Assembly (NCBI RefSeq): GCF_900176375.1
Contig: NZ_FWYF01000003.1
Span: 682,001-746,000, forward strand
Direction of reading: 5' to 3'
DNA length: 64,000 nucleotides
Source of the DNA: Reichenbachiella faecimaris
GTDB lineage: Bacteria > Bacteroidota > Bacteroidia > Cytophagales > Cyclobacteriaceae
The notes beneath the pieces are model-generated. The model did no database searches. It was given only the letters and a program-made list of their open reading frames with translations, and was not told the origin of the DNA. Below are positions 1 to 64,000 of the stretch, piece by piece. Made by a program: the position numbers and the translations under genes. How positions within the stretch are numbered: the first letter of the stretch is position 1; each line of letters begins with the position of its first letter.

Positions 1-1
1 G

Positions 2-2359
2 TACTTTTCTAACCAATCTGTCTCTGATTTGGAGATGGCACCTCGAAGTTGGTACGTAGAAAATGACGTCGAGCTGATTACAGGTGAGCTCATTATCAAT
101 ATAGACCGCCAGAATAAAAAAGTAACCAGCCATACTGGGCTAGAGGCTTCTTATGATAAATTGGTTTTAGCCACAGGATCTAGCGCATTTGTACCGCCTA
201 TCAAAGGTTCGGAGATGCAAGGGGTTTTTGTCTACAGAACCATTGAAGATTTGGAAGCCATTATTGAATATGGCAAGACCTCCAAAAAGGCGGCTGTATT
301 AGGTGGGGGATTATTAGGCCTTGAAGCAGCCAAAGCCATGCTGGATCTGAAGCAGGAAACTCATGTCATAGAATTTGCTTCTAGATTGATGCCTCGTCAG
401 CTTGATCAGGCTGGGTCGGATTCATTGAAGTCGAAAATGGAAGATCTTGGTGTGAATATTCACATGAATAGAAACACTGCCAGTATTCTAGGAGAGGATA
501 AGATGACGGGCCTGGAATTTACGGACGGTCAACTGATGGCGGCAGATATGCTCGTGATCTCATGTGGAATCAAACCAAGAGATGAGCTGGCTATGCAATG
601 TGGACTTGAAGTAGGGCAAAGAGGAGGAATAGTAGTTAATGACCTCCTGGAAACTACTGATAAAGCTATTTATGCCATTGGTGAATGTGCCTTGCACAAG
701 AATTTTATCTACGGTTTGGTAGCTCCTGGATATGAAATGGCTGATGTAGTGGTGGATCAATTGTTAGGTGGAGAAGAGAAGGTTTTCGAAAGCTATGACA
801 TGTCTACAAAGTTGAAGTTGATAGGCGTGGATGTGGCAAGTTTTGGTGACGCCCTTTGTGAAAATACACCACACAAGCCCATCGTCTTTGAAGACAAATT
901 AGAAGGTATATACAAAAGAATCAACATCTCTGAAGATGGCAAGTCATTGCTAGGAGGTATATTGGTTGGAGATGCAGAGGCGTATGGCATGTTGCTACAA
1001 GTCACGCTAAACGGTATGGCCTTGCCTCCAAATCCAGAAGATTTGATACTGGGGAGCAGAGGAGGCGAAGCAGCCGAAATGGAACTGCCAGATACCGCTC
1101 AAATCTGTTCCTGTGAGAACGTAACTAAAGGGGACATCTGCAAAGCAGTTGTGGAGCAGAATCTCGAAAACATCGCAGACGTAAAGACTTGCACCAAAGC
1201 GGGGACTGGCTGTGGTGCCTGTACGCCTATGGTAACGGACATTTTCAACGACCAGTTGAAATCCATGGGCAAGACGGTCAAAAAGGTGCTATGCGAACAT
1301 TTCGATTATTCTCGTCAGGAGTTGTTCGATTTGATCAAAGTAAAGGGAATCAAGAGCTACGATGACCTCCTGGATGCACATGGATCGGGCGATGGTTGTG
1401 AAGTTTGTAAGCCAGCAGTGGCTTCTTTGATGGCGAGTATTTGGAATGAGTTGATTCTGAATCAAGATACGATTCAAGATACGAATGACAGATTCTTAGC
1501 CAATATCCAAAAGGGAGGGTCGTACTCTGTGGTACCTAGAATCCCAGGCGGAGAAATCACACCGGACAAATTGATTGTGATTGGCCAAGTGGCTAAGAAA
1601 TACGACCTCTACACCAAAATAACGGGCGGTCAGCGCATTGATTTGTTTGGAGCATCAGTGAACCAGTTGCCAGATATATGGGAAGAGTTGATAGAGGCGG
1701 GCTTCGAAAGTGGACATGCCTATGGTAAGTCATTAAGAACTGTAAAAAGCTGTGTAGGTTCGTCCTGGTGTAGATATGGTTTGCATGATTCGGTTTCATT
1801 TGCCATCCAAGTAGAAGAAAGATACAGAGGACTGAGGTCTCCACACAAACTGAAAAGTGCAGTATCAGGATGTAGAAGAGAGTGCGCAGAGGCATTGAGC
1901 AAAGATTTCGGAATTATTGCGACAGATTTAGGATGGAACCTCTACGTATGTGGAAATGGTGGCGCCAACCCACAGCATGCACTTCTGCTTGCAGGAGATA
2001 TAGACTCAGAAACCTGCCTCAAGTACATAGATAGATTCTTGATGTTCTACATCAAAACGGCAGAACCACTGAACAGAACAGCTACTTGGTTGAACAAGTT
2101 GGAAGGGGGTATAGAGTATTTGAAACAGGTCGTGGTTGAGGATTCATTAGGCATTGGAGTTGATCTTGAAAGAGAAATGGATTTCATGGTAGACACTTAC
2201 AAGTGCGAGTGGAAAGAAGTCGTAAACAATCCTGAATTAAGAAAGAAATTCACCCATTTCGTAAATGCGGATATTCTCGACCCTACCATGAAATTCGAAG
2301 ATTTTAGAGGACAAAAGAAACCAGTGGACTGGGACAAAGCATTGGTAGAAAGCAAATAA
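2..2359 (+). CDS. nirB: Nitrite reductase [NAD(P)H] large subunit, 5' end outside window
   Basis: Cytoplasmic siroheme enzyme that reduces nitrite to ammonium with NAD(P)H. The frame is open from base 2, so the N-terminal residues lie upstream of the window. Domains in order: FAD/NAD-binding oxidoreductase with the Gly-rich LGGGLLGLEAA near 299-331; BFD-like [2Fe-2S] domain with CSCEN and CGAC (about 1105-1230); a second BFD-like stretch with fewer Cys (about 1285-1435); ferredoxin-like half domain; siroheme/[4Fe-4S] domain with C-x5-C at 1751-1771 and C-x3-C at 1871-1885. All four cluster/siroheme Cys are present. nirD follows after 7 bp, so the two are co-transcribed. Confidence 0.95.
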   Translation, partial: YFSNQSVSDLEMAPRSWYVENDVELITGELIINIDRQNKKVTSHTGLEASYDKLVLATGSSAFVPPIKGSEMQGVFVYRTIEDLEAIIEYGKTSKKAAVLGGGLLGLEAAKAMLDLKQETHVIEFASRLMPRQLDQAGSDSLKSKMEDLGVNIHMNRNTASILGEDKMTGLEFTDGQLMAADMLVISCGIKPRDELAMQCGLEVGQRGGIVVNDLLETTDKAIYAIGECALHKNFIYGLVAPGYEMADVVVDQLLGGEEKVFESYDMSTKLKLIGVDVASFGDALCENTPHKPIVFEDKLEGIYKRINISEDGKSLLGGILVGDAEAYGMLLQVTLNGMALPPNPEDLILGSRGGEAAEMELPDTAQICSCENVTKGDICKAVVEQNLENIADVKTCTKAGTGCGACTPMVTDIFNDQLKSMGKTVKKVLCEHFDYSRQELFDLIKVKGIKSYDDLLDAHGSGDGCEVCKPAVASLMASIWNELILNQDTIQDTNDRFLANIQKGGSYSVVPRIPGGEITPDKLIVIGQVAKKYDLYTKITGGQRIDLFGASVNQLPDIWEELIEAGFESGHAYGKSLRTVKSCVGSSWCRYGLHDSVSFAIQVEERYRGLRSPHKLKSAVSGCRRECAEALSKDFGIIATDLGWNLYVCGNGGANPQHALLLAGDIDSETCLKYIDRFLMFYIKTAEPLNRTATWLNKLEGGIEYLKQVVVEDSLGIGVDLEREMDFMVDTYKCEWKEVVNNPELRKKFTHFVNADILDPTMKFEDFRGQKKPVDWDKALVESK

Positions 2360-2366
2360 TTAGGCA

Positions 2367-2741
2367 ATGACTGAAACATTAGAATATAAAACGGTAACAG
2401 TTCAAGAAGTAGGGACTTGGGTTCAAGTGGCAGTCGAAAAAGACTTTCCATCCAATGGAGGTGTTTGTGCAGAGCATAAAGGATTGCAAGTAGCAGTTTT
2501 CAACTTCTCTAGGAGAAATGAATGGTATGCCACGCAAAACCTTTGTCCGCACAAGCAGCAAATGATTCTTAGCAGAGGCATGCTGGGTTCTGAAGGTGAA
2601 GAACCTAAGGTGGCCTGCCCATTTCACAAGCAAACCTTCTCGCTCAAGAATGGCAAAAACCTAAATGGCGATCATTGTGCCTTGGCTACGTATCCTGTTA
2701 AAATAGAAAATGGGTATGTTTACGTAGGATTTAAAAACTAA
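2367..2741 (+). CDS. nirD: Nitrite reductase small subunit, Rieske-type
   Basis: Small subunit of the NADH nitrite reductase, 124 residues, a usual NirD length. It has a Rieske-like fold with both ligand pairs visible: CPHK and CPFHK. Some NirD proteins lack these ligands; here they are intact, so a bound [2Fe-2S] cluster is likely (inference). It lies 7 bp behind nirB. The ATG at 2367 is the only sensible start. Confidence 0.93.
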   Translation: MTETLEYKTVTVQEVGTWVQVAVEKDFPSNGGVCAEHKGLQVAVFNFSRRNEWYATQNLCPHKQQMILSRGMLGSEGEEPKVACPFHKQTFSLKNGKNLNGDHCALATYPVKIENGYVYVGFKN

Positions 2742-2781
2742 GTCAGTAGAATTGATAATTTTTGCATCAAAGTAATAACAC

Positions 2782-4155
2782 TTGAAAAAGACGCAAGCAC
2801 TAAGTAAACTGGTTAGAATATTTATGGCAGCTTCAGTAGGAGTTGCCTTTTTTGCCGTTATTGGCCAGTTTTTACTTTTGGATTACCTAGAGGCTAAAGC
2901 CATCCAACAACCACAGCTATTACTTATTGGGGCAGTAGTGCTACTGATAATAATGGTTTTTTCAGTAGCTATGAGGCCCGCTTATTTAGAATTTAAGTCC
3001 ATCTACGCAGCGCTAATTGAGTCAGAAGAGTCTGCCAAACGTATGACTCAGGAGTTGAATAAATTGTATAATGAACTAGGAAAGTCCTATCAAGATCTGG
3101 AGGCAGTCAACCTCGTGTCGGCAGACCCAACTATCCTGATGAAGCTAAATCCTGACGGTGAAATCGTTTATCTATCCGATCACTTTAAACAGATCATGTC
3201 AGTCAATGGAGAAGGATTTGCCAGCAATCTGTTCGATTGGTTCAAGGAAGAAAATCTGAATGATGACTTTATCACCAGCTTGCGAAACATACTCTCCAGA
3301 GGAGAGGCTTGGAATGGTGAAATAAATGTCACAGATTTAGATGGTGATTTGATTTGGTTGGACCTATCTATGCAGCCAGTCACCAACGGGAATTCTGGAG
3401 AAACAAAAATATTGGCCATTGGGCGAGATGTCACTGAAGTAAAAGAAGCCAAGCAACGCTCAAGAGAAATCAACCGCGAAGCCATTGAAAAACGCGTGAA
3501 AGAACAGCAGTATCGATCCGTGTTGATTCTGGAAGGACAAGAAGAAGAAAGAAAGAGAATCTCGCAAGAAATACACGATGGCATTGGTCAGATGTTGACT
3601 GGATTGAAGTTGAACCTGGAAGGCATCACACCCTCTGATTCTCCGCACATGAAGAAAAGAATCAGGGATACCAAAGACTTGATGAAGAGTGTGATCAAGG
3701 AAGTTCGCCGGGTGTCTTTCAACTTGACACCAAGTAGTTTGGTGGATTTTGGCATCACGCCAGCTATGAAAAAAATCAGTCAAGAAGTCACAGCTCTCTC
3801 AAAAACGGTAGTTGAATTCGACAACAAAACCAACTTCATCAATAGACTTGATAAAAACGTTGAAACTAATCTCTACCGCATCGTGCAGGAGGCAGTAAAC
3901 AACGGCATTAAATATGCACAAGCCGACAAAATTGTGATTAGCTTTGAGCACAACCCATCGCACCTCATTGTGGTCGTCGAAGACAATGGAAAGGGCTTTG
4001 AGTTTGAAAGGCTAGAGAAAACCGGGCACTTTGGTGCGTCCGGACATGGTATTTTTAATATGAAAGAAAGAGCGGCCTTTATTAATGGTTCTTTCGATAT
4101 TCAAACAAAACTCGGGGTAGGTACAAAAATTATTATCAAACTACCTTTAAGCTAG
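2782..4155 (+). CDS. PAS-domain sensor histidine kinase, NarX/DegS (HisKA_3) type
   Basis: Sensor kinase partner of the response regulator 4 bp downstream. Two membrane segments (about residues 14-33 and 45-63) are joined by a loop too short for a periplasmic sensor. They are followed by a coiled coil, a PAS domain (about 120-215), a HisKA_3 dimerisation box EIHDGIGQ with phospho-acceptor His265, and an HATPase domain with QEAVNN, DNGKGF and GHGIFNMKERA. Sensing is therefore probably cytoplasmic, through PAS. The start is TTG at 2782; the next ATG (2824) would cut into the first membrane segment. Its place between nirBD and the nitrate reductase operon suggests a role in nitrate or redox response, but the signal is unknown. 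Confidence 0.88.
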   Translation: MKKTQALSKLVRIFMAASVGVAFFAVIGQFLLLDYLEAKAIQQPQLLLIGAVVLLIIMVFSVAMRPAYLEFKSIYAALIESEESAKRMTQELNKLYNELGKSYQDLEAVNLVSADPTILMKLNPDGEIVYLSDHFKQIMSVNGEGFASNLFDWFKEENLNDDFITSLRNILSRGEAWNGEINVTDLDGDLIWLDLSMQPVTNGNSGETKILAIGRDVTEVKEAKQRSREINREAIEKRVKEQQYRSVLILEGQEEERKRISQEIHDGIGQMLTGLKLNLEGITPSDSPHMKKRIRDTKDLMKSVIKEVRRVSFNLTPSSLVDFGITPAMKKISQEVTALSKTVVEFDNKTNFINRLDKNVETNLYRIVQEAVNNGIKYAQADKIVISFEHNPSHLIVVVEDNGKGFEFERLEKTGHFGASGHGIFNMKERAAFINGSFDIQTKLGVGTKIIIKLPLS

Positions 4156-4159
4156 ACTT

Positions 4160-4837
4160 ATGGATACGATAAAAGTAATCTTAGCTGACGATCATGTCAT
4201 AGTTCGAAACGGAATCAAAATTTTGCTCGAAAGTGAGGGTGAAGTAGAGGTGATCGCGGAGGCCTCCAATGGACAAGAAGCCGTTGATAAAGTGAAGCAG
4301 CTGAAGCCAGATATTTTGATTTCTGACATTCGCATGCCGATCATGAATGGACTAGAGGCTACTGCCGAATTGAAAAAGGTATCTCCAGATACCAAGACCT
4401 TAATTCTTTCCATGCATGATGATGAAGAATACATTATCAAAAGTGTGGAGTGTGGGGCTTCTGGTTATTTGCTCAAAGACACCACCAAGGAGGAATTCGT
4501 CAAAGCACTCAGGAGTATTTTGGAAGGACATAAGTATTTCAGTGGCGATATTTCTGACGTCTTGGTCAATGGTTATTTGAATAAAAATACAGGAGGGAGT
4601 GCCTCTTCTAGCGACTCTGGTACCATGGTGAAAACAGATTATCATATCACCAAAAGAGAAAAACAGATTCTACAGCTTGTCTACGAAGGACACAGCAACA
4701 AAGAAATTGCAGATGAACTCGGCAAGAGCATCCGTACCATCGAAACTCACAGATTCAACATTATGAAAAAACTGGGAGTAGGCAATATCACAGAGCTCAT
4801 CCGAAAAATCGACAGCGAACCTTATATTATCAGTTAA
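4160..4837 (+). CDS. NarL/FixJ-family response regulator
   Basis: Cytoplasmic transcription regulator, 225 residues. The receiver domain carries the acidic pocket LADDH, phospho-acceptor Asp56 in ISDIRMP and Lys in LLKD. A Ser/Gly-rich linker leads to a LuxR-type helix-turn-helix with KREKQILQLVYEGHSNKEIA and TIETHR. It pairs with the kinase ending 4 bp upstream. Its target could be the downstream nitrate reductase promoter, but the perfect palindrome there looks more like a site for a CRP/FNR-type dimer, so this link is only inferred. Confidence 0.9.
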   Translation: MDTIKVILADDHVIVRNGIKILLESEGEVEVIAEASNGQEAVDKVKQLKPDILISDIRMPIMNGLEATAELKKVSPDTKTLILSMHDDEEYIIKSVECGASGYLLKDTTKEEFVKALRSILEGHKYFSGDISDVLVNGYLNKNTGGSASSSDSGTMVKTDYHITKREKQILQLVYEGHSNKEIADELGKSIRTIETHRFNIMKKLGVGNITELIRKIDSEPYIIS

Positions 4838-5144
4838 TTATTTCTCTTTGAATCTTTTGGGGCGTCATCATCCGATTTATTCGGATGATCCGTAAGTACA
4901 AACAGCTGTAGTTGCTGATCAGCTTACATAATTCAGGCAGATAGCCCGAATTTATATTGGGATACCATTTTTCGCCTTTGTTGGTGTTGTCACCAACAAC
5001 TCTCAAAAGAAATCTGAATGGTAAGCTTACTATACCAAAGTGAGAAGATTTCTCTACTCCGCTTCGGCTCCATTGCGAAATGACAAAAAAAGACTACAAG
5101 CTCAGAGTCGTTATAGAGCAGTAGAAATTGTGAATTATCAATCA

Positions 5145-5174
5145 AATTAATTACGTATTTATACGTAATTAATT
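5145..5174. promoter_or_regulatory. Perfect 30-bp inverted repeat, probable operator of nitrate reductase operon
   Basis: Arms AATTAATTACGTAT (5145-5158) and its exact reverse complement (5161-5174) are separated by TT. The centre lies about 40-42 bp upstream of the start of transcription inferred from the TAnnTTTG box at 5188, the usual place of a class II activator site for CRP/FNR-family dimers. The inner ACGTA is repeated once more at 5184-5188. The regulator is not identified. Confidence 0.65.
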
Positions 5175-5187
5175 CTTGAGAAATACG

Positions 5188-5195
5188 TACTTTTG
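5188..5195 (+). promoter_or_regulatory. Bacteroidota-type -7 promoter box (TACTTTTG)
   Basis: Exact match to TAnnTTTG, 40 bp before the start codon of the nitrate reductase gene. No TTG box is found about 20 bp upstream; the palindrome occupies that place, which fits activator dependence. Confidence 0.55.
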
Positions 5196-5235
5196 TTCAT
5201 GACTCTGAAAACAATCGGAGTTTGGTTCAAAACCA

Positions 5236-8200
5236 ATGGATATGAGTGCGTCACAAAAGAACCTTCTGGTAAAAGCTAAGACAACCTGCTCCTATTGTGG
5301 TGTAGGCTGTGGTATTGATGTAGAAGTCAATAAAAAGGGAATCATTGAACTTGAAGGTACACCTGACCATCCAGTGAATCGAGGCATGCTTTGTTCGAAA
5401 GGGCGTAGCCTAAACTACGTAGTTCAGGATCAAAGTGACCGCCTGCTTTATCCTCAGATGAGAGGGTCGAAGCATCACCCCTTAGAAAGGGTGCGCTGGG
5501 ATGCGGCCATAGACCGTGCAGCAGCCGTATTCAAGACCTTTATAGAAAAGCACGGGCCAAATTCTGTGGGATTTTACATCTCAGGTCAGTGCCTGACTGA
5601 GGAGTATTACTTAGTCAACAAATTGACGAAAGGTTATATAGGCACCAATAATATCGACACCAATTCCAGGCTTTGCATGAGTTCGGCAGTGGTAGGCTAT
5701 ACCAAGACTTTAGGTGAAGATGCCGTGCCCATTGCTTATGAAGACATTGAGCTGGCAGACTGTTTTCTTATTGCTGGTGCAAATCCAGCCTGGTGTCACC
5801 CAATTCTATTTAGAAGAATCGAGCAGCACAAAGAGCAAAATCCTGATACCAAGATCGTAGTAATCGATCCGCGAGTGACCGATTCTTGTGCCTTAGCTGA
5901 TTTGCATTTGCAACTGACTCCTGGCACTGATGAGACCTTGCTTCATGCCATTGGTCGTGTTTTGATTGAAAATGGTAATTTCGATTTGAAATTCATCCAG
6001 AGCTATACCGACGGTTTCGAAGATTATAAAGAAAAAGTATTCAAGACCACCTTGGAGGAAGCGGCTGCGATTTGTGATGTGCCCGTAGATCAAATCCAGC
6101 TAGCTGCTCAGTATATTGGTGATGCCAAAGGTTTTTTGTCCCTCTGGACAATGGGCTTGAACCAAAGTACACAAGGGGTCAACAATAATTTGGCTTTGAT
6201 CAATTTGAACCTGATCACTGGTCATATTGGCAAACCGGGTTCAGGACCCTTCTCTTTGACAGGTCAACCTAATGCCATGGGGGGAAGAGAGGTAGGAGGT
6301 ATGGCTTCTTTACTTGCGGCTCATCGCGTGCAAGGCAATGCTGATCACAGAAAAGAGGTCGCGGACTTTTGGGGAGTCGAATCTATGCCAGATCAGCCTG
6401 GATTGACAGCCACACAGATGTTTGACGCACTTGATTCTGGTGAAATGAAGGCTATTTGGATCATCTGTACCAATCCTTCTGTCAGTATGCCAAACGCGGA
6501 TTTAGTAGATCGAGCTTTGAAAAAAGCCAAGTTTGTGGTGGTACAAGATATCTCTTCAAGATCTGATACTGCGAAATATGCGGATCTGCTATTGCCTGCT
6601 GCCGGATGGCTCGAAAAGGAAGGCACGATGACCAATTCGGAACGTAGAATCAGCTACTTGCCCAAAGTAGTGAGCGCACCTGGCGAAGCCTTGTCAGACA
6701 ATGAAATTCTGATCCGTTTCGCACGTCGCATGGGTTATGAAGGATTCAATTTCCATTCTATAGAAGAAATATATGCAGAGCATTGTCTACTGACCAAAGG
6801 GACTAATATTGATATCTCAGGGTTGACATATACAAGGCTAAAAGCTGCTGGCACCATGCAGTGGCCAGTGCCATCTGTAGATCACCCTGGCACACCTCGC
6901 CTGTTTGAGGACAAGAAATTTTATACACCATCTGGTAAAGCACAGATTTTGCCTGGAGGCAATAAAAATGATGGAGATCAGCTTTCAGAAGAATATCCAT
7001 TGATCTTGACCACTGGTCGTATCCGCGATCAGTGGCACACGATGACTCGCACAGGCAAGGTGAATAAACTGAACAAGCATATTCCAAAGCCATTTTTGGA
7101 AATAAACCCAGAAGATGCCAAGGCCAAGGGCATAGAAGAGGGTATGCCTGTAGTAGTGAAAAACGATCGGGGCGAAGTGCGTGTGAATGCTCAGATTACA
7201 GAAAAGATTAAAAAAGGAGTGGTATTCCTTCCTATGCACTGGGGCAAAATACTTCAAAACACCTTCGGCAGAGCTAATAACATGACCAGTAAGGTTTTTG
7301 ATCCTACATCAAAGCAGCCAGGATTCAAATACTCGGCTGTGAGTGTAGAAAAGTACACCAAGCCAAAAGAAAAGATCGTGATCGTAGGAGCAGGCGCTGC
7401 CGCTTATCGCTTTATCAATTCTTATCGCGCACTCAATACAGTGGACGAAATCCATGTTTTCTCGAAGGAGGAATACCCATTCTACAATCGCGTGCTTTTG
7501 CCGGAATATGTGAACGAGCATAAGGAATGGGAGGATCTTTTGAAATTCAAATATGGTGAGTTTGAGGAGCTCAATGTGGTATTACACCATGCTACTAGTA
7601 TAGACAATGTAGATAAAGTGAAGCAAACAGTCACAGACTCCAATGGGCTAACGCATAGTTATGACAAGCTGATTTTGGGTACGGGATCCAGGGCTTTTGT
7701 GCCAAACAACATTCCAATGGAATTGCCAGGTTTGTTTACCATGCGAGATCGACACAGTGCGGACGGATTAAAAAAATATATTGACAACAAAGGCCACGTG
7801 TTGATCGTGGGGGGTGGCCTACTGGGACTGGAACTGGCTTCTGCACTGAGAGAGATAGACGTGGAAGTGTCTATTGTGCAGTTGTCCACCCGTCTGATGG
7901 AACGCCAGCTCGATACCATGGCAAGTACTTTGCTTCGCCAAATGATCGAAGAAATGGGCGTACATGTGTACACCAATGACGAAGTGCACAATATCAACGT
8001 ACGGGGCGAAAGAGATATCAAAATTGACCTGAAAAGTGGAAAGAAAATCGACTGTCAGGCAGCCGTATTTGCTATAGGTACCAGACCCAACGACCAACTG
8101 GCCAGAATCGCCAACTTGAAATGTGGACGTGGTATTATCGTAAACGACTACATGCAGACCAGTGATGAAGCGATCTATGCCATTGGCGAAATCGCGGAGC

Positions 8201-8775
8201 ACAACCAAAAACTCAATGGTACGACTGCTGCAGCTGAGGATCAAGCCGACATTGCTGGCAGGCACCTGGCGGGAGATTTAAGCGCCTTATACTCGGGTAC
8301 AGTACCCATGAATATCCTCAAGTTTCCAGATCTGGACCTTTGCTCAATTGGGATGCCGGATGCGCCACTGAGTATGACGGATTATGATGAAATTATCTTC
8401 ATTGATAAGTCCATGAAGTATTACAAAAAATGCATCATTCATCAGGATCGATTGATTGGGGCAGTACTTATGGGAGACAAAGCTGAGTTTGCCGAATTCA
8501 AGGAACTGATCGAGAATGAAGTAGAGCTGTCAGAAAAGAGAAAAGAACTGTTGCGCTCTGGGCAAGCAGTGGAACCCATGCTGGGTCGTCTGGTATGCTC
8601 TTGCAGCAATGTAGGCACGGGCAATCTGGAAAAAGCCTTTGATGGCGGGTGTGGTACTTTGGCAGAAGCCTGCCAGGCCACTGGCGCTGGGCTGGGCTGT
8701 GGCAGTTGCAAAGGAGAGGTACAGCAGATGCTCAAGAAGCATTTGGAGCAAAAAGAAGTTGAGCTCGTTTCCTGA
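5236..8775 (+). CDS. nasC: Fused assimilatory nitrate reductase: molybdopterin subunit + FAD/NAD reductase + BFD domain
   Basis: Single 1179-residue chain expected to carry electrons from NAD(P)H to nitrate. Residues 1-700 are a molybdopterin oxidoreductase: [4Fe-4S] ligands C18, C21, C25 and C53, the probable Mo-ligand C147 in RLCMSS, and a C-terminal dinucleotide-binding domain (TTGRIRDQWHTMTRTG). Residues about 712-1030 are an FAD/NAD disulfide-oxidoreductase-like module (IVIVGAGAAAY; VLIVGGGLLGLE near 854), closely like the front of NirB. Residues about 1120-1172 are a BFD-like [2Fe-2S] domain (LVCSCSN, CGSCKG). In Bacillus-type systems these functions are split between NasC and NasB. No signal peptide, so cytoplasmic. 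ATG at 5236; ATG at 5242 is also possible. Confidence 0.92.
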   Translation: MDMSASQKNLLVKAKTTCSYCGVGCGIDVEVNKKGIIELEGTPDHPVNRGMLCSKGRSLNYVVQDQSDRLLYPQMRGSKHHPLERVRWDAAIDRAAAVFKTFIEKHGPNSVGFYISGQCLTEEYYLVNKLTKGYIGTNNIDTNSRLCMSSAVVGYTKTLGEDAVPIAYEDIELADCFLIAGANPAWCHPILFRRIEQHKEQNPDTKIVVIDPRVTDSCALADLHLQLTPGTDETLLHAIGRVLIENGNFDLKFIQSYTDGFEDYKEKVFKTTLEEAAAICDVPVDQIQLAAQYIGDAKGFLSLWTMGLNQSTQGVNNNLALINLNLITGHIGKPGSGPFSLTGQPNAMGGREVGGMASLLAAHRVQGNADHRKEVADFWGVESMPDQPGLTATQMFDALDSGEMKAIWIICTNPSVSMPNADLVDRALKKAKFVVVQDISSRSDTAKYADLLLPAAGWLEKEGTMTNSERRISYLPKVVSAPGEALSDNEILIRFARRMGYEGFNFHSIEEIYAEHCLLTKGTNIDISGLTYTRLKAAGTMQWPVPSVDHPGTPRLFEDKKFYTPSGKAQILPGGNKNDGDQLSEEYPLILTTGRIRDQWHTMTRTGKVNKLNKHIPKPFLEINPEDAKAKGIEEGMPVVVKNDRGEVRVNAQITEKIKKGVVFLPMHWGKILQNTFGRANNMTSKVFDPTSKQPGFKYSAVSVEKYTKPKEKIVIVGAGAAAYRFINSYRALNTVDEIHVFSKEEYPFYNRVLLPEYVNEHKEWEDLLKFKYGEFEELNVVLHHATSIDNVDKVKQTVTDSNGLTHSYDKLILGTGSRAFVPNNIPMELPGLFTMRDRHSADGLKKYIDNKGHVLIVGGGLLGLELASALREIDVEVSIVQLSTRLMERQLDTMASTLLRQMIEEMGVHVYTNDEVHNINVRGERDIKIDLKSGKKIDCQAAVFAIGTRPNDQLARIANLKCGRGIIVNDYMQTSDEAIYAIGEIAEHNQKLNGTTAAAEDQADIAGRHLAGDLSALYSGTVPMNILKFPDLDLCSIGMPDAPLSMTDYDEIIFIDKSMKYYKKCIIHQDRLIGAVLMGDKAEFAEFKELIENEVELSEKRKELLRSGQAVEPMLGRLVCSCSNVGTGNLEKAFDGGCGTLAEACQATGAGLGCGSCKGEVQQMLKKHLEQKEVELVS

Positions 8776-8805
8776 TTCATTTATATTTGAAGCAAAGTAT
8801 TAAAC

Positions 8806-10227
8806 ATGGAGAAAAAAAATTTGGTCAGGGTATTTGTGAAGGGTGGTATACTTTCTCCTGGTGACTTTTTGCAGATTTTGACAACAGCTAAAGAGCTGGG
8901 GACAGAATTTATCCATCTGGGTTCACGTCAGGACATTCTTTTTCCGGCGAAAGACCAGAGTAAGGCACTGCTTCAAAATATATTCAAGTCCATCAATACC
9001 GAGTACGAGATCAATGAATTTACCCACCAAAACATTGTGAGTTCGTACGTGGCGTTGGATGTGATGCCCAACAAAAAATGGCTCGTGCCGCATGTCTACC
9101 ACTACATACTTGACAGTTTCGACTTTAGAGCCAAATACCGTATCAATCTGGTAGATCCTTCGCAGAGTATGGTGCCATTGTTTACAGGCAATATCAACTT
9201 TATCGCGACGAGCACGGATAATTATTGGTACATGTACTTGCGCTTGAAGCAATTCAATAACTTGCCCATTCCCTACGCAAAAATCATTCATGGCTATGAT
9301 TTGGCCAAAGCAGCATTAGCGCTAAATGAATTGGAGCTCAATGACGAATCACTTTCAGCTGAGGATATTTTTTCGGCCGTAGACCAATTGGAAATCAATA
9401 CGCTCAATCCAGTCGAAGATTTGAATTTTCCCGAACCCGCATTCCCATATTATGAGGGCTTAAATCGTGAGCCGGGAGGTAATTATTGGCTGGGGATATA
9501 CTGGAGAAACAATAAGTTCTCGATCAACTTTCTTATAGCCCTATGCAAAAGATGCATGGAAACCAACGTGGGTAAGATCAGTTTGACGCCGTGGAAATCT
9601 TTGATTGTCAAAGGTATAGAAGAGAACTATTTGGTGGGCTGGGAAAAACTCATGGGACGGTTTGGTATCAACATGAGGCACTCGTCGCTGGAGCTCAACT
9701 GGCACTTGCCAGTATTGAGCGACGAAGCTCTGGAACTCAAAAACTATCTGGTTCGTGCCCTGGATCAGCAGGATATCAGTACTTCTGGCTTGACCTTTAC
9801 CATAAAGCCAAACGACGACATTTACCTTTTTACGTCCGTAGTGATTGAGATCAATACAGCAGAGGGAGATGGAAGCAATACGTACAATATCCTGTATGCC
9901 AAGAGCTTCAATCCAAACTCTGCTGAGTACGTCACTTACGTGAAAAACGTGACAAAAAATGTACTGCCGGCCTTGTTGATGGAGCTGAGTGTGATGTATT
10001 TCGATCAGATAGACGACCAACCAAAAGCAGCTACCAAAAAAGAAGTAGCACCAAAAGCTGCGCAAGTTTCAGAGCGCTATCAGTGCAAGCACTGCCTGAC
10101 CATCTACGATGCGCAGTATGGCGACGAAGCTGCTGATATCGCTCCTGGTACCTTGTTCGACAAGCTCCCAGATTCTTATATCTGCCCGACTTGCGAGGCC
10201 AAGAAGCAAGAGTTTGTGGTGGTTTAA
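8806..10227 (+). CDS. Siroheme-reductase-like protein with C-terminal rubredoxin
   Basis: 473 residues, 30 bp behind the nitrate reductase and probably in its operon. Residues 1-410 resemble the ferredoxin-like half domains of nitrite/sulfite reductases (KISLTPWKSLIVKGI is like their conserved core), yet the C-x5-C / C-x3-C ligands of siroheme and [4Fe-4S] are absent. An Ala/Lys linker (about 405-420) leads to a complete rubredoxin domain (about 426-470) with CKHC and CPTC. It may pass electrons to the nitrate or nitrite reductase, but no catalytic role can be read from it. Confidence 0.75.
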   Translation: MEKKNLVRVFVKGGILSPGDFLQILTTAKELGTEFIHLGSRQDILFPAKDQSKALLQNIFKSINTEYEINEFTHQNIVSSYVALDVMPNKKWLVPHVYHYILDSFDFRAKYRINLVDPSQSMVPLFTGNINFIATSTDNYWYMYLRLKQFNNLPIPYAKIIHGYDLAKAALALNELELNDESLSAEDIFSAVDQLEINTLNPVEDLNFPEPAFPYYEGLNREPGGNYWLGIYWRNNKFSINFLIALCKRCMETNVGKISLTPWKSLIVKGIEENYLVGWEKLMGRFGINMRHSSLELNWHLPVLSDEALELKNYLVRALDQQDISTSGLTFTIKPNDDIYLFTSVVIEINTAEGDGSNTYNILYAKSFNPNSAEYVTYVKNVTKNVLPALLMELSVMYFDQIDDQPKAATKKEVAPKAAQVSERYQCKHCLTIYDAQYGDEAADIAPGTLFDKLPDSYICPTCEAKKQEFVVV

Positions 10228-10245
10228 GGCAGTTCTTGGGTAAAT

Positions 10246-10278
10246 AAACCTGTAAGGTTTTAAAAACCTTGCAGGTTT
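10246..10278. terminator. Hairpin after nitrate operon
   Basis: Stem AAACCTGtAAGGTTT / AAACCTTgCAGGTTT with a very small AT loop and one mismatch. It lies 18 bp after the rubredoxin gene and fits a terminator or a Bacteroidota intergenic hairpin. Confidence 0.6.
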
Positions 10279-10384
10279 CGTCTACGGAGGCAGGTGGGTC
10301 AGTTATCCATTTTTTTAAATGCTTATAAACGTATATAAATGTTTATTTCAATACTTAAGTTAATCATTTTGCAGTATTTGCCTT

Positions 10385-11536
10385 ATGGTTCAGCACAACT
10401 CGAACAAGTCTATTACGCTTAAGCATTTAGCCATTGGGGGCAAGCGCTATATTGGTATCAAATTTTATCCTGATAAGGTGCTACAGGCATTAGTAAAAGA
10501 CTTATCACAAATTGGTTGGAGCAACAAATTCCAAATGACAGTGTTACCCAATAATAAAGAAAACTTGCATCTGATTTGTGAAAAATTTAAAGGTGTGGCC
10601 TGGATCAATACACAACATTTTTTCATAAATAGACCCGTCAATCACGGTAATGAAAAACTTTCAGTGGACGCCTATAGGAAAAGACCGCCAAAAAATGGGT
10701 GGCGCTACTGTCCTGAAGAGTATTATCAAAAACTGGAGATCAGAAAATATTCAATCCATACCGCTAGGTCATACATAGGGATGTTCGAAAAGTACATCAA
10801 CCACTTCTCCAAGTCTCAGGATTTGATGTCACTAGACGAACTGGATATAAAAAAATACATCCAACATCTGGTGCAGCAGAGCAAATCTGACAGCTATATC
10901 AATCAAGCACTAAATGCCATAAAGTTTTACTATGAGGTAGTCAAAGGGATGCCAAATAGATTCTATGATGTGGAGCGACCTATCAAATCTGAAACCCTGC
11001 CCAAAATATTGAGCCAACAGCAGGTACTTAATATCATTGAAAATACCACCAACCTAAAACATCGCTGTATAGTAAGTTTGCTTTATTCTTCCGGCATAAG
11101 GAGGGGTGAGTTGGTAGCCTTGAAATTGGGAGATATCATAAGCGATCGTATGCTCATCCGAGTAAATAGAGGAAAAGGGCGAAAGGATAGGTATACTTTA
11201 CTAAGTGAGACCATTCTGAATGACTTGAGAATTTACTTTAGGCAATACCGCCCACAAAAATATTTGTTTGAATGTAAGCCAGGGATTCAGTATTCGGCCA
11301 GCAGTGTAGGTAAAGTAGTAGCCAAAGCTGCCGAAAAAGCCCGAATTTTAGAACGTGTCACCCCGCATATGTTACGTCATTCCTTTGCCACTCATTTGCT
11401 GGAGAATGGAACAGATCTGCGACAAATCCAAACATTGCTGGGGCATAATTCTCTAAAAACAACAGAACTGTACACTCATGTGGCTATAAAAGGGATGAAC
11501 ACAATAAAAAATCCCTTAGATTTGAAAAAACACTGA
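10385..11536 (+). CDS. Tyrosine recombinase, putative cassette integrase (not canonical IntI)
   Basis: 383 residues. A ~100-residue N-terminal domain (GKRYIGIKFYPDK..., with IGWS) is of a kind seen in Bacteroidota integrases. A SAM-like core-binding domain (about 119-205) and the catalytic domain follow. All catalytic residues are visible: R239 (GIRRGE), K264 (RGKGRKDR), H328 and R331 (HMLRHSF), H354 (LLGH), Y363 (ELYTHV). The K-to-H distance is 64 residues, XerD-like, so the IntI-specific insertion before HxxR is absent. The end, IKNPLD, resembles the SPLD tail of integron integrases. It points toward the cassettes, opposite to class 1 integrons. It could also be a XerC/D-like phage-type integrase unrelated to the sites; adjacency argues against this. 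Confidence 0.9.
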   Translation: MVQHNSNKSITLKHLAIGGKRYIGIKFYPDKVLQALVKDLSQIGWSNKFQMTVLPNNKENLHLICEKFKGVAWINTQHFFINRPVNHGNEKLSVDAYRKRPPKNGWRYCPEEYYQKLEIRKYSIHTARSYIGMFEKYINHFSKSQDLMSLDELDIKKYIQHLVQQSKSDSYINQALNAIKFYYEVVKGMPNRFYDVERPIKSETLPKILSQQQVLNIIENTTNLKHRCIVSLLYSSGIRRGELVALKLGDIISDRMLIRVNRGKGRKDRYTLLSETILNDLRIYFRQYRPQKYLFECKPGIQYSASSVGKVVAKAAEKARILERVTPHMLRHSFATHLLENGTDLRQIQTLLGHNSLKTTELYTHVAIKGMNTIKNPLDLKKH

Positions 11537-11538
11537 AG

Positions 11539-11577
11539 GTATATCACGCACTAGTGCGTGATATACGGATGTTATGC
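11539..11577 (+). repeat. Site s0: 28-bp perfect palindrome plus GTTATGC core, attI-like
   Basis: GTATATCACGCACT (11539-11552) is followed by its exact reverse complement (11553-11566), then GGAT and the core GTTATGC (11571-11577). Read backward from the core, its right half (AAC-ATCCGTATATCACGC) has the same 15-nt layout as the right halves of s1-s11 and is very like s11 (AAC-GTCCGTATATGGCGA). A proper AAC box is missing on the left. It begins 3 bp after the recombinase stop codon, so it may be terminator, insertion site, or both. Confidence 0.65.
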
Positions 11578-11600
11578 GCAAATGTGCTAATCAGAAAACT

Positions 11601-12098
11601 ATGAGGTACTTGAACATTATTGCGATTCTTTGGATTCTGAACTCTTGCAGTACCCCGAACTCCAAAACTGCCAACGATGAAACTCCAATGGATTCAGTAA
11701 CGGTCGAACAAGCAATTCTAACTGAACCAACATTGGAATCCGATATGGCATCCGAACAAGAAATTGAAGAGGAACTACCTGTAACATTTGACTCAACTGG
11801 AAGACCAAGCCGACCAGTTTTCAAGAACGTTCAAGTTGACACCTCTGAACTCTTTGGCATTTGGACTGTAGACCCAACTGGCCCGCATGCGGATTTTGTG
11901 CTATCGAAAGAGGGCTACTACGTTGTAGACTCTGACGGAGGGGGAACCGTTCCTTTCATCTTAGACGGAAAAACCCTGACACTTTTCAACGAAGAATTTA
12001 AACAAGACTTAGAAATTCTTTCAACTAAAAACGACTCGTTGCGAACATATATTAAAGAGTACGATTACGAAGCGACATATACAAGATGGAAGAATTAA
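11601..12098 (+). CDS. Cassette 1: small lipoprotein
   Basis: 165 residues from ATG 11601, chosen because it begins a clear lipoprotein signal (MRYLNIIAILWILNSCS). The frame stays open back to the ATG inside the s0 core (11574), which would add nine residues. The mature part is acidic and low in complexity up to residue 70, then a compact domain with GIWTVDPTGPHADF and DSDGGGTVPF, resembling small lipocalin-like copper-resistance or DUF-type lipoproteins of Bacteroidota. No family assigned. Expected on a membrane facing the periplasm. 4 bp before site s1. Confidence 0.75.
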   Translation: MRYLNIIAILWILNSCSTPNSKTANDETPMDSVTVEQAILTEPTLESDMASEQEIEEELPVTFDSTGRPSRPVFKNVQVDTSELFGIWTVDPTGPHADFVLSKEGYYVVDSDGGGTVPFILDGKTLTLFNEEFKQDLEILSTKNDSLRTYIKEYDYEATYTRWKN

Positions 12099-12102
12099 AG
12101 CG

Positions 12103-12334
12103 CATAACAGACGCTGATCGGGCATATGTCTCAGTGCTTTCTGACTGGTTTCAGTGCAATTCGACCGTGAATCTGCCGCTGAGAATCGGCAGTGCTTTCT
12201 ACTTACTTCTGCTCGCAGGATTTTTAGTCTTTCAGAGCGCAGTGCCATTTGGAACCGTTGTGAGCTTCGGCAGATTTCACTACTTTAGTGCTATTCCCCA
12301 GCTGTGGACATACGCCCGATAGCTGGTCGTTATG
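12103..12334 (+). repeat. Site s1, attC-like, 232 bp
   Basis: Left end CATAAC (12103-12108), right end GTTATG (12329-12334). The arms pair as CGCTGATCGGGCATATGTC against GGACATACGCCCGATAGC. A12124 faces C12313. The centre shares stretches with s3 (gaccgtgaa, tctgcc, cactacttta). Confidence 0.8.
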
Positions 12335-12377
12335 ATCAATTTCGGAACTCAAAAAGACCACCTAAAAAATTATAGAA

Positions 12378-13220
12378 ATGAAAAAACTATTCTTAATACC
12401 CATTGTATTCATCAGTTTTCTTACCCATGCTCAAATCCAATTTGGAACTTGGAGAACAACAACAGGGAATACAGACTATCATTTTCTCACCAGAGACGGT
12501 GGTGGAACTGCTGTTTATATAAATCAAATATCAACTGACGCTTCAAAGGCCATCTTAAGACTTTCTAGCGGTACGGCAACCCCTAACCAGAACGTCAGGT
12601 TTACAGTTGAAAACAATGGATTTGTTGGAATAGGGGTGATTGATCCATCACAAAGATTAGAAGTAAATGGCACCACCCTATCAACAACTTTTAGATCCAC
12701 TCTGAATAATACCAATTATCACCATTTGACCAGAGACGGTGGTGGAGCAGCTTTATACATAAATCAAGTACAATCGAATTCCACCTATCCAATTCTAAGG
12801 TTATCAAGCGGAACTTCTGACCCTAATCAAAACGTAAGATTTACAGTTGAAAATAATGGTAGCGTAGGAATTGGGACAATCAATACTGGTTCATATAAAT
12901 TAGCAGTAAATGGATCAATTAGATCTAAAGAAGTAAAAGTTGAGGCCAATTGGTCTGATTTTGTCTTCTACGATAATTATGAACTTCGAACGCTTGAAGA
13001 AGTAGAGCAACATATCAATGAAAAGGGACATCTCCCAGAAATCCCAAGCGAAGCAGAAATAACTGAGAACGGAATCAACCTTGGAGAGATGGATGCCAAG
13101 CTGCTTCAGAAGATTGAGGAACTAACTCTCTACATGATCGAGATGAACAAACGTATGGGGCAACTTGAACAAGAGAACTCCGAACTGAAAAAAGAGGTTT
13201 CTGCCCTGAAGAACGAATAA
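12378..13220 (+). CDS. Cassette 2: secreted S74-tail-like surface protein
   Basis: 280 residues with a signal peptide ending THAQ. Two ~75-residue repeats (YHFLTRDGGGTAVYIN / YHHLTRDGGGAALYIN, each ending in VENNG.VGIG) are followed by a C-terminal region typical of Bacteroidota proteins with tail-fibre/S74-like ends: KLAVNGSIRSKEVKVEA, WSDFVFYDNYELR, LPEIPSEAEITENG, then a Leu/Glu coiled coil. The C-terminus is nearly identical to that of cassette 5, while the N-terminal repeats differ. Probably exported and multimeric; function unknown. Confidence 0.78.
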   Translation: MKKLFLIPIVFISFLTHAQIQFGTWRTTTGNTDYHFLTRDGGGTAVYINQISTDASKAILRLSSGTATPNQNVRFTVENNGFVGIGVIDPSQRLEVNGTTLSTTFRSTLNNTNYHHLTRDGGGAALYINQVQSNSTYPILRLSSGTSDPNQNVRFTVENNGSVGIGTINTGSYKLAVNGSIRSKEVKVEANWSDFVFYDNYELRTLEEVEQHINEKGHLPEIPSEAEITENGINLGEMDAKLLQKIEELTLYMIEMNKRMGQLEQENSELKKEVSALKNE

Positions 13221-13225
13221 AAGAT

Positions 13226-13339
13226 CATAACAAAATGTATAGTGAATGCGCTTTCGAGCTATTTTTCAACTTTTCTGCAACTCGATACTTTCCTGCTACT
13301 GGAAAGTGTGAGCGCACTCACCATACATTGGCGTTAGGT
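13226..13339 (+). repeat. Site s2, attC-like, 114 bp
   Basis: Left CATAAC (13226-13231), right GTTAGGT (13333-13339), which fits the canonical GTTRRRY exactly. The arms AATGTATAGTGAATGCGC and GCGCACTCACCATACATT pair with two A/C mismatches, one of them A13246/C13317. It is close in sequence to s5. Confidence 0.85.
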
Positions 13340-13358
13340 GTAATATCAGAAAATTCAA

Positions 13359-13913
13359 ATGTCATCTGGACTAAAAATATTTAGAGAAGATTTTCTTAAC
13401 GCCAACACATGGCCGCAACGGAAGGATGGAGTACCTCTTGATTTATTGGACAACCTGAACTCAGATGAACTTAGGGTTGCTGAAAACGAACTTATTGCTA
13501 TTGCGGATACAAAAGATGATTGGCCCATTAAAGGTCTCGGCCACATCAAATCAGAAAAATCACTTCCTAAGCTTTATGAACTTCTAAAGAGAAGTAAGAA
13601 ACTGATGAAGGTAACAATTGCGGAAGCAATTTATCAGATCTGTGGGGACGAACAAATGATTAACATCGCTCTAACTGAAACCCCGAAAATCTCAAATGAA
13701 TTTGCTCTTATTGATGTGATGTATACTTTGTCAAAATTTCAAGATGGCAGAGTTAAGAATTTGCTGAACGACTATAGAAATCACACTAAATACCTTGTAG
13801 CATACAATGCAACCCAAGCGCTAGGACTTCCAACTGAACCTGTGGTTGATAAATTCAGAGATCATAAACCAACATCCTTTTGGAACAGGATAACATCACC
13901 CTGGAACAACTAA
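13359..13913 (+). CDS. Cassette 3: HEAT-like repeat protein
   Basis: 184 residues, no signal peptide, so cytoplasmic. Alternating helices with the pattern of HEAT/PBS-lyase-like repeats (GHIKSEKSLPKLYELLKR; VTIAEAIYQIC; LIDVMYTLSKFQDGRVKNLL; YLVAYNATQALG). Such proteins bind partners; no catalytic motif seen. Starts 20 bp after the s2 core and ends 4 bp before s3. Confidence 0.65.
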   Translation: MSSGLKIFREDFLNANTWPQRKDGVPLDLLDNLNSDELRVAENELIAIADTKDDWPIKGLGHIKSEKSLPKLYELLKRSKKLMKVTIAEAIYQICGDEQMINIALTETPKISNEFALIDVMYTLSKFQDGRVKNLLNDYRNHTKYLVAYNATQALGLPTEPVVDKFRDHKPTSFWNRITSPWNN

Positions 13914-13917
13914 AAAC

Positions 13918-14149
13918 ACCTAACAGACTGTATGCGGCATGTGCTTACGTGCTTTCCACAATCTGCATCTGGACTTGACCGTGAAGTCTGCCACCGAGAA
14001 TTTTTTGAGTTTGTTTGCAACTTCAGCTCGCGGGAATTTTTCACTTCAGGACGCACTGCTTTCTAAAAACTTTGGAAGCACTGGCAGTCTTCACTACTTT
14101 AGAGCTATCCATAAAGTAAGAGCACACGCCTCATACATGGACGTTGTGC
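13918..14149 (+). repeat. Site s3, attC-like, 232 bp
   Basis: Left ACCTAAC (13918-13924) fits the canonical RYYYAAC; right GTTGTGC (14143-14149). Arms GTATGCGGCATGTGC / GCACACGCCTCATAC. A13939 faces C14127. Same length as s1, and the inner parts are related. Confidence 0.82.
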
Positions 14150-14168
14150 TTCATGCTAGTAACCGCCT

Positions 14169-15215
14169 ATGAAATCAATTAAAGACTTAATATACTTCGA
14201 TACAGATAAGGCCAAGTCATTAATAAGCCAATTGAACGATGGACTTATAAGTGAAATCTCAAGAGCAATCGAAGATGAAACTGAAGAGTCGGCAGGACTT
14301 GGTTTTGATGTTAAGATAGTAAAAGGAAGCCTAGGTGATAAAACAAAGGAACGTTCCTTAAGAACTGAAAAAATTGAGCTTTATCACGAAATGCTTAATA
14401 CAATTGAGCATGATTTGTTGGAGAAAAACTTACTAACTCCGATAAATCAAACCTTTGATAATTGGAAGGGCTCATTCAATGATTTCATGGATGAGATTCC
14501 TAACTTCAACTATATCAAAGCAACAGGGTGGGCAAGTTTTGAGGATTTTGAGAGATTCAAAAGAATACTTTCTAATTTCAACGAAATCCAAAGATTAATA
14601 TTTACATCACAACTACTAGAAACACCTGAGTATCGTTCACTTCAAGATCAAATTGAACAGGCAAAAAAAACAGCTAATCAGAACTCAGACAGAAATCTAA
14701 AAGCAAAGGACCTTAACAAAATAAAAGCCCTCGAAAAGAAAATAGATGATATTCTAAAAGAACAAAGTAGCATTCATCTGTTTGATGAAGATTGGGTTGA
14801 AAGAGTTAGGACATTCTTAGACACATTTTCTCCTGAAAGATTAAACTTTAGACTACTTCCATTAGATCATTTTGGAGACTTTCAGATTTTATCTAACCTC
14901 AAGGCTAAATTTATGCTTGACGGCAACTTTGAAAACACCATTTTCACTTATGGATCACGGCCGAATATCAAATTAAGCGTAATAGGAATTATTACATCAT
15001 GCCCAAGAAAAGATGACCCAAGGGTTCACCCAAGTGATGAATATCTAGCCTATTCAGATGATGAACTCTCTGATGAAGGCCAGTTTGACAAGGCATTTAG
15101 AAGAGTGTTTGATTCCTTTGAGGCATTTGAGAAATTCTTCTTTGTTCCAAGCTTTCCTAAAATAGCAATTAGCCCAATAGCTATTTACAGGGAAGTAAAG
15201 TTCGAAAAACAATAA
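14169..15215 (+). CDS. Cassette 4: DUF6414-like cytoplasmic protein
   Basis: 348 residues without signal peptide. The start KDLIYFDTDKAKSLISQLNDG matches, from memory, the opening of DUF6414-type proteins (YLDTD...SL.AQL). A charged helical middle (about 165-205) is probably coiled coil. The C-terminal half has LSVIGIITSCPRKD and ends in hydrophobic strands. No enzyme motif seen. Function unknown; proteins of this type turn up in accessory and defence regions, which is context only. Confidence 0.6.
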   Translation: MKSIKDLIYFDTDKAKSLISQLNDGLISEISRAIEDETEESAGLGFDVKIVKGSLGDKTKERSLRTEKIELYHEMLNTIEHDLLEKNLLTPINQTFDNWKGSFNDFMDEIPNFNYIKATGWASFEDFERFKRILSNFNEIQRLIFTSQLLETPEYRSLQDQIEQAKKTANQNSDRNLKAKDLNKIKALEKKIDDILKEQSSIHLFDEDWVERVRTFLDTFSPERLNFRLLPLDHFGDFQILSNLKAKFMLDGNFENTIFTYGSRPNIKLSVIGIITSCPRKDDPRVHPSDEYLAYSDDELSDEGQFDKAFRRVFDSFEAFEKFFFVPSFPKIAISPIAIYREVKFEKQ

Positions 15216-15223
15216 ACACGAAA

Positions 15224-15386
15224 GCACAACAAACGCTATGAATGAATGGGGTTTCATCGGTCAGGATATTTTTGTGGGGGGTTGGAAAGTCCGCCACAAG
15301 TTTTAAATTTAAATTAAGGCGTGGCTATGTGCGAGACGAGAGGTTAGTGCTTTCTAATCCCCACTCATCATAGCTGGACGTTATGA
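15224..15386 (+). repeat. Site s4, attC-like, 163 bp
   Basis: Left GCACAAC (15224-15230), right GTTATGA (15380-15386). Arms CTATGAATGAATGGGG / CCCCACTCATCATAG with one extra A on the left and A15246 facing C15364. It contains the inner word GGCTAT at 15323. The body is almost identical to s8, four to five changes in about 140 bp. Confidence 0.85.
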
Positions 15387-15406
15387 TCAATTCTAAATAG
15401 AACAAT

Positions 15407-16489
15407 ATGAAAAAACTAATTCTTCTCTCCTTAGCGTATCTGATGCATTTTATATCCTATGCGCAATGGAACGAAGTTGGAAAAATTTCAACAACTTCAA
15501 CGGGAACTATAGGTAGTGGTAATTTTTCTAATTCTTACATATACGTATCGGATGGTTCCCAAAAGATGGGAATTGATCCTAACCAAATTTACGCTGGACA
15601 GGACCTAAACTTTTCCGCATCTACGTTTATAAAATTTTTGACTGAAGATGTAGAAAGACTTAGAATTTCACAAAATGGGAATATAGGAATTGGAGTAACA
15701 AACCCTATTAATGCTTTACATCTAGCAAACCTGACCAATGATGGAATTAATCTCAATTCTGAATTTAGATTAAGGACGTCATCTGTATCCAATAATTTTG
15801 TGCTTGAACATATTGCAGATGAGGGGAACTTAATTATTCGAAGCATTGAAGCGGGTGATATTGATGGAGATTTGATTATAAATGATTTAGGCGGAAATGT
15901 TGGTATAGGAGTAAATAATCCATTGGCTAAATTATCAATACAAAGCTCGGGAACAATTGGCTCTGGAGATTATCAAAATTCATCGGTTTATTTGACAGAT
16001 GGTTCTCAAAAGATGGGAATTGATCCTAACCAAATTTACGCTGGACAAGACCTAAACTTTTCCGCATCTACATTCATAAAAATTTTGACCGCAGATGTAG
16101 AAAGACTTAGGATTTTACAAAATGGGAGCGTTGGAATTGGAACATCTACAACCGGAACTCACAAGCTAGCCGTAGAAGGCTCTATCGGAGCAAGAGAAAT
16201 CAAAGTAGAGGCAAGTGGGTGGTCAGACTTCGTTTTCTATGATAGCTATAAACTACGATCCCTTGAAGAAGTCGAAGAACATATAAATGAGAAAGGACAT
16301 CTTCCTGAAATCCCAAGTGAAGCAGAAGTAACGGAGAATGGAGTCAACTTGGGGGAGATGGATGCTAAATTGCTTCAGAAAATTGAGGAACTAACCCTCT
16401 ATCTAATCGAGCAAAACAAGGAGCTGAAAACTGCGAACCAACGAATCGAACAACTGGAACAGAAAATTTCTCAACTAGAGAACGAATAA
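15407..16489 (+). CDS. Cassette 5: secreted S74-tail-like surface protein
   Basis: 360 residues, signal peptide MKKLILLSLAYLMHFISYAQ. Two long repeats with SGTIGSG, VSDGSQKMGIDPNQIYAGQD and ADVERLRI. The C-terminal part (KLAVEGSIGAREIKVEA, WSDFVFYDSYKLR, LPEIPSEAEVTENG, coiled coil) is nearly the same as in cassette 2. The variable front with a common tail resembles modular adhesins. Starts 20 bp after the s4 core. Confidence 0.78.
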   Translation: MKKLILLSLAYLMHFISYAQWNEVGKISTTSTGTIGSGNFSNSYIYVSDGSQKMGIDPNQIYAGQDLNFSASTFIKFLTEDVERLRISQNGNIGIGVTNPINALHLANLTNDGINLNSEFRLRTSSVSNNFVLEHIADEGNLIIRSIEAGDIDGDLIINDLGGNVGIGVNNPLAKLSIQSSGTIGSGDYQNSSVYLTDGSQKMGIDPNQIYAGQDLNFSASTFIKILTADVERLRILQNGSVGIGTSTTGTHKLAVEGSIGAREIKVEASGWSDFVFYDSYKLRSLEEVEEHINEKGHLPEIPSEAEVTENGVNLGEMDAKLLQKIEELTLYLIEQNKELKTANQRIEQLEQKISQLENE

Positions 16490-16494
16490 AAGAT

Positions 16495-16608
16495 CATAAC
16501 AAAATGTATAGTGAATGCGCTTTTGAGCTCTTTTCGACTGTCTCTGCAATTCGATACTGCAGTGATATTGGAGAGTGCAAGCGCACTCACCATACATAAG
16601 CGTTACCC
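16495..16608 (+). repeat. Site s5, attC-like, 114 bp
   Basis: Left CATAAC (16495-16500), right GTTACCC (16602-16608). A16515 faces C16586. Arms as in s2, and the stem base sequence is shared with s2 over most of its length. Confidence 0.83.
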
Positions 16609-16619
16609 ACAATACTCTC

Positions 16620-17378
16620 ATGAGACAGATATTCTTCTACTTCCTACTTCTACTAGCTCACAGCATACTTGCCCAACAACCTAAGACGCAACCTTTGAAC
16701 ATCAACGGTAAAGACCTCAGCACAGTTTGGCTAACGGAGTATCCAAGATTTAACGAGGGGAAAGAAATTCGGAAGACTGAACCTGTTGGGTATTTCGGTC
16801 AAAACTACTGGAGATTTTACATCCACTTTATTTCCATTATCCAAAACCCAGAGAACCCGAACGAATACTTTGTTTATGGTAAGAACAGGCTTAAAGGTAA
16901 TATCAGTGAAATTCAAGGAACACTAAAAATTGAATCTGCCGAAGTATATGAAGAGGAATTCTCGGAAGGTATTCGAGAAGGAATCATCAAAGGAACCTAT
17001 CAACTCAACGAAGACCGAAAAAAGTCTGGAACAGGAAAATTCACTGGAACATTCGAGACATATGTAATGATCAGTGACAACAACATACAATACAGCACTC
17101 TTTATTGGTACGCTGACGGCTTTATGAACAACCAATTCGAAGGGACTTGGACAAGTTTCTCAAGTGGAAAATCATATATCTGTAACTGGGGTGATAATCG
17201 TATTCCGAACAGACAGGGCTTTGATATTGGTGCCGGACAGATGGGAGTTCATCCAGATTATGAGAAGAACGGTTGGGAGAACTTCGAACTTGCAACATTC
17301 CCGATAGCCAACTCGGACGAACATCGACGACAAATTGAAGAAGCCAAGAAGAAGGAAGCTGAAGAATGGTGGAAATGA
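16620..17378 (+). CDS. Cassette 6: secreted protein of unknown family
   Basis: 252 residues from ATG 16620, which starts the signal peptide MRQIFFYFLLLLAHSILAQ; the frame is open further upstream but that lies inside s5. The mature part is rich in Gly/Thr/Trp/Tyr strands (FKGTYQL-like: IIKGTYQLNEDRK, KFTGTFETYV, FEGTWTSFSSGK), suggesting a lipocalin- or barrel-like fold. Lysine/Glu-rich C-terminal helix. No known family recognised. Ends 5 bp before s6. Confidence 0.7.
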   Translation: MRQIFFYFLLLLAHSILAQQPKTQPLNINGKDLSTVWLTEYPRFNEGKEIRKTEPVGYFGQNYWRFYIHFISIIQNPENPNEYFVYGKNRLKGNISEIQGTLKIESAEVYEEEFSEGIREGIIKGTYQLNEDRKKSGTGKFTGTFETYVMISDNNIQYSTLYWYADGFMNNQFEGTWTSFSSGKSYICNWGDNRIPNRQGFDIGAGQMGVHPDYEKNGWENFELATFPIANSDEHRRQIEEAKKKEAEEWWK

Positions 17379-17383
17379 AATGT

Positions 17384-17613
17384 GGGTAACAAGGTGTAGG
17401 CACGAATGCCCTTGCGAGCTTTTCGAATCAATGCCAGAATCAGCACCACCGATCCTCGCGGAATCTCTAGAATACCGATAACGCATTCGTGGTTTCCGCA
17501 GCAGTCCAAATCTAGGCTAATGGCTAAACAGACTTTTGTGGTTGTGCGCGGATCGGCTATCTTTCTGCTTTAATCAAGCTGTGAGGGCACATCGTCCTAC
17601 ACAGGCGTTGTAA
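17384..17613 (+). repeat. Site s6, attC-like, 230 bp
   Basis: Left GGGTAAC (17384-17390), right GTTGTAA (17607-17613). A17406 faces C17590. Inner word GGCTAT at 17555. The body is highly similar to s11 although the genes before them are unrelated. Confidence 0.83.
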
Positions 17614-17646
17614 ACAAGCTGAACAAACATCGTAACTTAAAAGATT

Positions 17647-18081
17647 ATGGCAGACACATATAGAATTGGAAAAGATGGAGTAAAAGTGACTTTTCCATCA
17701 AGTGGATATACATATCGCGAAGGAAAGGACGGACGAGTAGTTGCTTTTCCATCAAGTGGATATACTTATCGAGAAGGAAAAAATGGAAGAGTTGTAGCAT
17801 TCCCTTCTAGCGGTTACACATATCGTGAAGGGAAAGATGGAAAGGTTGTTGCCTTTCCTTCAAGTGGTTATACTTATCGAGAGGGAAAAGACGGTAGAGT
17901 TATAGCATTTCCATCTAGCGGACATACATATAGAGAGGGAAAAGATGGTAGAGTTGTCGCATTTCCTTCAAGTGGATATACATATCGTGAAGGAAAAGAT
18001 GGCAGAGTGGTTGCATTTCCATCATCAGGATACACATACAAGGAAAATAAGAGTGGACGAATAGTTGCTAAAAAGCTTTAA
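17647..18081 (+). CDS. Cassette 7a: protein made of seven 18-residue repeats
   Basis: 144 residues, almost wholly tandem copies of YTYREGKDGRVVAFPSSG (18 residues, 54 nt). The copies are near-identical in protein but differ at many third codon positions, so selection keeps the protein sequence. Tyr, Gly and alternating charged/hydrophobic residues suggest beta-hairpin repeats. No signal peptide. First gene of a two-gene cassette; a 4-bp gap separates it from 7b. Function unknown. Confidence 0.75.
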   Translation: MADTYRIGKDGVKVTFPSSGYTYREGKDGRVVAFPSSGYTYREGKNGRVVAFPSSGYTYREGKDGKVVAFPSSGYTYREGKDGRVIAFPSSGHTYREGKDGRVVAFPSSGYTYREGKDGRVVAFPSSGYTYKENKSGRIVAKKL

Positions 18082-18085
18082 GAAA

Positions 18086-18541
18086 ATGGATTATAATGAA
18101 TTAATATCAAATGGAAAGCCGAAAATAAAATCAAGAATTGATGGCGATTTTGAAGGTTTTGATGACGAGATCCTCTTTCCTCTTTACAATGGTCAATTTT
18201 GGATTCAAAAAAATTATAAATATTGGTATCATTATTCTTATATGGCTAATGTAACTATTTATGAATACCGGAACAGTTACTTTTTGACTGTTGACGGACA
18301 AAAACAATTCGTAGAAGTTGAATTAATAGATGATGTCATTAAAGCAACGATAGTTAACGATTTTAATGGATGGTCAGGAGACACAATTTTTGAACTTGAT
18401 AATGGACAAATATGGAAACAAAGCGAGTATGATTATGACTATAATTATTCGTACAGACCTGATGCAATAATATATTCGAATGGCTACGATTACAAAATTC
18501 TTGTAGAAGGAAATAGTGTTGGCGTCAAAAGAATTAAATAA
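18086..18541 (+). CDS. Cassette 7b: two-repeat Tyr/Trp-rich protein
   Basis: 151 residues from ATG 18086. Two tandem ~70-residue modules share FEGFDDEILFPLYNGQFW / FNGWSGDTIFELDNGQIW, then a Tyr-rich stretch (YWYHYSY / YDYNYSY), an IYE/IYS strand and a closing VDG/VEG strand. Probably a small beta fold. It resembles short hypothetical proteins found singly elsewhere, but I cannot name the family. Cytoplasmic as read. Confidence 0.7.
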   Translation: MDYNELISNGKPKIKSRIDGDFEGFDDEILFPLYNGQFWIQKNYKYWYHYSYMANVTIYEYRNSYFLTVDGQKQFVEVELIDDVIKATIVNDFNGWSGDTIFELDNGQIWKQSEYDYDYNYSYRPDAIIYSNGYDYKILVEGNSVGVKRIK

Positions 18542-18548
18542 AGCCAGT

Positions 18549-18679
18549 TTACAACAATGGCTATAAGTAATTGCTTTTTCTCGCCTACTTCTGAAAATCC
18601 TCGCGGATTTTCAGTTTGGTGTGTACTTGCTAAGTTAAGTGCTAAACCACGCAACTACTCATAGCCGAGACCGTTAGCA
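18549..18679 (+). repeat. Site s7, attC-like, 131 bp
   Basis: Left TTACAAC (18549-18555), right GTTAGCA (18673-18679). Arms TGGCTATAAGTAATTGC / GCAACTACTCATAGCC with two A/C mismatches, one of them A18570/C18655. Its centre is unlike the other sites. Confidence 0.8.
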
Positions 18680-18691
18680 TCAATTTACTGC

Positions 18692-19777
18692 ATGAAGAAA
18701 TTACTACTTTTAATCTTTGTCATCTCTCAATTCGCAGCATTTGCGCAAGTACCAGACCAACAGCCAATTCCTGAATTTGTCCTAAAAGGTAAGTCAATGA
18801 ACGAACTCAGAATAATGAGAAATGAAATCTTCGCTAGATATGGTTACATCTTTAACTCTCAAGACTTATCCGAATACTTTGAAACCAAACTATGGTATAA
18901 CCCAACGAGCTCAAATGTCGATGATAAACTTACTGATATTGATAAGTCCAATATCGATCGAATTTTGAAATTTGAAAATCTCGCAAAAGACTCATTTAAT
19001 CCTTCAGTTGCAACTGAAACCGAGGCATATTTCAGAGTCTACGAGGATCCAATATCTGGTGACAGATTAGAAACCTCTAGAAACGTAACCTTCCATCGAC
19101 ATTATAAATACGGTATGATAAGAAAGGTCGTTGAACGAACTTTCACCGGGGCAGAAAAACTTCCAACAGTTATATATGCCGAGACTACTGATTCGTCAAA
19201 ACCTTTTTGGGAAACAACTAAATATTATGATGACTTGGAGTTTGAGTCAAACTACTTTCAAGCAATTGAATATGGTTGTTGCGGGGCTGAAAACTACGGA
19301 GAACTCTTTAGCTACGATTCAGATGAGCCTTTCTTGAAATTCAATAAAAACTACTATACCGTTGACATTCCAAACAGCAAAATCCATATGTTCTTAGGTT
19401 ATTGCCATGAACATTCAGGACGTGACGGGACTACAATATCAACTCTCTATCTGTCGACTTTAGATGGAGTAGTTAGTTCAATTACGTTTGTTGCAACTAC
19501 TCAACAAAGCAAAGAAGACCTTCCTTGGTATTGGACACCAAAAATTGAACTCCGAACTGAGAATGAAGAGAACAAGATTATCAGAGATGGTCAGGAAATT
19601 AGATTATGGGGGAGCAATTTTGCAAAGTCCTTAAGTAATATTAATGATTTCTCAGTCTTTATTGAATTTTGGAGTGAGGGAACAGGTGAAAAGGCTCAAT
19701 TTAACATTCCAATAACCAATGGTAGATTTTACGGAGCGAACGAACTGAACACAAAAATCACTGTGAATTTAGAATGA
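18692..19777 (+). CDS. Cassette 8: secreted YARHG-domain protein
   Basis: 361 residues with signal peptide MKKLLLLIFVISQFAAFAQ. Residues about 30-92 form a YARHG domain (LRIMRNEIFARYGYIF...LWYNP), an extracellular module of bacterial envelope proteins. The rest (about 110-361) is beta-rich with a CCG and a CHEH element and matches no family I recognise. Starts 12 bp after the s7 core. Confidence 0.75.
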   Translation: MKKLLLLIFVISQFAAFAQVPDQQPIPEFVLKGKSMNELRIMRNEIFARYGYIFNSQDLSEYFETKLWYNPTSSNVDDKLTDIDKSNIDRILKFENLAKDSFNPSVATETEAYFRVYEDPISGDRLETSRNVTFHRHYKYGMIRKVVERTFTGAEKLPTVIYAETTDSSKPFWETTKYYDDLEFESNYFQAIEYGCCGAENYGELFSYDSDEPFLKFNKNYYTVDIPNSKIHMFLGYCHEHSGRDGTTISTLYLSTLDGVVSSITFVATTQQSKEDLPWYWTPKIELRTENEENKIIRDGQEIRLWGSNFAKSLSNINDFSVFIEFWSEGTGEKAQFNIPITNGRFYGANELNTKITVNLE

Positions 19778-19782
19778 AAAGA

Positions 19783-19934
19783 TGCTAACATATGCTATGA
19801 ATGAATGGGGTTTCATCGGTCAGGATATTTTCGTGGGGATTGGAAAGTCCGCCACAAGTTTTAAATTTAAATCAAGGCGTGGCTATGTGCGAGACGAGAG
19901 GTTAGTGCTATCTAATCCCCACTCATCATAGCTG
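19783..19934 (+). repeat. Site s8, attC-like, 3' core lost
   Basis: Left TGCTAAC (19783-19789) and nearly the whole body match s4, including GGCTAT. After CATAGCTG the expected GACGTTATGA is replaced by ATCGATGAGC, which runs into an open frame. The right-hand core is therefore deleted or recombined away. Confidence 0.75.
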
Positions 19935-20051
19935 ATCGATGAGCAAGGAAATATTCAACACTCCATTATTCCCGAATTAACTCAATTTTCAAACACAGGT
20001 AGTTGGAGTTGGCATAAGATATTTTCAGCCACTATTTTTACTATGCACTGA
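19935..20051 (+). pseudogene. 3' fragment of a gene fused to site s8
   Basis: From the point where s8 breaks off, 38 codons read open to TGA at 20049-20051 (IDEQGNIQHSIIPELTQF...). No start codon or gene beginning is present. This is what a deletion joining s8 to the end of a vanished cassette gene would leave. Chance openness over 38 codons cannot be ruled out. Confidence 0.4.
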
Positions 20052-20082
20052 TATAGGCAATATTTATTAACATATTTAACGA

Positions 20083-20280
20083 ATGGAATATCTTGTTAAA
20101 ATTTTATCACTCATTATTGTAATCCTTGTTTTTGGTTTTATTGGAGCATTGATAAGATTTATTTTCATAAAAGAAAAACGTAGTTTCTGGTTGGTTTATA
20201 CCGAAAGGCTTTACCTAAACTATGTAATAGCGATTGGTTTACTTACCTTGATTGCCTTAGTGTACTTGAATATTAAGTAA
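20083..20280 (+). CDS. Cassette 9a: small two-helix membrane protein
   Basis: 65 residues; membrane segments at about 5-28 and 45-63 around a basic/aromatic loop (KEKRSFWLVYTERLYLN). ATG 20083. It precedes the next membrane gene by 7 bp. No family known. Confidence 0.6.
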   Translation: MEYLVKILSLIIVILVFGFIGALIRFIFIKEKRSFWLVYTERLYLNYVIAIGLLTLIALVYLNIK

Positions 20281-20287
20281 CTAATCT

Positions 20288-21243
20288 ATGCGAAGTAAAT
20301 TAAATTTCTTTACAAGCATCTTAACTGCTTCTTTACTTACCATAATTATGGGTGGACTTTCTACCATGATGATACTGGTATCCTTAAAGATGGTTGAAGA
20401 CGGAAAATCAGACACTCTGTTTAAAACTCCTATATATGCTGCTATTGTTTTTGTAGGGCTTTTGATTTGGGTAATCTGGATTTACTTGAATAATTGCAAA
20501 ACTGTTATCTTATCAAATAAAGGATTGCATATCAAATCAGTAATGGGATCTACATTTTATCTATGGTCAGAAGTCAAATTTGTATCGTTACTTGATAAGC
20601 ACTATTTATATGGTTCTGCAATGGAAGCTACCACTATAAAATTCAAAAATGGTAAAGTTTATCACTTCATGCCGTTTTATTATAGCAATGCTGACTATTT
20701 AAGGAGGTGTTTAAGTAAAGTTAACTTGTCTTTAACTACCAACTCAATAGATTTTGAGACACTGAAAAACCGAAACTCTAGAAGCCTACAAAAAATTGAT
20801 TACTCAGGAATGAAAAAAATTGGTGGTAATCCAGTTTTTTCATTTAATGGTATTTTTTTTATACAGTTTTGGGTTTTGTAATATACCAGATAGTATTCAA
20901 CCCATCAGAAAACTTTCTAAATCAATGTATTGGGTTAGGTTTTGCTGGGCTACTTTTCTTCTACTGGCTTGGGTATCAACTGCACTATTTCTATATAGAC
21001 GACAAGAATTTAGTAGTTAAGAATTACGTATGGATTTGGCGAACTAAGAGATATCCTCTGAATCAAATTAAACAAGGCGTATTTGAAATGCCACATAAAA
21101 TGTCAACTTCATTTAGAATAGTCAATACAGACTTTACTTCTAAGCTCTTTCCTGGTGGCAGCATAAGAACTAAAAACTGGATAAAATTTATAGAGAAACT
21201 AAAGAAGCATAAAATAAGTGTCAGAAATGAAGCTGTCTACTGA
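20288..21243 (+). pseudogene. Cassette 9b: membrane protein with two PH-like domains, -1 frameshift at a T8 run
   Basis: The first frame (20288-20881) has two membrane helices then a PH-like domain (VILSNKGLHIKSVMG...LWSEVKFV). The second frame (to 21243) has two more helices, then a second PH-like domain (FYIDDKNLVVKNYVW...RYPLNQIKQ). The frames join by a -1 shift at the T-run 20853-20860, giving a coherent protein of about 318 residues with membrane helix IFFYTVLGFVIYQIVF across the junction. One T missing by mutation or sequencing error, or ribosomal slippage at the T-run, would all explain it. Confidence 0.6.
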
Positions 21244-21249
21244 AAATAC

Positions 21250-21442
21250 AGATAACATGCTGTGATAAAATCATGCTTGGACAATGCTAGACGAAATTTT
21301 CCTGCATTCTGGCAACCCCACCAATTCTGCGAATTAGTCTATAAAAAACAACAAATGTAATAGCCCATTTCGCAGAGTTGGCTATTTAGTAGACGAAACA
21401 TTAACTTCACAAAAACGCACGATTTATACAGTGACGTTACCT
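21250..21442 (+). repeat. Site s9, attC-like, 193 bp
   Basis: Left AGATAAC (21250-21256), right GTTACCT (21436-21442). A21273 faces C21420. Inner word GGCTAT at 21380, 56 bp before the core. Arms CTGTGATAAAATCATGC / GCACGATTTATACAG. Confidence 0.8.
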
Positions 21443-21450
21443 ATCATGCC

Positions 21451-22107
21451 ATGCGAAACTTACTAATTATTTTCTGTACTGCTATAATTTCATTTAGCTG
21501 TTCTCCAACATCCAACATAAGTCCTGAAAAACTTGCGAAAAATGCCTGTGAATGTTTCTCGCAACTTAATTCTGGATCTATTGACGAACGTTCGACTCCA
21601 TGCCTTTCAACACCAATTAACGACAACCAAGAAGAGATTCTTGACAAGTACTATTCGAACTTAACACTTCAAGATGCATTGACAACTCACATGATGAAGG
21701 TTACCGTTGTTATGATTCAAAGCTGCGACAAGTATTTTGATGAACTCGACGGAATGTTCACAAACATGTATCCCGAAACGCCAGATTCAGATGTCATTTT
21801 AGATATTCAAGCTCTTCAAGACTCAATTAACGATATACAACTTGCTGATTCCATTAAACTGAATTTATTGCACAAAAAGCTTGCTCTTTTGACTAAATCA
21901 AGACAATTAGAAGAAGCATTAAACCTTGCTGATAGTATCTCTAACGACTATTCTGAATCTGAAACGTACCTGATAAGAACATATATTTTCACCCTTCAAG
22001 GTAAATATGAAATGGCACTCGAACAGGTTAATAAAGCTGTTAACGCAGGTAATAAAGGCTATAACATTTTCGGCGAACTTATAAAGAGGAAGAAAAAAGA
22101 TAGGTAA
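21451..22107 (+). CDS. Cassette 10: lipoprotein with TPR-like C-terminus
   Basis: 218 residues. Lipoprotein signal MRNLLIIFCTAIISFSCS. A Cys pair follows (NACECF, STPC), then a helical region ending in TPR-like repeats (LTKSRQLEEALNLADSISNDY; TLQGKYEMALEQVNKAVNAG). Expected at the inner or outer membrane. Its stop codon lies inside the left end of s10. ATG 21451 is 9 bp after the s9 core. Confidence 0.72.
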   Translation: MRNLLIIFCTAIISFSCSPTSNISPEKLAKNACECFSQLNSGSIDERSTPCLSTPINDNQEEILDKYYSNLTLQDALTTHMMKVTVVMIQSCDKYFDELDGMFTNMYPETPDSDVILDIQALQDSINDIQLADSIKLNLLHKKLALLTKSRQLEEALNLADSISNDYSESETYLIRTYIFTLQGKYEMALEQVNKAVNAGNKGYNIFGELIKRKKKDR

Positions 22108-22289
22108 CAATCGATATGACAGCAGGGCGGTTCAGAGGTAAAAGAAGCGGTTGAGCTTTTGGAAGCCCCGCCATATCTCAGATTAGCACTATGGAATCAA
22201 AAAGGGATAGCGCAAATCAGAGATTTGGCTATCTTGTATTCGAAACTTAAACTAAACCAAGCGCCACGCTTGATACAGAGGCGTTCACA
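22102..22289 (+). repeat. Site s10, attC-like, 188 bp
   Basis: Left AGGTAAC (22102-22108) overlaps the stop codon of cassette 10; right GTTCACA (22283-22289). A22124 faces C22267. Inner word GGCTAT at 22227, 56 bp before the core. The arms pair less well than in other sites. Confidence 0.72.
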
Positions 22290-22339
22290 TCCATTGGACT
22301 ACAGTGCGAAAATGTTACGAAATTCCCTACCTTTACACT

Positions 22340-22549
22340 ATGACGATTGAACAACGAAAACTGGAACTCATAACCTGGATAACTGCTATTCAGGATGAAG
22401 ATTTGCTCGAACGCATTGAGGATTTTCGTCATAACCCCCGGCCTGAAATTCCAGATGCTATCTTAGAACTCCTACGAGAATCAAGCTCAGCGAAACTGGA
22501 GGACTGTATCGAACACACAAGTGCTCGCGAACTTTTAGGGCGCAATTGA
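22340..22549 (+). CDS. Cassette 11a: antitoxin-like protein of a ParE-type pair
   Basis: 69 residues from ATG 22340. Short helical, acidic protein (MTIEQRKLELITWITAIQDEDLLERIEDF), the usual look of small Bacteroidota antitoxins paired with ParE. Its stop TGA overlaps the start TTG of the toxin gene (TTGA, 22546-22549), so the two are translationally coupled. No clear DNA-binding motif seen. Confidence 0.72.
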   Translation: MTIEQRKLELITWITAIQDEDLLERIEDFRHNPRPEIPDAILELLRESSSAKLEDCIEHTSARELLGRN

Positions 22550-22848
22550 AAACAGTTTGGACACCTCTGGGTCTTAAATCTCTTGACAAGACAACCAACT
22601 TCATTGAGGAACAGTGGAACGAGGATGTTGTTGACAACTTTCTCGATCAACTAGACGAACGCATTGAACAACTTAAGAGAAATCCTCGAATTGGGCCGAC
22701 GTATGGCCAGACAGAATTTCGGCAACTTCTTATACATCCTCTGGTAACGCTCTACTACGAACTCAAAACTGACTATATCAGCCTAACTCTCGTTTGGGCT
22801 AACAAGAAAGACCCAGATGAACTACGGGAAGAATTAAAACGGATGTGA
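22546..22848 (+). CDS. Cassette 11b: ParE/RelE-superfamily toxin
   Basis: 100 residues, TTG start overlapping the antitoxin stop. Pattern of ParE toxins: WTPLGLKSLDKTTNFIEEQW, DQLDERIEQLKRNPRIGP, FRQLLIHPLVTLYYEL and LTLVWANKKDPDEL. ParE toxins act on gyrase, RelE ones on ribosome-bound mRNA; which applies is not decided by sequence. Toxin-antitoxin pairs are typical stabilisers of large cassette arrays. The stop codon lies inside the left end of s11. Confidence 0.85.
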   Translation: MKTVWTPLGLKSLDKTTNFIEEQWNEDVVDNFLDQLDERIEQLKRNPRIGPTYGQTEFRQLLIHPLVTLYYELKTDYISLTLVWANKKDPDELREELKRM

Positions 22849-23072
22849 ACATGGCGTATCGCGAATGCCCTTGCGAGCTTTTCGAATCAATGCCAGAATC
22901 AGCACCACCGTTCCTCGTGGAATCTCTAGAATACCGAGAAAGCATTCGAACGTTCCGCAGCAGTGTAATTCTAGAGCAATGGCCAAACGGACTTTTTGTG
23001 GTTGTGCGCGGATCGGCTATCTTTCTGCCTTAATCAAGCTGTGAGGGCACTCGCCATATACGGACGTGACAA
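22844..23072 (+). repeat. Site s11, attC-like, 229 bp, last site
   Basis: Left TGTGAAC (22844-22850), right GTGACAA (23066-23072), so the last core has GTG instead of GTT. A22865 faces C23050. Inner word GGCTAT at 23015. The body is a close copy of s6. Confidence 0.8.
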
Positions 23073-23086
23073 ACATGAATAATCCA

Positions 23087-23923
23087 ATGAAAAATATCAT
23101 CATCCTTTTGGCAGTAGCCACTTTTTTCAGCTGCACCAAAAAGCCAGAATCCATGGAATCTGTAGCGGAATCCAGAGCTACTATTGAAATGGTGACCGAC
23201 TATGGAGTCATAGTCTTGGAATTGTACAATGAGACGCCAAAGCATAGAGATAACTTCGTTAAACTAGCTAAGGATGGTGTTTTTGATAGTGTGCTTTTTC
23301 ATCGGGTGATTGAGAACTTTATGATTCAGGGAGGAGATCCTGATAGTAAAAATGCAGAGCCTGGTGATACACTGGGTAATGGAGGATTAGGCTATCGTGT
23401 AGATGCAGAATTCAATCCAACACTTTTTCATAAGAAAGGTGCGCTGGGAGCGGCGAGAGATGGTAATCTGGCAAGGGCATCCAGTAGTACCCAATTCTAT
23501 ATTGTCCAGGGGAAAGTTTTTAATGATAGCCTGCTTGAAGTTGCTGAAGGAAGAATCAATGGCTGGCTGAAAGAAAATGCATTTAAAAAGGACAGTGCCA
23601 ATCAACCCATAGTTGATGAGTTGGTTAGGGCAGAGGAAGAAGAAAACTGGGAGCTGTATACTCAAATCAATGACAGTATCAAAACGCTCGCCGAGGACTA
23701 TCAAGGGAGTGAAACTTATTCAATTCCTGAAGCACAGCGAGAGGTATACAAATCCGTAGGCGGCACGCCACATCTTGACCAAAACTACACCGTGTTTGGT
23801 GAAGTGATCAAAGGCCTAGCCGTGGTAGATTCTATTGCAGCCGTTCAGACAGGGGCGTTTGATAGACCTGTAAAGGATGTAAGGATATTGACCGTACGCG
23901 TCATAGACAAGGAAAAAAAATAG
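23087..23923 (+). CDS. Peptidyl-prolyl cis-trans isomerase, cyclophilin type, lipoprotein
   Basis: 278 residues from ATG 23087 (ATG 23075 also possible). Lipoprotein signal MKNIIILLAVATFFSC. Cyclophilin core: FHRVIENFMIQGGDP, then GALGAARDGNLARASSSTQFYIV, and VFGEVIKGLAVVDSI. A ~60-residue helical insertion (about 150-220) splits the domain, as in many Bacteroidota periplasmic cyclophilins. It follows the last cassette site and is convergent with bioA, so it most likely marks the chromosomal flank rather than a cassette. Confidence 0.9.
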   Translation: MKNIIILLAVATFFSCTKKPESMESVAESRATIEMVTDYGVIVLELYNETPKHRDNFVKLAKDGVFDSVLFHRVIENFMIQGGDPDSKNAEPGDTLGNGGLGYRVDAEFNPTLFHKKGALGAARDGNLARASSSTQFYIVQGKVFNDSLLEVAEGRINGWLKENAFKKDSANQPIVDELVRAEEEENWELYTQINDSIKTLAEDYQGSETYSIPEAQREVYKSVGGTPHLDQNYTVFGEVIKGLAVVDSIAAVQTGAFDRPVKDVRILTVRVIDKEKK

Positions 23924-23924
23924 C

Positions 23925-25208
23925 TTAATTCTCATTCAAAAATTCTATCAGCGTCTCATAGACCAATTCCAGTTCCTCGTCCGTAATCACATAAGGAGGA
24001 AGTAAGTAAATCACATTGCCCAATGGACGGATGAGTACGCCTCTTTCGAGGAAATAGGGATAAATCTTTTTTCTAGCTTCGCTGTCATAGCCAGTCTCGC
24101 CGAATCCCTTCAAGTCAAAAGCTACGATTGTTCCAGTCAATCGTATGTTCTCTATGTGGTCGAACGACTTGAGCTGCTCTACAAATGCTTTGTGCTTGTT
24201 GTGAATGCGCATAATATTGTCTTTGCACTCTTGAGCCTCGAACAGTTCAAAACTGGCATTTGCTGCAGCACAAATCATGGGATTGCCTGTATAAGAATGA
24301 CCATGCAAAAGTGCCTTGGAAATTTCTTCACTTTGAAAGGCAGATTCTATCTTCTTATTGCACGCCGTAATCCCCAGAGGTAAAGCACCTCCAGTGATCC
24401 CTTTTGAAATACAGGTGATATCAGGATCAGCCGCTATTTGATCGCAGGCGAAGTTAGTGCCTGTGCGTCCCCAACCAGTCATCACCTCATCCGCGATACA
24501 GATGATCCCTCTCGATTGAGCCAGTGCGATCAATTTTTGGAGCATTTCTGGTGTGTACATGCGCATGCCACCTGCACCCTGCACCAAAGGTTCGAAGATA
24601 AATGCGGCACAAGCGTTGTCCTTTGTTAATTCATCAAAATGAGCGAATACCTTTTCGAAGTTCTCTTCAGTGGGAAACTCAAGAGTATCTATGTCAAACA
24701 GGAAGGGAAAAAAAGGGCGTGTGAATCCACTTCGTTCACTGACAGACATAGACCCAAAAGTATCTCCATGATAAGCACCATCTAGTGAGATGATTTTGGT
24801 TTTGTGTTCTTGTCCTTGGTTATACCAATACTGAAAAGCCATTTTCAAAGCCACTTCTATGGACGTACTTCCATTATCTGAAAAGAAAACTTTGGAGTAG
24901 TTAGCGGGTAGAATGGTCATCAGGTTTTTGGCCAGGCGCACAGCTGGTTCGTGAGTAAAGCCTGCAAAAATCACATGTTCCAATTCAAGAGCTTGCTTGT
25001 GAATGGCATTGGCAATGTGCTCGTTGGCGTGGCCATGGATGTTTACCCACCAGGAGGATACGGCATCTATGATGGTTTTTCCCCCATGTGTGAATAGTCT
25101 GGCTCTTTTGGCAGATTTGATAGGGATGTGTCCAAATGGGTTGACCAAAGGAGTGAAAGGATGCCAGATCAGGTCTTTGTCAGCTTGCTTGATTTCGGCG
25201 CTGTTCAT
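23925..25208 (-). CDS. bioA: Adenosylmethionine-8-amino-7-oxononanoate aminotransferase
   Basis: Biotin synthesis: converts KAPA to DAPA with S-adenosylmethionine as amino donor; PLP enzyme, 427 residues, usual length. Visible: WHPFTP start, SSWWVNIHGHANEHIA, DNGSTSIEVALKMAFQYW, DEVMTGWGRTG, PLP lysine in CISKGITGG, and HGHSYTGNP. Its start overlaps the bioD stop by 4 nt (order bioF-bioD-bioA on this strand). Confidence 0.96.
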   Translation of the reverse strand: MNSAEIKQADKDLIWHPFTPLVNPFGHIPIKSAKRARLFTHGGKTIIDAVSSWWVNIHGHANEHIANAIHKQALELEHVIFAGFTHEPAVRLAKNLMTILPANYSKVFFSDNGSTSIEVALKMAFQYWYNQGQEHKTKIISLDGAYHGDTFGSMSVSERSGFTRPFFPFLFDIDTLEFPTEENFEKVFAHFDELTKDNACAAFIFEPLVQGAGGMRMYTPEMLQKLIALAQSRGIICIADEVMTGWGRTGTNFACDQIAADPDITCISKGITGGALPLGITACNKKIESAFQSEEISKALLHGHSYTGNPMICAAANASFELFEAQECKDNIMRIHNKHKAFVEQLKSFDHIENIRLTGTIVAFDLKGFGETGYDSEARKKIYPYFLERGVLIRPLGNVIYLLPPYVITDEELELVYETLIEFLNEN

Positions 25209-25804
25209 AGGTTGATGTTTTTTAGTTGTGATTGAATAGTAGATGGATCGACTGTCGTCAATGGCTCGATCCTTCCCAAGCAGGGTAGTTGCGAATACTG
25301 AAGAATGAAACGTTCGGTTTCGGGATTAGGCGTGTCATTAAAAATGATACCTGCTATATTAAAGCCTTTGTCTTTCAGATAGCTAATAGACAGCATGGTG
25401 TGGTTGATACTGCCCAGATAATTTCTAGAAACCAATATCACCTCTGCATCAAATTGTCTGGCTAGGTTGATGACAAATTCATCATCATTGATTGGCACCA
25501 AAAGCCCACCTGCACCTTCTATGATGAGTGTGTTTTCGGTAACAGGCACCTTGAGCTGATCTGCTCGTAAATCAATATTTTCTAGCTTGGCCGCAGCATG
25601 TGGCGACATAGGTGCTGCCAGTACAATACCTTCTGGGTGAATGACTTTATCTGAGCCTACCATACGTCGAACGGCATCCGAATCCGTAGGCTCTCCAGCC
25701 TGAATGGGTTTCCAGTAGTCTGCTTTTAGTTTTTCTACCAAAATGGCACTGGCTACAGTTTTTCCACTATCAGTATCTATACCTGTTACAAAATATTTTT
25801 TCAT
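25205..25804 (-). CDS. bioD: Dethiobiotin synthase
   Basis: ATP-dependent ring closure of DAPA to dethiobiotin; cytoplasmic, 199 residues. P-loop variant TGIDTDSGKT at the N-terminus, EGAGGLLVPIND in the middle, and GIIFNDTPNPETERF near the end. Overlaps both neighbours by 4 nt, so bioF, bioD and bioA form one translationally coupled operon. Confidence 0.95.
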   Translation of the reverse strand: MKKYFVTGIDTDSGKTVASAILVEKLKADYWKPIQAGEPTDSDAVRRMVGSDKVIHPEGIVLAAPMSPHAAAKLENIDLRADQLKVPVTENTLIIEGAGGLLVPINDDEFVINLARQFDAEVILVSRNYLGSINHTMLSISYLKDKGFNIAGIIFNDTPNPETERFILQYSQLPCLGRIEPLTTVDPSTIQSQLKNINL

Positions 25805-26955
25805 ACGTGTTTGGCTAGTTGATTGATTAATTCAGCAATTTCGCTTTCAGTGTTGTGCGTGTGGATGGAAATTCTCAACCGTTCAGACCCTTCTTTTACT
25901 GTGGGTGCCAGAATTGGGCGAACATCAAATCCATTTTTCTGCAAGGATTCCGCAATGTGCCTCACTCTTTTGTTTCCAGGGACTACTATGGGCTGGATGG
26001 GGGTGTGGCTTTCCAATTTCAGCATGTTGTCATTTTTGCCAATTTTTTGATTGAAAAGCGAGTTGAAATGAAAGATTTTGTCCTGGCTGTCTTTTTGGAG
26101 TTGGATGTTTTTTGAAAGATAATCGAAAGCTGCATCTATGGAGATCAGACTGTGCAAGGGTAAAGCTGTGGTATAAATAAATGGTCTGGCAAAGTTGATC
26201 AAATAATCGATTAATTCTTGTGAACCACAAATGACTGCACCATGTACACCCATCGCTTTGCCAAAGGTATGTACTCTGGCAAATATATGTTCTTCCAGAC
26301 CCAGCGCGCATAATTTTCCAGAACCTGAATTCCCATATAACCCTGTACTGTGCGCCTCGTCTACAATGATCTTGGCACCATATTTTTCTGCCAAGGCAAT
26401 CATATCGCCGAACGGAGCCAAATCTCCGTCCATAGAATAAACAGATTCGATGATGATGTAAATATGGCCAGTGGCCAGTTTGAGCTTGGCTTCCAGGTCT
26501 TCACAGTCGTTGTGTCGGAATGGAAATCGCTGAGCTTTGCTCAAGAAAGCACCTTCCTTGAGACAAACATGGGAGAGACTGTCGTAAAGAATAGTATCGC
26601 CACGCTGTGGCACGCAGGATATGAGTGCCAGGTTGGCTACATAGCCAGAATTGAAAAGAAGGGTAGCTTCACTATTAAAAATGCCAGCCAATTTGATTTC
26701 TAATTGCTGGGCAGTAGCCGAATTGCCAGCCAGCAGGCGGGAGCCTGTGGATCCATTCAGATTCACCTCTCTGCTGTAGTCATAAGACTGGATACGTTCG
26801 AAAAGCCCTTTGGAACGGCTAAGTCCCAAATAGTCATTGGAAACAAAATCTACCAGGTCTTTTGTGGTAAGTAGTTTTCGTGTACTTCCGGCCAGGTCTC
26901 TTTCGTGAAGTTTTTGTGAAATGTGATTAGTCATACAGGTGTGCAAATCTTTCAT
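25801..26955 (-). CDS. bioF: 8-amino-7-oxononanoate synthase
   Basis: Joins pimeloyl thioester and alanine to form KAPA; PLP enzyme, 384 residues. Motifs: FVSNDYLGLS, NGSTGSRLLAGN, LFNSGYVANLA, VDEAHSTGLYG, PLP lysine in HTFGKAMGVHGA. First gene of the operon. ATG 26955 is taken; ATG 26934 would remove seven residues and is also possible. Earlier and later biotin genes (bioC/bioH, bioB) are not in the window. Confidence 0.94.
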   Translation of the reverse strand: MKDLHTCMTNHISQKLHERDLAGSTRKLLTTKDLVDFVSNDYLGLSRSKGLFERIQSYDYSREVNLNGSTGSRLLAGNSATAQQLEIKLAGIFNSEATLLFNSGYVANLALISCVPQRGDTILYDSLSHVCLKEGAFLSKAQRFPFRHNDCEDLEAKLKLATGHIYIIIESVYSMDGDLAPFGDMIALAEKYGAKIIVDEAHSTGLYGNSGSGKLCALGLEEHIFARVHTFGKAMGVHGAVICGSQELIDYLINFARPFIYTTALPLHSLISIDAAFDYLSKNIQLQKDSQDKIFHFNSLFNQKIGKNDNMLKLESHTPIQPIVVPGNKRVRHIAESLQKNGFDVRPILAPTVKEGSERLRISIHTHNTESEIAELINQLAKHV

Positions 26956-27141
26956 TTTCTACTAAGTCAGCCAAAGGAAAATCAAGTTTCTTTTGGGGGA
27001 AGACATTATATTAGCGGTCTTATCAAAAACATCTAATGAAAGACTTATGAAACCTTTGTGCTGACTATTGCTATAAATCTTGTGTTTGTGCATATCCATG
27101 AAGGTTCCATGTTACCAATTATCAACAAAAATTAAAAAAAC

Positions 27142-27699
27142 ATGAAAAAAATTACATTACTACTCGTTATTGGAGCATTGTTCATGACTACTGCGTCTCA
27201 AGCACAGCTTACAGTTGGACTGAAAGGCGGTTTGAATTTCAATTCAGCTGACGTTGATGGACTTGCAACTGATGTAGACAATAAAACAGGTTATCACTTT
27301 GGTGCCTATGCCGTGATCAAAGCGGGGCCAATAGGTATTCAGCCAGAAGCTTATTTCTCTGTACAAAGTGTTAGTACTGATGCGGATGATTATGATTTGT
27401 CATACATCCAAGTGCCAATTTTGTTGAGATTAGGTCTATTGAAAGTATTGTACTTAAACGCTGGCCCTCAGTTCGGAATCAACACCAAAGCAAAATATGG
27501 TGATGTAGATTTGAAAGATGACATCAAAGGATTAGATACTTCCATTGCTCTTGGCGCGGGATTAGATTTGCCTTTGGGGTTAGGTGCACAACTGAGGTGG
27601 ACGAAGTCGTTGAGCAGTATTGCTGAAGATGGTGATACGGACTGGAAGAACTCTATGGTTCAGCTATCTGTTACTTATGCTCTGATTGGCAAGAACTAA
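27142..27699 (+). CDS. Small outer-membrane beta-barrel protein (porin-like)
   Basis: 185 residues. Signal peptide ends ASQAQ. Alternating aromatic/hydrophobic strands typical of eight-stranded barrels: LTVGLKGGLNFNSAD, GYHFGAYAVIKAG, IGIQPEAYFSVQS, LSYIQVPILLRLGL, LNAGPQFGIN, MVQLSVTYALIGKN. Same family as the gene at 31994. Role not readable. Confidence 0.82.
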   Translation: MKKITLLLVIGALFMTTASQAQLTVGLKGGLNFNSADVDGLATDVDNKTGYHFGAYAVIKAGPIGIQPEAYFSVQSVSTDADDYDLSYIQVPILLRLGLLKVLYLNAGPQFGINTKAKYGDVDLKDDIKGLDTSIALGAGLDLPLGLGAQLRWTKSLSSIAEDGDTDWKNSMVQLSVTYALIGKN

Positions 27700-27722
27700 G
27701 TTTTAAAAAAAATGAATTCTTG

Positions 27723-27757
27723 AAAGGCCATTGCACCTAGTGCAATGGCCTTTTTTT
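27723..27757. terminator. Bidirectional hairpin terminator
   Basis: 13-bp stem AAAGGCCATTGCA with loop CCTAG, followed by T7 on the + strand and preceded by A-rich sequence for the - strand. The stop codon of the - strand membrane gene lies in the loop. Confidence 0.88.
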
Positions 27758-28654
27758 GATCATACCCCCTTTGGTATCCTTGATCGGGTATTGTATCACA
27801 AAGGCTTTGGGATCGATTTTCTCTACTTCCAACAATATTTTGGAAATTTCCATTCTGGTGATCGCACAGAAAAGTATTTTTCTATCGGGTAAATTGTTTC
27901 CCTTTTTTCCATATCCACCATCTGCTCTAAAAGCAGTAACCCCTCTTCCCAGATCATTAGCGATTGTCGCTTTTACTTGCTCAGCTTCATCTGATATAAT
28001 CATGACGCCTATATATTCTTCAATACCATTGATGATAAAGTCTACGGTCTTAGAAGCGGACAAATAGGTGAGCATGGAGTACATGGCAGTTTCCAGACTC
28101 ACCAGAAGAATGGCAACAATGAAAAGTAAAATGTTGAATAAAGCGATGGCATCTCCCACAGTCAGACTTGACTTTCGACTCACAGATACAGCCAATACTT
28201 CCGTGCCATCTATTACTGCACCACCTCGAATGGAGAGTCCGATGCCACTGCCCAAAAAGAAACCACCAAATACAGCAATGAGTAACTTATCATCAGTAAA
28301 AGATGATACTTCTATAAAATGCACGAGTGAGGACAAAGCGATAATAGCCAACGTGCTTTTCACGGCAAATTGCGGTGAAATCTGTTTGTATCCCATGGCA
28401 ATAAATGGGGCATTGACCAACAGGATAAGAAGGGATAAATTCAAAGGAGTGATCAAATCGAAAAGCAAGGCTACACCCATAGCTCCTCCATCCAGAAAGT
28501 TATTGGGGAGTAAAAAACCTTTCAAGCCAATGCTGGCCATGCAAACGCCTGTGGCAATGAAGAAAAAGTCTTTGATCTTACTGCGAAGTATGATTCGTTT
28601 TGCAAGTGCCACTTGGGCTGCTTCAGACATTTCAGTGTTTTCAATGAATTGCAT
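27737..28654 (-). CDS. YitT-family membrane protein (DUF161 + DUF2179)
   Basis: 305 residues from ATG 28654; a GTG at 28669 would add five. Five or six membrane helices (FFFIATGVCMASIGLKGF; LSLLILLVNAPFIAMGY; LLIAVFGGFFLGSGIGL; LFNILLFIVAILLVSLE), then a C-terminal cytoplasmic DUF2179 domain (MIISDEAEQVKATIANDLGRGVTAF; LFCAITRMEISKILLEVEKIDP). Function of the family is not settled; some members are discussed as transporters. Confidence 0.87.
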   Translation of the reverse strand: MQFIENTEMSEAAQVALAKRIILRSKIKDFFFIATGVCMASIGLKGFLLPNNFLDGGAMGVALLFDLITPLNLSLLILLVNAPFIAMGYKQISPQFAVKSTLAIIALSSLVHFIEVSSFTDDKLLIAVFGGFFLGSGIGLSIRGGAVIDGTEVLAVSVSRKSSLTVGDAIALFNILLFIVAILLVSLETAMYSMLTYLSASKTVDFIINGIEEYIGVMIISDEAEQVKATIANDLGRGVTAFRADGGYGKKGNNLPDRKILFCAITRMEISKILLEVEKIDPKAFVIQYPIKDTKGGMIKKRPLH

Positions 28655-28806
28655 GAGTCTAAAATACACTTTTTGGGTTGGGAATGAAGTTTCATAGGAA
28701 ATTAAATCTTATTATCTGGACATCTTGAATTGCAGCATATAGATAGTAAGTGCTTTTATATTATTTCCCCTAGCTTGTACCTTGAACCTTCACATATTCT
28801 TCATCA

Positions 28807-29424
28807 ATGAAAAGATTATTCCCTGCATTTATATCAATAATAGTATTGTTCAGTTGTACGCCAGAAGGTATGCGTACGTGGAGTTCGTCACAAGATTATG
28901 ATCGGAAGTTTGAGAAAGTCCTGGTCATGGGATTAGTCAATGACGTGACGCTAAGGAGTGACGTTGAATCCGAACTTGTTTTTGCTGCAGGAAAAATCAA
29001 TCTAAAGGCAGCCAATGGTATGTCATTGTTTCCACCAGAGCTAGGAAAGCCGTTTGAAGACATTGAACGAGTCAAGGCAAGATTGAGGGAGAAGGGCTTT
29101 GATGGTATAATTACTGTAGCGTTGATAGATATACGTGCAGAGCGCTACAGAGCATCCCAGGTGTCTTATGAGCCGTTGGTTTATTACGATCGCTTTAGAA
29201 ATTACTACTATAGAACCTATGATTTAGTTTATAGGCCAGGCTACTATTCAGCCTATTCAAAATATTTCATTGAAACGAATTTTTATGAACTAAAAGGGGG
29301 TACACTGGTTTGGTCTGGCCGATCAGAAATTTTCGATTATGGCGAATTAGAGCACTTTTCCCCTGCTTTTGCTAAGAGCCTATTCAAAGAATTACTAAAA
29401 GAAGAAGTTATAGCACAGAATTAG
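28807..29424 (+). CDS. Lipoprotein, DUF4136-like
   Basis: 205 residues; lipoprotein signal MKRLFPAFISIIVLFSC. The body has the alternating layout of DUF4136-type lipoproteins: KFEKVLVMGLVNDVTLRSDVESEL, FDGIITVALIDI, a Tyr/Arg-rich loop (YYDRFRNYYYRTYD), FIETNFYELKGGTLVWSGRSE. Family assignment is from pattern only. Convergent with the SiaC-like gene, 4 bp apart. Confidence 0.62.
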   Translation: MKRLFPAFISIIVLFSCTPEGMRTWSSSQDYDRKFEKVLVMGLVNDVTLRSDVESELVFAAGKINLKAANGMSLFPPELGKPFEDIERVKARLREKGFDGIITVALIDIRAERYRASQVSYEPLVYYDRFRNYYYRTYDLVYRPGYYSAYSKYFIETNFYELKGGTLVWSGRSEIFDYGELEHFSPAFAKSLFKELLKEEVIAQN

Positions 29425-29428
29425 AGAG

Positions 29429-29803
29429 TCAAACACCAACTAAATTCAAGTGCATCCCAGAAAGTTGTGCAATGTCTTCTCCCTGCTCTAGGGCATCTTC
29501 ATCTTCCATACTATAGTACCAGTTTACCACTATGCTTTTACCTGCTGATTTCATTTCTTTCAAGTAGATCATGGTCTCAAGCAAACACTTATAGGTGGAG
29601 GTATTGAAGTAGTCCAATTGGATGTTTACCTGTAGCTTTGGGTAGATGCTTTTTTTGAAATTGCCTAAGGCCTGATACAACTCACCAAAAACTTCTCTGG
29701 CATTAACTAATGTGGAATTACCTTTCATTTCAAGAAGTTCATCTTCAGGGTTGAAATATATGTAAGGCGTGGTGTGGGAGGGGGTAGAAAGAAATTTTTC
29801 CAT
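29429..29803 (-). CDS. SiaC-like regulatory phosphoprotein (DUF1987)
   Basis: 124 residues. Features of DUF1987: YIYFNPEDELLEMKGNST at the N-terminus, LQVNIQLDYFNTSTYKCLL in the middle (the Ser/Thr in FNTST is the expected phosphorylation site by analogy with SiaC), then VNWYYSMEDEDALEQGED. In Pseudomonas, SiaC is phosphorylated by SiaB and dephosphorylated by SiaA and controls diguanylate cyclase. Lies 3 bp behind the PP2C phosphatase gene. A SiaB-like kinase gene is not next to it. Confidence 0.85.
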   Translation of the reverse strand: MEKFLSTPSHTTPYIYFNPEDELLEMKGNSTLVNAREVFGELYQALGNFKKSIYPKLQVNIQLDYFNTSTYKCLLETMIYLKEMKSAGKSIVVNWYYSMEDEDALEQGEDIAQLSGMHLNLVGV

Positions 29804-29806
29804 GAC

Positions 29807-31783
29807 CTATTTTATTCTAAAACCCATCACTAGCATATCATCTGTTTGTGGTGTGCTCTGTTTCCAGTCCTGTAGTTCTTTGTCCAGAAGATTCTTTTGA
29901 ATCATCATGGCTTTCTGCACGATCATGCCCAGATACATTCTGAATCTTTTAGGTAAGTATTTTTTGTGCTCTTTGCCTCCAATTTGGTCTTTGAACCCAT
30001 CAGAATAAAGATAAAAAGTATCATGGCTAGAAAGGTTGAAAGAATGCTGTTCTATTTCCTGCTCTTGCAGTTTGTCGTTGCTGAAGTTTCTGCCTAGAAG
30101 CAGTTTGTTGCCTTTGGTCAGGTTCCATTCTCCGTCCTTGAATAGGAGAAGCGGAATGCCTGCTCCCGCATACTTCATAATATTGTAGGTAAGATCAATG
30201 GTGCAAATGGCCATTTCCATTCCTTCTTGAACGGCTTCATTTTCCGAAAAATTCTGGCTCAGTGTACTGATAATATCATTATTCACTTTGGCCAATAATG
30301 CAGAAGGATTGTAGTCCGTCGTATACTGGATGGCATTATTGAGTGCATTGATACCAAGCATGGACAGAAAGGCACCAGGAACCCCGTGCCCAGAGCAATC
30401 TGCACAAGCAATGATCAAATGGTTGCCTGTATTGTTTTTTACATGTTTGAACCAGTAGAAGTCACCACTCACAATGTCCTTTGGTTTGTAATACACAAAA
30501 TAATCCTGGAAGAAATCTGATAACAGCTTCTCATCTGGCAAAATTGCGTTTTGTATTTTCTCTGCATAGCTCAGACTGGAATGCACCATCGTGTGCTGTG
30601 TTTTGATTTCCTTGTACGCGCGGTTGATTGCCTTGGCTTGTGTAATGATTTTATTTTGATGCTGCTGAATCTCCTGATTCTTTTCCATCAGCTGTTTGGT
30701 GATTTTCTTTTCGTTATTTTCTTTGGTTTTTAATTTTTGAGAGGTTACGTTGAACTGACGGATGAGATAACCTATTTCGTCCTTGTTGCTCCCTTCAATC
30801 TGTACGTCATAATTTCCTTTTGATATCTCTACGGCCGCAGAGCGCAGTTTTTTGAGGGGTTTAGAAATCACCCTGGCCAAATAGATGGTAAGCCCTGAGG
30901 ACAGCAGTAGAATCACAATGCCCACCATCAAAATCGTAGTACGCATTTCTGAAAGAGAAGCGAATGCGTTTTCTTTTGAAGTATTAATGATAAATAGCCA
31001 ACCCTTGCCAGGGAAGCTTAAGTATCCCTCTTGACGATGATAGAAATAGAGATTATCATCAGTAGAGAACCTGCCTTCCTTTTTCTTAAGTTCCAATACT
31101 TGTTCTGGGATCACATCAGGGTACTTTGCTATCAATACTTTTTCTGGCTCGTGATTAGAATAAAGAATATTCAGGTTCTCATCTAGTAAGTCCATTTGTA
31201 CGTGTTTGTTGGATTCCTCCCCTTGAGATTGGTTGCTGATTACTGCATATAGATTTTCAATCAAAACTCGGCCTACAAATACACCAATGGGTTGATTCGC
31301 GTTATTCCTTACTACAGAGGCAAAATGAAGCACCACGCGTCCCACAGATTCTGATTTAGAAATGTCCATGATTGCCTCTGTGTTGTCATTGATATGTGTC
31401 CAATATAGACGCAGTCCGTGCTGCTTGCCGACTGAAAGTCCTTTGCTATCTGCCAGACGAAATCTGTTCATATCAAAAAACGAAAAGCTGTAGTACAACT
31501 CATTCGCATGCGAGATTTCGCTAAGCATTCTGTTGACTTCGTCTAAATTTGGATTTTCGTCCCTGAAGGCAGGCAGCTTGGCGAAATTCTTCACATCATT
31601 CAGCCGCTCATAGATGAAGCGATCTATGTTGTTGATACTGATCTCTGCTTTCTGCGAATGCTCAGAAAGGATACTTTCACTGAGGTTTTTCTCAACTGTG
31701 TTGTTGACAAAGAGGAAGATAGTAACAGAAGTGAAAATAACGAGGGATAGTCCGAGGAGGACAAACTTCAAATAAAGATTCAT
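29807..31783 (-). CDS. SiaA-like membrane sensor with HAMP and PP2C/SpoIIE phosphatase
   Basis: 658 residues. Membrane helix near the N-terminus (FVLLGLSLVIFTSVTIFLFV), a ~255-residue extracytoplasmic sensor domain (Cache-like by position), second helix (ILMVGIVILLLSSGLTIYLA), HAMP, a long coiled coil, then a SpoIIE-type PP2C domain with GDFYWFKHV, ACADCSGHGVPGAFLS and YLYSDGFKDQIGG, carrying the metal-binding Asp residues. Predicted to dephosphorylate the SiaC-like protein encoded 3 bp downstream. Confidence 0.88.
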   Translation of the reverse strand: MNLYLKFVLLGLSLVIFTSVTIFLFVNNTVEKNLSESILSEHSQKAEISINNIDRFIYERLNDVKNFAKLPAFRDENPNLDEVNRMLSEISHANELYYSFSFFDMNRFRLADSKGLSVGKQHGLRLYWTHINDNTEAIMDISKSESVGRVVLHFASVVRNNANQPIGVFVGRVLIENLYAVISNQSQGEESNKHVQMDLLDENLNILYSNHEPEKVLIAKYPDVIPEQVLELKKKEGRFSTDDNLYFYHRQEGYLSFPGKGWLFIINTSKENAFASLSEMRTTILMVGIVILLLSSGLTIYLARVISKPLKKLRSAAVEISKGNYDVQIEGSNKDEIGYLIRQFNVTSQKLKTKENNEKKITKQLMEKNQEIQQHQNKIITQAKAINRAYKEIKTQHTMVHSSLSYAEKIQNAILPDEKLLSDFFQDYFVYYKPKDIVSGDFYWFKHVKNNTGNHLIIACADCSGHGVPGAFLSMLGINALNNAIQYTTDYNPSALLAKVNNDIISTLSQNFSENEAVQEGMEMAICTIDLTYNIMKYAGAGIPLLLFKDGEWNLTKGNKLLLGRNFSNDKLQEQEIEQHSFNLSSHDTFYLYSDGFKDQIGGKEHKKYLPKRFRMYLGMIVQKAMMIQKNLLDKELQDWKQSTPQTDDMLVMGFRIK

Positions 31784-31993
31784 AGCTTTTTATTAAGGTT
31801 GAACAAAACTAGATAGGAAGGTTTGAGAAGCAGGAAAAGTGGTATAAAGGAATTGTTAATTAGAAAAAGGAAGAATTAGAATTGGTAATTAAAACTTAAT
31901 ATCCAGCTGCAGTGAGCCAAATAGAATTTTGCATTTGATTGGGGTTTTACGAATCTTAGTGGTCATTAGTATCGAAATTCAAAACCTAGAACC

Positions 31994-32656
31994 ATGAAGA
32001 AGTCACTATTCATAATCGCCTTGTTGTTAGTCAGTCAGTTGATGTACGCGCAATCTCGGTCTAGATCCCGGTCTCGGTCTAGAACTCAAGTTCAAACAGA
32101 GTTTGGGGTGATGGGAGGTGTCAACTTCAATTCACCTAAAATCAACGCTTTGAATACTGGGGGGAGTGAATTGTCTGATGTAGGGACTGGTAATATTGGT
32201 TTTCATGTAGGAATATATGCGACCATAGACGCTGAACTTTTTGCCATTCAGCCAGAAATATACTACTCCATGCAAGGTGGGAAGTATAAGATCAATAATA
32301 CGCAAGAACATGAATTCAAATTGAATATGATTCAAATTCCTGTGCTTGGCCGATACAATTTCCTTGAATATTTCCATGCCCTAGCTGGCCCCCAATTCGG
32401 TATTCCTATCCAGGCAGAAGTATCTTTTTCTGGTGGTTCAGGCGTAGATGTGAAAGATCAGATCAAAGGATTGGATGTTGCGGCAGTTATTGGCATTGGG
32501 CTTACTATTCCAGAATATAATGTGAGTGGTTCGCTCAGGTGGTCGAAAGGATTTTCTGAAATGATAGAAGAAGCAGGAACAAGTGCTGGAAGCGTTACTT
32601 CAATGAAAAACTCAATGATTCAAATCTCAGCTTCCTACGCTTTTGGGGATAAATAA
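31994..32656 (+). CDS. Small outer-membrane beta-barrel protein with Ser-Arg repeat at mature N-terminus
   Basis: 220 residues. Signal peptide ending MYAQ, then five Ser-Arg pairs, then a barrel like that at 27142: FGVMGGVNFNSPK, IGFHVGIYATIDA, FAIQPEIYYSMQGG, LNMIQIPVLGRYNF, LAGPQFGIPIQAE, MIQISASYAFGDK. The Ser-Arg run is encoded by tcycgg/tctaga units. Function unknown. Confidence 0.82.
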   Translation: MKKSLFIIALLLVSQLMYAQSRSRSRSRSRTQVQTEFGVMGGVNFNSPKINALNTGGSELSDVGTGNIGFHVGIYATIDAELFAIQPEIYYSMQGGKYKINNTQEHEFKLNMIQIPVLGRYNFLEYFHALAGPQFGIPIQAEVSFSGGSGVDVKDQIKGLDVAAVIGIGLTIPEYNVSGSLRWSKGFSEMIEEAGTSAGSVTSMKNSMIQISASYAFGDK

Positions 32657-32657
32657 A

Positions 32658-32688
32658 AAGAGAGGTTTCATTTTGAAACCTCTCTTCG
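32658..32688. terminator. Bidirectional hairpin terminator
   Basis: 13-bp stem AAGAGAGGTTTCA, loop TTT, between the barrel gene and the convergent pfkA. Confidence 0.85.
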
Positions 32689-32717
32689 TAATATCTTGTG
32701 TGTGTTTATATTACTTT

Positions 32718-33689
32718 TTAGATACTCAAGATTTTAGTCAATCTGATCAGTTCTTCGTTGAGTGGCTTTGACTTAGATATCGCGAGTTTCAAATTAGTGT
32801 ATGTGATCTTGTTGTCGATTACACCTACCATTACATTTTTCTGGCCATTCATCAAGCCTTCTACTGCGGCTAGCCCAAGTCGCGAAGCAAGAATCCTATC
32901 AAAAGCTGTAGGCCCACCACCTCTTTGGATATGACCTAAACTGGTCACCCGTATATCCATCTTAGGTGTTTCTAATTTCACTCTTTCCGCGATTTGCAGC
33001 GCACTGCCCTGTTCATCACCTTCAGCTACCACGATGATGGAAGACGTCTTTTTATTGTCTCTGCCTTCTCTGAGTTTCTTGATGACATCATCAATTGTAG
33101 TAGAAGTCTCAGGTACCATCACCATCTCGGCTCCACCACCAATACCTGATTGGATGGCGATATAACCGCTGTGACGTCCCATTACCTCAATAAAGAATAC
33201 TCTGTCGTGCGAGGCCGCTGTGTCTCTAATTTTGTCAATAGCATCAAGAGCCGTGTTTACAGCAGTATCGAATCCGATCGTATAATCTGATCCATACAAA
33301 TCATTGTCGATTGTTCCTGGCGCACCAACTACCGGAATGCCAAATTCATCATAAAACAAGTTGGCTCCTGTAAATGTGCCGTCACCACCAATGGCCACTA
33401 AGCCTTCAATGCCATGTTTCTTGAGATTTTTGTAAGCTTTTTCTCTTCCCTCCTTGGTTCGGAAATCTTCACTTCTTGCTGATTTGAGAATGGTGCCGCC
33501 AGTCTGCACGATATTACTTACAGAGTAAGACTCCATTTTTGAAATTTCGCCGCGGATCATCCCATCGTACCCATATTTAATACCATAGACTTCTAGGTCT
33601 AGGTAAATGGCACTTCTCACTACAGATCGAATGCAGGCATTCATGCCTGGTGCATCGCCCCCAGAGGTAAATAATGCGATTTTTTTCAT
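32718..33689 (-). CDS. pfkA: ATP-dependent 6-phosphofructokinase
   Basis: Glycolysis: phosphorylates fructose 6-phosphate. 323 residues, the usual bacterial length. Motifs: FTSGGDAPGMNACIRSVVR, GLVAIGGDGTFTGANLF, GTIDNDLYGSDYTIGFDTA (catalytic Asp), MGRHSGYIA, VTSLGHIQRGGGPTAFDR. GGDGT points to an ATP enzyme rather than a PPi one. Confidence 0.96.
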   Translation of the reverse strand: MKKIALFTSGGDAPGMNACIRSVVRSAIYLDLEVYGIKYGYDGMIRGEISKMESYSVSNIVQTGGTILKSARSEDFRTKEGREKAYKNLKKHGIEGLVAIGGDGTFTGANLFYDEFGIPVVGAPGTIDNDLYGSDYTIGFDTAVNTALDAIDKIRDTAASHDRVFFIEVMGRHSGYIAIQSGIGGGAEMVMVPETSTTIDDVIKKLREGRDNKKTSSIIVVAEGDEQGSALQIAERVKLETPKMDIRVTSLGHIQRGGGPTAFDRILASRLGLAAVEGLMNGQKNVMVGVIDNKITYTNLKLAISKSKPLNEELIRLTKILSI

Positions 33690-33966
33690 AAGGTATTTAC
33701 TAAAATTTTATACTTCATCCGCCAGGTGTACTATAATAAACTATGACATTGTTCTAGTGCATAGGGCGGGCTTAACCTTTATACCGTTTTTGGGTGTTGT
33801 AATGTTTTGGGGATTCAAAGTAAGTCATAAAAAACTAAAATTTCATTAATAATATGCTTGAATTCTGTGATTTCATCTACTCAATGTGTCTAATCTTTTA
33901 AAATTTCATATTTTAATCACTTACCGTTCATTTTTGATTTATTTAGCCAATCCTAGTGGATGAAAT

Positions 33967-35274
33967 ATGACCAGAAAGAAAATCCTTGTTGTCACCTATT
34001 ATTGGCCGCCTAGCGGTGGTGGTGGTGTTCAGCGTTGGCTCAAGTTTGTGAAGTACCTACCACAATTCGGATGGGAACCTATCGTATTTACTCCTGAGAG
34101 CCCAGAGTTTGATTTGAAAGATGATTCTTTGGACAAGGATATTAGCCCAGACTTGGAAGTACTCAAGTTTCCCATTTGGGAGCCATTTGGTTTATACAAG
34201 AAACTTTTTAAAAAGAAAGAGAAACTCAAGCAGGGTATTGTGATTGAAAAGGCAAAAATGTCTTTGGTAGATAAACTGAGTGTTTGGATACGGGCAAATT
34301 TGTTTATTCCTGATCCGCGCCGTTTTTGGGTGAAGCCGTCTGTCAAATTTCTATCTTCTTATATAGAAGAACAAAACATCGACGTGGTAGTCACTACAGG
34401 GCCACCTCATAGCATGCATTTGATTGGGCTGGGTTTGAAAAATAAATGTAAAGTGAAATGGGTGGCCGATTTCAGAGACCCTTGGTCTGACTGGGATTTA
34501 TTGGATAAACTGGGTGTGAAGGGTATCGCCAGACGAATGCATCAAAAACTGGAAAGGAAGGTTTTGGCAAATGCAGATCATGTACTTACAGCAAGTCAGG
34601 GAATCAAAAAATCTTTATTAGAAAAGAATAGTAAAAGTACTATTTCCGTAATTACCAATGGATTTGATCCAGATGATTATGTAAGCGCAACGTCAGACAA
34701 CACACAGACTAAATTTAGAATCACCCATTTAGGCCTACTTAATGAGCTGAGAAATCCTGCAGTTCTTTGGGACTGCCTTGAAGAATTGTGCGTGGAAATC
34801 CCACACTTTCAAGATGATTTAGAACTTCTGTTGGCTGGTATGGTAAGCGAATCAATTTTGGTGCGGCTTCAATCGTCAGCAGTACTTAGCGCCAGATTTA
34901 CTCATTTGGATTATATCTCACATCGAGAAGTGTTTAATTATTACAGGGATTCCAATATCCTCTTACTTTTACTCAACCCCAAGGATGAAGAGCAGTTGAT
35001 TATTCCAGGTAAACTTTTTGAATATCTCCTTATTAAAAAACCAATATTGGCTATTGGTAAAAAGAAAAGCGAAGTGAATGATATATTACAGTCCACTGAA
35101 GCAGGTGAAGTTTTTGAAATGGAGGAGAGGCAACAAATCAAAGGTATGATATTCGAGAATTATACTCGATTCCAATCAGGGATTTCAGAAGTGAAAACCA
35201 AACAAACCGATCAGTTTTCGAGAAAACACTTAACCAATCAATTGTCTGAGAAGCTCAATGAATTGATTGGTTGA
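33967..35274 (+). CDS. Glycosyltransferase, GT4-like
   Basis: 435 residues. Begins KKILVVTYYWPPSGGGGVQRW, the GT-B type start of GT4 enzymes, followed by VTTGPPHSMHLIGLGL, WVADFRDPWSDWD, LTASQGIKKSLL and VITNGFDPDDY; the C-terminal half has LTHLG-like and IPGKLFEYLLIKKPILAIG. Probably acts on a surface polysaccharide or glycolipid; no polysaccharide cluster is adjacent. Confidence 0.85.
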   Translation: MTRKKILVVTYYWPPSGGGGVQRWLKFVKYLPQFGWEPIVFTPESPEFDLKDDSLDKDISPDLEVLKFPIWEPFGLYKKLFKKKEKLKQGIVIEKAKMSLVDKLSVWIRANLFIPDPRRFWVKPSVKFLSSYIEEQNIDVVVTTGPPHSMHLIGLGLKNKCKVKWVADFRDPWSDWDLLDKLGVKGIARRMHQKLERKVLANADHVLTASQGIKKSLLEKNSKSTISVITNGFDPDDYVSATSDNTQTKFRITHLGLLNELRNPAVLWDCLEELCVEIPHFQDDLELLLAGMVSESILVRLQSSAVLSARFTHLDYISHREVFNYYRDSNILLLLLNPKDEEQLIIPGKLFEYLLIKKPILAIGKKKSEVNDILQSTEAGEVFEMEERQQIKGMIFENYTRFQSGISEVKTKQTDQFSRKHLTNQLSEKLNELIG

Positions 35275-35357
35275 ACTAATATAATTACACCACCTAACCA
35301 AAATTTTTAGTGATTGACTTAAATTGTAAGCTTTTACCGAAAGGTGAACTGAGGATT

Positions 35358-37445
35358 ATGAGAAATGTCGTAAGATTTTATTGTTTCATTTGCCTTATGC
35401 TAGCAGGATGGCCCATTCTTGCTAGTGAAGAAGTGAAAACTCAGACTTCGAGTCAGGCGGATCAATACTTAGATCAATCTTTTCTGACTAATGATTCAGA
35501 CTCTATTCTGTTTTTTCTCGATTTAGCTGTCTTCCATGCACAACAAGAACAAAACACGGATGCGCTTGTTGAATCTTTGATCGAAAAGGGATTAGAGTTT
35601 GTACGCAGACAGCATGGTGATAGTAGTGCATATTATTTTAAAGCGGCTATCAAAGCAGGAGAGTCCCCCGACTTATCCAATAAAATACGCGCTAAACTTC
35701 ACCATCAATATGGCAACTACATTGGGAATCAAAATGAGTACTTTAAAGCATTGAGCCATCTGGATTCAGCTGGTCAATTGTACTTGGGAGAATCTGATTC
35801 AAGCTCATACGCTGATATGTGTTCTCTTCAGGGTGCATTACACGATAATAATGGAAATCTAGGCAAGGCGCTTAGAATGTATTTGAAAGCGTCCAAGATT
35901 TATGAGTCCACCAATGATAGTAGCCTTTATGCGGGAGTGATAAACAATGTGGCTATTGTGTACAAAAAGCTTGGAGATATTGAAGGAGCTTTGGAGTATT
36001 ATGACCGTAGTATAGACTGGAATGCTAGTCTTGATGATGAGGTAGGTATGGCCATTGCATTATTAAACAGGGGGATGTTGTATAAGGATTTGAAGCGATA
36101 TGATGAGGCATTGCAAGGGGTGAGAGCAGGTTTGCGAGCGTTCGAAAAAAATAAAATGAGTTATGCCATAGCTATTGCTCATCATAATTTATCTGAAATT
36201 CATTTGAATATAAACAATTTGGATTCGGTCTTGTATCATGTGGATCAATCAGACGTCATAGCAATTGATTTGCAGTATTGGGGCGTTGTGGTGAGTAATC
36301 AGATTGTTTTGGCCAAAGCACTTAAAAGTATGGGACGTGCCGATATTTCTAACAAGTCCGCTTTGAGAGCGTATGAGCTAGCTTCAAATCATGGCTTCCT
36401 AGAAAAGTTAGAAGAACTAACAGACTTATTGGCTCAGAACTATGAAACCCTCAATAATCACGAATTAGCACTCCGATATTATAAGGAGCATAAACTACTC
36501 AAGGACAGTATATTGAGCAACGAATCTCAAGAACAAATCAATCGATTGCGCACAGAATATGATTTGGAGCAAAAAGAAGAAGATATCAAAGATCTTGAGA
36601 CGATCAATAATTATCAACGCTCTCTGGCTGAGAAGGAGCATAAGATTAGTCAATTCCTGACTGTTGGGATATTTCTTTCACTACTTGTCGTTGCCTTGTT
36701 CTTCTATCTCTACAGAAGACAGAAGGATTTCTCTATGATCCTCTCAGATCAAAAAACTCAGTTGACGGGACTTAATAAGGAAAAAGACGATCTTATCGCG
36801 ATGGTGGCGCATGACTTGCGTAGCCCTTTGAATAACATCAAAGGATTGCTGGCCATCATAAAAGGGGCAGAGGTGAGCGAACAAGAGCGCATGATTGAGC
36901 TAGCCAATCAGTCCACTGATGTGCTGAGAGAAAGAATCAATCAAATTTTAGATGTTGAGGCGATCAACGTTGGAAAAATCAATCTGAAAGTAACCAATGT
37001 AAATGTGTCAGAGATTTTAACCAAATTGGTTCATCATATCACGCCTGAAGCGGAGAACAAGCAGATATCATTCTTTGCCAATTCCAGCAAAGACTTGTAC
37101 TGCAAGGCCGACGAAAATTACTTACTTCAGGTGCTTGAAAACCTCTGCACCAACGCCATAAAGTTCTCCAAGCAGCATTCAGAGATTTTTGTGAAGGTAA
37201 TTGAACAAGGAAACCATTTAAGGTTTTCTGTTCAGGATCAGGGACAAGGCATCCCTAAATCTGAGATTAAAGAGCTATTCGCCAGATACGCTAAGATTTC
37301 AATTCGGCCAACTGAAAATGAAACATCCACTGGACTGGGATTGCCAATCGTAAAAAAATATGTAGAAGCCATGAAGGGAAAAGTATGGTGTGAAAGTGAG
37401 GTAGGAGTTGGGAGTACTTTTTTCATTGACCTGCCCAAGGCATAA
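35358..37445 (+). CDS. TPR-containing sensor histidine kinase
   Basis: 695 residues from ATG 35358, which begins a signal sequence (MRNVVRFYCFICLMLAGWPILA); an upstream GTG (35310) is in frame but adds a charged stretch. Periplasmic TPR repeats (LGKALRMYLKASKIYE; IEGALEYYDRSIDWN), coiled coil, membrane helix FLTVGIFLSLLVVALFFYLY, HisKA with MVAHDLRSPLNN (His485), then HATPase with NLCTNAIKFS, DQGQGIP and TGLGLPIVKKY. No response regulator next to it. Confidence 0.9.
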   Translation: MRNVVRFYCFICLMLAGWPILASEEVKTQTSSQADQYLDQSFLTNDSDSILFFLDLAVFHAQQEQNTDALVESLIEKGLEFVRRQHGDSSAYYFKAAIKAGESPDLSNKIRAKLHHQYGNYIGNQNEYFKALSHLDSAGQLYLGESDSSSYADMCSLQGALHDNNGNLGKALRMYLKASKIYESTNDSSLYAGVINNVAIVYKKLGDIEGALEYYDRSIDWNASLDDEVGMAIALLNRGMLYKDLKRYDEALQGVRAGLRAFEKNKMSYAIAIAHHNLSEIHLNINNLDSVLYHVDQSDVIAIDLQYWGVVVSNQIVLAKALKSMGRADISNKSALRAYELASNHGFLEKLEELTDLLAQNYETLNNHELALRYYKEHKLLKDSILSNESQEQINRLRTEYDLEQKEEDIKDLETINNYQRSLAEKEHKISQFLTVGIFLSLLVVALFFYLYRRQKDFSMILSDQKTQLTGLNKEKDDLIAMVAHDLRSPLNNIKGLLAIIKGAEVSEQERMIELANQSTDVLRERINQILDVEAINVGKINLKVTNVNVSEILTKLVHHITPEAENKQISFFANSSKDLYCKADENYLLQVLENLCTNAIKFSKQHSEIFVKVIEQGNHLRFSVQDQGQGIPKSEIKELFARYAKISIRPTENETSTGLGLPIVKKYVEAMKGKVWCESEVGVGSTFFIDLPKA

Positions 37446-37448
37446 ATG

Positions 37449-37486
37449 AAGAAAGGTCAGCCCAATTTTTGAGCTGACCTTTCTTC
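37449..37486. terminator. Bidirectional hairpin terminator
   Basis: 13-bp stem AAGAAAGGTCAGC with an 11-nt loop, between the convergent histidine kinase and ssb genes. Confidence 0.85.
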
Positions 37487-37501
37487 GAGGTTCAATATCA
37501 C

Positions 37502-37843
37502 TTATACTTCCTCTTTTTTGTTCAGCATAAGCATTTCACCTAAGTTGATTTCTGTGATGTATTTGGTTACCCCATCTTTTTCATACTTTCTGTTTACCAG
37601 CTTGCCTTGAATGGCGATTTCGCTTCCTTTTTTCAGATAGCCTTCGATCACCTCAGCTTTCTTCCCCCAGGCCACAATGTTGTGCCATTGCGTATCAGTC
37701 ACTTTCTCACCTTTATTATTGTAATAGGTTTCATTGGTGGCCATAGAGAAAGCAGTCATTTTCTTACCACTGTCGAAAGTCCTCAGTTCTGGATCGTTGC
37801 CTAATCTGCCAATTAATTGCACGTTGTTTTTTAAAGTAGTCAT
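37502..37843 (-). CDS. ssb: Single-stranded DNA-binding protein, short form
   Basis: 113 residues, an OB fold with NNVQLIGRLGNDPELR, WHNIVAWGKKAEVIEGYLKKGS and GKLVNRKYEKDGVTKY. It ends LMLNKKEEV, with no acidic tail or DDxIPF-type tip that recruits partners in housekeeping SSB. It may be a second, specialised copy. Confidence 0.92.
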   Translation of the reverse strand: MTTLKNNVQLIGRLGNDPELRTFDSGKKMTAFSMATNETYYNNKGEKVTDTQWHNIVAWGKKAEVIEGYLKKGSEIAIQGKLVNRKYEKDGVTKYITEINLGEMLMLNKKEEV

Positions 37844-38012
37844 AATTTTAAAAGTTAAGTTTTAATAATGTTTCACCTGATGGCAGATGAATTTGTCGAT
37901 TGACATGGCAAATATGAAAATGGCGAACCACAGAAGTCGGTTAATAAGTGCTTGTAACCGTTTGTAGTCGTTTATTATTGGATATCTTTCAGTATTTCAG
38001 TACTTTAAAAAA

Positions 38013-38381
38013 ATGAAGGAAAATACCGACCAACGCCTTTGTGCAGAATGTGAGCGCCCACTTTTTGGCAGGACAGATAAGAAATTTTGTTCGGATGCCT
38101 GTCGAAATGCTTACAATAATAGAGTCAATGCAGACGCTACCAATTTTGTAAGAAATGTAAATAACGCATTGCGAAAGAATCGTAGAATTCTTTTAGAGTT
38201 GAATGTAGGCGACCATGCAAGCGTGCATCGCGACCAACTCCTCCGTGCTGGTTTCGATTTTGATTATCATACCAATACACGTGAGACAAAATCGGGCGAA
38301 ATGTTTTATTACTGCTATGATCAGGGGTATCAGGTACTAGAAGATGGCCACGTGCTTTTGCTTGTTAAGCCAGAGGATTAA
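38013..38381 (+). CDS. Zinc-ribbon protein of unknown function
   Basis: 122 residues. N-terminal Cys4 zinc-binding site (CAECERPLFGRTDKKFCSDAC), as in small ribbon proteins of Bacteroidota, then a helical/strand domain ending GYQVLEDGHVLLLVKP. Stop codon overlaps by 3 nt that of the convergent gene on the - strand. Role unknown. Confidence 0.75.
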   Translation: MKENTDQRLCAECERPLFGRTDKKFCSDACRNAYNNRVNADATNFVRNVNNALRKNRRILLELNVGDHASVHRDQLLRAGFDFDYHTNTRETKSGEMFYYCYDQGYQVLEDGHVLLLVKPED

Positions 38382-39172
38382 AAAGTAACAGACTGTCCAG
38401 GTTGATCAAAAATAATTGCATTTGGCAGGAAGTTTTTGATCTTAGCTAGCGACTGTGGATTATAGTTGTCTGGCACATGTACGGCTACTACTTTTTTGGC
38501 GGCTATGTGTTGTTTTACAAATTCAGCACCATAAAAATTGGTCATATACCAAAACGGAACAAAAGCAATATCTATCTCTTCAAAATCTAATTTCAATTCT
38601 TCAAATCTATCTGTATCCATATCTGCATCTCCAAGGTGCAATATTTTTTTACCATTGATTTCAATCAGATAAATCAAGTCCTGCACTTTAGCATTGCTCT
38701 TGCCCGCATGCCTTGAATAAGCTGCCTTTACAGTGAGCCCTTCTTGAGTATAAGTTTTCCACGATCTAGACAGTGGAAAGGTTAATGTACGATCATGAAT
38801 ACTTTCGAAATTGACCATCACGGCTTCAATGGAGTCCACGACCTGAGGCGTAGCCAGACAATTCAATTTCTTATTGGTAAACAGCAGTTTTCCAATTTGT
38901 TGTGGGCTAAAGTGATCAGGATGAGCATGTGTGGCCAGTGCTAGTGAAAGATTGTTGTATGGAGGCCTTTCTGCAACCATGGCATCCAACTGGGCACTTT
39001 CAGGAGTTAGAAATCTTCCTTTGCCATCAGTAAAAAAAGCATCAATCAATATCTTGCTACTACCGGACTGAATCAGCACGCCACTGTTGGCAATATATGT
39101 AGCTTTTTGACTGAAGACTGAAAATGAAAAAATGAAAAGAAATGCTAGGAATGTGCTTCTCAAATACCGCAT
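38378..39172 (-). CDS. Exported metallo-beta-lactamase-fold hydrolase (paralogue 1)
   Basis: 264 residues, signal peptide ending SVFSQ. MBL metal motif THAHPDHFSP, later His in SRHAGKSN, Asp in HLGDADMD and final VVAVHVP. Layout matches UlaG/YycJ-like Zn-dependent hydrolases. About 40-50% similar by eye to the next gene on the same strand, a tandem duplication. Substrate unknown. Confidence 0.85.
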   Translation of the reverse strand: MRYLRSTFLAFLFIFSFSVFSQKATYIANSGVLIQSGSSKILIDAFFTDGKGRFLTPESAQLDAMVAERPPYNNLSLALATHAHPDHFSPQQIGKLLFTNKKLNCLATPQVVDSIEAVMVNFESIHDRTLTFPLSRSWKTYTQEGLTVKAAYSRHAGKSNAKVQDLIYLIEINGKKILHLGDADMDTDRFEELKLDFEEIDIAFVPFWYMTNFYGAEFVKQHIAAKKVVAVHVPDNYNPQSLAKIKNFLPNAIIFDQPGQSVTF

Positions 39173-39262
39173 GCACTAATTAAGTTTATTTAACATTAGT
39201 TGTTAGTATGACAAATTTAATAGAATTCAGAATCTTAAAAACTCCAGTGAGTATCAGATACG

Positions 39263-40054
39263 TTAAAATTCTACACTTTCGCCTTCTTCCATGAATACAA
39301 CGGCGTTAGGGAAGTTTTCCCTAATTTTTTGCAAAGATTTTGGATCTCCCACTTTTGGATAGTGAATAGCAATCAGTTTATTTGGCTTGATTTGGTTTTT
39401 GATAATGTCGATCCCAGGGGAGTAGGCCAAATACCAATAGGGAATTAAGGCAACATCAATTGGAGGCTTAGACATCTGTAATTGTGAAAAGTGAGATGGG
39501 TCCATTTCCGAATCCCCTAAGTGCAATATTTTTTTGCCATCTACATGGATGAGATAGATTTGATTGTCGACTTTATAGTTTTGTTGGCCACCATGGCGTA
39601 CATAAGCAGTCTGGATGCTGACACCTTTTAAGAACAATGATTGCCATCCCATTTTTGATATTATACCATTTAGTCTTGGGTTCAATGTTTCAATATTTCT
39701 GTTGCTTTTAGCTATTGAATCTATGGCTTGATTAGGGCAGATGAGTTCAGTCTCACTGTGAGACTTTAAAAATCTATAGACCATTTCAGGATTGAAATGA
39801 TCCAAATGTGCGTGAGTGACCAAGAGAAGATCCACTACTTGAAAAGGAGACTCTTTGGCATTCAACTGCCTGATTGTTTGTTCGCTGGGCGAACTGTAGT
39901 CTTTATAGTAATCATCAAAAATGGCATCAATCAAAATACTTTTACTCGTGGACTGAATAAGAATTCCTTCGTTGGCGATATAATTGATAGTGTGCTGTGC
40001 GAAGGCAGGAATAAACTTTCCAAGAAGAATGATCAGAAAAATGATACGATTCAT
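39263..40054 (-). CDS. Exported metallo-beta-lactamase-fold hydrolase (paralogue 2)
   Basis: 263 residues, signal peptide ending AFAQ. Metal motif THAHLDHFNP, RHGGQQN, HLGDSEMD, LIAIHYP. First of the tandem pair on this strand, 90 bp upstream of its paralogue. Substrate unknown. Confidence 0.85.
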   Translation of the reverse strand: MNRIIFLIILLGKFIPAFAQHTINYIANEGILIQSTSKSILIDAIFDDYYKDYSSPSEQTIRQLNAKESPFQVVDLLLVTHAHLDHFNPEMVYRFLKSHSETELICPNQAIDSIAKSNRNIETLNPRLNGIISKMGWQSLFLKGVSIQTAYVRHGGQQNYKVDNQIYLIHVDGKKILHLGDSEMDPSHFSQLQMSKPPIDVALIPYWYLAYSPGIDIIKNQIKPNKLIAIHYPKVGDPKSLQKIRENFPNAVVFMEEGESVEF

Positions 40055-40108
40055 AGTATTGGGTTTGATAATTGAAAAAGTAATTTAGTTAAACTGCGCA
40101 AAGTATTA

Positions 40109-40140
40109 TTTGTAATAAGTCTAAATAAGAACTAGCTTTG
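40109..40140 (+). promoter_or_regulatory. Bacteroidota-type promoter with overlapping possible iron operator
   Basis: TTTG (40109-40112), 20 bp, then TAGCTTTG (40133-40140), a match to TTTG-N20-TAnnTTTG. Between the boxes lies AGTCTAAATAAGAACT (40118-40133), much like the palindrome before ferritin. A repressor bound there would block the promoter. Confidence 0.6.
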
Positions 40141-40144
40141 CATC

Positions 40145-40480
40145 GTGATCCACGAGATATATCATACAACAAACGGTAAAATTCTTCAAAACGATAGAGA
40201 CAATCGTTTTTACCTTGAGTACAAGGGGAAGGAATATCGTATGGCAGTTTGTGCATTGATTGCTTTCAAGGCCAAGTTGGATCAGTTGAATGTGGAAGAA
40301 ATGCTCCTAAGTGATGCCTCCTTCAGCGCCATTGAAATCATCCCACTTTGCAACAAGGAGCATCTTTTGGTATTGACCTTGGATGAAATCATTGAAATGA
40401 AAGACCTTATCCCAGGCACTTTAGTGATGCTGGAACTCAACAGTATCGTACAACAACGCCTCGTTCGAGCGTTGGTTTAG
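40145..40480 (+). CDS. Hypothetical cytoplasmic protein, possibly iron-regulated
   Basis: 111 residues with GTG start 5 bp after the -7 box; transcription would begin at or just after the start codon, so the message may be leaderless, or translation may begin later (ATG 40241). Predicted alpha/beta fold: RFYLEYKGKEYRMAVCALIAFKAKLDQLNVEEM, LLVLTLDEIIEMKDLIPGTLVMLELN. No known motif. The gene precedes ferritin and shares its operator-like motif. Confidence 0.6.
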   Translation: MIHEIYHTTNGKILQNDRDNRFYLEYKGKEYRMAVCALIAFKAKLDQLNVEEMLLSDASFSAIEIIPLCNKEHLLVLTLDEIIEMKDLIPGTLVMLELNSIVQQRLVRALV

Positions 40481-40496
40481 CCAAATATCTTCTGTA

Positions 40497-40519
40497 AGTC
40501 TAAATTAGACTAGTTCTAA
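40497..40519. promoter_or_regulatory. Palindromic operator-like motif upstream of ferritin
   Basis: AGTCTAA-A-TTAGACT (40497-40511) is a perfect 7-1-7 inverted repeat; overlapping it, TTAGA-ctagt-TCTAA (40505-40519). TTAGA/TCTAA arms recall Fur-type sites in Bacteroidota (recall only). Same words precede the gene at 40145. Confidence 0.5.
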
Positions 40520-40638
40520 ATTCCGATTTGTCAGAACTATTTTCACTTCATTTAGTTACCTATAGTATATATTTATATTGAATAAGGGTAGAAATTGGCA
40601 TTTCAAGTTCAACCCTTATAAACATAAAATACGTGGAC

Positions 40639-41166
40639 ATGAAAGATCTAATGAGACAAAAAGTAGCTATTCAAGACAGTGTCATGAGTATGCTCAATAA
40701 GCAAGTGAAGTTGGAAGCACAATCATCTGCAGCCTATTTGGCCATGGCGGCATGGTGTGACCAGCATGGGTATGATCATAGTGCTCAGTTTTTTTACGAA
40801 CAAAGCAATGAAGAGAGAGGCCACATGCTCAAGTTGTTTCACTATGTCAGTGATATGGGAGGACAGCCCATGGTGGCAACAGTAGATGCACCACAGAATG
40901 AATTCAGCTCATTGAGAGAAGTTTTTGAGTTGGCATTAGAAAGCGAAATCAACGTAACAGAATCCATAAATCAAATCGTAGCTGCTTGCAGAAAAGCGAA
41001 TGATTTTGCCACTGAAAACTTCATGCAATGGTTTGTGAAGGAGCAAGTAGAGGAGGAATTTGTGGCTAGAAGAGCGTTAGAGTTCTTCGACATGTTAGGA
41101 GAAGACCCTGCGTCATTGTTGCTCATCGACGAGCGAATTTTGAAAATAAAATACACAGAGGAGTAA
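40639..41166 (+). CDS. Ferritin
   Basis: 175 residues from ATG 40639 (GTG 40633 would add two). Four-helix ferritin with ferroxidase residues in place: LEAQSSAAYLAMAAWCDQHGYDHSAQFFYEQSNEERGHM (Glu, ExxH), later ALESEINVTE and QWFVKEQVEEE. Stores iron in the cytoplasm. A palindrome 120 bp upstream may bind an iron regulator. Confidence 0.94.
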   Translation: MKDLMRQKVAIQDSVMSMLNKQVKLEAQSSAAYLAMAAWCDQHGYDHSAQFFYEQSNEERGHMLKLFHYVSDMGGQPMVATVDAPQNEFSSLREVFELALESEINVTESINQIVAACRKANDFATENFMQWFVKEQVEEEFVARRALEFFDMLGEDPASLLLIDERILKIKYTEE

Positions 41167-41189
41167 AAGATATTCCCCTTAATAAAGGT

Positions 41190-41228
41190 AAACCCAGCTT
41201 GGAAATCCAGGCTGGGTTTTATTTTTAT
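41190..41228 (+). terminator. Terminator of ferritin gene
   Basis: Stem AAACCCAGC / GCTGGGTTT with an inner TGGA/TCCA pair, followed by TTTATTTTTATT. Confidence 0.88.
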
Positions 41229-41267
41229 TAAACCTTAAATAGTAAAAACTGATGGTGATTTTTTCTC

Positions 41268-41828
41268 CTACTCCAAAGTCATCAAATTATAGTAATTGAA
41301 CAACTTGATCATATCCTCTTCATTAGTGAGTACCAGTTTATGCTCTTTGATATAACGAGATATTTCCCTTTGGAAGCCATTGTCAAGCTGCCTAAGCATC
41401 TCATTCTTCTCCGCGCTAAGAGAATAGACCTGATTGTCGATAAGAATAAAGAATGGAGGATATTCCATCTCTTCATAAGCGCTGAAGTTCAAACCCTCGC
41501 GATAAAGCAATGTAGCTTGTCCTTCTGCCAATATTTTAAATAAATATTGTTTTTGATTGAGTCCGAATGATCCAGAGTGGTACAATTCTACATCACCCGT
41601 AGCATGGTCTATTACAGCAACTTTGTCGATTTGACTAGAAGGGTAATGCATAATGTCATTCCCCGATCTGATGATGGCATCTTCATAGACAAGGTTGATG
41701 TCTGTATCACCAAAAATTGTTTTACCATGACTGATGATATACTCATCTTTGTCACGTACCATTTTGTTTGAATCACCCTTAGCCATCTGAAAGGATAGTA
41801 AGGTAAGAATAAGAGTAACTGATTTCAT
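41268..41828 (-). CDS. Exported hypothetical protein
   Basis: 186 residues from ATG 41828, which begins a signal peptide (MKSVTLILTLLSFQMAKG); an upstream TTG (41855) is in frame. Body: DEYIISHGKTIFGDTDINLVYEDAIIR, HYPSSQIDKVAVID, YLFKILAEGQATLLYREGLNF, FFILIDNQVYSLS and a basic C-terminal helix. Many Bacteroidota carry similar exported proteins with an uncharacterised beta domain; no role assigned. Confidence 0.65.
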   Translation of the reverse strand: MKSVTLILTLLSFQMAKGDSNKMVRDKDEYIISHGKTIFGDTDINLVYEDAIIRSGNDIMHYPSSQIDKVAVIDHATGDVELYHSGSFGLNQKQYLFKILAEGQATLLYREGLNFSAYEEMEYPPFFILIDNQVYSLSAEKNEMLRQLDNGFQREISRYIKEHKLVLTNEEDMIKLFNYYNLMTLE

Positions 41829-41910
41829 GAGCTGGTCGAATAGTGTTGTGCTCAAAATAACGTATTTTATTCTTGCAGTTCTACATCAACTAATAGACTT
41901 AATGATTTAA

Positions 41911-41934
41911 TAAACGGGCGGCGTAGCCCGTTTA
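41911..41934 (-). terminator. Hairpin downstream of the outer-membrane gene at 41990
   Basis: 9-bp stem TAAACGGGC / GCCCGTTTA, loop of 6; on the - strand it is followed by TTAAATC, a weak T-tract. Confidence 0.5.
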
Positions 41935-41989
41935 CCTTGGCGTTACAATGGTTTAACCAGGAAGTAACTTTAGAGTGGCTAAGTTTCTT

Positions 41990-42556
41990 TTAATTAAGTT
42001 GAAACATGATGCCTAAGTTGGCCACAAAATGTCCTTCTTCAGACATTTTGTGCCATTTAGCTTGGGTGTTGATGGCAACTTTTTCACTTAAAGGAAACAT
42101 TGCTCCCATTCCTAGATTGAAAGCATTGTCAGTTTCAGAATCTTTTTCAGTAAATCCAAATAAAGAAATTTCGGCAGTAACCTTTACATTTGAATAACCA
42201 AGAAGTCCATAAACTTGGACGGCGTCAGATAGAAAATAATACCTTAAATCAAAATCAATGGTACTGACCCAAACTTCAGCGTCAATAGTAAATCCATCCT
42301 CAGAGAATGTGGCATTTTGCTTAGCATACTGAGAATAGCCCAACGCCAGTCCAATATCTTCACCGACTAAATATTCGGCGCCGAGATTGAACCCCAATGC
42401 ACCTTTAGAATCGCTAAAGTCTTCTTCGACACCAAATTTTGAACCGTAGGTAAGGCCTCCGTTGACTCTAAAGGTTCCTTTTTCTTGTGCCTCAACTGTT
42501 TCTAGTGAGATTGTGATAAGCACTAAGCTTATGAGGGTGTATCTTTTGAATTTCAT
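41990..42556 (-). CDS. Small outer-membrane beta-barrel protein
   Basis: 188 residues, signal peptide ending VEAQ. Strands: FRVNGGLTYGSKFG, ALGFNLGAEYLVGEDIGLALGYSQY, STIDFDLRYYFLSDAVQVYGLLGYSNV, NAFNLGMGAMFPLS, GHFVANLGIMFQLN. Typical porin-like or OmpW-like small barrel. 39 bp from the DUF255 gene, on the same strand. Confidence 0.8.
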   Translation of the reverse strand: MKFKRYTLISLVLITISLETVEAQEKGTFRVNGGLTYGSKFGVEEDFSDSKGALGFNLGAEYLVGEDIGLALGYSQYAKQNATFSEDGFTIDAEVWVSTIDFDLRYYFLSDAVQVYGLLGYSNVKVTAEISLFGFTEKDSETDNAFNLGMGAMFPLSEKVAINTQAKWHKMSEEGHFVANLGIMFQLN

Positions 42557-42595
42557 ATTGGTTGATTTTTGTTCTTGTGTTAGGAATTTGATTGA

Positions 42596-44692
42596 TCAAT
42601 TTATTGGTTTTAAAATTTGTTCCATGGCCTTTTGAGCCTCACCAACTGGAAGTAGGCACGATTTGTTTTCACAAACGTAAATGAGCGTCTGCCCCTCAGA
42701 TAACTTTCCATCTAGTAGTTCAAGAGTCCCTTCCGTGGCACCACCAAGAAGAATTTTGTTAGGAACGAACGGTTTAGCTAGTGCCAATTTTTTCGTTTGG
42801 GCTTCTTTTCCTACCACAGCAATTTCGAAATGCTGCTGCCCCATGAGTCCATACAAACGAGCCCAGTTGCTATAGAACGATGGCTGTTCGGCAAACTCCC
42901 TTTCCATATTGGCAACCATCTGAATGGCTCTATTCAGGTCGTTTGGGTTGTAATAAAACTGGCCCAACAGATAAAGCGCTTCTGCCATGGCTGAGTTGGA
43001 AGCCGGGATCACATTATCCGACAATTCCATTTTTCTTGCGATCAATTTCTCGTCTTGATCTGAGGTGTAAAAGTACATTTGAGTTTTTTCATCTGAGAAA
43101 TGTAGATTCACGTATTCCTTTAATTTTTTGGCTTCTGCCAGCCATAATTCATCAAAAGTCGCCTCATACAATTTGGTAAAAGCTAGTATAGTAAATGCAT
43201 AATCATCTAAGAATCCACTGATGGTTGATTGTCCACCTTTGTAGTTTCTAAGCAACTGACCATCTTCTTGAATTTGGCTAGTTCCGACAAATTTGCCAGC
43301 TTTCAAGGCTCTTTCTAAATAGTCCTCATTTTGTAAAGCAAAGTACGCGTCCACCAGTCCAATGATCATCAACCCATTCCAGGAGGTTAGTGTTTTGTCA
43401 TCAAGTCCCGGGCGAATACGGCCATTCCGAGCGCTCATCATTTTAGTCTTAGTAGCCTCTATTTGAATTTTAACCTCAGACTCGGAAAGGCTGAATTCGT
43501 CGGACAGTGCTTTTATTGATTTTTTTCGCTCTAGGATATTTTGCCCCTCAAAATTCCCTTTTTTGGAAACCCCATAATAGGTTTTAAATAATTCAGAATC
43601 ACTACCTAAAATTTGATCAATCTCTTTCTCAGACCACACGTAGAACTTCCCTTCTTCACCCTCGCTATCAGCATCCAGTGAAGAGTAAAATCCACCAGAT
43701 TGATCAGATAATTCACGATTACAAAACGCTATGGTCTCTCTGACGGCTTGCTCATACTTTTCATCTCCAAAGACCTGATAGGCATGGCTATATAAGCTGA
43801 TCAATTGAGCATTGTCATAGAGCATTTTTTCGAAATGAGGCACCGTCCATGTTTCATCCACGGAGTAGCGTGCAAATCCACCTCCCAGATGATCATAGAT
43901 ACCGCCATCAGCCATGCCGTCTAAAGTTGTTTTGAGAGCTGCTTTAATATCTTCATTGGGTTGATAGTAGTCTTGTGCGAGCAAGAACTCGTAGATGACT
44001 GGCATGGGGAACTTAGGGGCTCCTTGTCGTCCGCCATATTTCTGGTCAATTGATGAAATTACTTTTTGTCCTGCTAGCGCATAAAATGTAGAGTCAAATG
44101 GTGTTCCAGACTCATTTAGTTCGGGCACTTCTAACTGACTGATACCCTCAGTAATCTTTTCTGCTTGTTCCAGCATTTTTCCAGGCTGTGTGCGATACAT
44201 TTCTGCAAAGTAGTCCACCACCTTTCCCCAGTTTTCTTTTGGGAAATAGGTGCCTGCAAAAACTGGCCTTCCGTCGGGCAGCGTGATCACATTGAGTGGC
44301 CAGCCGCCACGACCAGTCATCAACTGAGCGGCATCCATATAAATCTGATCAATGTCTGGCCGCTCTTCACGGTCTACTTTGATAGAGATATAATGGGCAT
44401 TCATCTTGGCGGCAATAGTTGAATCTTCAAACGATTCATGCTCCATCACATGACACCAATGACAGGCTGCATAGCCAATACTAATGATCATCAGTTTGTC
44501 CTCGCGCTTAGCCAGATCGAGTGCCACTTCACCCCAAGGAAACCAATCGACTGGATTGTGCGCATGCTGGAGAAGGTAAGGACTCGTTTCTGATATTAAA
44601 TGATTGGTGTGTTTGTGTTCTTGTCCCATGTTTTGCGTGCAAGCGTAGGTGGATAGTACCACCATCAATAATAAAACGAGTCCTTTGTGCAT
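42596..44692 (-). CDS. Thioredoxin-domain lipoprotein (DUF255 / YyaL, SPATA20-like)
   Basis: 698 residues. Lipoprotein signal [19 protein letters not shown]-terminal thioredoxin-like domain with [22 protein letters not shown]-type opening and redox motif [14 protein letters not shown], then an (alpha/alpha)6-barrel like that of N-acylglucosamine epimerases ([45 protein letters not shown]). Full length for the family, but lipid-anchored rather than cytosolic. Function of the family not settled. tyrS lies 1 bp upstream on this strand. Confidence 0.9.
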
Positions 44693-44693
44693 A

Positions 44694-45983
44694 TCAGTCT
44701 TCTACCGTGATCAGGAAGTAGTTTTTCTTGCCCTTCTGAGCAAGCAAGTATTTGTCATTAAGCAATTTGAAATCTGCGGCTTGGTTTTCACTTTCCAGCT
44801 TCGTCTTATTGATGCTTACACCTCCACCCTTTATCATTCTACGTGCTTCACCTTTTGAAGTGAAAACAATACCATTACTTTCTTCTGAAAGCAAATCAGT
44901 TACATTTTGTGAATGAGCAAAAGTGCTTTTAGAAATTGATGTCTGTGGCACGCCTTCAAACACAGAAAGGAAGGTGTCTTCATCCAAAGATTCCAAATCC
45001 TCAGTAGTGGACTTACCAAATAGTATCCCAGAGGCTTTGATAGCCATGTTGTAATCTTCTTCAGAGTGTACGCGAGTAGTAATATCCTTCCCAAGTTCTT
45101 GCTGCAGCTTTCTCATGTGAGGTGCTTCTTTGTGCTCAGCAATCAATGCATCTATTTCTTCCTTATTTTTCAAAGTGAAGATTTTGATATAATTCGAAGC
45201 ATCTTCATCAGATGAATTCAACCAGTATTGATAGAATTTGTAGGGTGAGGTCAGTTTCTTGTCTAACCAAACATTGCCCCCTTCAGTTTTTCCGAATTTG
45301 GTTCCATCCGCTTTTTTGATCAATGGCGTGGTGATCGCCCAGGCTTCACCTTGTCCTTTTCTTCTAATCAGTTCTGTTCCAGTTACAATATTTCCCCACT
45401 GGTCGGAGCCACCTAACTGCACCTTGCAGTTTTTGTTGTTGTACAACCACCAGAAGTCATAGCCTTGTACCAATTGGTAACTAAATTCTGTGAAAGACAT
45501 ACCTGATTCCAAGCGGCTTTTGACCGAATCTTTAGCCATCATATAGTTGACGGAAATGTGCTTTCCCACATCTCTAATGAAATCAAGGAAATTAAAATTT
45601 TTGAACCAGTCGTAATTATTGACCATTTCGGCTGAGTTGTCTCCACAGTCGAAATCAAGAAATTGCTCCAATTGTTTTCTGACGCATTCCAAATTGTGAT
45701 TCAGAATATCTTCAGATAATAAATTTCTTTCTGCTGATTTCCCGGAAGGGTCTCCTACCATGCCAGTAGCACCACCTACCAGGGCATAGGGTTTATGTCC
45801 TGCTTTTTGAAAATGGACTAAAGTCATGATCTGAACTAAACTACCAATATGAAGGGAATCTGCAGTCGGATCAAAACCGATATAGGCAGCAGTCATCTCT
45901 TTATTTAGTTGGTCTTGTACACCGGGCATCATGTCGTGTATCATGCCCCTCCATTTCAATTCTTCAACAAAATCCTTAGTCAT
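44694..45983 (-). CDS. tyrS: Tyrosyl-tRNA synthetase
   Basis: Charges tRNA-Tyr. 429 residues from ATG 45983; an in-frame TTG at 46004 is less likely. Class I signatures: [12 protein letters not shown] and [11 protein letters not shown]. Tyr-binding YDFWWLYNN and [12 protein letters not shown]-terminal S4 domain ([16 protein letters not shown]). Probably co-transcribed with the DUF255 gene behind it. Confidence 0.97.
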
Positions 45984-46211
45984 TGTAATCTGATTGTTTT
46001 TCAATAAGTTGACAAAGATAGAGGGTTCAAGGATTTTTGAATATGCTTCTTATAATAATCCCAAAAAATAAATTTTTGACACAAAATGAGTAAATTGACC
46101 AGAAGAATTAATGTGGTTAATTTCACAATACATTCTGTCGTCTGAAGTGATTGTTTGTTATTGATCTTCAGATAAATTTTGAAGCAAGTTTGAAAGATTG
46201 ACACTATTACG

Positions 46212-47462
46212 ATGAGAATGCAAAAAACACACCTATGGCTATGGATGTTTATTGTTGCTTTCACTATAGAAGGTTTTGCCCAGCGGGCTGACTTGAATGC
46301 CAGTCCGGCAGAAAGAAAAAGAATAGCGGAAGATTACTATCAAAAAGGAAATGTAGCTGGAAGACGTGGACAGTTTCCTTTAGCTGTATTGTATTATGAC
46401 AGTGCTGTTAGGTTGTTTGGAGGTTCTTCGGAATACTTCTTTGCTCGTGGGCAAGCCAAAGAACTGGCGGATAACAACATAGGTGCATTGACAGATTTCG
46501 AAGCCGCACTCCGTGTAAATCCTGAAAACTATACGGCTTTGTTTAAGCGAGCACTTATCTATCACAAACAAAAGAACTACAAGCAGGCGGCTACTGATTT
46601 CACTTTTTTGATCAACAATGTGGAGACTTTCGAAACCAAAGCCATTGTGTTCAAAGGAGCTTCTTATGATGAGAAAGGAGAAATGATATTCTCAGGTATA
46701 GCGACTTTGGAAGACATGAAAGCAGACGTGTATTTGGCACGAGCGATGACTTATGAGCAAATGGGATTCAATACGCCTACGATACTCGATTTCGACAAGG
46801 CCATTGAACTCAATAATCATGAGCCGAATTATTATGTGCAAAGAGGGCTTTTCAAGCTGAGCAAAGAGGATGCAGAGGGTGCAGAAAAGGATTTTAGGAG
46901 TGCCTTGGAAATAGATCAATATCATCGCCTGGCTCTTTACAATTTGAGCTTTTTGGTGGATGATAAAGAAAAAGATGAAATCAATAAAATTCTTTATGGC
47001 GTAGGTGATTTTGCTATGGCTTTTTCCAGACGAGCCTTTGAAAATTATCAGAAGGGTAAATTTGAGGAGGCTCTTTTGGACTACGATTCTGCTTTGATGA
47101 TCAAAGGAGACAACGCTAATGATTTGATGAATAGAGGTATGGTCAAAGCCAAGCTTGATAGACATAAGGCGGCTATAAAAGATTTTGAAAACTCAGTGTA
47201 TACGGACAACACGCTCGTCAGAAACTTCGTGCTCATTGGCAATTCCTATCAAGAGTTAAATAATTACCCTCAAGCCGTGACTTACTACCAGAGATACCTA
47301 AGGTCAGAAAAGGGAGATGGCGTGGTCTATTACAATATGGGACTGGCCTATATGAAAGCCCATAAGGATGATGAAGCTTGTGAGTCGCTTCGTACCGCCT
47401 ATGATCTGGGTGAGGAGCGAGCAGAGCCAGCGTTAGAGCAGGTTTGTTTTAAGTTGGAGTAA
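46212..47462 (+). CDS. Exported TPR-repeat protein
   Basis: 416 residues. Signal sequence MRMQKTHLWLWMFIVAFTIEGFAQ. At least eight TPR units (GQFPLAVLYYDSAVRLFG; NIGALTDFEAALRVNPENYTALFKRALIY; PQAVTYYQRYLRSEKGDGVVYYNMGLAYMKA), ending in a Sel1-like CESLRTAYDLGEERAEPALEQVC. A scaffold in the periplasm; partners not evident. Confidence 0.82.
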   Translation: MRMQKTHLWLWMFIVAFTIEGFAQRADLNASPAERKRIAEDYYQKGNVAGRRGQFPLAVLYYDSAVRLFGGSSEYFFARGQAKELADNNIGALTDFEAALRVNPENYTALFKRALIYHKQKNYKQAATDFTFLINNVETFETKAIVFKGASYDEKGEMIFSGIATLEDMKADVYLARAMTYEQMGFNTPTILDFDKAIELNNHEPNYYVQRGLFKLSKEDAEGAEKDFRSALEIDQYHRLALYNLSFLVDDKEKDEINKILYGVGDFAMAFSRRAFENYQKGKFEEALLDYDSALMIKGDNANDLMNRGMVKAKLDRHKAAIKDFENSVYTDNTLVRNFVLIGNSYQELNNYPQAVTYYQRYLRSEKGDGVVYYNMGLAYMKAHKDDEACESLRTAYDLGEERAEPALEQVCFKLE

Positions 47463-47570
47463 GCCCTTTTTTTAAAAGTAACTCAAGTTCAAGAGATAGA
47501 ATTTCCAAAAGTCTAAAAATTTCTCATGAATTAGGCTGGGGTTGATTATGTTCACTGTCTGAAATAAATT

Positions 47571-48455
47571 TTGCATATAGTGAATTCCACTACCAGCCAT
47601 TTCCCCAAACTAATAGTAGCCATTGTTGTGATGAGTACTTCAGGAGTACTCGCACGAGCTATGGATATATCGCCTGAGTTGGCCATTTGGCTGAGAAGTG
47701 TAATAGCCGCCATGGCACTTGGGCTGGTACTGAAATTCATGAAATTACCACTCTGGATTAAGGAAGCAAAGGCCCTTACTGTAGTTGTTTTCAGTACGAT
47801 ACTTTTTGGATTGCATTGGGTTAGTTATTTCTACGCTTTGTATTATTCTAGTGTGGCGATTGGAATGTTGTCTCTTTTTACATATCCCGTTTTTACGGCC
47901 ATTTTGGAGCCTATCATTGTGAAATCCAAACCTAAATTAATTGATATAGCGCTTTCTTTTGTGGCATTTTTTGGTGTGTTTTTCTTAGTCCCTGATTTCG
48001 ATCTGACCAATGATGTAACGCTTGGGGTGGTCATAGGTGTGTGCTCTGCGCTTACCTACTCTTTGCGCAATATCATGCTCAAACTGCACGTTCAACATCA
48101 CTCAGGAATCACGTTGATGTTCATGCAGGTGATTGGCCTATCCGTATTGCTTAGTCCTATTTTTTTTTTGGGAGATATGGGGGTGCAATTGGATATGATC
48201 GCCATAGATTGGTGGAAGTTACTGACCCTTGGATTATTGACAACTGCGATTGGTCACACATTATTCGTTGTGTCTTTTAAGAATTTCTCAATTACTGTAA
48301 TTAGCATATTAAGCACCCTCACACCACTCATTGGCATTGGACTAGGCTTTCTGTTTTTGGATGAATTGCCACAGGGCAATGTATGGATTGGTGGGTTTCT
48401 AATTTCAGTGGCCGTTTTGGTAGAATCTGTAAAATCGGCAAAAAGACAGGCTTAA
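47571..48455 (+). CDS. EamA/DMT-family transporter
   Basis: 294 residues with ten hydrophobic helices in two EamA halves (SGVLARAMDISPELAIWLRSVIAAMALG; ALTYSLRNIMLKLH; VISILSTLTPLIGIGLGFLFLDELP). The RAM/WLRS pattern is typical of the family. TTG 47571 is the annotated start; GTG 47580 gives a three-residue shorter form. Substrate unknown. Confidence 0.85.
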   Translation: MHIVNSTTSHFPKLIVAIVVMSTSGVLARAMDISPELAIWLRSVIAAMALGLVLKFMKLPLWIKEAKALTVVVFSTILFGLHWVSYFYALYYSSVAIGMLSLFTYPVFTAILEPIIVKSKPKLIDIALSFVAFFGVFFLVPDFDLTNDVTLGVVIGVCSALTYSLRNIMLKLHVQHHSGITLMFMQVIGLSVLLSPIFFLGDMGVQLDMIAIDWWKLLTLGLLTTAIGHTLFVVSFKNFSITVISILSTLTPLIGIGLGFLFLDELPQGNVWIGGFLISVAVLVESVKSAKRQA

Positions 48456-48590
48456 TTTTCTTTATTCAATCCACGTACTGATACAATATTCACTGATTTG
48501 ATTGTCTAGATTCGGATTCGAAGAGAGTGTGTGACAATTTTTGTATTACTTCCCAATTATCGTCAGCTTTGTTGGCAGCATTATACTCAC

Positions 48591-50246
48591 ATGAGAAAAT
48601 ACTTATTTTCTATACTCTTCTTATTTCAGATTACTAATGGCTTTTGCCAAAATGAAATAGATAGCACCAGGCACATCCTTGAATCGACTTCAAACCCCGA
48701 GATGAAGTTGATGGCTAGTAACTATCTGGCTCAATTGTACTGGGGGAAAGACCCAAATCAAACCTTGATGTTTGGAGAAAAGGCTCTAGAAATGGCTCAG
48801 AAACAGCAAAATAACGAACAGCTGAGCTATGCCTATCTCAACCTATGTCAGGGCTATCTATACAAGGATGATTATGCAGAAGCTTTGGATTTTGGCCTGA
48901 AATGTTTGGAGTTGAGACAACAATCAGACGATTTGCCAGCCTTGGCTTTTATTCTCCGTACCATTGGTTGGCTCTATTATGACATGGAAAATTCTGACCT
49001 ATCGCTCAAATACCATAAAGAGTCGTTGAAGTTGTACGAACAATTAGAAGAGATCGATCGAATAGGCAATGCACTTAATGGATTAGGGCTGGTCTATATG
49101 CAAAAGGAAAACTATCAGACGGCTTTGTCTTATCTAGAACGCGCGTTAGAAATTGAAGAATCATCTAAAAATGACCATAGGGTAAGTGTAGTATTAAGTA
49201 ACATGGGAGCCTGCTATCAGAAATTGGGTAGCAATCAACAAGCCATAGATTACTTAAGAAGATCCTTAGTGTTGAATCAGAGATTTGATGATATGGATTT
49301 ATTCTCTGAAAGCCTGAATCGAATGGCGAATGCCTTTCTGGACTTGAAAAATTACGAAGAGGCACAGATTCTACTTGACAGCGCGTCACGAATTATAAAT
49401 AGTGCAACATTGGCTGATAAAAAGGTACTTATGATGGAGAATTTGCAAGCTCAATCTATTCTATATGCAGCCCAGCAGAATTACAAAAAATCCCTTGATG
49501 CCATACAAGAGTATACTGATTTGAGAGAAAGCATTCTATCTGAAGAGAAAAGTTATGCACTTATGGAACTTCGGGTAGGGTATGAAAAACAAAGAAGAGA
49601 AGCCGAAATTCAACTGCTTGAGCAAGAAAAACAATTATCCAATATCCGTAGGAATATGCTTATAGGTGGTCTTGTGGGCCTTTTACTAGTAGTATTACTG
49701 ATAGTGGGCAGGTTGAGGAGTTCATATCGCAAAAACAAGTTGATATTGGAAACCAAGCAAGCATTGACAGATGCTGAATTGGAAAAAAGCAAATTGACTC
49801 AAGAGCAGCTAAAAAATGAGCTAGAATTCAAAAACAAAGAACTCACCACATTTGGTATGCACATTGCACAAAAAAACGAACTGTTCAATGAGTTTATTCA
49901 GTCCTTGGCACAAATCGAAAAGGCTGACTTTGATAAGTCACATGTAGATGCAGCTGTCAAGTCATTCAAGCATAGATTGGACATCAATCAAGATTTAGAG
50001 GAATTTTATACACATACCGAACTCGTACATCAAGATTTTCTCTTTAAGCTCTCGGAGAAATTTCCAGATCTAACAGACCATGACAAAAAGCTGTCTTCTC
50101 AAATTAGATTGAATTTGTCCAACAAAGAAATCGCAGCGCTTAATAATGTGTCTCTCAAATCAGTAGAAGTTGGGCGCTCAAGGTTGCGCAAGAAAATGGA
50201 CATTGACAGCACAGTCAACTTTTCTGAATTCCTTCAGAATATTTAG
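48591..50246 (+). CDS. TPR sensor with LuxR-like C-terminal helix-turn-helix
   Basis: 551 residues from ATG 48591, start of signal sequence MRKYLFSILFLFQITNGFCQ. Periplasmic TPR array (about 30-340), membrane helix MLIGGLVGLLLVVLLIVG, coiled coil, and a C-terminal HTH (DHDKKLSSQIRLNLSNKEIAALNNVSLKSVEVGRSRLRKK). Such chains sense outside and bind DNA inside. It lies 299 bp before susC on the same strand, so it is the likely regulator of the polysaccharide locus (inference). Confidence 0.85.
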   Translation: MRKYLFSILFLFQITNGFCQNEIDSTRHILESTSNPEMKLMASNYLAQLYWGKDPNQTLMFGEKALEMAQKQQNNEQLSYAYLNLCQGYLYKDDYAEALDFGLKCLELRQQSDDLPALAFILRTIGWLYYDMENSDLSLKYHKESLKLYEQLEEIDRIGNALNGLGLVYMQKENYQTALSYLERALEIEESSKNDHRVSVVLSNMGACYQKLGSNQQAIDYLRRSLVLNQRFDDMDLFSESLNRMANAFLDLKNYEEAQILLDSASRIINSATLADKKVLMMENLQAQSILYAAQQNYKKSLDAIQEYTDLRESILSEEKSYALMELRVGYEKQRREAEIQLLEQEKQLSNIRRNMLIGGLVGLLLVVLLIVGRLRSSYRKNKLILETKQALTDAELEKSKLTQEQLKNELEFKNKELTTFGMHIAQKNELFNEFIQSLAQIEKADFDKSHVDAAVKSFKHRLDINQDLEEFYTHTELVHQDFLFKLSEKFPDLTDHDKKLSSQIRLNLSNKEIAALNNVSLKSVEVGRSRLRKKMDIDSTVNFSEFLQNI

Positions 50247-50390
50247 ACAGGAAATGACGACTAGAAGTTAGTTTGTACAATTCACCAAGCGATTATATAA
50301 TCTCGCGCTGGTTCTAAAGAAGAAATGAATTTCATCTACCTGATACTTTATTAGCTCCAAGACATATTTTATTGGTCGGCAACTCCATTT

Positions 50391-50430
50391 GTAGGGGCGT
50401 ATTCCCAACTGTGTAGGGGCTGTGTAGGGG
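50391..50430 (+). promoter_or_regulatory. Three GTAGGGG direct repeats at 11-bp phasing upstream of susC
   Basis: GTAGGGG at 50391, 50413 and 50424, spaced 22 and 11 bp, each preceded by T(G/T)T. Same face of the helix, so they fit an array of binding sites for the TPR/LuxR regulator. The rest of 50247-50545 holds no gene. Confidence 0.55.
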
Positions 50431-50461
50431 TAATAAATGTCAAATGGACGTTTAATAATCA

Positions 50462-50469
50462 TACTTTTG
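50462..50469 (+). promoter_or_regulatory. Bacteroidota-type -7 box (TACTTTTG) of susC
   Basis: Exact TAnnTTTG match, 76 bp before the susC start and 31 bp after the last GTAGGGG. No good TTG box 20 bp upstream, as expected for an activated promoter. Confidence 0.55.
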
Positions 50470-50545
50470 GTTCATGTTAGTTAAGAATAATGAGGCCGTC
50501 GGCTTTCATTTTTAAGTACCCATTTAAAAACATAATTAAAAAAGT

Positions 50546-53500
50546 ATGATGAATTGTTTACAAAAGAATCAAAGGCTACTGATGCTTCTGTTGGGCTTGA
50601 GCTTTTTGAGCTTTAGCACGCTTGCGCAGACAGCTAGTGTATCTGGAACAATCACTTCCTCTTCGGATGGACAGGGATTGCCTGGAGTGAATGTGGTAGT
50701 AAAAGGTACCACAGAAGGAACCATCACAGATTTAGATGGTGCATATAGAGTAGAAGTGGAATCGGGTGCGATTCTGGTTTTTAGTTCTATTGGATTTGTA
50801 ACTCAGGAAATACCAGTGGGATCGAGAAGTGCCATTGATGTCTCTTTGGCTGAAGATATTCAGCAATTGGGAGAAGTCGTAGTCATTGGCTATGGTACAC
50901 AGAAGAAAAGCGATTTGACTGGTGCTATTTCTTCTGTGAAAGGTGATGAAATCCGCAAGTTCAGTTCCAATTCACCAGTGGATGCTTTGCAAGGTCAGAT
51001 GGCTGGTGTCAATATCATCAAAGGCAGTGGAGGACCTACGGCCAACACGAGAATTACCATACGTGGACTTCGTTCTGTAAATGGTACCAACCCATTAGTG
51101 ATTGTAGATGGACTTCAAGGTGATATCAATGCAATAAATCCAGATGACATTGCCAGTGTAGAAGTATTGAAAGATGCTGCTGCTGCTTCAATTTATGGTT
51201 CTCTTGCTGCCAATGGGGTAATCATAGTGACTACCAAATCTGGAGAGTCTGGTGTGCCTCAGTTGGAATTCAGTTCTTATTTTGGAGTGGACAAGATTCA
51301 GAATACTTTGAATTTCGCCAATGCATCTCAATACACGCAGATCGTTCAGGCGGTAGCAGACAATGGAGGGAGATCAGAGCCAGACTTTATCAATCAAGGC
51401 TGGGCAGCCAATACCAACTGGATGGACGAAATGTTTAGTGATGCCGCATTTAGCAATTACAACATTACCGTAAAGGGAGGAAGTGAAAAAACCAAATACA
51501 TGCTATCTGGTAGTTACAACAAGCGAGAAGGAATTTTGCTTGACGAGCAGCGCGACAAAAAGCAGGTGAGAACCAAACTTGGAACCACTGTTGGAAGACT
51601 GTCGCTAGATGCCAATATTTTCTATAGCCAAATGGACGATAACTTCTTTACAGGAAATATCAATAACGGCTATGAAATCATGCCAATCGTTCCAGTTTTG
51701 GATGCCTCCAAAGCGTATGGATACGGATATATTTCAGACGATGATTATGCGGATCAGCCAGATCATGAAAACCCAATTGGCGAAAATGCTTACAAGGACG
51801 CCACGAGAAAAATAAAAAATCTGGTCACTAACTTCAGCGCGACAGTAGACATCATAGACGGATTGAAGGCCACTGGTAGAATTGGTATCGACAATAGAGA
51901 TACAGACAACTACACCAGGTTTAGACCACATCAAGTGGCAAACAAAAGACAAACAAGATTCCACTATTTGGAAGAAAGTAACAATCATGAACTCAATAGA
52001 AATGTCGAAGGATTCATGAACTACGACAAGACCTTTGGGGATCATACTTTTGGTTTGATGGTGGGAGCTTCTCGACAGGATATAGAAGAAGACTGGATGT
52101 CTACATCAGTAGAAGGCAAGCAGATTTTGGACGACGGTACGGAAGAACCTATCGGATTCAATGAGGATGATTTCAATACTTTTGATGCTGGAGCTGGAGG
52201 TGTGTTTAATGCTTCTGGTTCAGGGTATGAAGTAACCAGAATGTCTCAATATGGCCGAGTGAATTATGCATTTGCCGACAGATATTTCGTACAGGCTTCT
52301 GTACGTAGAGATGGTTCTTCACGATTTGGAGCAAGCAACAGATATGGGACTTTCCCATCAGCTGCTATTGGTTGGAAATTGTCTAATGAGTCATTCTTCA
52401 ACATAGAGACGATTAGTTTTTTGAAATTGAAAGTCAGTTGGGGTAAACTCGGCAGTGAAGCCGCGCTTGGTGCTTATGACTTTGCAGTATTTACTTCTGG
52501 CCCATACAGATACCCATTTGGTGTGAGTGAGACGCAAGGTTTTGGCCGAACATTTCGGGCATTTCCTAACCCTTCCTTAAGATGGGAAGCAGCTACTACT
52601 ATCAACGTGGGCGTAAATTTTGGTTTGTTTGCTGATCGTCTAATTGGTGAATTGAATTACTACAAGAGAAACACAGAGGATATGATTATTCCTCAGGTTT
52701 TACCCGCCTCATCAGGTTTCTGGGATCCGTTCGTCAATGCTGGAGATGCAGTCAATAAAGGAATTGAACTGGAATTGACCTACAGAAAAAATACGGGTGA
52801 TTTCCAATATTCAATTAGTGGTAATATTTCTCACAACTCCAACGAAATCACAAAGGTCGTAAGTGAAGGAGACGAGTATTTTGGTGGCCCCACGACCTTA
52901 GATGGGACATCAGCTAACATCAGTAAGCTGGGATACCCAATTGGTGCGTTCTTCGTGTATCAAACAGATGGTATTTTTCAGGATCAAACAGAGGTAGATG
53001 CGCATACAGGGACTGATGCCGAAGGAAACACTGTAGTCGTACAGCCAGATGCTGCACCAGGTGACGTTCGATTTACAGACGTAAATGGTGATGGCGTGCT
53101 CAACAATGAAGATTTGGTTTATGCGGGTTCTGGTATGCCAAAATTCAATTTTGGATTAAATCTTACGGCCGAGTATAAAGGTTTCGACTTCACGGTCTCT
53201 CTTTATGGAGCAAGTGGTCACAAACTATACAATGCCGTCAGACAGAACTATGAAGGTTTTGACAACTACCGAAACCACCTCGCAACAGGGGTGAATGCTT
53301 GGACACCAAGTAACACAAACACTGATATACCAAGAGCAGTTTATGGTGATCCAAACCAGAACGCCAGTAGAAACTCCACACGGTTTATCGAAAATGGAAA
53401 TTACGTACGCGTGAGAAATATCCAATTGGGCTATACCATTCCAAGTTTATTGACTGACAAAATTGGCATATCTAAAGTGAGAGTATATGTGAGTGGTCAG

Positions 53501-53668
53501 AACTTGTTCACCTTCACGAATTACTCGGGTATTGACCCTGAAATTTCCACTTCTTATTCGAATTATGAGGACTCTGACAATGCAAATGCTGCGCTCAATA
53601 TAGGTACGGACTATGCGACGTATCCTAATATCAAGACCATGTTGGTTGGACTTCAAGTAAACTTCTAA
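50546..53668 (+). CDS. SusC/RagA-family TonB-linked outer-membrane transporter
   Basis: 1040 residues. Signal peptide ending STLAQ, carboxypeptidase-D-like domain (VSGTITSSSDGQGLPGVNVVVKGT), TonB box region GEVVVIGYGTQKKSDLTGAI, plug with DALQGQMAGVNI and RGLRS, then a 22-strand barrel ending LVGLQVNF. Imports oligosaccharides together with the SusD lipoprotein encoded 11 bp downstream. Confidence 0.96.
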   Translation: MMNCLQKNQRLLMLLLGLSFLSFSTLAQTASVSGTITSSSDGQGLPGVNVVVKGTTEGTITDLDGAYRVEVESGAILVFSSIGFVTQEIPVGSRSAIDVSLAEDIQQLGEVVVIGYGTQKKSDLTGAISSVKGDEIRKFSSNSPVDALQGQMAGVNIIKGSGGPTANTRITIRGLRSVNGTNPLVIVDGLQGDINAINPDDIASVEVLKDAAAASIYGSLAANGVIIVTTKSGESGVPQLEFSSYFGVDKIQNTLNFANASQYTQIVQAVADNGGRSEPDFINQGWAANTNWMDEMFSDAAFSNYNITVKGGSEKTKYMLSGSYNKREGILLDEQRDKKQVRTKLGTTVGRLSLDANIFYSQMDDNFFTGNINNGYEIMPIVPVLDASKAYGYGYISDDDYADQPDHENPIGENAYKDATRKIKNLVTNFSATVDIIDGLKATGRIGIDNRDTDNYTRFRPHQVANKRQTRFHYLEESNNHELNRNVEGFMNYDKTFGDHTFGLMVGASRQDIEEDWMSTSVEGKQILDDGTEEPIGFNEDDFNTFDAGAGGVFNASGSGYEVTRMSQYGRVNYAFADRYFVQASVRRDGSSRFGASNRYGTFPSAAIGWKLSNESFFNIETISFLKLKVSWGKLGSEAALGAYDFAVFTSGPYRYPFGVSETQGFGRTFRAFPNPSLRWEAATTINVGVNFGLFADRLIGELNYYKRNTEDMIIPQVLPASSGFWDPFVNAGDAVNKGIELELTYRKNTGDFQYSISGNISHNSNEITKVVSEGDEYFGGPTTLDGTSANISKLGYPIGAFFVYQTDGIFQDQTEVDAHTGTDAEGNTVVVQPDAAPGDVRFTDVNGDGVLNNEDLVYAGSGMPKFNFGLNLTAEYKGFDFTVSLYGASGHKLYNAVRQNYEGFDNYRNHLATGVNAWTPSNTNTDIPRAVYGDPNQNASRNSTRFIENGNYVRVRNIQLGYTIPSLLTDKIGISKVRVYVSGQNLFTFTNYSGIDPEISTSYSNYEDSDNANAALNIGTDYATYPNIKTMLVGLQVNF

Positions 53669-53679
53669 ACAAGACAAAT

Positions 53680-55197
53680 ATGAAATTGTATAATAAAAAC
53701 TGGTACGGGTTACTATTGGCATCATTGGCATTTTTGGCTTTTGGATGTGATGAATCTGACCTTGAAAAAGTGCCATTGGATCAGACCAGCTCTGAGACCT
53801 TTTGGGAAAATGAAACAAATGCCAATGACGCATTGACTGCCGCATATCGTCAGTTGAATGCTGGCTATTGGAGCCATACAGAAGTAGTCTATGTGATCGA
53901 CAACTTCAGATCTGATTTTTGTCAGGCTGGGGCGGATGTAGTCGCCAATTATCCAGATCAGGAAGCTTTCTCTTCTTATCGAGTGACAGATGATAATGGT
54001 AGAATGTCTACCTACTGGGGACAGCAATACATAGCCATTTCCACTGCCAATCAGGTGATTCACAACGTGCCTCTGATGACAGACGATCAAGTACCTGCTG
54101 CGCGCAGGGCAGAGCTATTGGCGGAAGCCAAGTTCCTGCGTGGACTATTCCACATGAGATTGCTCATGAATTGGGAGGAGATAGTGGTGTTTGATTTTCT
54201 GGCGCAGTCAGGAGAGGAATTGTTCAAAGGACTCTCTTCACGAGAAGAGGCCTGGGCTGTGATAGAAACAGACTTGAGAGAGGCTGCAGCAGGTTTGCCA
54301 GAAAGCTATGATGACAATAATAAAGGAAGAGCCACACAAGGTGCAGCTCTAGGATTCTTAGGCAAAGCGCAGCTGGAACAGCACAAGTATGACGAAGCAG
54401 CTGCCACACTCAAGCAAGTGATGGACTTGAATGTGTACAACTTGGAAGCTGATTATGCATCATTATTCGACGGTTCAAATGAGTTGAATAATGAAACACT
54501 CTTCGAGTTGGCCTTTACCAGCAATGAAGTCGGAGGCACGTCAGTAGAGTACGCGGGTATTTACAATGTAGCCGCGGCCGAAATGGGCGGTTGGGAAGCC
54601 ATGTTGCCTACTCAAGCATTGTTGGATGAGATGCAGGCAGAAGGCAGAACTTCCACGGACGCTGGAAAGTATGATGCCAGGTTGTATGGTTCTATTTTCT
54701 TTGATGACCCAGATGTAGATATCTATGGTTATACCTACGCTGAAGTATTTGGAGCAGGTGCCACTAAATTGGGATGGAAAAAATTCCTATTTAGAGATGT
54801 AGCGCCTTGGGATGCGACAAGATTCGAGGCTTCAGATATCAATACACCCTTGTTACGTTATGCAGATGTGCTTTTGATGAGAGCTGAAGCTTTAAACGAA
54901 TCGGGAAGTACATCAGCTGCTATTCCACTGATCAATCAGGTCAGAGCAAGAGCCTTGATGCCGAATACGGGTGCGAGTTCACAAACAGAGGTACGCGATG
55001 CGATCCGACATGAACGTGCTGTAGAATTTGCCTTGGAAGGCAGCAGGTTCTACGACCTCCGACGATGGGGCAACGACGTGCTCGAAGATGCCATCACCAA
55101 TAGCGGAAAAGATGGAGTGGGCAATTTTAATGTTGAAAGCGACAGCTACCTCCCAGTTCCGGCTGGAGAAAAGCTAAGTAACCCACTGATTGATTAA
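53680..55197 (+). CDS. SusD/RagB-family glycan-binding lipoprotein
   Basis: 505 residues; lipoprotein signal (LAFLAFGC). SusD features: KVPLDQTSSETFW, ANDALTAAYRQL, ARRAELLAEAKFLRGLFHMRLLMNW, TPLLRYADVLLMRAEALNESG, NQVRARA, IRHERAVEFALEGSRFYDLRRWG. Binds glycan at the cell surface and hands it to SusC. Confidence 0.95.
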   Translation: MKLYNKNWYGLLLASLAFLAFGCDESDLEKVPLDQTSSETFWENETNANDALTAAYRQLNAGYWSHTEVVYVIDNFRSDFCQAGADVVANYPDQEAFSSYRVTDDNGRMSTYWGQQYIAISTANQVIHNVPLMTDDQVPAARRAELLAEAKFLRGLFHMRLLMNWEEIVVFDFLAQSGEELFKGLSSREEAWAVIETDLREAAAGLPESYDDNNKGRATQGAALGFLGKAQLEQHKYDEAAATLKQVMDLNVYNLEADYASLFDGSNELNNETLFELAFTSNEVGGTSVEYAGIYNVAAAEMGGWEAMLPTQALLDEMQAEGRTSTDAGKYDARLYGSIFFDDPDVDIYGYTYAEVFGAGATKLGWKKFLFRDVAPWDATRFEASDINTPLLRYADVLLMRAEALNESGSTSAAIPLINQVRARALMPNTGASSQTEVRDAIRHERAVEFALEGSRFYDLRRWGNDVLEDAITNSGKDGVGNFNVESDSYLPVPAGEKLSNPLID

Positions 55198-55219
55198 ATC
55201 ATTAGTTGAATAAGCTATT

Positions 55220-55260
55220 CCCCTCCCAAGGGAGGGGTTAGGGGTGGGTATTCCCACCCC
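55220..55260. terminator. Two adjacent GC-rich hairpins between susD and the next gene
   Basis: CCCCTCCC-AA-GGGAGGGG (55220-55237) then GGGGTGGG-TATT-CCCACCCC (55241-55260). No T-tract follows. Likely an attenuator or processing hairpin that lowers expression of the genes after susCD; also like Bacteroidota intergenic repeats. Confidence 0.6.
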
Positions 55261-55282
55261 ACCCTTTAAACCCCCAAAAACA

Positions 55283-58200
55283 ATGATTCCGATACATACC
55301 CCATATCAGAAAGTCATACGTTTCAGTCATTCACTTTTGTTGGTTTGTCTGGTATTTGGCTTGAGCCAATGCCAAACCAAAGATGCAACTACCAAAAGTC
55401 TCTTTCGAGAAATAACATCCCAACAATCTGGTGTTGATTTTACCAATCAATTGCCATCCAACCATATCATGAACAATATGGTGTATGACTATTATTACAA
55501 TGGTGGTGGTGTAGCCATTGGAGATATCAACAATGACGGCCTGCCTGACCTTTTCTTTACTGCCAATCTTTTGCCTGATCGACTCTATCTCAATAAAGGA
55601 GGTCTACAATTTGAAGATATAACTGAACAGGCAGGGATCGTTCATACCAAATCCTGGAGCACAGGTGTCACCATGATTGATATCAATGCGGATGGCTGGC
55701 TCGACATCTATGTGTGTAAATCGGGTCGCCTGTCAGAAGACAAAAGAGCCAACCAATTATTTGTCAATCAGCAAGACGGGACATTCAAAGAACTGGCCGC
55801 ATCTTATGGTCTCAATTCATCCAGTTACTCCACACAAATGGCCTTCCTGGATTTTGATTTGGATGGAGATCTGGATGCCTATTTACTCAATCATCCCATT
55901 GAAAAAACTGTCGTTCAGGACTTTGCTCAAATCAGACAAACACCTCATGCACTAGGAGGTGATCAGTTTTTTGAAAATCGCGAAGGAAAATATGTGGATA
56001 TCAGTCAAAAGGCAGGAATTATAGGAAACCCACTTTCTTTTGGCCTGGGTGTAGCCATAGGTGACCTCAATGCTGATGGCTGGCCTGATATCTTTGTGAC
56101 CAATGATTACTCCGAGCCAGATTATCTGTATTACAACCAGCTGGATGGAACTTTCAAGGAGGAGATAAAGAAAAAAATCAACCAAATCTCTAACTTCTCC
56201 ATGGGCAACGACATCGCCGATTTCAACAATGACGGTTATTTGGACATGGTCACTGCTGAGATGTCTCCTGAAGATAATTACAGTATCAAAACCAGCATGA
56301 GCGGGATGAATCCTGAGCAGTTTTACAGACTCGTCAGCAATGGCATGCATCACCAATACATGTACAATACACTTCAGGTGAATGCTGGTAATGGCCACTT
56401 CAGTGAAATTGGGCAACTGGCACAGATAGCCAATACGGGCTGGAGCTGGGCCACATTGTTTGCAGACTTCGATTTGGATGGATACAAAGACCTCTTTATC
56501 AGCAATGGTTATAGAGCGGATAATTCAAATAATGATTTTAAAATCTGGTACAAAAAGGCCTTAAAGGAGTTTGAAGCAAGAGTTACTGGAGATACAGTTG
56601 CATTTATGACTGAGGTGGTCAAAAGAATTCCTGCTGTACACATTCCTAATTATGGATTCCAGAATACTCAAAACCATCAATTTGAAAATAGTACAGAAAA
56701 ATGGGGACTGGCCAAAGCGTCTTACTCCACTGGCGCGGCTTACGCAGACTTGGATAATGATGGCGATTTGGATTTGGTGATCAACAATGTGGATGAACCG
56801 TCGCAGATTTATGAAAATCAGTCTGAGCAAAACAACTATCTAAAAATCAGACTAGAAGGAAGTAAAAGCAATCCTTTGGGTATTGGCACAAAGGTAGAGG
56901 TGACCGCAGGTGATTTATTACAATATCAAGAGCAATACCTGACACGTGGCTATCAATCGTCTGTGTCTCAAGAATTGGTATTTGGATTGAGCAATATGGG
57001 TCGGGTAGATCAAATTAGAGTCATTTGGTCGGACGGTAAAACCAGCCAGATGGAAAATGTAAAGGCCAATCAAACCCTAATTATCAATTACACTGAAGCC
57101 TATGATGAAAATTTGGTCACCTTGGCTTCCAACAAGACTTCCCGTCCAAAATCTTTGAAGTTCAAAGACATCACTGCACAATCCAAAATCGTCCATCTTC
57201 ATGCTGAAAACTCCTATGACGATTTTGAAAAGGAAAGCTTGCTTCCTCATAGAATGAGCCAGTTTGGTCCAGCTTTAGCCACTGGAGATATCAATGGGGA
57301 CGGCAGGGAAGACTTTTATGTAGGAGGCGCAAAGGGTTTTGAAGGGAGTGTATACGCGCAACAATCAGATGGGACTTTCGAAAAGCAGCACTCACCATTC
57401 TGGAAGGATGAAAAAGACTATGAAGACCTGGATGCCTCATTTTTTGATGTAGATGGCGATCAGGATTTAGATCTTTATGTGGTGAGTGGAGGCAGTGAGT
57501 TTGCAGCAGGTTCGCCATGGCTGCAAGACAGATTGTATATCAATGATGGAAAAGGAAACTTCTCAAAATCAAGTGCACTTCCTGAAAATTTTATTTCTGG
57601 CAGCAAAGTCCGACCTTTTGATTTTGATAAAGATGGTGACTTGGATTTGTTTGTTGGAGGCCGTCTGGTTCCTGGCCAATACCCTTTACCAACAAAGAGT
57701 ATGCTACTCCAAAATGAGGAGGGCAAATTCACAGACATTACGGCAAGTGCTTGCCCACAGCTTTTAGAAATCGGAATGGTAACTGATGCCATTTGGACAG
57801 ATTTTAATGGTGACAACAAACCAGATTTAGTTATTGTTGGCGAATGGATGGCACCCAGATTTTTTGCTGGAGAAAATGGGCAATGGGTTGAAATTGAAAA
57901 CTCAGGACTTCAGGATCAAGTGGGTTGGTGGTTTAGTATTGAGCAGGCAGATTTCGACCAGGACGGAGACATGGATTACGTGGTCGGCAACTTGGGCCTC
58001 AATTACAAATACAAAGCCTCAGATGAGGCACCATTTAGTGTGTACACCAAGGACTTCGACGAAAGCGGGAACCTCGACATCGTTTTGGGTTATTACAATA
58101 ATGGGGAAGAATTCCCGCTTCGTGGAAGACAATGCTCTTCCAACCAAATGCCCTTTATAAAAAAGAAATTTCCGACCTATCACGATTTTGGATCGGCTAC

Positions 58201-58624
58201 GATAGATGAGGTCTATGGAAGCGAATCTCTGGAAGGGGCTACCCGTTATTCAGCTACAAATTTTGCCAGTTCTTATATAGAAAACTTAGGTAATGGCCAG
58301 TTTGTCATAAATGTATTGCCCATAGAAGCACAATTCTCTTCAGTCAATGATTTTGTTATTCAAGACTTCAATGAAGATGGACATTTGGATGTGGTGTTAG
58401 TAGGAAACCTTTATCAGTCTGAGGTAGAAACACCTCGCAATGATGCCAGCTATGGGTTACTGCTTTTGGGTATTGGGAACGGCAATTTCAAAGCATCTCC
58501 ATTCAGCGAAAGCGGGCTATTCATAAAAGGTGACACGAAAACCATTGAGGCAGTACAAATCGGCCATAGTGAAGCTTTTTTGATTGGAAAAAACCAAGAC
58601 TTCCTTCAGCTGATTCAATGGTGA
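55283..58624 (+). CDS. Large FG-GAP/VCBS-repeat lipoprotein with ASPIC/UnbV domain
   Basis: 1113 residues from ATG 55283; an in-frame GTG (55244) lies inside the hairpins. Lipoprotein signal ending GLSQCQ. Many Ca-binding FG-GAP repeats (GDINNDGLPDLFF; DINADGWLDIYV; DFDLDGDLDAYL), an ASPIC/UnbV domain (GIGTKVEVTAGDLLQYQEQYLTRGYQSSVSQ), then a second set of repeats. A usual companion of SusCD in Bacteroidota; probable surface glycan or protein binder. Overlaps the next gene by 7 nt. Confidence 0.88.
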   Translation: MIPIHTPYQKVIRFSHSLLLVCLVFGLSQCQTKDATTKSLFREITSQQSGVDFTNQLPSNHIMNNMVYDYYYNGGGVAIGDINNDGLPDLFFTANLLPDRLYLNKGGLQFEDITEQAGIVHTKSWSTGVTMIDINADGWLDIYVCKSGRLSEDKRANQLFVNQQDGTFKELAASYGLNSSSYSTQMAFLDFDLDGDLDAYLLNHPIEKTVVQDFAQIRQTPHALGGDQFFENREGKYVDISQKAGIIGNPLSFGLGVAIGDLNADGWPDIFVTNDYSEPDYLYYNQLDGTFKEEIKKKINQISNFSMGNDIADFNNDGYLDMVTAEMSPEDNYSIKTSMSGMNPEQFYRLVSNGMHHQYMYNTLQVNAGNGHFSEIGQLAQIANTGWSWATLFADFDLDGYKDLFISNGYRADNSNNDFKIWYKKALKEFEARVTGDTVAFMTEVVKRIPAVHIPNYGFQNTQNHQFENSTEKWGLAKASYSTGAAYADLDNDGDLDLVINNVDEPSQIYENQSEQNNYLKIRLEGSKSNPLGIGTKVEVTAGDLLQYQEQYLTRGYQSSVSQELVFGLSNMGRVDQIRVIWSDGKTSQMENVKANQTLIINYTEAYDENLVTLASNKTSRPKSLKFKDITAQSKIVHLHAENSYDDFEKESLLPHRMSQFGPALATGDINGDGREDFYVGGAKGFEGSVYAQQSDGTFEKQHSPFWKDEKDYEDLDASFFDVDGDQDLDLYVVSGGSEFAAGSPWLQDRLYINDGKGNFSKSSALPENFISGSKVRPFDFDKDGDLDLFVGGRLVPGQYPLPTKSMLLQNEEGKFTDITASACPQLLEIGMVTDAIWTDFNGDNKPDLVIVGEWMAPRFFAGENGQWVEIENSGLQDQVGWWFSIEQADFDQDGDMDYVVGNLGLNYKYKASDEAPFSVYTKDFDESGNLDIVLGYYNNGEEFPLRGRQCSSNQMPFIKKKFPTYHDFGSATIDEVYGSESLEGATRYSATNFASSYIENLGNGQFVINVLPIEAQFSSVNDFVIQDFNEDGHLDVVLVGNLYQSEVETPRNDASYGLLLLGIGNGNFKASPFSESGLFIKGDTKTIEAVQIGHSEAFLIGKNQDFLQLIQW

Positions 58625-60465
58625 AATGGCATTGGACATATCGAACTTTGATTGTCTTGGGCATAATGGCATGCACTAAAGAGCAGCCGAGCAGTTTTTT
58701 GTTTACAATCTTGTCAGCCGAAAAGACAAGGGTTGACTTCATAAACAAAATTCCTGAAGGGCCAGACATGAATAGTCACGTATACGAGTATTTCTATAAT
58801 GGTGGGGGTGTAGCTGTGGGCGACATCAATAACGATGGACTTACTGATTTATATTTCACCTCCAATATTTATGAGAATAAGCTGTACTTAAACAAAGGTG
58901 ATTTGGAGTTCGACGATATTACGACTCGAGCAGGAGTGGCAGGTACGAAAGGCTGGACCACAGGCACTTGCATGGTCGATGTCAATGCTGATGGCTGGCT
59001 GGATATTTACGTTTGTAGGTCTGGCCGATTTGGTACTGAGAAGAGGCAAAACCTGTTATACATCAACAATAGAGATCAGACTTTTTCCGAGCAGGCTGCA
59101 TATTATGGTTTGAATCATGCTGGGTATAGTACGCAGGCTTCTTTCTTCGATTTTGATTTAGATGGCGATCTGGATATGTACTTGCTCAATCACAACATAG
59201 ATAAGTCCAAGCTCAACCATATCGAGCTGGCCAGACGAATACCTAATGAGTTTGCAGGTGATAAGCTATTCGAAAATATAAACGGTAAATACCAAAATGT
59301 TACACAGACTGCAGGTATCATTTCCAATCAGTTTGGGTATGGATTGGGTGTGTCCATTGGGGATTTGAACAATGACGGTTGGCCAGATATCCATGTAGGC
59401 AATGACTACATGGAGCACGACTATTTGTATTTGAATAAAGGTGCAAAAAATGGCAAACACAAGGGCTTTGAAGAAGTATCAAAGTCCGCTACAGCTCACA
59501 CGTCCAACTTCTCTATGGGTACGGATATGGCTGACATTAACAATGACGGACTGCAGGACATGCTGGTGTTGGATATGTCTGCTCAGGACAACTATGCCAT
59601 TAAAACCAGCATGAGCGGCATGGATCCGGCCAAATTCATTTTCGCAGTGGACCATGGATTTCACTATCAGTATATGTTCAATTCGCTGCAACTCAACCAA
59701 GGGATTCAAAATGGAGAACCCTTTTTTAGCGAAATCGCCCAGTTGTCAGGACTGGCTTCTACAGATTGGAGTTGGGCACCACTGCTTGTAGACTTGAATG
59801 GAGATGGGTTGAAGGACGTGTTTGTTACCAATGGTCTGAAGCGCGACTTCAGAAACAATGACTACAGGATTTATAAGAAAAAACGAGTAGAAGAAGCACA
59901 CGCCAAGGGTGAGTCTTACAGAGATTTGATGAATGAACTCATCGCGAAAACCCCCCAGCGTTTGGTGACGAATAAGTTGTATTTGAATCTGGGCAACTTA
60001 CAGTTTATGGACAGTATGGGCATTGAAAATAGCCAACCCACCTTTTCAAATGGAGCGGCTTATGCCGATCTGGACTTGGATGGAGACATGGACTTGGTAC
60101 TAAACAATATAGATATGAAAGCGATGATTTTGAGGAATAATTCGGCGACTAGGCCTGGATTTCATTATTTGCAAATCAGACTGAATGGGCCTGAAGGCAA
60201 TCCATTTGGGATAGGAACTAAAGTAAAGGTAATCACTGCTCATGGGTTCCAATGGCAAGAGCAGTTCCCGACAAGAGGGTATCAGTCATCAGTTGGCTAC
60301 TTGATGAATTTTGGCTTGGGGTCGGCGACGAAAGCTGACTCGATTGTGGTCTATTGGCCAGGTGGAAAACAAGAGATGAAGACAGGTAGGAAAGCCAATC
60401 AGGTAGTTACTTTTGATTACGCGAAAGCCACTTCTAACCGATCAAAAGAAATAAAGAAGGGATAA
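58618..60465 (+). CDS. FG-GAP/VCBS-repeat lipoprotein with ASPIC/UnbV domain
   Basis: 615 residues; lipoprotein signal ending GIMACT. Closely parallels the first half of the preceding protein: YNGGGVAVGDINNDGLTDLYF, DVNADGWLDIYV, SMGTDMADINNDGLQDML, TSMSGMDPAKF, ASPIC domain FGIGTKVKVI...QEQFPTRGYQSSVG. It lacks the second repeat set, so the pair arose by duplication with loss or gain of a half. Start codon overlaps the preceding stop. Confidence 0.88.
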   Translation: MVKWHWTYRTLIVLGIMACTKEQPSSFLFTILSAEKTRVDFINKIPEGPDMNSHVYEYFYNGGGVAVGDINNDGLTDLYFTSNIYENKLYLNKGDLEFDDITTRAGVAGTKGWTTGTCMVDVNADGWLDIYVCRSGRFGTEKRQNLLYINNRDQTFSEQAAYYGLNHAGYSTQASFFDFDLDGDLDMYLLNHNIDKSKLNHIELARRIPNEFAGDKLFENINGKYQNVTQTAGIISNQFGYGLGVSIGDLNNDGWPDIHVGNDYMEHDYLYLNKGAKNGKHKGFEEVSKSATAHTSNFSMGTDMADINNDGLQDMLVLDMSAQDNYAIKTSMSGMDPAKFIFAVDHGFHYQYMFNSLQLNQGIQNGEPFFSEIAQLSGLASTDWSWAPLLVDLNGDGLKDVFVTNGLKRDFRNNDYRIYKKKRVEEAHAKGESYRDLMNELIAKTPQRLVTNKLYLNLGNLQFMDSMGIENSQPTFSNGAAYADLDLDGDMDLVLNNIDMKAMILRNNSATRPGFHYLQIRLNGPEGNPFGIGTKVKVITAHGFQWQEQFPTRGYQSSVGYLMNFGLGSATKADSIVVYWPGGKQEMKTGRKANQVVTFDYAKATSNRSKEIKKG

Positions 60466-60505
60466 GTAAATTGAACAAATGAGCATGAAAAATAGAGATA
60501 CAGTG

Positions 60506-64000
<3,495 letters not shown>

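Follow-up and report, generated by a model that had tools for sequence, protein, structure and literature searches.

The 64,000-nt stretch of Reichenbachiella faecimaris DNA analysed here (the window) very probably carries a chromosomal cassette-capture platform of Bacteroidia, which would resemble an integron but be run by a Xer/XerA-like tyrosine recombinase devoid of the I2 helix. The sequence shows that the recombinase gene forms one module with the array and with the palindromic first site; downstream of the gene come 11 sites of hairpin type (12106-23068), together with about 11 cassettes. The components are as follows:

10385..11536, + strand: tyrosine recombinase gene (383 aa; PF00589, E 5e-37)
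11539..11566, no strand: perfect 28-bp palindrome, candidate attI, its end 4 nt short of the first GTT (11571)
11571..12108, + strand: cassette c1 (GTTATGCGC..GCGCATAAC), lipoprotein-like ORF 11574-12098
12106..12331, + strand: site s1, with 89-92% identical sites in loci L039, L040, L041 and L049
12329..13231, + strand: cassette c2, ORF 12378-13220 for a secreted protein, paralogous to that of c5
13229..13335, + strand: site s2, 107 bp, bottom strand fold z -5.4
13333..13924, + strand: cassette c3, HEAT-repeat-like ORF 13359-13913
13922..14145, + strand: site s3
14143..15230, + strand: cassette c4, DUF6414 ORF 14169-15215
15228..15382, + strand: site s4, near-identical to s8
15380..16500, + strand: cassette c5, secreted protein ORF 15407-16489
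16498..16604, + strand: site s5, bottom strand fold z -2.75
16602..17390, + strand: cassette c6, secreted protein ORF 16620-17378
17388..17609, + strand: site s6, near-identical to s11
17607..18555, + strand: cassette c7, repeat protein 17647-18081 and ORF 18065-18541
18553..18675, + strand: site s7, 97% identical to a Winogradskyella ursingii site (L086), bottom fold z -3.7
18673..19789, + strand: cassette c8, YARHG-domain protein 18692-19777
19787..19940, + strand: site s8, right core lost
19941..21255, + strand: cassette c9, left end lost, ORFs 20083-20280, 20288-20881 and 20869-21243
21253..21438, + strand: site s9
21436..22108, + strand: cassette c10, lipoprotein-like ORF 21451-22107
22106..22285, + strand: site s10
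22283..22850, + strand: cassette c11, small ORF 22304-22549, then ParE-type toxin 22546-22848
22848..23068, + strand: site s11, array end, core GTG in place of GTT

The array of palindromic sites behind a tyrosine recombinase that had been proposed in the initial annotation is thus real, and its count of 11 sites stands. The lengths given there (113-232 bp) had to be corrected to 107-226 bp, measured from AAC to GTT, and the AAC left and GTT right ends are both intact in nine of the 11 sites, the exceptions being the right cores of s11 and of s8, where the GTT has been replaced (..CTGATCGATGAG). Since these two sites and one cassette end are degenerate, the array copy in the window may be partly decayed. 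As had also been described, all cassette genes lie on one strand and near-identical sites stand behind unrelated genes, s6 following a secreted protein and s11 a toxin (D5 88%, D8 98%); the genes preceding s4 and s8, two sites of 94% identity, are likewise unrelated to each other. The palindrome that lies just behind the recombinase stop, ahead of the first GTT, had been overlooked. No match was obtained within the window with Rfam at curated cut-offs, and no defence-gene match with PADLOC on the cassette genes.

The ends of the cassettes are particularly informative. In all ten testable cassettes, the left end (GTT plus 6 nt) is the reverse complement of the cassette's own right end over 9-10 bp, whereas ends opposed across one site match over just 3-6 bp. 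The summed run of own-end matches was 93, against a mean of 43 and a maximum of 83 in 20,000 shuffles. This pattern is the trace left by exchange of whole cassettes at G^TT through circular intermediates. An own-end match of 9-10 bp is also seen in the IntI arrays of this phylum. The core consists of GTT followed by R at position 4 (98%), with no RRY preference beyond, so that the integron consensus RYYYAAC / GTTRRRY is not matched by these sites.

A link is a site whose GTT serves as the start of the next cassette. Across all loci, 105 links were found in real sequences vs 1 in reversed ones, and in 80 Bacteroidota loci there were 144 links in 322 kb downstream of the recombinase, vs 6 in 707 kb upstream and 1 in the reversed control; the remainder of the window, outside the array, contains no linked site pair. 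Linked cassettes follow the recombinase in 34 of the 39 Bacteroidota loci having at least 3 kb of downstream sequence; some linked cassette was present in 37 of 39 such core loci and in 20 of 24 such loci of the wider family. In 32 of 41 loci the first GTT is closely preceded by an inverted repeat, which mostly ends 2-7 nt short of it. Of 80 contigs, 24 break off within 400 nt on the downstream side of the recombinase and none within 400 nt on its upstream side, as repeats would lead one to expect. The idea of a parallel cassette system of Bacteroidota is therefore borne out by the occurrence of the same recombinase family and the same kind of array across the phylum; a recombinase found mostly without sites would have spoken against it, and 37 of the 39 core loci have some linked cassette.

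Fixed gene order without exchange had been named as another observation that would count against the proposal, and the opposite was seen. One array contains the same 421-bp cassette five times; 23 consecutive linked cassettes stand behind one candidate attI, with dispersed copies that are 100% identical; and a cassette with 99.25% identity over 933 bp occurs in two species whose recombinases upstream of it are just 41% identical. DNA common to the arrays of different species covers sites, not genes. Cassettes are evidently gained, duplicated and shared between species as whole units.

The recombinase is composed of an N-terminal extra domain (aa ~8-85), a core-binding domain and a catalytic domain, and has all of the catalytic residues R239, K264, H328, R331, H354 and Y363, which do not vary in A1 and vary hardly or not at all in A3. 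The spacing from KxR to HxxR is 58 residues in 33/33 core members and 57-65 in 51 wider members, compared with 100 in 19/19 IntI and 60-62 in Xer, confirming that the added domain of IntI is lacking. It is the ~42-residue, I2-containing IntI insertion that is missing, and the alignment with IntI4 (2a3v) comes in two stretches flanking the gap. The TIGR02249 score is 184 bits, below the cut-off of 265. That the enzyme is not an IntI was upheld by its placement outside the IntI clade: IntI formed one clade (91 in one analysis, 100* in another) and the core family a separate one (99* and 89), while the split does not bear on whether the two are sister groups, Xer being the only other group in that analysis. 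Its best sequence matches (NF040815, 211 bits; 4a8e, 133 bits) are Xer/XerA, as are the closest folds (Z 22.8 and 21.1, vs 19.6 for IntI). No IntI was found in its own genome, which has two further Xer genes (L002, L003). A truncated second copy of the recombinase is located on another contig of the same genome.

The modelled N-terminal domain (pLDDT 84) is similar to the damage-recognition domain of XPB (Z 6.3, which is under 8; rmsd 2.2 over 58 residues); the HARP domain of SMARCAL1 (Z 3.9) and the HARP and DUF5710 profiles were matched weakly. A viral origin was considered and rejected, as the relatives on viral contigs matched the core-binding and catalytic parts only, at no more than 46% identity over the aligned part, apart from a single 125-aa fragment at 54%.

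The sites are predicted to fold as a single bottom strand bearing polarity marks. Stems are ~18 bp, around loops that reach ~180 bp, and covary, all four pair types occurring at most positions with 77-92% Watson-Crick pairing there. Strand-specific wobbles were bottom-only in 611 cases vs top-only in 171, and 245 sites lean to the bottom strand vs 23 to the top. Moreover, A.C mispairs (T.G on the bottom strand) are conserved at fixed stem positions, concentrated at 12 or 13, and polarity marks are more often mispairs than extrahelical bases. IntI-array sites examined in the same way showed neither the bottom bias nor the A.C marks. The N-terminal domain was also considered for the role of reading the mispairs, but the 306-aa recombinase of locus L051 lacks it and its sites are still marked, at stem positions 7 and 12, so that the domain is not needed for the marks.

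Together, these observations suggest a mechanism in which the adjacent recombinase would carry out cassette exchange, acting on a hairpin formed by the bottom strand, with new cassettes entering at the palindromic candidate attI behind its gene. The T.G mispairs would mark strand and polarity, and could thereby take over the job of the extrahelical bases and the I2 helix in integrons. On balance, we lean towards the view that this I2-less family recombines folded single-stranded cassette sites by reading fixed T.G mispairs and not extrahelical bases. Counting against an I2-less platform is the description of I2 as necessary for cassette capture, its deletion killing IntI1 (PMC7790495), so that an enzyme without it would need some other way of avoiding the second strand exchange.

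An improbable alternative is Xer-like action on double-stranded sites, in which the hairpins would be inverted recombinase-binding arms and not folded single strands. The Xer/XerA-like fold, the absence of I2 and a candidate attI that is itself a double-strand palindrome fit this scheme, but the stems covary and keep bottom-strand pairing, which double-stranded DNA would not select. We likewise think it unlikely that a genuine former cassette system is now inactive in this strain: the s8 and s11 cores and the c9 left end are lost, and the second recombinase copy is truncated, yet the recombinase is intact with all its catalytic residues, nine sites are intact, and relatives contain fresh identical duplicates. 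Another recombinase of the genome acting in trans, e.g. XerC/D or another integrase, may do the exchange. Very doubtful is a classical integron served by a canonical IntI elsewhere, i.e. a CALIN with the adjacent recombinase as bystander. The AAC/GTT ends and circle scars are the same as in IntI arrays, down to the length of the own-end match, but this genome is without IntI, a canonical IntI turned up in just 1 of the 295 genomes of class Bacteroidia that were sampled, most loci have the array directly downstream of this recombinase family, and the bottom bias and A.C marks are absent from IntI-array sites. Finally, mobile REP/MITE-type repeats or transcription terminators between unrelated genes, although also palindromic, intergenic and present in near-identical copies, can practically be dismissed, as a cassette end matches its own start and not the adjoining sequence, the wobbles are biased towards the strand opposite the transcript, and the sites are confined to arrays behind the recombinase.

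Judged from these features, the platform works like an integron yet fails two defining tests of membership. Like integrons, it has a tyrosine recombinase beside a one-direction array of one-gene cassettes, imperfect hairpin sites ending AAC..GTT with exchange at G^TT, folding that favours the bottom strand, toxin-antitoxin cassettes and duplicated cassettes. Unlike in integrons, the recombinase lies outside the IntI clade without the I2-containing insertion, its gene points towards the array, the core runs GTTR with no constraint beyond, where integrons have GTTRRRY, the stems have fixed T.G (top A.C) mispairs, the candidate attI is a palindrome and most recombinase family members have the N-terminal domain. 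The best sequence and fold matches and the short spacing before HxxR are shared with Xer and archaeal XerA; however, the gene does not have the profile of a lone housekeeping gene acting at dif: this genome has two Xers besides, the gene is present in 31 of 59 relatives and missing from about half, and cassette arrays follow it. An IntI-dependent survey could class the array among CALIN elements (attC clusters without integrase, in IntegronFinder terms), but here a dedicated recombinase of another family adjoins it. That searches requiring IntI would pass over such arrays, as had been anticipated, agrees with the published method, in which a match to a domain profile specific to IntI is required (PMC9668308).

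The I2 helix has been described as IntI-specific, conferring single-strand recombination and occurring in no other protein (PMC7790495), and IntegronFinder surveys report almost no complete integrons in the class, the named Bacteroidetes case being Salinibacter ruber (PMC9024848). The insertion was noted as 'not fully conserved' in an integron-like subgroup of one study (PMC8138268), so that I2-less relatives may have been seen earlier as proteins, without arrays. Our literature search, with preprints and most subscription papers outside its scope, found such a system nowhere described. A natural and widespread folded-cassette system without I2 would make the necessity of I2 testable at once. 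If the proposed reading is true, integron-type recombination can do without I2, and cassette systems either have two separate origins or predate the gain of I2 by IntI. The fixed mispair marks would offer a new way into the enzymes' choice of strand and orientation. The arrays would also show that Bacteroidia own a large mobile cassette pool passed over by IntI-based searches, and they make a main idea on how integrons work and originated directly testable.

The stretch of the window behind a tyrosine recombinase gene is organized as an array of hairpin sites (s1-s11) and cassettes (c1-c11). Eleven sites were found, as the initial annotation had proposed on the basis of eleven attC-like palindromes behind the recombinase:

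10385-11536, plus strand: tyrosine recombinase, 383 aa, PF00589
Behind the recombinase gene: perfect 28-bp palindrome, candidate attI (entry site) of the window
Between 12106 and 23068: sites s1-s11, 107-226 bp each, downstream of the recombinase

All cassette genes of the array lie on the plus strand. The right core is missing from s8 and s11, and the left end from the cassette after s8, all remaining boundaries being intact. The products of c2 (12378-13220) and c5 (15407-16489) are paralogous secreted proteins, the 3′ ends of whose genes are alike (81% over 200 nt); sites s2 and s5 are also similar. Cassette c7 holds a gene built of 54-bp repeats (17654-18085), encoding 18-residue units such as GKDGRVVAFPSSGYTYRE.

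When a circle is inserted by G^TT exchange, the two halves of one core stay at the two ends of the cassette in the array. A cassette inserted in this way must therefore have ends that match one another, not those of the cassettes beside it. Such an own-end match, over 9-10 bp, was present in all 10 testable window cassettes (e.g. GTTATGCGC..GCGCATAAC, GTTAGGTGT.., GTTGTAAAC.., GTTACCTATC..), whereas ends facing each other across a site matched over 3-6 bp. The summed own-end run was 93, compared with a mean of 43 and a maximum of 83 in 20,000 shuffles. A detector requiring an AAC-to-GTT hairpin and a 9/9 match of the site's GTT with the end of the next cassette, which was built on the window itself but has strong controls, gave 105 links in the window and 22 loci of the same or related genomes, versus one in the same DNA reversed. 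It found no linked sites in the rest of the window, outside the array.

A core-alignment scan of species genomes, sampled at one per species, yielded 80 loci, nearly all in named Bacteroidota: mostly Flavobacteriaceae, but also Cytophagales, Crocinitomicaceae, Saprospiraceae and Prolixibacteraceae, and one Chlorobiota bin. Thirty-nine loci had 3 kb or more downstream; strict links were present in 34 of these and a linked cassette of some kind in 37. Over the 80 loci, 144 links lay downstream of the recombinase (in 322 kb) versus six upstream (in 707 kb), confined to loci L098 and L136, and one in reversed DNA. In 24 of the 80 loci the contig ends less than 400 nt behind the recombinase, and in none less than 400 nt before it, an effect expected from repeats. 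Linked cassettes were also found in 20 of 24 loci of wider relatives (33-50% identity) that had 3 kb or more downstream, four of the 20 counting by the first-cassette test alone (own tally). Of 295 genomes sampled from the class Bacteroidia, 131 had a relative at E ≤ 1e-80, 13 of these belonging to the high-scoring core, and one had canonical IntI; in a sample drawn across the phylum, IntI was present in 57 of 198 genomes, almost all from other classes. No linked cassettes were found around that sole IntI (G095:C40:3592-4530; L239, L287). No full-length core member was found on viral contigs; on a contig filed as viral in IMG/VR (L149, 169,658 bp), a wider-family recombinase lies near an array of ten linked cassettes, which sits upstream of it.

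Several observations bear on cassette mobility. Behind the recombinase of L046, on a single 6.7-Mb contig (genome G035), stand 23 consecutive linked cassettes, 16 of them distinct. They include five copies of a 421-bp cassette and two each of 898-, 777- and 500-bp cassettes, the copies being 100% identical and standing beside different neighbours. The five 421-bp copies, between 2340 and 15601, contain no recognisable forward-strand ORF. The first cassette behind the recombinase in genome G133 shows 99.25% identity over 933 bp to its counterpart in G168, against 41% for the two recombinases. The stretches that the window array has in common with those of other species fall on the sites and include none of its genes. 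Identity is 97% between s7 and a Winogradskyella site, 93% between s4 and a site of L040, and 94% between s6 and a site of L042.

The anatomy of the sites was derived from 49 loci, which together supplied 298 confirmed sites. AAC is followed, usually after 3-4 nt, by the first arm of an imperfect stem (about 18 bp), a loop whose length varies greatly, the second arm, a further 4-6 nt and GTT; the next base is A or G, with free sequence beyond. After dereplication (61 sites), all four pair types were seen at most positions of the stem, with 77-92% Watson-Crick pairing; this constitutes compensatory change. Mismatches capable of wobble pairing on the bottom strand only numbered 611, versus 171 on the top only (245 bottom-leaning and 23 top-leaning sites). 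RNA structure is ruled out as the source of this bias, since the transcript has top-strand sense. In the two main registers the A.C mispairs occupy fixed places: position 12 of the stem in 90-94% of sites, position 7 in 67-82%. The first mark is replaced by an unpaired base or mismatch in some window sites, and other subclades (L268, L271, L276) have marks at about 11 and 14. IntI-array sites examined alike showed no bottom bias (23 vs 32, 25 sites). In 32 of 41 loci an inverted repeat, taken as a candidate attI, lies behind the recombinase gene, mostly ending 2-7 nt before the first GTT.

These features suggest folding and recombination of the bottom strand, with the mispairs signalling strand and polarity, the role of extrahelical bases in integrons. 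The enzyme acting on the sites would be the adjoining recombinase, since it constantly lies next to them, its active site is conserved and IntI is lacking: none was found in the R. faecimaris genome, which has nine PF00589 genes.

Recombinase platforms were also compared between and within genomes:

Window 8806-10227 and G005:C1:1022295-1025102: the same chromosomal slot in two congeneric species, preceded by a rubredoxin / nitrite reductase-like gene and occupied by different recombinases with arrays
L037 (R. faecimaris, contig C7), about 12.7-14.6 kb of the locus, minus strand: truncated recombinase copy, C-terminal end only

In G005 the orthologue of the gene preceding the window recombinase lies about 570 bp before another recombinase, which is 46% identical to the window recombinase, lacks the N-terminal domain and has its own array. 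Two different platforms occupy this one chromosomal slot. Downstream of the truncated copy in L037 come a near-identical attI palindrome and a single cassette of about 1.5 kb (GTTAGATTC), making up a second, decayed platform in the R. faecimaris genome. The N-terminal domain (aa 8-85, window 10406-10639), common to many Bacteroidia tyrosine recombinases, has weak structural likeness to XPB and SMARCAL1 HARP, which are damage- or fork-recognition domains.

Judged from its sequence, the window system works like an integron. Its site core consensus, however, departs from that of integrons, and it falls outside their definition in that the recombinase lies outside the IntI clade and has no IntI-specific domain. 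The lack of this domain, already remarked in the initial annotation, is evident from the alignment to IntI4 (2a3v), which falls into two stretches with about 43 residues absent, and from the KxR-to-HxxR spacing. This was measured as 58 residues in each of 33 core members and 57-65 in 51 wider members, compared with 60-62 for Xer and with 100 in every one of 19 IntI. The extra helix I2 was reported to be necessary for cassette capture and present in no other protein (2020 study, PMC7790495), and an IntegronFinder survey found complete integrons almost absent from Bacteroidetes (PMC9024848). No prior description of such a system was found in the literature searched (preprints not covered). By sequence the nearest enzymes are Xer-type (NF040815, 211 bits, under that model's cut-off); the IntI model TIGR02249 gave 184 bits against a cut-off of 265. 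In trees IntI forms one clade and the core family a separate one. The cassette system of the core family may have had a second origin or may be an older branch, the tree being compatible with both.
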